Below, in pieces: positions 1 to 17,205 of a stretch of DNA of 17,205 nucleotides. Every line of letters starts with the position of its first letter. The first letter of the stretch is position 1. The translations under genes were made by a program, and so were the position numbers. The notes beneath the pieces were generated by a model. It saw nothing but the letters and a program-made list of their open reading frames with translations. It made no database searches and was not told the origin of the DNA. Where the stretch lies: the NCBI GenBank assembly GCA_017416665.1, contig JAFQBO010000292.1:1-17205 (forward strand). Reading direction: 5' to 3'. The DNA is from Oscillospiraceae bacterium (GTDB taxonomy: Bacteria > Bacillota > Clostridia > Oscillospirales > Ruminococcaceae).

Positions 1-6
1 ATATGT

Positions 7-654
7 ATGCCGGCAGTTGCTGCTAAAATAGAGTAAGAAACAGGAAAAAGTTCAACAAGTACTATTGATATAGTTATGGAAAATTTTAAGGTACTTGAAA
101 ACAGTAAATTTGGTGAAGACGGACAAAAAATACTTTCAGTACAGCAAAAAAAGAAAAATGAACTTGAAGTGAAATTTTATATTCTTACATATACAGGTGC
201 TAAGCTTTCCAAAGACGGTGTTTTTACTGAAGAGGTCATAGAGGACGCCCGTGAAAAGGTCAATGCTGTCCGTAAGTTGAATGGTGAAATAGCTGAACTT
301 CATCGTCAGCCGGTATGCAAAGTCAAGTGGGGAGAAGAACAGTTTGTCGGAATCCTCAAAAATCTTGAATATCGTTACACGATGTATGCAAAAGATGGTA
401 CGCCGGTACAGGCAAATTTTACTGCAACATTTCAGGAAAGTATAGACATTGACTCGGCACTTCAGAATGATAATACACCTCAGTCGCCAGATCGTACAAA
501 ATACAGACCTGTTTATGAACGCACACAGCTTTTTCAGATGGCATAACAGGAATATGATGATGCAGGACAATGGCGTGTTATTGCAGAGGCAAATGATATA
601 TCCGATCCGCTTGACGTCACGCCGGGAATGATGCTGGTACTTCCACCACTGTAA
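7..654 (+). pseudogene. LysM-containing CIS tube/spike adaptor (Afp7/PVC7-like), interrupted by two in-frame TAA codons
   Basis: One reading frame runs from an ATG at 7 to a TAA at 652-654 (215 codons, close to the usual size of the family) and is broken only by TAA at 34-36 and TAA at 544-546. The middle part carries family hallmarks: ELHRQPVCKVKWG followed by FVGILKNLEYRYTMYAKDGTPV, compared here with the ELHRPPVC...WG...DGTPVRA signature of Afp7-type proteins. After the second stop the same frame continues with a clear LysM-like tail (EYDDAGQWRVIAEANDI, then TPGMMLVLPPL), directly before the next gene. In the family this protein joins the hub/spike to the inner tube. The usual N-terminal FNP motif appears as ENF (codons 25-27), which suggests further decay. 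ATG 76 could open a 156-aa product but has no ribosome binding site. The ATG at 7 is itself tentative, because its upstream region lies outside the window. Alternatives are a sequencing artefact or stop readthrough. Confidence 0.72.
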
Positions 655-677
655 AAGCTTAACTGAAAGGAAAAAAT

Positions 678-1781
678 ATGGCTGATCTGATGAAAAAAAG
701 TTCGGGGACATATTCGGCACTTGCTGAAACTTATGGTGATTTTAAAGTTCCTGCGGTGCGTGTTAAAATCGGAGGTACTCAGTACAGCTCCGTTACTGCC
801 AAGGAAACCAAAAAAGGCAAAATGCTGTTGATTGAAAAAGTGGATACATACCTTTGTCATGATGAAGGAAGCTCTGTAAGTGTGGTTGTTGGTGATGCTT
901 ATGACCTTGAAGGAAGTAAATTCAGGGAAACTGTAAGTCTCGGAGATACAATGCAGGTTGAAGTGGGATATGGTTCTGTTTTTCATGAAATATTTTCAGG
1001 ATTTGTCGGAGAAATTCAGTTTGAATACTATGGCACGGATCAGCAGATAAGAATTACGGGCTTTGATGCCATATACCTTATGTCGCAGAATTTCAGTAGT
1101 AATTATTACACTGAAAAAAAGTATTCTGATATTATAAATGCAATTATTGGTAATTACAGTAATGTGCTGAAAAAAGGTACTATTGATTCATCAAATGAAC
1201 AACCGAGAGCATTTATGTCCTGTCAGGGAATGAGTGATTACAGGTATATATGTGACGTACTTTGTCCGCTTGCAGGAAAGGAATTCTACATTTTTGACGG
1301 AAAAGCCTATTTTCAGGCGATAGACAAGCGTGAAAAATCACAGTCGGTGTCGCTGAAACTTGGTCAGAGTCTTTTTGATTTCAGTATAACTTCGGCTTAT
1401 GCGAATTTTGAAATTCAGGTAAGCAACGCTGTTGGCACAGACCCGACAACGGTACTTCTCGGAAAATCTTCGGGAAAATCAGATTCAACGCAGAAAAGTG
1501 CTGTCTCATCGGCTCAGAAAAGGTTTTTGCAGATGAGATATGCTGAAGATTCAAACGGCGTAAAAGCAGCGGCAGAATATATTCTTAAAAAGAGTATTGC
1601 GGAGCGTCAGACCGCAAGAGGCGTGTGTGTGGGACTTCCGGAAATTATTCCGGGAAGATGCATTGTTATAAACGGTATTCAGAAAAGTTATGAAAGTAAA
1701 AAATTCTGGATTGATACAGTGCATCACAAAATAAATGAGACGGGTTTTGTTACAGAATTTACAGTGAAAGGGTGGTCATAA
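678..1781 (+). CDS. CIS hub protein, gpD/gp27-like (phage late control D family; N-terminal half of an Afp8/VgrG-type spike)
   Basis: This 367-aa protein resembles the phage late-control D/gp27 hub, which forms the trimeric ring carrying the needle. What can be seen: an N-terminal beta-rich region; FRETVSLGDTMQVEVGYG followed by IFSGFVGEIQ, the typical hub pattern of a defined unit vector followed by 'F.G.V..I'; ITGFDAIYLMSQ, matching the 'V.G.D....L' step; a helix YSDIINAIIGNYS; and a C-terminal domain with PEIIPGRCIVINGI. The start ATG has AAAGG at 666-670, seven bases upstream. The gene's TAA is directly followed by the ATG of the gpV-like gene, so the two are probably translationally coupled and together replace one fused Afp8/VgrG polypeptide. 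A serine/lysine-rich linker lies at about residues 263-280. Family assignment is confident; the exact trimer role is inferred from homologues. Confidence 0.85.
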   Translation: MADLMKKSSGTYSALAETYGDFKVPAVRVKIGGTQYSSVTAKETKKGKMLLIEKVDTYLCHDEGSSVSVVVGDAYDLEGSKFRETVSLGDTMQVEVGYGSVFHEIFSGFVGEIQFEYYGTDQQIRITGFDAIYLMSQNFSSNYYTEKKYSDIINAIIGNYSNVLKKGTIDSSNEQPRAFMSCQGMSDYRYICDVLCPLAGKEFYIFDGKAYFQAIDKREKSQSVSLKLGQSLFDFSITSAYANFEIQVSNAVGTDPTTVLLGKSSGKSDSTQKSAVSSAQKRFLQMRYAEDSNGVKAAAEYILKKSIAERQTARGVCVGLPEIIPGRCIVINGIQKSYESKKFWIDTVHHKINETGFVTEFTVKGWS

Positions 1782-2543
1782 ATGTTCGATATATCTGAAA
1801 ATCAGAGCAGTAATTTTGAATATAACATGGTAAATCAACCTTTTTGCTATGGTAAAATACTTCAGAATTACGACAAGGATCATCCGAATCAGGTAAAGGT
1901 ACAGCTAAGTGCTTTGTATGAAACAGGAAAAAATGAAGTCTGGGCAAATCTGTCGGTGCCGTATGGCGGTGAAGCGTATGGAATGCACTTTTTGCCGGAA
2001 GTCGGTGAACTGGTTCTGCTGGCTATGATTTCGGCTGAATCACCGGTTGTGATTTCGTCAGTTCTGGGAAAACAGGGCGTTCCGAAAAACTGTACTGATA
2101 ATTCTGAAAATGAAAAAAAGACAATCCGTACAAAAGCCGGGAATGAAATATATATTCAGGATACCAAGGATAAGGCTGTAATTCAGATGAAGACGGTTGG
2201 CGGGTATATGCTGGAAATTTCAGAGGAAGCGAAAAAAATAACCGTCACAGACAAGGATAAAAAGAATTCACTTGAAATTGATGCGGAAGGCGGAGCAGTA
2301 ACTGTCAAGGCAGACAAAAAGCTTGTGCTGTCTGTCGGCGGAAAAGATGTAATAAAGCTTGAATCAAGCGGTGCATCGATTGTAAGCTCGGCTGTTAAAA
2401 TCGAAGGCAGTCAGAAGATTGAACAGAAAGCAGGTCAGCTCAGTATTTCGGGTTCGACTGCTGAAATAAAGGCAGATGCAAATCTTACGGTAAAATCCGG
2501 AGGTGTTGCACAGATTAAGGGCAGTATGCTTAAACTTAACTGA
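1782..2543 (+). CDS. CIS spike protein, gpV/gp5 OB-fold plus beta-helix (C-terminal half of an Afp8/VgrG-type spike)
   Basis: This 253-aa protein begins with a gp5/VgrG OB-fold. The region from about residue 22 (CYGKILQNYDKDHPNQVKVQ) to FLPEVGELVLLAMI and SPVVISSVLG matches the classical 'G.V..n.D....rVkV...W....PyaG...G..flPEvGdeVlv' pattern, and KKTIRTKAGNEIYIQD matches the 'K.irTksGn.i.f.D' strand. From about residue 125 onwards the sequence is a run of alternating hydrophobic and charged short strands (LEIDAEGGAVTVKADKKLVL, then similar repeats to the end), as expected for a trimeric beta-helix needle. Translation starts immediately after the preceding TAA; AAAGGGTGG near the end of the upstream gene serves as the ribosome binding site. 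No C-terminal effector domain is attached, so the tip is probably supplied by the separate PAAR-like protein at 15210-15596. Confidence 0.87.
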   Translation: MFDISENQSSNFEYNMVNQPFCYGKILQNYDKDHPNQVKVQLSALYETGKNEVWANLSVPYGGEAYGMHFLPEVGELVLLAMISAESPVVISSVLGKQGVPKNCTDNSENEKKTIRTKAGNEIYIQDTKDKAVIQMKTVGGYMLEISEEAKKITVTDKDKKNSLEIDAEGGAVTVKADKKLVLSVGGKDVIKLESSGASIVSSAVKIEGSQKIEQKAGQLSISGSTAEIKADANLTVKSGGVAQIKGSMLKLN

Positions 2544-2551
2544 TAAGAGGT
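2544..2551 (+). promoter_or_regulatory. Ribosome binding site that fixes the gp25-like start at 2561
   Basis: AAGAGGTG lies between the TGA of the spike gene (2541-2543) and the gp25-like gene. GTG (2552) and TTG (2555) are in frame but fall within or almost on this site, whereas ATG at 2561 lies about ten bases downstream. The ATG is therefore preferred. Confidence 0.6.
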
Positions 2552-2560
2552 GTGTTGATT

Positions 2561-2968
2561 ATGGCACAGTCTGAAAAGGCTTTTCTCGGAACAGGCTGGA
2601 GATTTCCGGTAAGTGTTGATCGTCAGACGGGAAGTATAAGGAGCGCATCACAGGAAGAGGATATAGCACAGTCAATACGTATTATTCTGTCTACCCGAAA
2701 GGGCGAACGTGTGATGCTGCCTGAATTTGGGTGCGATCTTTACAAGTATGTGTTCAGCAATATGCAGACTGACGAAATAGCTGAAATACGACGTTGCGTG
2801 AAGGAGGCACTCCGTAAGTGGGAAACACGAATTATAGAAGTTGAAGTTGATGTTGATACATCGGGAATCGGTAAAGGAATGCTGATACTTGATATTCAGT
2901 ATCGTGTAAGGGCAACAAATACCCCGTTTAACCTTGTATTTCCGTACTATATTCAGGAAGGTGTGTAA
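2561..2968 (+). CDS. Baseplate wedge protein, gp25/GPW-like (Afp9-like)
   Basis: This 135-aa protein has the size and pattern of the GPW/gp25 family, which clips baseplate wedges to the first sheath ring. After an N-terminal segment FLGTGWRFPVSVD comes a helix EEDIAQSIRIILST and the signature KGERVMLPEFGCDLYKYVF at about residues 47-65, matching 'l.T..GeR.m.PeFG..L'. The C-terminal half alternates a helix (RRCVKEALRKW) with strands such as IIEVEVDVDT and LILDIQYRVRATNTPFNLVFP. ATG 2561 was chosen over upstream GTG/TTG because of the position of the ribosome binding site. It follows the spike gene by 17 bases. In Afp/PVC loci a PAAR-like tip gene normally comes next; here only 54 bases without a gene separate it from the J-like gene. 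Confidence 0.88.
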   Translation: MAQSEKAFLGTGWRFPVSVDRQTGSIRSASQEEDIAQSIRIILSTRKGERVMLPEFGCDLYKYVFSNMQTDEIAEIRRCVKEALRKWETRIIEVEVDVDTSGIGKGMLILDIQYRVRATNTPFNLVFPYYIQEGV

Positions 2969-3022
2969 TGATATACACAAATTCTTAAAAATAATATTCA
3001 TAAAGTAAAGGAGGAATAGAAG

Positions 3023-6019
3023 ATGCAGAGAATACCTGAGCTTGACAAACGCAGTGAAAATGAGCTTCGTGAACGTATGCTGGAGCTTGCGGAAAGCTAT
3101 ACACCTGAGTGGAAGCCGAATCCTGATGAGCCTGATATGGGTATGACACTTATTGAACTGTTTGCACAGATGCACTCGGGAACAGTAAGGCGTCTCAATC
3201 GTACAGTTGAAAAAAACCGTGTGGATTTCTGTCGTTTCATGGGTACATATCTGCGTTCATCTGAAACCTCCGCAGGATATGTAAAGGTTGGATTTTCGTC
3301 GGAACAGGTACAGGAAAATGTGATACTTCCTGAGGGGACTGTTCTCACAGCACAGATGCCTGAGGGTGAAGAAGAAAATTCCGGATTTACAACTCTTGAC
3401 GATGTTTGTGTTACATCTGCACATATTGAAAAAATAATTATGACCGATGGCAGTGCCGATCTCATAAGTACAGTTTATAACCGTGCTGATGACGGCGAAA
3501 ATCCTTCATTTGTTCTTTTTGGAAAGAAAACAGAAAATCAGAATTCACATGTTGTGGAAATTGGCTGTAAAAGCGGTCTTATGCATATTATAGGTGAGGG
3601 AATAATATGTCTGCATATAAAACAGCAGAAAAAAGAAGGCGAGGCGTATTTAGCCGAATATTTTGAACTTGCATATAAAAATGAAGAACTGAAAATAGAA
3701 TATGCTTCTGAAAACGGATGGGAGCCTTTTTCAGAGGTTTATTCTTCAAAAGATGCATTAATTTTGAAAAAGAATGCGGACAAGCCTGAATTTTTCATCA
3801 ATGAGGAAGACGAAAATCCTGCTGATAAAATCAGGTTTACTCTTAAAAAAATACGACCTGAGGCATCACTTGCATCAGATGGTGTTTATCTGAGTACGCA
3901 GGGCAGAGATATAAAGCCTGATGTTGTAATCACAAAATACGGCGTTGCGGAAGATGAATGGTTTTCGCCGTTCGGAGAAGTTCCTGTTCTGTTTGATGCT
4001 TTGTATATTGCCTCGGACGAGGTATTGTCAAAGGCAGGAGCTGTCGTTTCAATGCAGATTTCGGTATCTTTTCCGCCACCACCTGAAACAAAAGCTGAAA
4101 AGAAACCAAGCGGCAGCTGGAAGATGGTCATGAGAAAATCTGATCTGCATGAGGAAGAACTTATAGTTTCCTGGATTTCATCTGTTGCGTGGGAGTACTA
4201 TAATGGCAAAGGCTGGAAATCACTTCAGTGTCATCCGGAACTTCGAAAAACGTTTTCTCCTGTTGACGGCAAGAAAACCTACAGTCTTGAGTTCAGATGT
4301 CCTGATGATGCAGTACCAGTGCTTGTTGAAGCAGAAGAACACAGATATATCCGTGCGAGAATTGTTCAGATAGAAAATATGTATCGTCCGAATATCGTGT
4401 ATCATCTCCCGCTGACAGCACATATATTTTTTCGTTATGAATGTAATGAACCGATTAAGGCAGATTATGTAATTACCGAAAATCAGATGATACGGCATAC
4501 CTGCGATGCGGATAGTCAGTTTGTATTCTTTTCGCCTATGCAGCAGACTGAACCGACAGTTTATTTCGGACTTTCTTCACCGCTTAACGATGGACCTTAC
4601 AGAATTCTTACAGTTGTCGACAATAAGCACTCCGGCAGAATGCCTGCACTCCGATGGGAGTATATGACAGACAACGGCTGGAAACCGCTTAACATTTATG
4701 ATGATACAGGACAGTTTGAACGTACAGGCATTATGGTCATATTCGAAAACAGCGGTTTCAGAAAAACAGAACTGTTCGGTTATGAAAATTACTGGATAAG
4801 AGCTGTTGATGATGCTCATATATACAGACAGTCTAATACATGTCAGCGTCCGTATATTATGAGAATGGATTTTAACTGTACGGAAGTCAGAAACTGCTGG
4901 GATATGCCTCCGGTTTACTTCAATCTGCCTGCTGCTGAACCGAATTTTATCTGTCATCTTCCTGACAGAAATATAGCAGACGTACGGGTGTATGTCGATG
5001 AACTTGAACTTCACAGCAGTTCAGAGGCTGAAAAGATGCTCCGTATGGGTATGGCAGATCCTGAATACGATCAGTACGGAATGCTGCAGAGACTATGGGT
5101 GAGATGGACAGCTGTGGAACATTTCTGGTTCTCAGAGGCAGAAGACAGACATTATCGGATAGATAAGAATGAAGGTCTGATTTTCTTTGGTGATGGCGAA
5201 CGTGGTAAAATCCCATGCTGTGGCAAAGGAGATCACATAAGAATAAATTATTCTATCGGTGGCGGAAAAAGCGGTAATATATTATCCGGCACTGAATGGG
5301 GAAGTCGTAATGCACTCGGACTGATTACTGAAATTTCAAATCCACTCCCGTTTTTCGGTGGAAACGACATGGAATCACTTCACTCCGCTACTGAAAGAAC
5401 TGCATCGGAATTTCAGAATAACGGTCAGTGCGTTACAGTCGCCGACTACGAAAATATTGCTTTGCAGACAGACAGAAGTATACTTAAAGTGAAGTGCATA
5501 TCGGGATATAACGCAGATGGCGAACGTGAAGCAGGAAGTGTTACGCTTATCATAATGCTTTCGGATTTTTCAAAAGAATCGACCGGCTTTGAACAGATAT
5601 GTGACAAGCTGAGACGGGTGATAGATGATTGTCGTCCGGTTTCGCTTTCGCCGGAGAGCTTTTATATTATTCATCCAAGATATATCAGTATAAGTGTAAA
5701 CGCCACTATCAGAGTTACGGACAACAGCCGTATATTCCGTATAAAGGAACAGGTGCAGAAACGTATTGAGGAATTTTTACACCCTATAACCGGAAATTTT
5801 GACGGCAAGGGCTGGAGAATAGGAGAGTTTCCGCATCAGCGTCAGATAGAAAATGCAGTAAGAAGTGTAAGCGGGGTAGCTTACGTTGAAAATTTTGTAA
5901 TGAGAGCATTCTCAATACAGAATGACCATAAAAAAGAACTTGATCTTAATCATCTTACAGGACAGGCTTTCAGTCTTGCTGTAAGCGGTACACACGAAGT
6001 GCGTACGGAAAGAAATTAA
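3023..6019 (+). CDS. Baseplate J-like wedge protein (Afp11-like), 998 aa
   Basis: This is the first of two large J-like wedge proteins that form the arms around the hub. Near the N-terminus (residues 34-74) is the conserved block PDEPDMGMTLIELFAQM...RRLNRTVEKNRVDF, compare 'DpGiTLieLfAwl...yRlNrvpe'. The middle 600 residues are beta-rich. Around residues 718-748 the typical LIFFGDGERGKIPCCGKGD and INYSIGGGKSGNI elements appear ('FGDG..G..P..G', 'Y..GGG..GN'). At about 800-830 comes QCVTVADYENIALQTD, the usual entry to the C-terminal J domain, followed by IHPRYISISVNATIRV and a helix near RIKEQVQKRIEEFLHP. A strong AAAGGAGG at 3007-3014, eight bases before the ATG, supports the start. A near-homologous N-terminal block occurs in the next gene, so the two probably act as a wedge pair. 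Confidence 0.88.
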   Translation: MQRIPELDKRSENELRERMLELAESYTPEWKPNPDEPDMGMTLIELFAQMHSGTVRRLNRTVEKNRVDFCRFMGTYLRSSETSAGYVKVGFSSEQVQENVILPEGTVLTAQMPEGEEENSGFTTLDDVCVTSAHIEKIIMTDGSADLISTVYNRADDGENPSFVLFGKKTENQNSHVVEIGCKSGLMHIIGEGIICLHIKQQKKEGEAYLAEYFELAYKNEELKIEYASENGWEPFSEVYSSKDALILKKNADKPEFFINEEDENPADKIRFTLKKIRPEASLASDGVYLSTQGRDIKPDVVITKYGVAEDEWFSPFGEVPVLFDALYIASDEVLSKAGAVVSMQISVSFPPPPETKAEKKPSGSWKMVMRKSDLHEEELIVSWISSVAWEYYNGKGWKSLQCHPELRKTFSPVDGKKTYSLEFRCPDDAVPVLVEAEEHRYIRARIVQIENMYRPNIVYHLPLTAHIFFRYECNEPIKADYVITENQMIRHTCDADSQFVFFSPMQQTEPTVYFGLSSPLNDGPYRILTVVDNKHSGRMPALRWEYMTDNGWKPLNIYDDTGQFERTGIMVIFENSGFRKTELFGYENYWIRAVDDAHIYRQSNTCQRPYIMRMDFNCTEVRNCWDMPPVYFNLPAAEPNFICHLPDRNIADVRVYVDELELHSSSEAEKMLRMGMADPEYDQYGMLQRLWVRWTAVEHFWFSEAEDRHYRIDKNEGLIFFGDGERGKIPCCGKGDHIRINYSIGGGKSGNILSGTEWGSRNALGLITEISNPLPFFGGNDMESLHSATERTASEFQNNGQCVTVADYENIALQTDRSILKVKCISGYNADGEREAGSVTLIIMLSDFSKESTGFEQICDKLRRVIDDCRPVSLSPESFYIIHPRYISISVNATIRVTDNSRIFRIKEQVQKRIEEFLHPITGNFDGKGWRIGEFPHQRQIENAVRSVSGVAYVENFVMRAFSIQNDHKKELDLNHLTGQAFSLAVSGTHEVRTERN

Positions 6020-6041
6020 ATAAATACGGAGGTGAACGACA

Positions 6042-8060
6042 ATGCTCCCACAGATAAAGCTTGATGATGAAACATACAATGAAATACTTGAACAGGCAAA
6101 GCACAGGATTTCACTTATCTGTCCCGAATGGACAGACTATAACGAACATGATCCGGGCATAACTTTTCTTGAATTGCTTTCATGGCTTAAGGAAGCACAG
6201 CAGTATTATCTTAATCATCGTGAAAATTCCATGAAACATTACTTCCTTCAGTTGCTGGGAGCAGAATGTGCCGGACGCCTTCCGTCATACGGACGTATAT
6301 ACTTTAACTGTAGTGAACAGAAAAAAATTCTCTCGGAAACTCCTTTTTATTCTGGTGATATGTGCCTTACACTGACAGAAGATGCATATATAAACGGAGC
6401 AGAAGCAGAAAAAATGATTTCTGATGATGCAACGATAAATTGTCAGGAAATTTCAGCACTCAGCTGTATGGAGTGGTATCCTTTCGGGAAAAAGCCTGAG
6501 GCAGGCAAAACATTCACGGTTGTGCTTTCAAAGACTGTCCAGAATGCAGGACAGCTTTCGCTCTATCTGGATATTTTCAATAATTATCCTGTAAAGCGTA
6601 ATCCGATACAGGAGGGTTATCCGAAACTGGCTGAGTTTACAGCTCAGGCAGGAACAGAAAGGAAACTTCATAAATGCAGGATTTTAACAGATGAAACAGC
6701 AGCATTTACGGTATCTGGAAGAATTGTTGTGGAAATTCCGGAAAATGTCAGTGCAGACAGAATCAGCTTTACGCTTGAACAATGCTGTTATGATGTTCCG
6801 CCGCTGCTTACGGGTATATATACCGATGTTTTCAGAGTGTGTCAGAAAAGACAGACTTCATATCTGATATATACACAGACTGATCCCAAAAAGCCGTCAG
6901 AGAAAATTTTCAGGAAAAACTATGCTACGGAAAATCTGGAAATGCAGTTTCTGTATAACGATGATACAGGTTATATTATTTTTAAACCGGAAAATGTTAG
7001 TTATGAAAATGACTTTATCCGTGTAAAGGTGAATAAACAGATGGAGGATAAGACGGTACTGGCAGTCGTTTCCGAAAAGCCTGATCAGTATCTTCTGCAT
7101 CCGGGAAAGGGTACTGGTTTTCCTTATCAGGAATTTGATATTAACTGTACTGATATTACAGCGGAAAGCTTTTCACTTTTTATAAATGATGAATATGATA
7201 AGAAGTGGTACTTGTGGGAAAAAACCGACGACCTATTAAAAGCAAGCCATCTTGACAGAGTGTATTTCTTTGATGAAACAGCAGGTAAAATTTCGTTTGG
7301 TGACGGTATACACGGCAGAGTTCCCGACGGAGAGCTGTGGATTACCTCAATGTCACACACTCTTGCTGAAAAAGGATGTATAAAAAGTGGTGAGATTACG
7401 TCGTCACCTGTATGGGATAACATTTCCGATATCGGGTATTATGAGGATCTTACAGGCGGTGCATCACCTGAAACTCCTGAAGAATGCAGAAACCGTTATC
7501 AGAAAGCAAGGCGCATTCCGACAAGGGCGGTAACATGCAGGGATTATGAAACTCTTGTGAGGACAGCTCCCGGACTTATGATAAGGAACTGTCGTATTAC
7601 AGCAGGAGCGTACAAAAGCAACAGTGTTCATATAGCGGTTGAGCCGTATACAGGTGAGGAAAAAACGGCAGAAAACCGTATTTACCGTGAAATACTTCAG
7701 AGACATCTTGAAAAGGCACGTCTTATAGGTACACAGCTTCAGATATTTTTTCCGAAATATGCAGATATTGAAATATATGTTGTGCTGATGGTGGATTCCT
7801 ATTCTTCAAAGTCAGAAGAAGATATAAGACGGCATATAGAGGAACTTTTTGCAGATGAGTACCATTCATTCGGCAAACAGATTTTGTACAGCAGTATCTA
7901 TGCTGAAATCGACAGAATGCCACAGGTCGTGCAGATACAGGAGCTTGTTGTAAAGTGCAGTCAGGACGGTGTAAGAACAAACAGAAGCGGTGATATAATC
8001 CTGCCTGAAAACGGTCTGCCTTACCTGAAAACGCTTGAATTAAAATGTTCTGCCATGTAA
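6042..8060 (+). CDS. Second baseplate J-like wedge protein (Afp12-like), 672 aa
   Basis: The N-terminus carries the same block as the preceding J-like protein: ICPEWTDYNEHDPGITFLEL followed by LLSWLKEAQQYYLNHREN and a 'YFLQLLG' helix (about residues 27-75). The FGDG element (ISFGDGIHGRVPDGELWI) sits near residue 418, and the J-domain entry RIPTRAVTCRDYETLVRTAP near 490-508. After it come the strand/helix alternation KYADIEIYVVLMVDSYSS and DIRRHIEELFADEY. It is about 330 residues shorter than its neighbour, mostly in the middle domain. GGAGGTGA at 6028-6035 is an excellent ribosome binding site six bases before the ATG. Naming it Afp12-like rests on gene order and size more than on a signature unique to Afp12. 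Confidence 0.82.
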   Translation: MLPQIKLDDETYNEILEQAKHRISLICPEWTDYNEHDPGITFLELLSWLKEAQQYYLNHRENSMKHYFLQLLGAECAGRLPSYGRIYFNCSEQKKILSETPFYSGDMCLTLTEDAYINGAEAEKMISDDATINCQEISALSCMEWYPFGKKPEAGKTFTVVLSKTVQNAGQLSLYLDIFNNYPVKRNPIQEGYPKLAEFTAQAGTERKLHKCRILTDETAAFTVSGRIVVEIPENVSADRISFTLEQCCYDVPPLLTGIYTDVFRVCQKRQTSYLIYTQTDPKKPSEKIFRKNYATENLEMQFLYNDDTGYIIFKPENVSYENDFIRVKVNKQMEDKTVLAVVSEKPDQYLLHPGKGTGFPYQEFDINCTDITAESFSLFINDEYDKKWYLWEKTDDLLKASHLDRVYFFDETAGKISFGDGIHGRVPDGELWITSMSHTLAEKGCIKSGEITSSPVWDNISDIGYYEDLTGGASPETPEECRNRYQKARRIPTRAVTCRDYETLVRTAPGLMIRNCRITAGAYKSNSVHIAVEPYTGEEKTAENRIYREILQRHLEKARLIGTQLQIFFPKYADIEIYVVLMVDSYSSKSEEDIRRHIEELFADEYHSFGKQILYSSIYAEIDRMPQVVQIQELVVKCSQDGVRTNRSGDIILPENGLPYLKTLELKCSAM

Positions 8061-8074
8061 GGAGGAAATTTTAA

Positions 8075-9166
8075 ATGAAACTTCGTGCAAGATACTATTT
8101 GTGGAATAAAGAGTCCGACTTCAGAACAGGTACAAACCATAATATCAGATATGACGATTATGGTATGTATATGGACGATCCTTCACTTGGCTACGGCGTT
8201 TACTGTTCAAGAGTTGTTGACAGCGGTGAAACGGGGAAAATCTGGGGACGTGCGGAAATTCTCGGCGAATGGAGACAGAATACATCAGTTACAGTTTCAT
8301 TTTTTACTTCGGATAACATACAGTTCTCAGCATATGGCATCAGCAGAACTGCACAGGAATGGCTTTCTGATAACAAATACACTGCATCTGAAAAGGAAAT
8401 GATTTTTGAAAGCTGTAAAACAGCCGTTTTTTCAAATCGCCGTGATATTATGTTCGGAGGACTTAAAGGACGTTATATCTGGTTTATTATACGTTTTCAG
8501 GGAAGCAGTGATATTCCTCTTTCGGTAAAACAGCTCAGAATATGGCTTGACAATGAAAACTGGCTTTCGTATCTGCCTGAGGTTTATCAGTCTGATGAGG
8601 AATCAGCTGATTTTACAGCAAGATTTCTCAGTATTTTTCAGAATGTTTATGAAGAAATGAACGAAAAAATTACCCGTATGCCTGTTTATTATGATATTGA
8701 ATCGGCAGACCGTGATTTCCTTGAATGGCTTTCGGTATGGATCGGCATTAGAAACGGAGCATTATGGAGTGAACAACAGCTTCGAACATTACTGCCTGAG
8801 GCGGTTGAGCTGTTCAGAAAAACAGGAACGCCGGAAATGATAAGCCGTATGGTTGAATTGTACATAGGTCAGAAACCTATTATTATAGAAAATTACCTTA
8901 CATCAGATCCGTCAGAGGCAATACGGATTTTAAACAGTAAGGATTATCAAAAGGATTATTTTGGATTTACAGTTATTGTGCCGTCAGATGCGGTACACTC
9001 GGAAACACAGCATCAGGCTCTTTTACAGATAATACATCAGTGTAAGCCTTCACACATGAGAATGCAGCTGGTATTTGTAGATCCGTCATGGCTTGACGGA
9101 GCCGAAACGGTTCTTCCTCCTGATATTTGTCTTGATGGAAGATCGATACTTATGCAAAGGAGATGA
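8075..9166 (+). CDS. Phage tail protein I-like baseplate protein (P2 gpI / TIGR02242 type)
   Basis: This 363-aa protein has two parts. Residues 1-160 are beta-rich (repeated aromatic/charged strands, WGRAEILGEW, GRYIWFIIRFQGS) with no recognised signature. Residues about 163-345 fit the tail-protein-I domain: LSYLPEVYQSDEESADFTAR, then FLSIFQNVYEEMNEKITRMP, DFLEWLSVWIGI and LLPEAVELFRKTGTPEMISR, leading into MVELYIGQKPIIIENY. This matches the family pattern 'LP..yq....f..rFL.ifE...e.....i...p...dp..ap..fL.wLasWlg......w.e...r.li..a.ely...GT..gl...le'. In P2-like tails gpI helps attach fibres to the baseplate wedge. TAAGGAGG at 8058-8065 overlaps the stop of the previous gene and gives the start good support. 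It ends with TGA at 9164-9166. Confidence 0.82.
   Translation: MKLRARYYLWNKESDFRTGTNHNIRYDDYGMYMDDPSLGYGVYCSRVVDSGETGKIWGRAEILGEWRQNTSVTVSFFTSDNIQFSAYGISRTAQEWLSDNKYTASEKEMIFESCKTAVFSNRRDIMFGGLKGRYIWFIIRFQGSSDIPLSVKQLRIWLDNENWLSYLPEVYQSDEESADFTARFLSIFQNVYEEMNEKITRMPVYYDIESADRDFLEWLSVWIGIRNGALWSEQQLRTLLPEAVELFRKTGTPEMISRMVELYIGQKPIIIENYLTSDPSEAIRILNSKDYQKDYFGFTVIVPSDAVHSETQHQALLQIIHQCKPSHMRMQLVFVDPSWLDGAETVLPPDICLDGRSILMQRR
9156..9166 (+). promoter_or_regulatory. Ribosome binding site supporting a TTG start at 9174
   Basis: AAAGGAGATGA overlaps the TGA stop of the tail protein I gene and ends seven bases before an in-frame TTG at 9174. The in-frame ATGs further upstream (9093 and 9135) lie inside the preceding gene and have no comparable site. 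Confidence 0.6.
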
Positions 9167-9173
9167 ACAGACT

Positions 9174-10895
9174 TTGAAGGAATTACAATATTTTCCGTTT
9201 GTAAGAAACCGTTATTATTATGGAAAGTTTCTGTCAGCAGATACTCTTGATGCAGAACAGAAATACATGAACAATAAACGCCGTTTTTTAAATCGTTTTC
9301 TCCACGGAAACGGTGTTCTGTTCGGAATGGCAGTACTGAAGGTTGATGATGGTACAATAGCCATACAGCCTGGTGCAGCACTTGATTTTGCAGGGCGTGA
9401 AATTGTTATAGACAAACCGCTTCTTATTCCGCTTAAATCACTTGAAAAAGAGTCGTGTGAATCAGAGGCAACAGTGCGTTACCTCTGCATTGAATATGAT
9501 GAATACTACAAGGCAGCGGTTCATTCTGAATATTCAACGGAAAATGGAGATAACCGTGACAGCATATCGGAAAACTATCGTTTTTATATGACATCTTCTG
9601 AGCCGGAGCAGGCGTGCAGTATGGCAAAACGTTTTTACGAGCAGGCTGAAGTTGTCTATATGTCAGAGTCTGTCATGATAAAGCAGACACTGCCAGTTAT
9701 GGTACAGGCGGGAGAAAATGCGATGCTTCGTGTTACAGTTATGAGAAGAATACACGATTCTGATATAAATTTTTCATACAATCTCCGACTTACAGGTATG
9801 AAGTACGGCGATGACAATATTATGCAGATTTCGTTCGACAGCAGAACCCAGGCGATGGACGGAGACACGGCAGTACTCGAATTTCCGCTTCACATACTTC
9901 TTCATGCTGAGGGCGAAACAGGTTCGGTTGAAACGGTCAATGATTCCTTTAAAGGAGGAATAACATCACCGCCGACAGGATTTTCTGTATGTAAAATGAA
10001 CACCGAAATTGTTGTTGACAGACTTGAAGAACGTCTTATACAGAAATTTCGTGATGAAGGCATACAGATGATTTTACAGGATAATATAGTAAAACCTCCT
10101 ATTTGTCTTGCAAAAATAATGCTTGAAAACAACAGGGGCGTAATGAATATTGAAAGAATAATCAGAATGCCTTTTTATCAGTATATATACAGTGACCTTA
10201 CAGATGAACTGAGTTCCTTTTTCAATGACAACAACGAAAGTGTTCGTGAATATTCCGGTGAAAGCCGTGACAAAAGCGGTTATGAAATGGACAACATCGG
10301 AAATAAATTTTCGGTTTCATCTGGGGTTGAAGAAATACATATGCCTCTTGGCGGTAAAACAGGACAGTGTTTCTTCTCTGAACCGATTACACACGGACTC
10401 GGCATAAGCAGAGTTTCAGTAATTCTCGGACTGGATCAGCCGGGAAATACCACAATTTATGGTGATACAGAGGTATTTGACAAATCAGAAAAACACATTC
10501 TCAATGCAGCTCTTGCCGCAAAGGTAAGCGAAACGGAAGGAACGTTTGTAATAGGGTTGAAGCTTAAGGAACCGGTGGCGAAAACCTCTGTGAAGGTTCA
10601 CTGGACAGCAATTTATTCGCACAAATCAGACGTTACCGAATCTGCTCCTGCTATACAGATACTGCCGAGTCTGGCATCTGTTAGCGTTATGGAAAGTCTG
10701 ACGTTTGAAGTAAGATTTGAACATATGTCCAAACAGCAGATATACTGGAAAATTGCCGAAGGTGCAAGAGGCGGCGTAATAACAGATGGTGGTTACTATA
10801 CTGCACCTAATACGCCGGGCGTTTATCAGATTATTGCAACAGCGTCTGAAAGCGGAATACAGGCAACAGCGTTTGTAGCGGTAAGAGATTTGTAA
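9174..10895 (+). CDS. CIS-associated protein with N-terminal 'FxRNRYYYGKxL' motif and C-terminal bacterial Ig-like domain
   Basis: Starting at TTG 9174 the product has 573 aa. The N-terminus reads ELQYFPFVRNRYYYGKFLSA, followed by DAEQKYMNNKRRFLNRFLHG. I associate this 'RN.Y..GK.L....f..EQ.Y.n.KRR..NR.LHG.GV' block with proteins in CIS-type clusters, but I know no defined function for it. The middle is beta-rich, with KPPICLAKIMLENNR around 305-320. The last 85 residues look like a bacterial Ig-like fold: ILPSLASVSVMESLTFEV, then GGVITDGGYYTAPNTPGVYQ, IIATASESG and a final strand ATAFVAVRDL. Such domains often mediate surface or fibre contacts. Position after tail protein I, where Afp/PVC carry fibre-related genes, makes a peripheral baseplate or receptor-contact role plausible. 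The start rests on the ribosome binding site at 9156-9166 and on the motif beginning right after it; ATG 9135 would add 13 residues. Confidence 0.7.
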   Translation: MKELQYFPFVRNRYYYGKFLSADTLDAEQKYMNNKRRFLNRFLHGNGVLFGMAVLKVDDGTIAIQPGAALDFAGREIVIDKPLLIPLKSLEKESCESEATVRYLCIEYDEYYKAAVHSEYSTENGDNRDSISENYRFYMTSSEPEQACSMAKRFYEQAEVVYMSESVMIKQTLPVMVQAGENAMLRVTVMRRIHDSDINFSYNLRLTGMKYGDDNIMQISFDSRTQAMDGDTAVLEFPLHILLHAEGETGSVETVNDSFKGGITSPPTGFSVCKMNTEIVVDRLEERLIQKFRDEGIQMILQDNIVKPPICLAKIMLENNRGVMNIERIIRMPFYQYIYSDLTDELSSFFNDNNESVREYSGESRDKSGYEMDNIGNKFSVSSGVEEIHMPLGGKTGQCFFSEPITHGLGISRVSVILGLDQPGNTTIYGDTEVFDKSEKHILNAALAAKVSETEGTFVIGLKLKEPVAKTSVKVHWTAIYSHKSDVTESAPAIQILPSLASVSVMESLTFEVRFEHMSKQQIYWKIAEGARGGVITDGGYYTAPNTPGVYQIIATASESGIQATAFVAVRDL

Positions 10896-10901
10896 AAATA
10901 T

Positions 10902-10928
10902 GCGTGTTTGGTTTTAATATGAACACGC
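10902..10928 (+). other. Small inverted repeat between the Ig-domain gene and the pseudokinase-like gene
   Basis: GCGTGTT (10902-10908) and AACACGC (10922-10928) are perfect 7-bp complements around a 13-base loop. No run of T follows on the plus strand, so it does not look like a terminator for the operon; it could be an mRNA-stability or processing hairpin, or chance. It marks the boundary between the baseplate block and the accessory block. Confidence 0.35.
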
Positions 10929-10951
10929 TCTGAGCTATAGGGAGGAATTGA

Positions 10952-11836
10952 ATGATTATCCGTACTCAAAACCGTACACTTCATATTTTACAGACACTTG
11001 AAAAAACTGATTCATCAGTGACCTATGTATGCAGTGACATGAACGAAACTGAAAACAGACAGTATATTCTCAATGGTCTTTTAAATACGGAAGCGTATCA
11101 AATTCAGATTCCTCTCGTAATGGATTTACAGCAAAGTTCACGATTTACGGATTTTGCAGACTGCTTTTCTTCTGACGGAATTTTTTATCTTTTGTTTTTG
11201 TATTCGGACGGTTCGCCGTTTATGGATATTTGTGAATCATCAAGAAAACAAAGACTGGATGCCGTAAAAATGCTCATTGAAAAAATGGTCTTACAGGATA
11301 TGCCGTTTTTCATGCAGCAGGAAATACTTGCACCTGAAAAAATCTGTTTCGCAAAGGAAGATGTACTTGGCTTCAGATACATGATTTCGGGAAATCTCGC
11401 CTGTACCGAAACAGATATTCATACAATAGAACTTAGTCTGCTTGGAATTATCAAGAAAGTTCTTCACGACGAAATTGAAATGCGTTACTGTGATGAGCTT
11501 ATGACCTTCTGCGGAAATCTCAGTAACGGCGGTGTATATGCAGACTATACCGATATATATGCAGGCTTCAGCAGTGCATATCAGGCGTTTGAGGCGGAAC
11601 AGAAGGAGCTTGTTTCAAAGCGTTATCGTTTTCAGTTGTGGGAAACATTAAAAAAACATGGTAAAAAAATAAAAAGAGTTTTATTGCTGTTGATTATTGC
11701 GGCAGTGGCAGTAATTGCAGTTTATGAGATTTTAAAAGCACTTGAACCGGAGGCGGAAAGTGAACCTATTCAGCAGATAGGTGATCTGATAATCCGTGAA
11801 AATCAGCCGGCAACAGAGCCGGATACATCTGAATAA
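10952..11836 (+). CDS. Single-pass membrane protein with a pseudokinase-like N-terminal domain (CIS accessory)
   Basis: This 294-aa protein has a hydrophobic helix at about 242-262 (VLLLLIIAAVAVIAVYEIL) preceded by KKHGKKIKR. By the positive-inside rule the first 240 residues are cytoplasmic and the acidic 30-residue tail is outside. The N-terminal domain has a faint kinase-fold outline: LHILQTLEKTDSSVTYVCSD resembles the first strands of an N-lobe, FSSDGIFYLLFLYSDGSPF (about 72-90) resembles the hinge segment, and RLDAVKMLIEKMVL followed by ILAPEKICF (about 125-133) resembles helix E and the catalytic-loop position. Neither HRD nor DFG nor a clear ATP-binding lysine is visible, so it would be inactive. 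EssB/YukC of type VII secretion has the same layout, a cytoplasmic pseudokinase plus one membrane helix, but I see no direct sequence match. GGGAGG at 10940-10945, six bases before the ATG, supports the start. No known family is recognised; the kinase-like reading is inference. Confidence 0.6.
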   Translation: MIIRTQNRTLHILQTLEKTDSSVTYVCSDMNETENRQYILNGLLNTEAYQIQIPLVMDLQQSSRFTDFADCFSSDGIFYLLFLYSDGSPFMDICESSRKQRLDAVKMLIEKMVLQDMPFFMQQEILAPEKICFAKEDVLGFRYMISGNLACTETDIHTIELSLLGIIKKVLHDEIEMRYCDELMTFCGNLSNGGVYADYTDIYAGFSSAYQAFEAEQKELVSKRYRFQLWETLKKHGKKIKRVLLLLIIAAVAVIAVYEILKALEPEAESEPIQQIGDLIIRENQPATEPDTSE

Positions 11837-11842
11837 TATGTG

Positions 11843-12005
11843 AGAACTTGTACCAATAGGCTATAGCGCATATCTTTTCGGCAAATTTTAATAATAACTG
11901 CGTTAAAATTTCTTGCCTTACGCAAGTAAGCCTGCAGAATTTTGCCTTGTTCTTATTAAAATTATGCTCAAAAATCTATGCACAAATCCTATCGGTACAA
12001 GTTCT
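11843..12005. repeat. 163-bp near-perfect palindrome with 18-bp terminal inverted repeats (MITE-like or structured hairpin element)
   Basis: The left end AGAACTTGTACCAATAGG (11843-11860) and the right end CCTATCGGTACAAGTTCT (11988-12005) are reverse complements at 17 of 18 positions. Further inside, ATTTTAATAATAAC on the left pairs with GTTCTTATTAAAAT on the right, apart from one mismatch. The centre is CTTAC-GCAA-GTAAG (11917-11930), a stem with a GCAA (GNRA-type) loop lying within one base of the exact midpoint. The whole element can therefore fold into one long hairpin in either strand. It encodes no protein. I see no clear target-site duplication at its flanks. It fills almost the whole gap between two membrane-protein genes and ends 22 bases before the start codon of the MORN gene. 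Known non-autonomous mobile elements (MITEs) and repetitive extragenic palindromes have this architecture. Confidence 0.8.
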
Positions 12006-12027
12006 GAAATGGAAAGACGGTGAGGAA

Positions 12028-13860
12028 ATGTCCTTTTTTTCGTTTAAAAACTTAATACAGTACACATATTCAACGGCAAAGCAGATAATTGTAGCACCGT
12101 TTCAGAATCTTTACAGCCGTTTGCGTACACTTATGAGTGACAGGCATCTGTCATATAAAATAACGACAGATATTCGCCGTGAACTCGGAAAAAAATCAGA
12201 GCCAAAGGAACGCTCGGTTCGTCAGTACATAGCACTCGGACAGCACTATATTTCCAAAAAACTGATTATTATTGTACTTATTGCACTGATTATAGTGCCG
12301 TTTGTAACCATCAAGTGGATTTATCCCGCTGTACGTTCGGCATTTCTTACCTGGGAAGTTGAAATATATTCTGAAAAGCTTTCCGGTTACAGCGGTAAGG
12401 TTGAATTGTTGTCGTCTGAAAATGTAACACTTTATAAAGGCGATATGAAGGACGGCAGAATAACAGGTAACGGAACACTTTATGATTATTTCGGCAATAT
12501 AATGTATCATGGAGAATTTCTCAATGAACAGTATTCCGGAAAAGGTGAAACATACCATCAGAGTGGTAATGTGAAGTATTGCGGTGAATTTGAACTTAAT
12601 CAGTATCAGGGAAACGGTATACTTTATCATGATGATGGCACAAAAATATATGATGGTAATTTTTCAGCAGGACAATACGAGGGTGAAGGTACGCTTTATG
12701 CCTCTGATGGAACGGTGAAGTATCGTGGCAATTTTTCGGGTGGTCTTTATGAAGGCGAAGGAAAGCTTTTTCAGGACGGCGTTCTGATTTACAGTGGAAG
12801 CTTTTCAGCAGGTATGAGATGCGGTGAAGGTGTTGAATATCTCGGTAACGAAATAATATATCAGGGAACTTTTGAAAATGACGTTCTCAAGGACGGAACA
12901 GCAATTCTGTTCTATCCGGGAACTGATGACATACATTATCATGGAAGTATTCTCAACTATGTCTATGATGGTCAGGGCGTAATTTACACCAAAACAGGAA
13001 ATGTAATTTATTCGGGTGGATTTACTGAGGGTAAGTACAGCGGTGAAGGAACGCTTTATGACGAAAATACAGGTATAAAAAAATATGACGGAAGCTTTGT
13101 TGAGGGACTTTATGAAGGAAACGGTGTACTCTATGATGCAAACGGCAGTATGATTTACAATGGTGAATTTGCAGCCGGAAAGTACGAAGGTGCAGGAGTT
13201 CTTTACGACAAGGGACAGGTTATATATACAGGTGATTTCTCGGAAAGTCAGCCGACAGGTTCGGGTACTGCCAATGTTTATGATGAAACAGGAAAGCTTG
13301 TTTATTGTGGTGAAGTTACAGACGGACTCTATGAAGGAAAAGGCACACTGTATGACGAAAATGAACAGCTGAAATATTCAGGAAACTTTTCGGCAGGTGT
13401 TTATGAAGGCGAAGGAACTTACTACGAAAAAGGTAAAAAAGTATATACCGGAAATTTTGCAGCAGGTCTTTATGAGGGTGATGGAAAGCTCTACGACACT
13501 GAAACGGGTGCTTTGGTTTATCAGGGCGGATTTTCAGAAGGTATGTTTTCGGGCGAAGGAACGGCATATGATCCGGAAACACGGTATGTTCTCTATAAGG
13601 GTACATATCGTGAAGGTCAGTATGATGGTTCAGGTATTCTGTATGACAGCAAGACAGGAGCAAAAAGCTATGAAGGCGAATTCATACTCGGAAACATTTC
13701 GGGACACGGAATTCTATATAATATCGAAACAGGTGAAGTTACCGTTGAAGGTGAATTCCGTAACGGAAAGCTTTTGTCTGTAACTGAGGACAAGGAAAAA
13801 GCCGAAGAAAAAACGGAAAATGCATCAGAGCAGGCAACACAGGCAATTCAGACAACATAA
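12028..13860 (+). CDS. Membrane-anchored MORN-repeat protein (CIS accessory scaffold)
   Basis: The product has 610 aa from ATG 12028. Residues 1-78 are basic and probably cytoplasmic; a membrane helix lies at about 79-98 (LIIIVLIALIIVPFVTIKW); residues from about 135 to 585 are about 18 tandem MORN-type repeats of 23-26 aa with the pattern 'Y.G.F..G.YEGEGTLYD..G', and the tail is rich in Glu, Lys and Thr. MORN repeats form elongated beta-hairpin scaffolds that bind proteins or lipids. By the positive-inside rule the repeats would lie outside the membrane, between it and the cell wall. GGTGAGG at 12019-12025 precedes the ATG and decides it over an upstream in-frame ATG at 11947, which lies inside the palindrome. 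The stop overlaps the ribosome binding site of the DUF4255 gene, tying it to the CIS operon. Repeats 6-8 and 12 are the most divergent. Function in the CIS is unknown; a docking or scaffold role is inference. Confidence 0.85.
   Translation: MSFFSFKNLIQYTYSTAKQIIVAPFQNLYSRLRTLMSDRHLSYKITTDIRRELGKKSEPKERSVRQYIALGQHYISKKLIIIVLIALIIVPFVTIKWIYPAVRSAFLTWEVEIYSEKLSGYSGKVELLSSENVTLYKGDMKDGRITGNGTLYDYFGNIMYHGEFLNEQYSGKGETYHQSGNVKYCGEFELNQYQGNGILYHDDGTKIYDGNFSAGQYEGEGTLYASDGTVKYRGNFSGGLYEGEGKLFQDGVLIYSGSFSAGMRCGEGVEYLGNEIIYQGTFENDVLKDGTAILFYPGTDDIHYHGSILNYVYDGQGVIYTKTGNVIYSGGFTEGKYSGEGTLYDENTGIKKYDGSFVEGLYEGNGVLYDANGSMIYNGEFAAGKYEGAGVLYDKGQVIYTGDFSESQPTGSGTANVYDETGKLVYCGEVTDGLYEGKGTLYDENEQLKYSGNFSAGVYEGEGTYYEKGKKVYTGNFAAGLYEGDGKLYDTETGALVYQGGFSEGMFSGEGTAYDPETRYVLYKGTYREGQYDGSGILYDSKTGAKSYEGEFILGNISGHGILYNIETGEVTVEGEFRNGKLLSVTEDKEKAEEKTENASEQATQAIQTT
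12430..13782 (+). repeat. Tandem MORN-coding repeats, about 18 units of 69-78 bp
   Basis: The coding sequence repeats with a 69-78 bp period, each unit encoding a version of 'Y.G.F..G.Y.G.G.LY'. Units such as YRGNFSGGLYEGEGKLF and YTGNFAAGLYEGDGKLY are very close, while others are diverged, so the array seems old but partly homogenised. Such arrays can change copy number by recombination. Confidence 0.8.
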
Positions 13861-13871
13861 AGGAGTAGTTT

Positions 13872-14447
13872 ATGGCAGATTATACAGTCATATCATCGGT
13901 AAGCCGTTCAATACTTGAACTTCTGAGCAGCAGAATGGTTCCCGAGGTTCTCAGAAGTGCAGACAGCATAGCACTCAGCTCACCAGATGAGAAGGGTGAT
14001 ATGCAGTTATATGTTTATCTGTATCACATTTCCGAATGCCGTGAAATAAAGCAGGACTATCAGCGTTATGGTCTCGGGCCTGATCTGAGAATGCAGGATT
14101 CAAGGTTCCTGTATCTTTACTATCAGTTTACGGCAATGGCATCAAGTGAAATCAGATTCAGGGCACTTGAGGAACAGAATATTCTTGGAAAGGTTATTCA
14201 GACGTTCAATGACAATCACTCGATTGAAATACAGGACTTTTCAGGACAAAACCGACCTCCTGAGCAAGGTATACCTGTCAGTATGATACCGTTGACGCAG
14301 GAGGAGATAAGTAAAATCTGGAGCGGACTTCAGCAGAAACATAAGCTTGCACTGTATTACCGTGTCGGACCTGTTGAACTTGAATCCGAACTCCTTGCTG
14401 AAACAAAACGTGTTACAGAGGCTGTGTTTGAAATGGAGGAAAGTTAA
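13872..14447 (+). CDS. DUF4255 protein, Afp16/PVC16-like tail terminator
   Basis: This 191-aa protein has the length and pattern of the DUF4255 family, whose Afp16/PVC16 members cap the tube and sheath at the end opposite the baseplate and set particle length. Visible features: an N-terminal helix VISSVSRSILELLSSRM; the strand MQLYVYLYHISECRE; and DSRFLYLYYQFTAMASSEIR around residues 75-95, a hallmark of 'l.L.L.YL.ta.a.d....r.L', followed by the helix with 'LGKVIQTFND'. Later, SMIPLTQEEISKIWSGL and ALYYRVGPVELES complete the fold. AAAGGAG at 13859-13865, overlapping the MORN gene's stop, gives good start support. It is separated from the baseplate genes by two membrane-protein genes. Family call is confident; orientation in the particle is from homologues. 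Confidence 0.87.
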   Translation: MADYTVISSVSRSILELLSSRMVPEVLRSADSIALSSPDEKGDMQLYVYLYHISECREIKQDYQRYGLGPDLRMQDSRFLYLYYQFTAMASSEIRFRALEEQNILGKVIQTFNDNHSIEIQDFSGQNRPPEQGIPVSMIPLTQEEISKIWSGLQQKHKLALYYRVGPVELESELLAETKRVTEAVFEMEES

Positions 14448-15191
14448 ATGGGACATGCTTCATTCAGTCTTACATTTCGTCTTGATGCAGTTGTACAGCT
14501 GATAAATGCACATACAAATGAACCTATCCTGAAAAGAATTCCAAGGATTTTTATTAACTGTCCTGCGAAAATTGCAAGGAAAGAAAACGGACTTTATACG
14601 TTTTCAAATGTGGAATATGAGACGTTTGAAATAAGGATTGAACTGCCGCAGTTTCTTCCGGAGGTTGTTACACTTACGAGAAAACGTGACGTAAAACCAT
14701 GTCAGATAAGGTGTACGCCGGATCCGAAATTTATTGTCGGAAATACTGAAACAGATACAACATATTTTGACGGGACGGCAGAAGAAAATGAACTTGTGTT
14801 TATTTCTTGTCCTGTAAAATACTGTAAGATAAAATATGTCAGACTGCTTGACGATGGCAGGGCATTGTTTGAAAGTCGTAACTTTTTACAGGCAGGTACG
14901 GGAAGATGGATAAAGCTTGAGACTGAAAGCGGAAAAAATCTCCTTGTACGGACCGACACAGATACCGAATACAATCCGCTGCGATATTTTGTGACGGACA
15001 AACCGCTTGAACAGCCTGAGGAAATAAAAAACATAAGTCCGCTGTTCTGTTCAAGGGCGGATTCAGCAGGAAAATTTATTATTCCGGTTTTTTATGCAGA
15101 TGACGGAGAATGTGAAATATACAGTGCTGACGGAAAAGTTATCAAAAAAGTAAACTATAAGGCAGACAGTTGGGTTTCACTTGATACATGA
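14448..15191 (+). CDS. Uncharacterised beta-rich CIS-cluster protein, 247 aa
   Basis: Not recognised as a named family. The first 85 residues look like a small beta-sandwich of the carboxypeptidase-regulatory/prealbumin kind: FRLDAVVQLINAHTNEPILK, then GLYTFSNVEYETFEIRIELP. That family is read as 'd..tg.pl......G.y.f.nl..g.y.l.v'. The rest (about 90-247) is also strand-rich, with SCPVKYCKIKYVRLLDDGRA and a C-terminal YADDGECEIYSADGKVIKKV, and has no signal peptide or membrane helix. The ATG follows the TAA of the DUF4255 gene without a gap, and GGAGGAAAG near the end of that gene is the ribosome binding site, so the two are likely translationally coupled. Its place between DUF4255 and the PAAR-like tip suggests a structural or cargo-related part of the particle; this is only guilt by association. 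Confidence 0.65.
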   Translation: MGHASFSLTFRLDAVVQLINAHTNEPILKRIPRIFINCPAKIARKENGLYTFSNVEYETFEIRIELPQFLPEVVTLTRKRDVKPCQIRCTPDPKFIVGNTETDTTYFDGTAEENELVFISCPVKYCKIKYVRLLDDGRALFESRNFLQAGTGRWIKLETESGKNLLVRTDTDTEYNPLRYFVTDKPLEQPEEIKNISPLFCSRADSAGKFIIPVFYADDGECEIYSADGKVIKKVNYKADSWVSLDT

Positions 15192-15209
15192 AAGGAAGGT
15201 TGAACAGTT

Positions 15210-15596
15210 ATGGGATGTCTGGTATGTGCCGGTGCAACGCTTCAGTGTATATTCGGTATGGCACCATCAACACTGAATGTTTTACCCACAAGTCGTGTTA
15301 TGGCAGGAATGCCTGTTGCAACGATTATGGACAAAAATCCTTTTGTTAATATAATGCCGTTCGGGATGTGTTCAAATCCGGCAAATCCGACTGTTGCAAG
15401 TGCTACAGCAGCGGCACTCGGAGTGCTTACGCCAATGCCGTGTATACCTGTTATACCCGCACCATGGCTTCCGGGATCTCCGACAGTGCTTATCGGAAAT
15501 TATCCTGCATTAAATCAGAACTGTAAACTTATGTGTGCATATGGCGGACTGATTCAGATACAGTCGCCTGGTCAGACAACGGTAATGGTACCGTAA
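15210..15596 (+). CDS. DUF4280 PAAR-like spike-tip protein
   Basis: This 128-aa protein matches the DUF4280/PAAR-like pattern: it opens with MGCLVCAGATLQCIFGMAPS, continues with GMPVATIMDKNPFVNIMPFG and MCSNPANPTVASATAAA, and ends with PWLPGSPTVLIGNYPALNQN and a Gly/Gln-rich strand. Cysteines at 3, 6, 13, 54, 78, 105 and 109 could supply metal ligands or stabilise a cone. PAAR proteins sharpen the needle tip and often carry effectors; here there is no C-terminal extension, so any cargo would be bound non-covalently. It presumably caps the gpV-like needle encoded at 1782-2543, more than 12 kb upstream. In Afp/PVC the tip gene (Afp10) is between the gp25-like and J-like genes, so its position here is unusual. 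AAAGGAAGG at 15191-15199 precedes the ATG by ten bases. Confidence 0.85.
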   Translation: MGCLVCAGATLQCIFGMAPSTLNVLPTSRVMAGMPVATIMDKNPFVNIMPFGMCSNPANPTVASATAAALGVLTPMPCIPVIPAPWLPGSPTVLIGNYPALNQNCKLMCAYGGLIQIQSPGQTTVMVP

Positions 15597-15627
15597 AAAT
15601 CAGATTAAACTGTATGGGAGGAATCGG

Positions 15628-17205
15628 ATGAAAAAATATCTGAAAGTACTTATTGTGCTGGTGGTTGTCGCAGTTCTCGGCGGTGCAGCATGGCTTACAA
15701 ATATTTTACTGTATTGTCCGTTTTTGCCTGAGGCAGTTTCGGCAGGATCGGAAAATTATGCAGTAGTACATAAGATTTCCGATAAATGGGTTGTTTCGGT
15801 TATAGACAAGTTTGGTGAGGAGGTTCAGTATACTGATTTTCCGTCAGATGATAAAAGTGAACAGATCAAACTTATATATTCCGATGAAATGTACTACTTG
15901 TGGAGATACAATCCGGAAACAGGCAGAGCTTTTGTGAATAATATTATATATGGAGAAAGCTCTGAAAAAGAAAACGAAGTAGTACTGAAAGCAAAAACAG
16001 GTGAAACATTTTTCGGAGTAAACGGTTCAGATGAAACAATTTCCGCTGTGGGTGTAATGGAACAGGATGGCATGGCTGAAATTACTGTTTATCTTGCAGG
16101 TATCACAGCACCTGAATTCAAAGTCTCCGAAACTTACTCGTTCAGAGGAGAATTTCTCATAAGGGACGCTTTATACTGTGCTGATGGTTCGGTCATGTTT
16201 CTGACGGCTGACGGCATTATTTACCGTATAACAAATCAGGATCGTATACCTCGTGTTTACTATAATTGTGCAGAGAATGTTCCTCAGTCGCTTATGCTTG
16301 ACGGCTCTGGAAAACTTTGTGTATGGAATTCGGATAACAGGGCGTTCCGTATAAATGAAGATAAAATCACAGAGCCTTGTCTTGAGGATATGATTTCAGA
16401 GCTTGTCTATAATGATGCTGTACATTCATTGAATGAATGTATATCAGTATCCGTTCAGAGTGATGACTTTTCAGCCATTATACATGAAAAGAATGATGGA
16501 ACACTCTGTCTTGAAACATACTGCAACGGGATGCTTTACACAAAATCAGAAACGGATTATGTTTCATGGTGGAAATATGTACTGGTGTATCTGTTGATTA
16601 TACTGGCAGTGATGATTATATCTGTTCTGCTTATGAGCGTACGTCTTCTTCTTCGTGATACGGTTAAAATGAAGACACGACTTCTGGTGCTTTGTGTAGC
16701 AGGTTTCTGTATCGTGGCATCGGTTGTTACGGTGTACACTGTTTCTGTTTTTACAGCTCAGAAAACCGAACAGAAATGGGAAAGACTTACAATCATGCTG
16801 AATCAGATGTCAATATTTCTTCATGCTGATGAACAGACTGATTATCAGTGGCTTATCAATGAAAAACAGGGTCTTACAGCAGAACAGCATCAGCTTGTGG
16901 AAAAGCTTGAAACGATGTCTGAAAATAAAACAGAAGGACAGTCCACATTTATTCTTTTTGTCAGAGATGAAAACGGAAAATATATTTCAGTATCCGGAAG
17001 TGAAGAATATATTAACAAGGCTCCGGAACTGATATACACACCATCGGCAGGATACAGGATTACAGGTAATTCTGACAGTGATGAAAATTTATTGTCGCTC
17101 AATTACCGCAAAGGCGGTGCATTATGGATGATGATGGTTCAGAAGCTGTACACTGTATCTGAACAGACGGAAGCAAGCGAGCCGTCCGCACTGCTTGTTA
17201 TGCAG
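15628..17205 (+). CDS. Multi-pass membrane protein with extracytoplasmic sensor-like domain (partial, runs off the window)
   Basis: The frame from ATG 15628 stays open to the last base (526 codons). The start has GGGAGGAA at 15616-15623 and lies 31 bases after the PAAR-like stop, so it belongs to the same operon. Helix 1 is at about 8-28 (LIVLVVVAVLGGAAWLTNIL). Residues 30-310 are extracytoplasmic and strand-rich with repeat-like segments (VVHKISDKWVVSVIDKFGEE, ADGSVMFLTADGIIYRITNQ), reminiscent of a beta-propeller. Helices 2 and 3 are at about 314-338 and 351-374 with a short basic loop, then a second outside region begins that includes FILFVRDENGKYISVSGSEE. This layout fits a membrane receptor whose signalling output (kinase, phosphatase or cyclase) would be C-terminal and beyond the window. 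No catalytic domain is visible, so the type of output is not known. Confidence 0.7.
   Translation, partial: MKKYLKVLIVLVVVAVLGGAAWLTNILLYCPFLPEAVSAGSENYAVVHKISDKWVVSVIDKFGEEVQYTDFPSDDKSEQIKLIYSDEMYYLWRYNPETGRAFVNNIIYGESSEKENEVVLKAKTGETFFGVNGSDETISAVGVMEQDGMAEITVYLAGITAPEFKVSETYSFRGEFLIRDALYCADGSVMFLTADGIIYRITNQDRIPRVYYNCAENVPQSLMLDGSGKLCVWNSDNRAFRINEDKITEPCLEDMISELVYNDAVHSLNECISVSVQSDDFSAIIHEKNDGTLCLETYCNGMLYTKSETDYVSWWKYVLVYLLIILAVMIISVLLMSVRLLLRDTVKMKTRLLVLCVAGFCIVASVVTVYTVSVFTAQKTEQKWERLTIMLNQMSIFLHADEQTDYQWLINEKQGLTAEQHQLVEKLETMSENKTEGQSTFILFVRDENGKYISVSGSEEYINKAPELIYTPSAGYRITGNSDSDENLLSLNYRKGGALWMMMVQKLYTVSEQTEASEPSALLVMQ

What the first reader, a model, noticed from the sequence alone, without database searches (positions are those of the whole stretch)
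10952..13860. Membrane-anchoring module embedded in a CIS operon suggests a cell-tethered, not released, injection machine in a Gram-positive
Two single-pass membrane proteins are placed between the baseplate genes and the DUF4255/PAAR genes, on the same strand with good ribosome binding sites, and a third membrane protein follows the PAAR gene. Released eCIS particles do not need such proteins; T6SS and other membrane-bound CIS do. No homologue of the T6SS membrane complex (TssJLM) is seen, so the anchor would be of a different kind.
Basis: inference. Interest (0 to 1): 0.7.

Follow-up and report, generated by a model that had tools for sequence, protein, structure and literature searches.

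The report
Pseudoenzyme membrane dock for injection machine
In many Clostridia, and in part in Bacilli, the genes for a phage-tail-like injection machine sit beside a recurring set of predicted membrane proteins (a predicted kinase-fold protein and a sensor with a cyclase-like domain, both apparently without their usual catalytic residues, and a MORN-repeat protein) that would likely hold the machine at the cell's own membrane and control when it fires.

Summary
Window 10952-11836 and 12028-13860 each encode a protein with one predicted membrane helix, between baseplate genes and Pvc16_N/DUF4280. The third membrane gene (15628, open at the contig end) is the front of a large four-helix sensor that probably continues on contig C248. 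They are: (1) a predicted kinase-fold protein without conserved catalytic residues; (2) a MORN-repeat protein; (3) an outer propeller-like sensor with HAMP, a class III cyclase-like domain without its metal-binding aspartates, and TPR. The first is found in 22 of 25 family genomes with Pvc16_N and 0 of 272 without; MORN and sensor genes also recur beside CIS genes in Bacilli. In two MAGs kinase-like domain and MORN protein form one ORF. TssL is absent from 25 of 25 genomes searched. 'Not released' is unproven: Bacillota CIS have fibre genes, some Bacillota CIS lack the module, and it might only regulate. Best reading: a signal-gated membrane dock that works like CisA or EssB/YukC. New variant of a known kind.

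The parts
8075..9166 (+). Tail_P2_I baseplate protein (said to resemble TssG in this CIS branch, PMC12923769)
   Evidence: Pfam PF09684, 36 bits over cut-off 20.6
9135..10895 (+). Baseplate-attached adaptor or fibre-like protein with CIS13-like N-terminus; candidate link between baseplate and membrane module
   Evidence: NCBIfam CIS13_fam E=1e-16 over residues 29-168, 61 bits, far below its curated cut-off of 370; homologues in 19 of 24 family loci; a weak collinear match to the tCIS crown protein All3314, E=0.095, not significant. An Ig-like C-terminus is my reading, with one weak Big_2 match. eBAP3/TssK-likeness is inference from PMC12923769
10952..11836 (+). Predicted kinase-fold pseudoenzyme with one C-terminal membrane helix (294 aa) and a short conserved IGT-type tail
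11838..12010 (.). MITE-like repeat between the two membrane genes
   Evidence: 23-nt inverted ends, 87% complementary; 24 matches in the own genome, itself and opposite-strand duplicates included
12028..13860 (+). MORN-repeat protein with one N-terminal membrane helix (610 aa from ATG 12028)
   Evidence: Pfam MORN E=7.7e-30; 16 repeat motifs by regular expression; fused to the kinase-like domain in L057 and L069
13872..14447 (+). Pvc16_N (DUF4255) CIS protein
   Evidence: Pfam PF14065, 86 bits over cut-off 27
15210..15596 (+). DUF4280 PAAR-like tip
   Evidence: Pfam PF14107, 125 bits over cut-off 26.3
15628..17205 (+). N-terminal part of the four-helix sensor; runs off the contig
   Evidence: A3 profile positions 1-488, E=2e-86 (this protein is itself a row of A3); probable continuation on C248, positions 560-895; ends compared

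Best explanation
The membrane genes encode a conserved, predicted pseudoenzyme module that likely docks the contractile injection system on the inner face of the cell's own membrane and would permit firing on an outside signal. Shown: the genes lie in the CIS operon; relatives track this CIS type in the genomes sampled; the columns aligned with kinase and cyclase catalytic residues are not conserved; kinase-like domain and MORN protein are one ORF in two genomes. Predicted: the kinase fold; the kinase-like domain faces the cytoplasm on one helix; the sensor has propeller-like and Cache-like regions outside and HAMP, cyclase-like domain and TPR inside. Inferred: the particle assembles in the cytoplasm, its baseplate (Tail_P2_I plus the 9135-10895 adaptor) binds the kinase-like or TPR face, and a ligand outside moves the HAMP and permits firing at the MORN-anchored site. 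In split loci a HAMP-SpoIIE protein stands beside a separate cyclase-like/TPR protein, which fits a signalling step. This would work like CisA in Streptomyces and EssB/YukC in type VII secretion; membership of neither is claimed.
Against: No interaction, localisation or firing data. The MORN protein's topology is not settled by charge (N-side more positive in only 22 of 50). The kinase-like gene was found in 0 of 25 Bacilli loci, so it cannot be the universal dock. L100 and L115 (Clostridiales Family XIII) have CIS genes without the module (L100 has only a weak HAMP-level match). Of 14 other phylum genomes with Pvc16_N, 7 lack the sensor; one of these, G503, has kinase-like and MORN genes, the other six show no module member above threshold in the stretches read. 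Fibre genes are reported from Bacillota CIS. HAMP, SpoIIE and TPR suit plain regulation as well. Two non-Bacillota loci have weak sensor-profile matches below my threshold (L124, 5e-8; L111, 2e-5). The window genome is 64% complete and no CIS sheath was found in it.
Confidence: 0.5

Rival explanations
1. The module is a stress or ligand sensor that controls expression or release of an otherwise free CIS and never touches the particle.
For: Sensor with HAMP and, in split loci, SpoIIE; BTAD regulator in the G113 cluster; a sensor paralogue and a sensor front fused to a multi-helix region on C248.
Against: In the family the kinase-like gene was found only with Pvc16_N and lies between structural genes; Pfam sees only MORN repeats in the MORN protein; the kinase-like/MORN fusion argues for a structural unit.
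Confidence: 0.27
2. A released extracellular CIS; the membrane proteins serve assembly, export or self-protection of the producer.
For: eBAP3 fibres reported from Bacillota and a Paenibacillus fibre that redirects PVC to human cells (PMC12923769); AAA ATPase, sheath and tube genes of eCIS type in the G113 cluster.
Against: Signalling-type domains exceed what self-protection needs (inference); the adaptor of the four Paenibacillus loci aligned lacks the C-terminal region of the others; two Firmicutes operons in PMC8213781 are tabled with no afp13 fibre (passages). Lysis genes were not searched for.
Confidence: 0.15
3. The membrane proteins are cargo or injected effectors of the CIS.
For: Position near the spike and PAAR-like genes; effectors are usually encoded in the operon, at its 3' end (PMC8213781, passage).
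Against: They recur as a set across Clostridia and partly Bacilli, while PMC8213781 describes most putative toxins as specific to certain loci; large multi-helix proteins are poor tube cargo (inference).
Confidence: 0.05

Closest known systems
CisA of the Streptomyces coelicolor CIS (PMC12237407)
   Same: Membrane protein encoded with a CIS in a Gram-positive; cytoplasmic N-terminus; required there for contraction; proposed sensor and checkpoint.
   Different: CisA has a largely unstructured cytoplasmic part and a solute-binding-like outer domain; here a folded kinase-like domain inside with about 33 residues after the helix, plus two further proteins.
EssB/YukC (type VIIb secretion) and TraF (pIP501 type IV secretion)
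   Same: Pseudokinase domain plus one membrane helix in a Gram-positive secretion apparatus; YukC contacts all T7SSb components (PMC9600267 abstract).
   Different: No YukC family among the Pfam hits of 19 members at E up to 1; EssB and TraF have a second soluble domain beyond the helix; the partner machine is a phage-tail-like CIS.
T6SS membrane complex TssJLM
   Same: Would anchor a contractile machine to the producer's membrane; the eBAP3/Tail_P2_I branch of CIS is reported to have TssG-like and TssK-like baseplate parts (PMC12923769, passage).
   Different: No TssL (DotU) in 25 of 25 genomes; the module proteins are of other folds.
Thylakoid-anchored CIS of cyanobacteria
   Same: A CIS held at the producer's own membrane; a weak, not significant match of the adaptor to its crown protein All3314 (E=0.095).
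   Different: Anchored by an extension of the baseplate (as told in PMC12237407 section 9), not by a separate set of membrane proteins.
Class III adenylyl/guanylyl cyclases with HAMP sensors
   Same: Fold of the cytoplasmic domain and HAMP before it.
   Different: No Asp at either metal position in 26 sequences.

Membership tests
eCIS-type contractile injection system | Tube adaptor, spike, gp25, Baseplate_J, Pvc16_N and PAAR-like genes together | tested here: met
   Pfam over cut-off for each of the six in the window
eCIS-type contractile injection system | Contractile sheath | tested here: inconclusive
   The only sheath match of the 64% complete genome lies among what I read as prophage genes; sheath, tubes and AAA ATPase are in the related G113 cluster
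Type VI secretion system | TssL/DotU membrane component | tested here: not met
   PF09850 in 0 of 25 genomes, chosen from the 39 with Pvc16_N; E. coli control rings
Type VI secretion system | TssM and TssJ | not tested
   Only DotU was searched
CisA | Bitopic protein with unstructured cytoplasmic part and solute-binding-like outer domain | tested here: not met
   Kinase-like protein: folded domain before the helix, about 33 residues after it
EssB/YukC | Pseudokinase domain followed by one membrane helix | tested here: met
   Predicted:
EssB/YukC | Sequence membership of Pfam YukC | tested here: not met
   Not among the Pfam hits of 19 members at E up to 1; that Pfam holds a YukC model is recalled
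EssB/YukC | EssB/YukC as close structural neighbour | tested here: inconclusive
   Not in the 50 rows shown by Foldseek or by VIA; that is no test of absence
Protein kinase | Kinase fold | tested here: met
Protein kinase | Catalytic Lys, HRD Asp, DFG Asp | tested here: not met
   Lys in 5 of 23 at the beta-3 column; Asp in at most 3 of 23 at columns 123-125 (HRD Asp); 0 of 23 at column 142 (DFG Asp); register by profile and by eye
Class III nucleotidyl cyclase | Fold and profile | tested here: met
Class III nucleotidyl cyclase | Two metal-binding Asp | tested here: not met
   0 of 26 at each, one gap at the first
MORN-repeat proteins | MORN repeats | tested here: met
   101 bits over cut-off 22.5
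Membrane-anchored CIS | Particle bound to the producer's membrane | not testable with these tools
   Needs tomography or biochemistry

The most novel reading that the evidence does not exclude
Clostridia and Bacilli evolved a Gram-positive counterpart of the T6SS membrane complex from dead enzymes: a pseudokinase hub, a MORN anchor and a pseudocyclase receptor form a signal-gated firing site for a T6SS-like baseplate, a further membrane-bound mode of contractile injection.
Probability: 0.35. Interest if true: 0.87.

Novelty: new variant of a known kind. Interest (0 to 1): 0.7.

Why it matters
How contractile machines of Gram-positive bacteria reach a membrane is open: CisA is the one such factor I met in the papers seen, and Roseiflexus is reported to lack close homologues of it (PMC12998442, passages). 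[quoted passage not shown] whether the loci here are of that subtype was not tested, and here CIS genes are plainly present. The module gives a handle: three genes, strains to work with (Paenibacillus, Cohnella, Brevibacillus, Intestinimonas), clear deletions to make. If right, it adds a third Gram-positive secretion machine, after T7SS and T4SS, that uses a membrane pseudokinase as hub.

Tried and rejected
Single-sequence search of the first membrane protein gave itself and one relative; the profile search five proteins, itself included: too diverged for word-based search, so neighbourhoods of Pvc16_N and DUF4280 were read instead. The MORN N-terminus found nothing. Pfam gave no family to the first protein, and single weak hits to relatives. 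The own-genome sheath search led to a gene among what look like prophage genes. SpoIIE was not found in the (incomplete) own genome. TssK was not among the PDB matches of the adaptor profile at E up to 10; TssK-likeness rests on PMC12923769. EssB is not in the structural rows shown, which is no evidence of absence. Effector and toxin readings were set aside (see rivals). Paper searches that could have shown this module; none of the listings shows it, but I read only passages, abstracts or named sections of eight papers, and the listing shows 40 of 2,924.

Full report
What is there. The window is a whole contig (C269) of a 1.83 Mb, 64% complete genome, G000. On one strand it carries CIS_tube, a gpD-like hub (below cut-off), spike, gp25, two Baseplate_J proteins, Tail_P2_I, a conserved protein at 9135-10895, the two membrane genes of the finding, Pvc16_N, a 247-residue protein, DUF4280 and the start of a large membrane protein. 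Hydropathy finds one helix in 10952-11836 and one in 12028-13860. Between them lies a repeat with 23-nt inverted ends, found again at 12 other places of the genome over 100 bases or more at 73-96% identity, plus four short pieces. The TTG start of the listed MORN ORF is inside it, so the gene probably starts at ATG 12028, where the ribosome binding site is poor.

The third membrane gene probably goes on elsewhere. C248 opens with an ORF matching positions 560-895 of the same family whose positions 1-488 are in the window, and the last 9 bases of the window equal the first 9 of C248 (read by eye, which found no overlap of 20 or more). C248 then encodes a second member of the family (848 aa), a single-helix 287-residue protein that I read as TPR-like, and a sensor front followed by many helices (993 aa), which I read as a transporter of MFS type; neither reading was searched.

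Pvc16_N was found in 25 of 297 genomes of the family. A profile of the first membrane protein finds 22 of 297 at E up to 1e-6, all 22 among those 25 and none among the 272 others. The profile holds the window's own protein and some of the same species under other names, so the 0 of 272 is the informative half. The sensor profile A8 finds 29 of 297: 22 of the 25 and 7 of the 272, five of these seven matching only the sensor/HAMP half. Missing for the kinase-like gene: G157, G287, G294; in G287 an ORF without helix stands in its place. Missing for the sensor: G064, G157, G240, although four-helix ORFs, rows of the first sensor alignment, lie next to the CIS in G064 and G240. Sensor without Pvc16_N: G555 and, weakly, G690. 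Of the seven with Pvc16_N but no sensor, G503 has kinase-like and MORN genes; the other six show no module member above threshold in the stretches read, with a 1e-4 sensor match in G600.

I sorted them by title into 32 Clostridia, 25 Bacilli and 23 others. With at least two CIS genes recognised there are 23 Clostridia (MORN-TM 19, plus 2 as fusion; sensor 20; kinase-like 19, and one more, L107, by eye) and 14 Bacilli (MORN-TM 13, sensor 14, kinase-like 0). Among the 23 others none has any of the three above my thresholds; three have a MORN protein without helix, and two weak sensor-profile matches (L124, L111) fall short. Only 1 of those 23 passed the two-gene CIS filter, so they are a weak control for CIS of other phyla. 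Over all loci the sensor is in 52 of 57 Bacillota and 0 of 23 others. Counter-examples are L100 and L115 (Clostridiales Family XIII), CIS genes without the module, and L095 (Tumebacillus) without MORN; L108 ends before the sensor would come.

Links between them. In Acetatifactor sp. HAN002 (L057) and Lachnospiraceae HAN044 (L069) one ORF runs kinase-like domain, membrane helix, MORN repeats. The two MAGs may be close relatives, so this may be one event. It ties the two genes of the finding together and puts the kinase-like domain on the side of the MORN protein's N-terminus. By charge the kinase-like domain is inside in 19 of 21 and the sensor's two large loops outside on average; for the MORN proteins charge alone is undecided, 22 of 50. 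MORN repeats outside is thus an inference from the fusion.

Mechanism. Best supported, at even odds: a membrane dock that gates firing. The operon order (baseplate, adaptor, membrane module), the tie of the kinase-like gene to the CIS, and the precedents of CisA (PMC12237407), YukC/EssB (PMC9600267) and TraF (PMC13037476) favour it. PMC12923769 (passage) reports that CIS with eBAP3 fibres rely on Tail_P2_I and have a baseplate resembling that of T6SS, with TssG-like and TssK-like parts; TssK is the part that meets the membrane complex in T6SS (recalled). The adaptor at 9135-10895 matches CIS13_fam at 1e-16, far below its curated cut-off, and is the natural link; that it is eBAP3-like is my inference. 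Its four Paenibacillus relatives aligned lack the C-terminal region of the others. Against: fibres are reported from Bacillota CIS and one redirected PVC to human cells, and a sensor module may only regulate.

Verdict on the finding.

Noticed in passing
window 11838-12010: MITE-like repeat with 23-nt inverted ends, at 12 other places of the genome over 100 bases or more at 73-96% identity, sitting in the CIS operon just upstream of the MORN gene.
   Followed up: partly
L170 (G000:C248) 1019-8791: Second sensor (848 aa), a single-helix 287-residue protein and a sensor front followed by many helices (993 aa) downstream of the CIS; sensor-profile ORFs with 12 or 13 helices also in L086, L155 and, weakly, L149.
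   Followed up: partly
L037, L038, L040, L046 (G087, G174, G160, G068): Genomes of only 0.7-0.9 Mb at 88-97% completeness keep the CIS and module, with two extra large proteins (about 700 and 900-1040 aa, most with an N-terminal helix) between MORN and Pvc16_N genes.
   Followed up: no
L051, L056, L060, L107: Split form of the sensor: a cyclase-like protein beside a HAMP-SpoIIE protein.
   Followed up: partly
L053, L097, L098: MORN proteins without helix (191-242 aa) near DUF4280 in Acidobacteria and Trinickia.
   Followed up: no
L100, L115: CIS loci of Clostridiales Family XIII with baseplate genes but without the module; a protein with 8 predicted helices stands downstream in L100.
   Followed up: no
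G000:C113 (L001): The only sheath match of the own genome lies among what look like prophage genes (read from the ORFs, not searched).
   Followed up: partly
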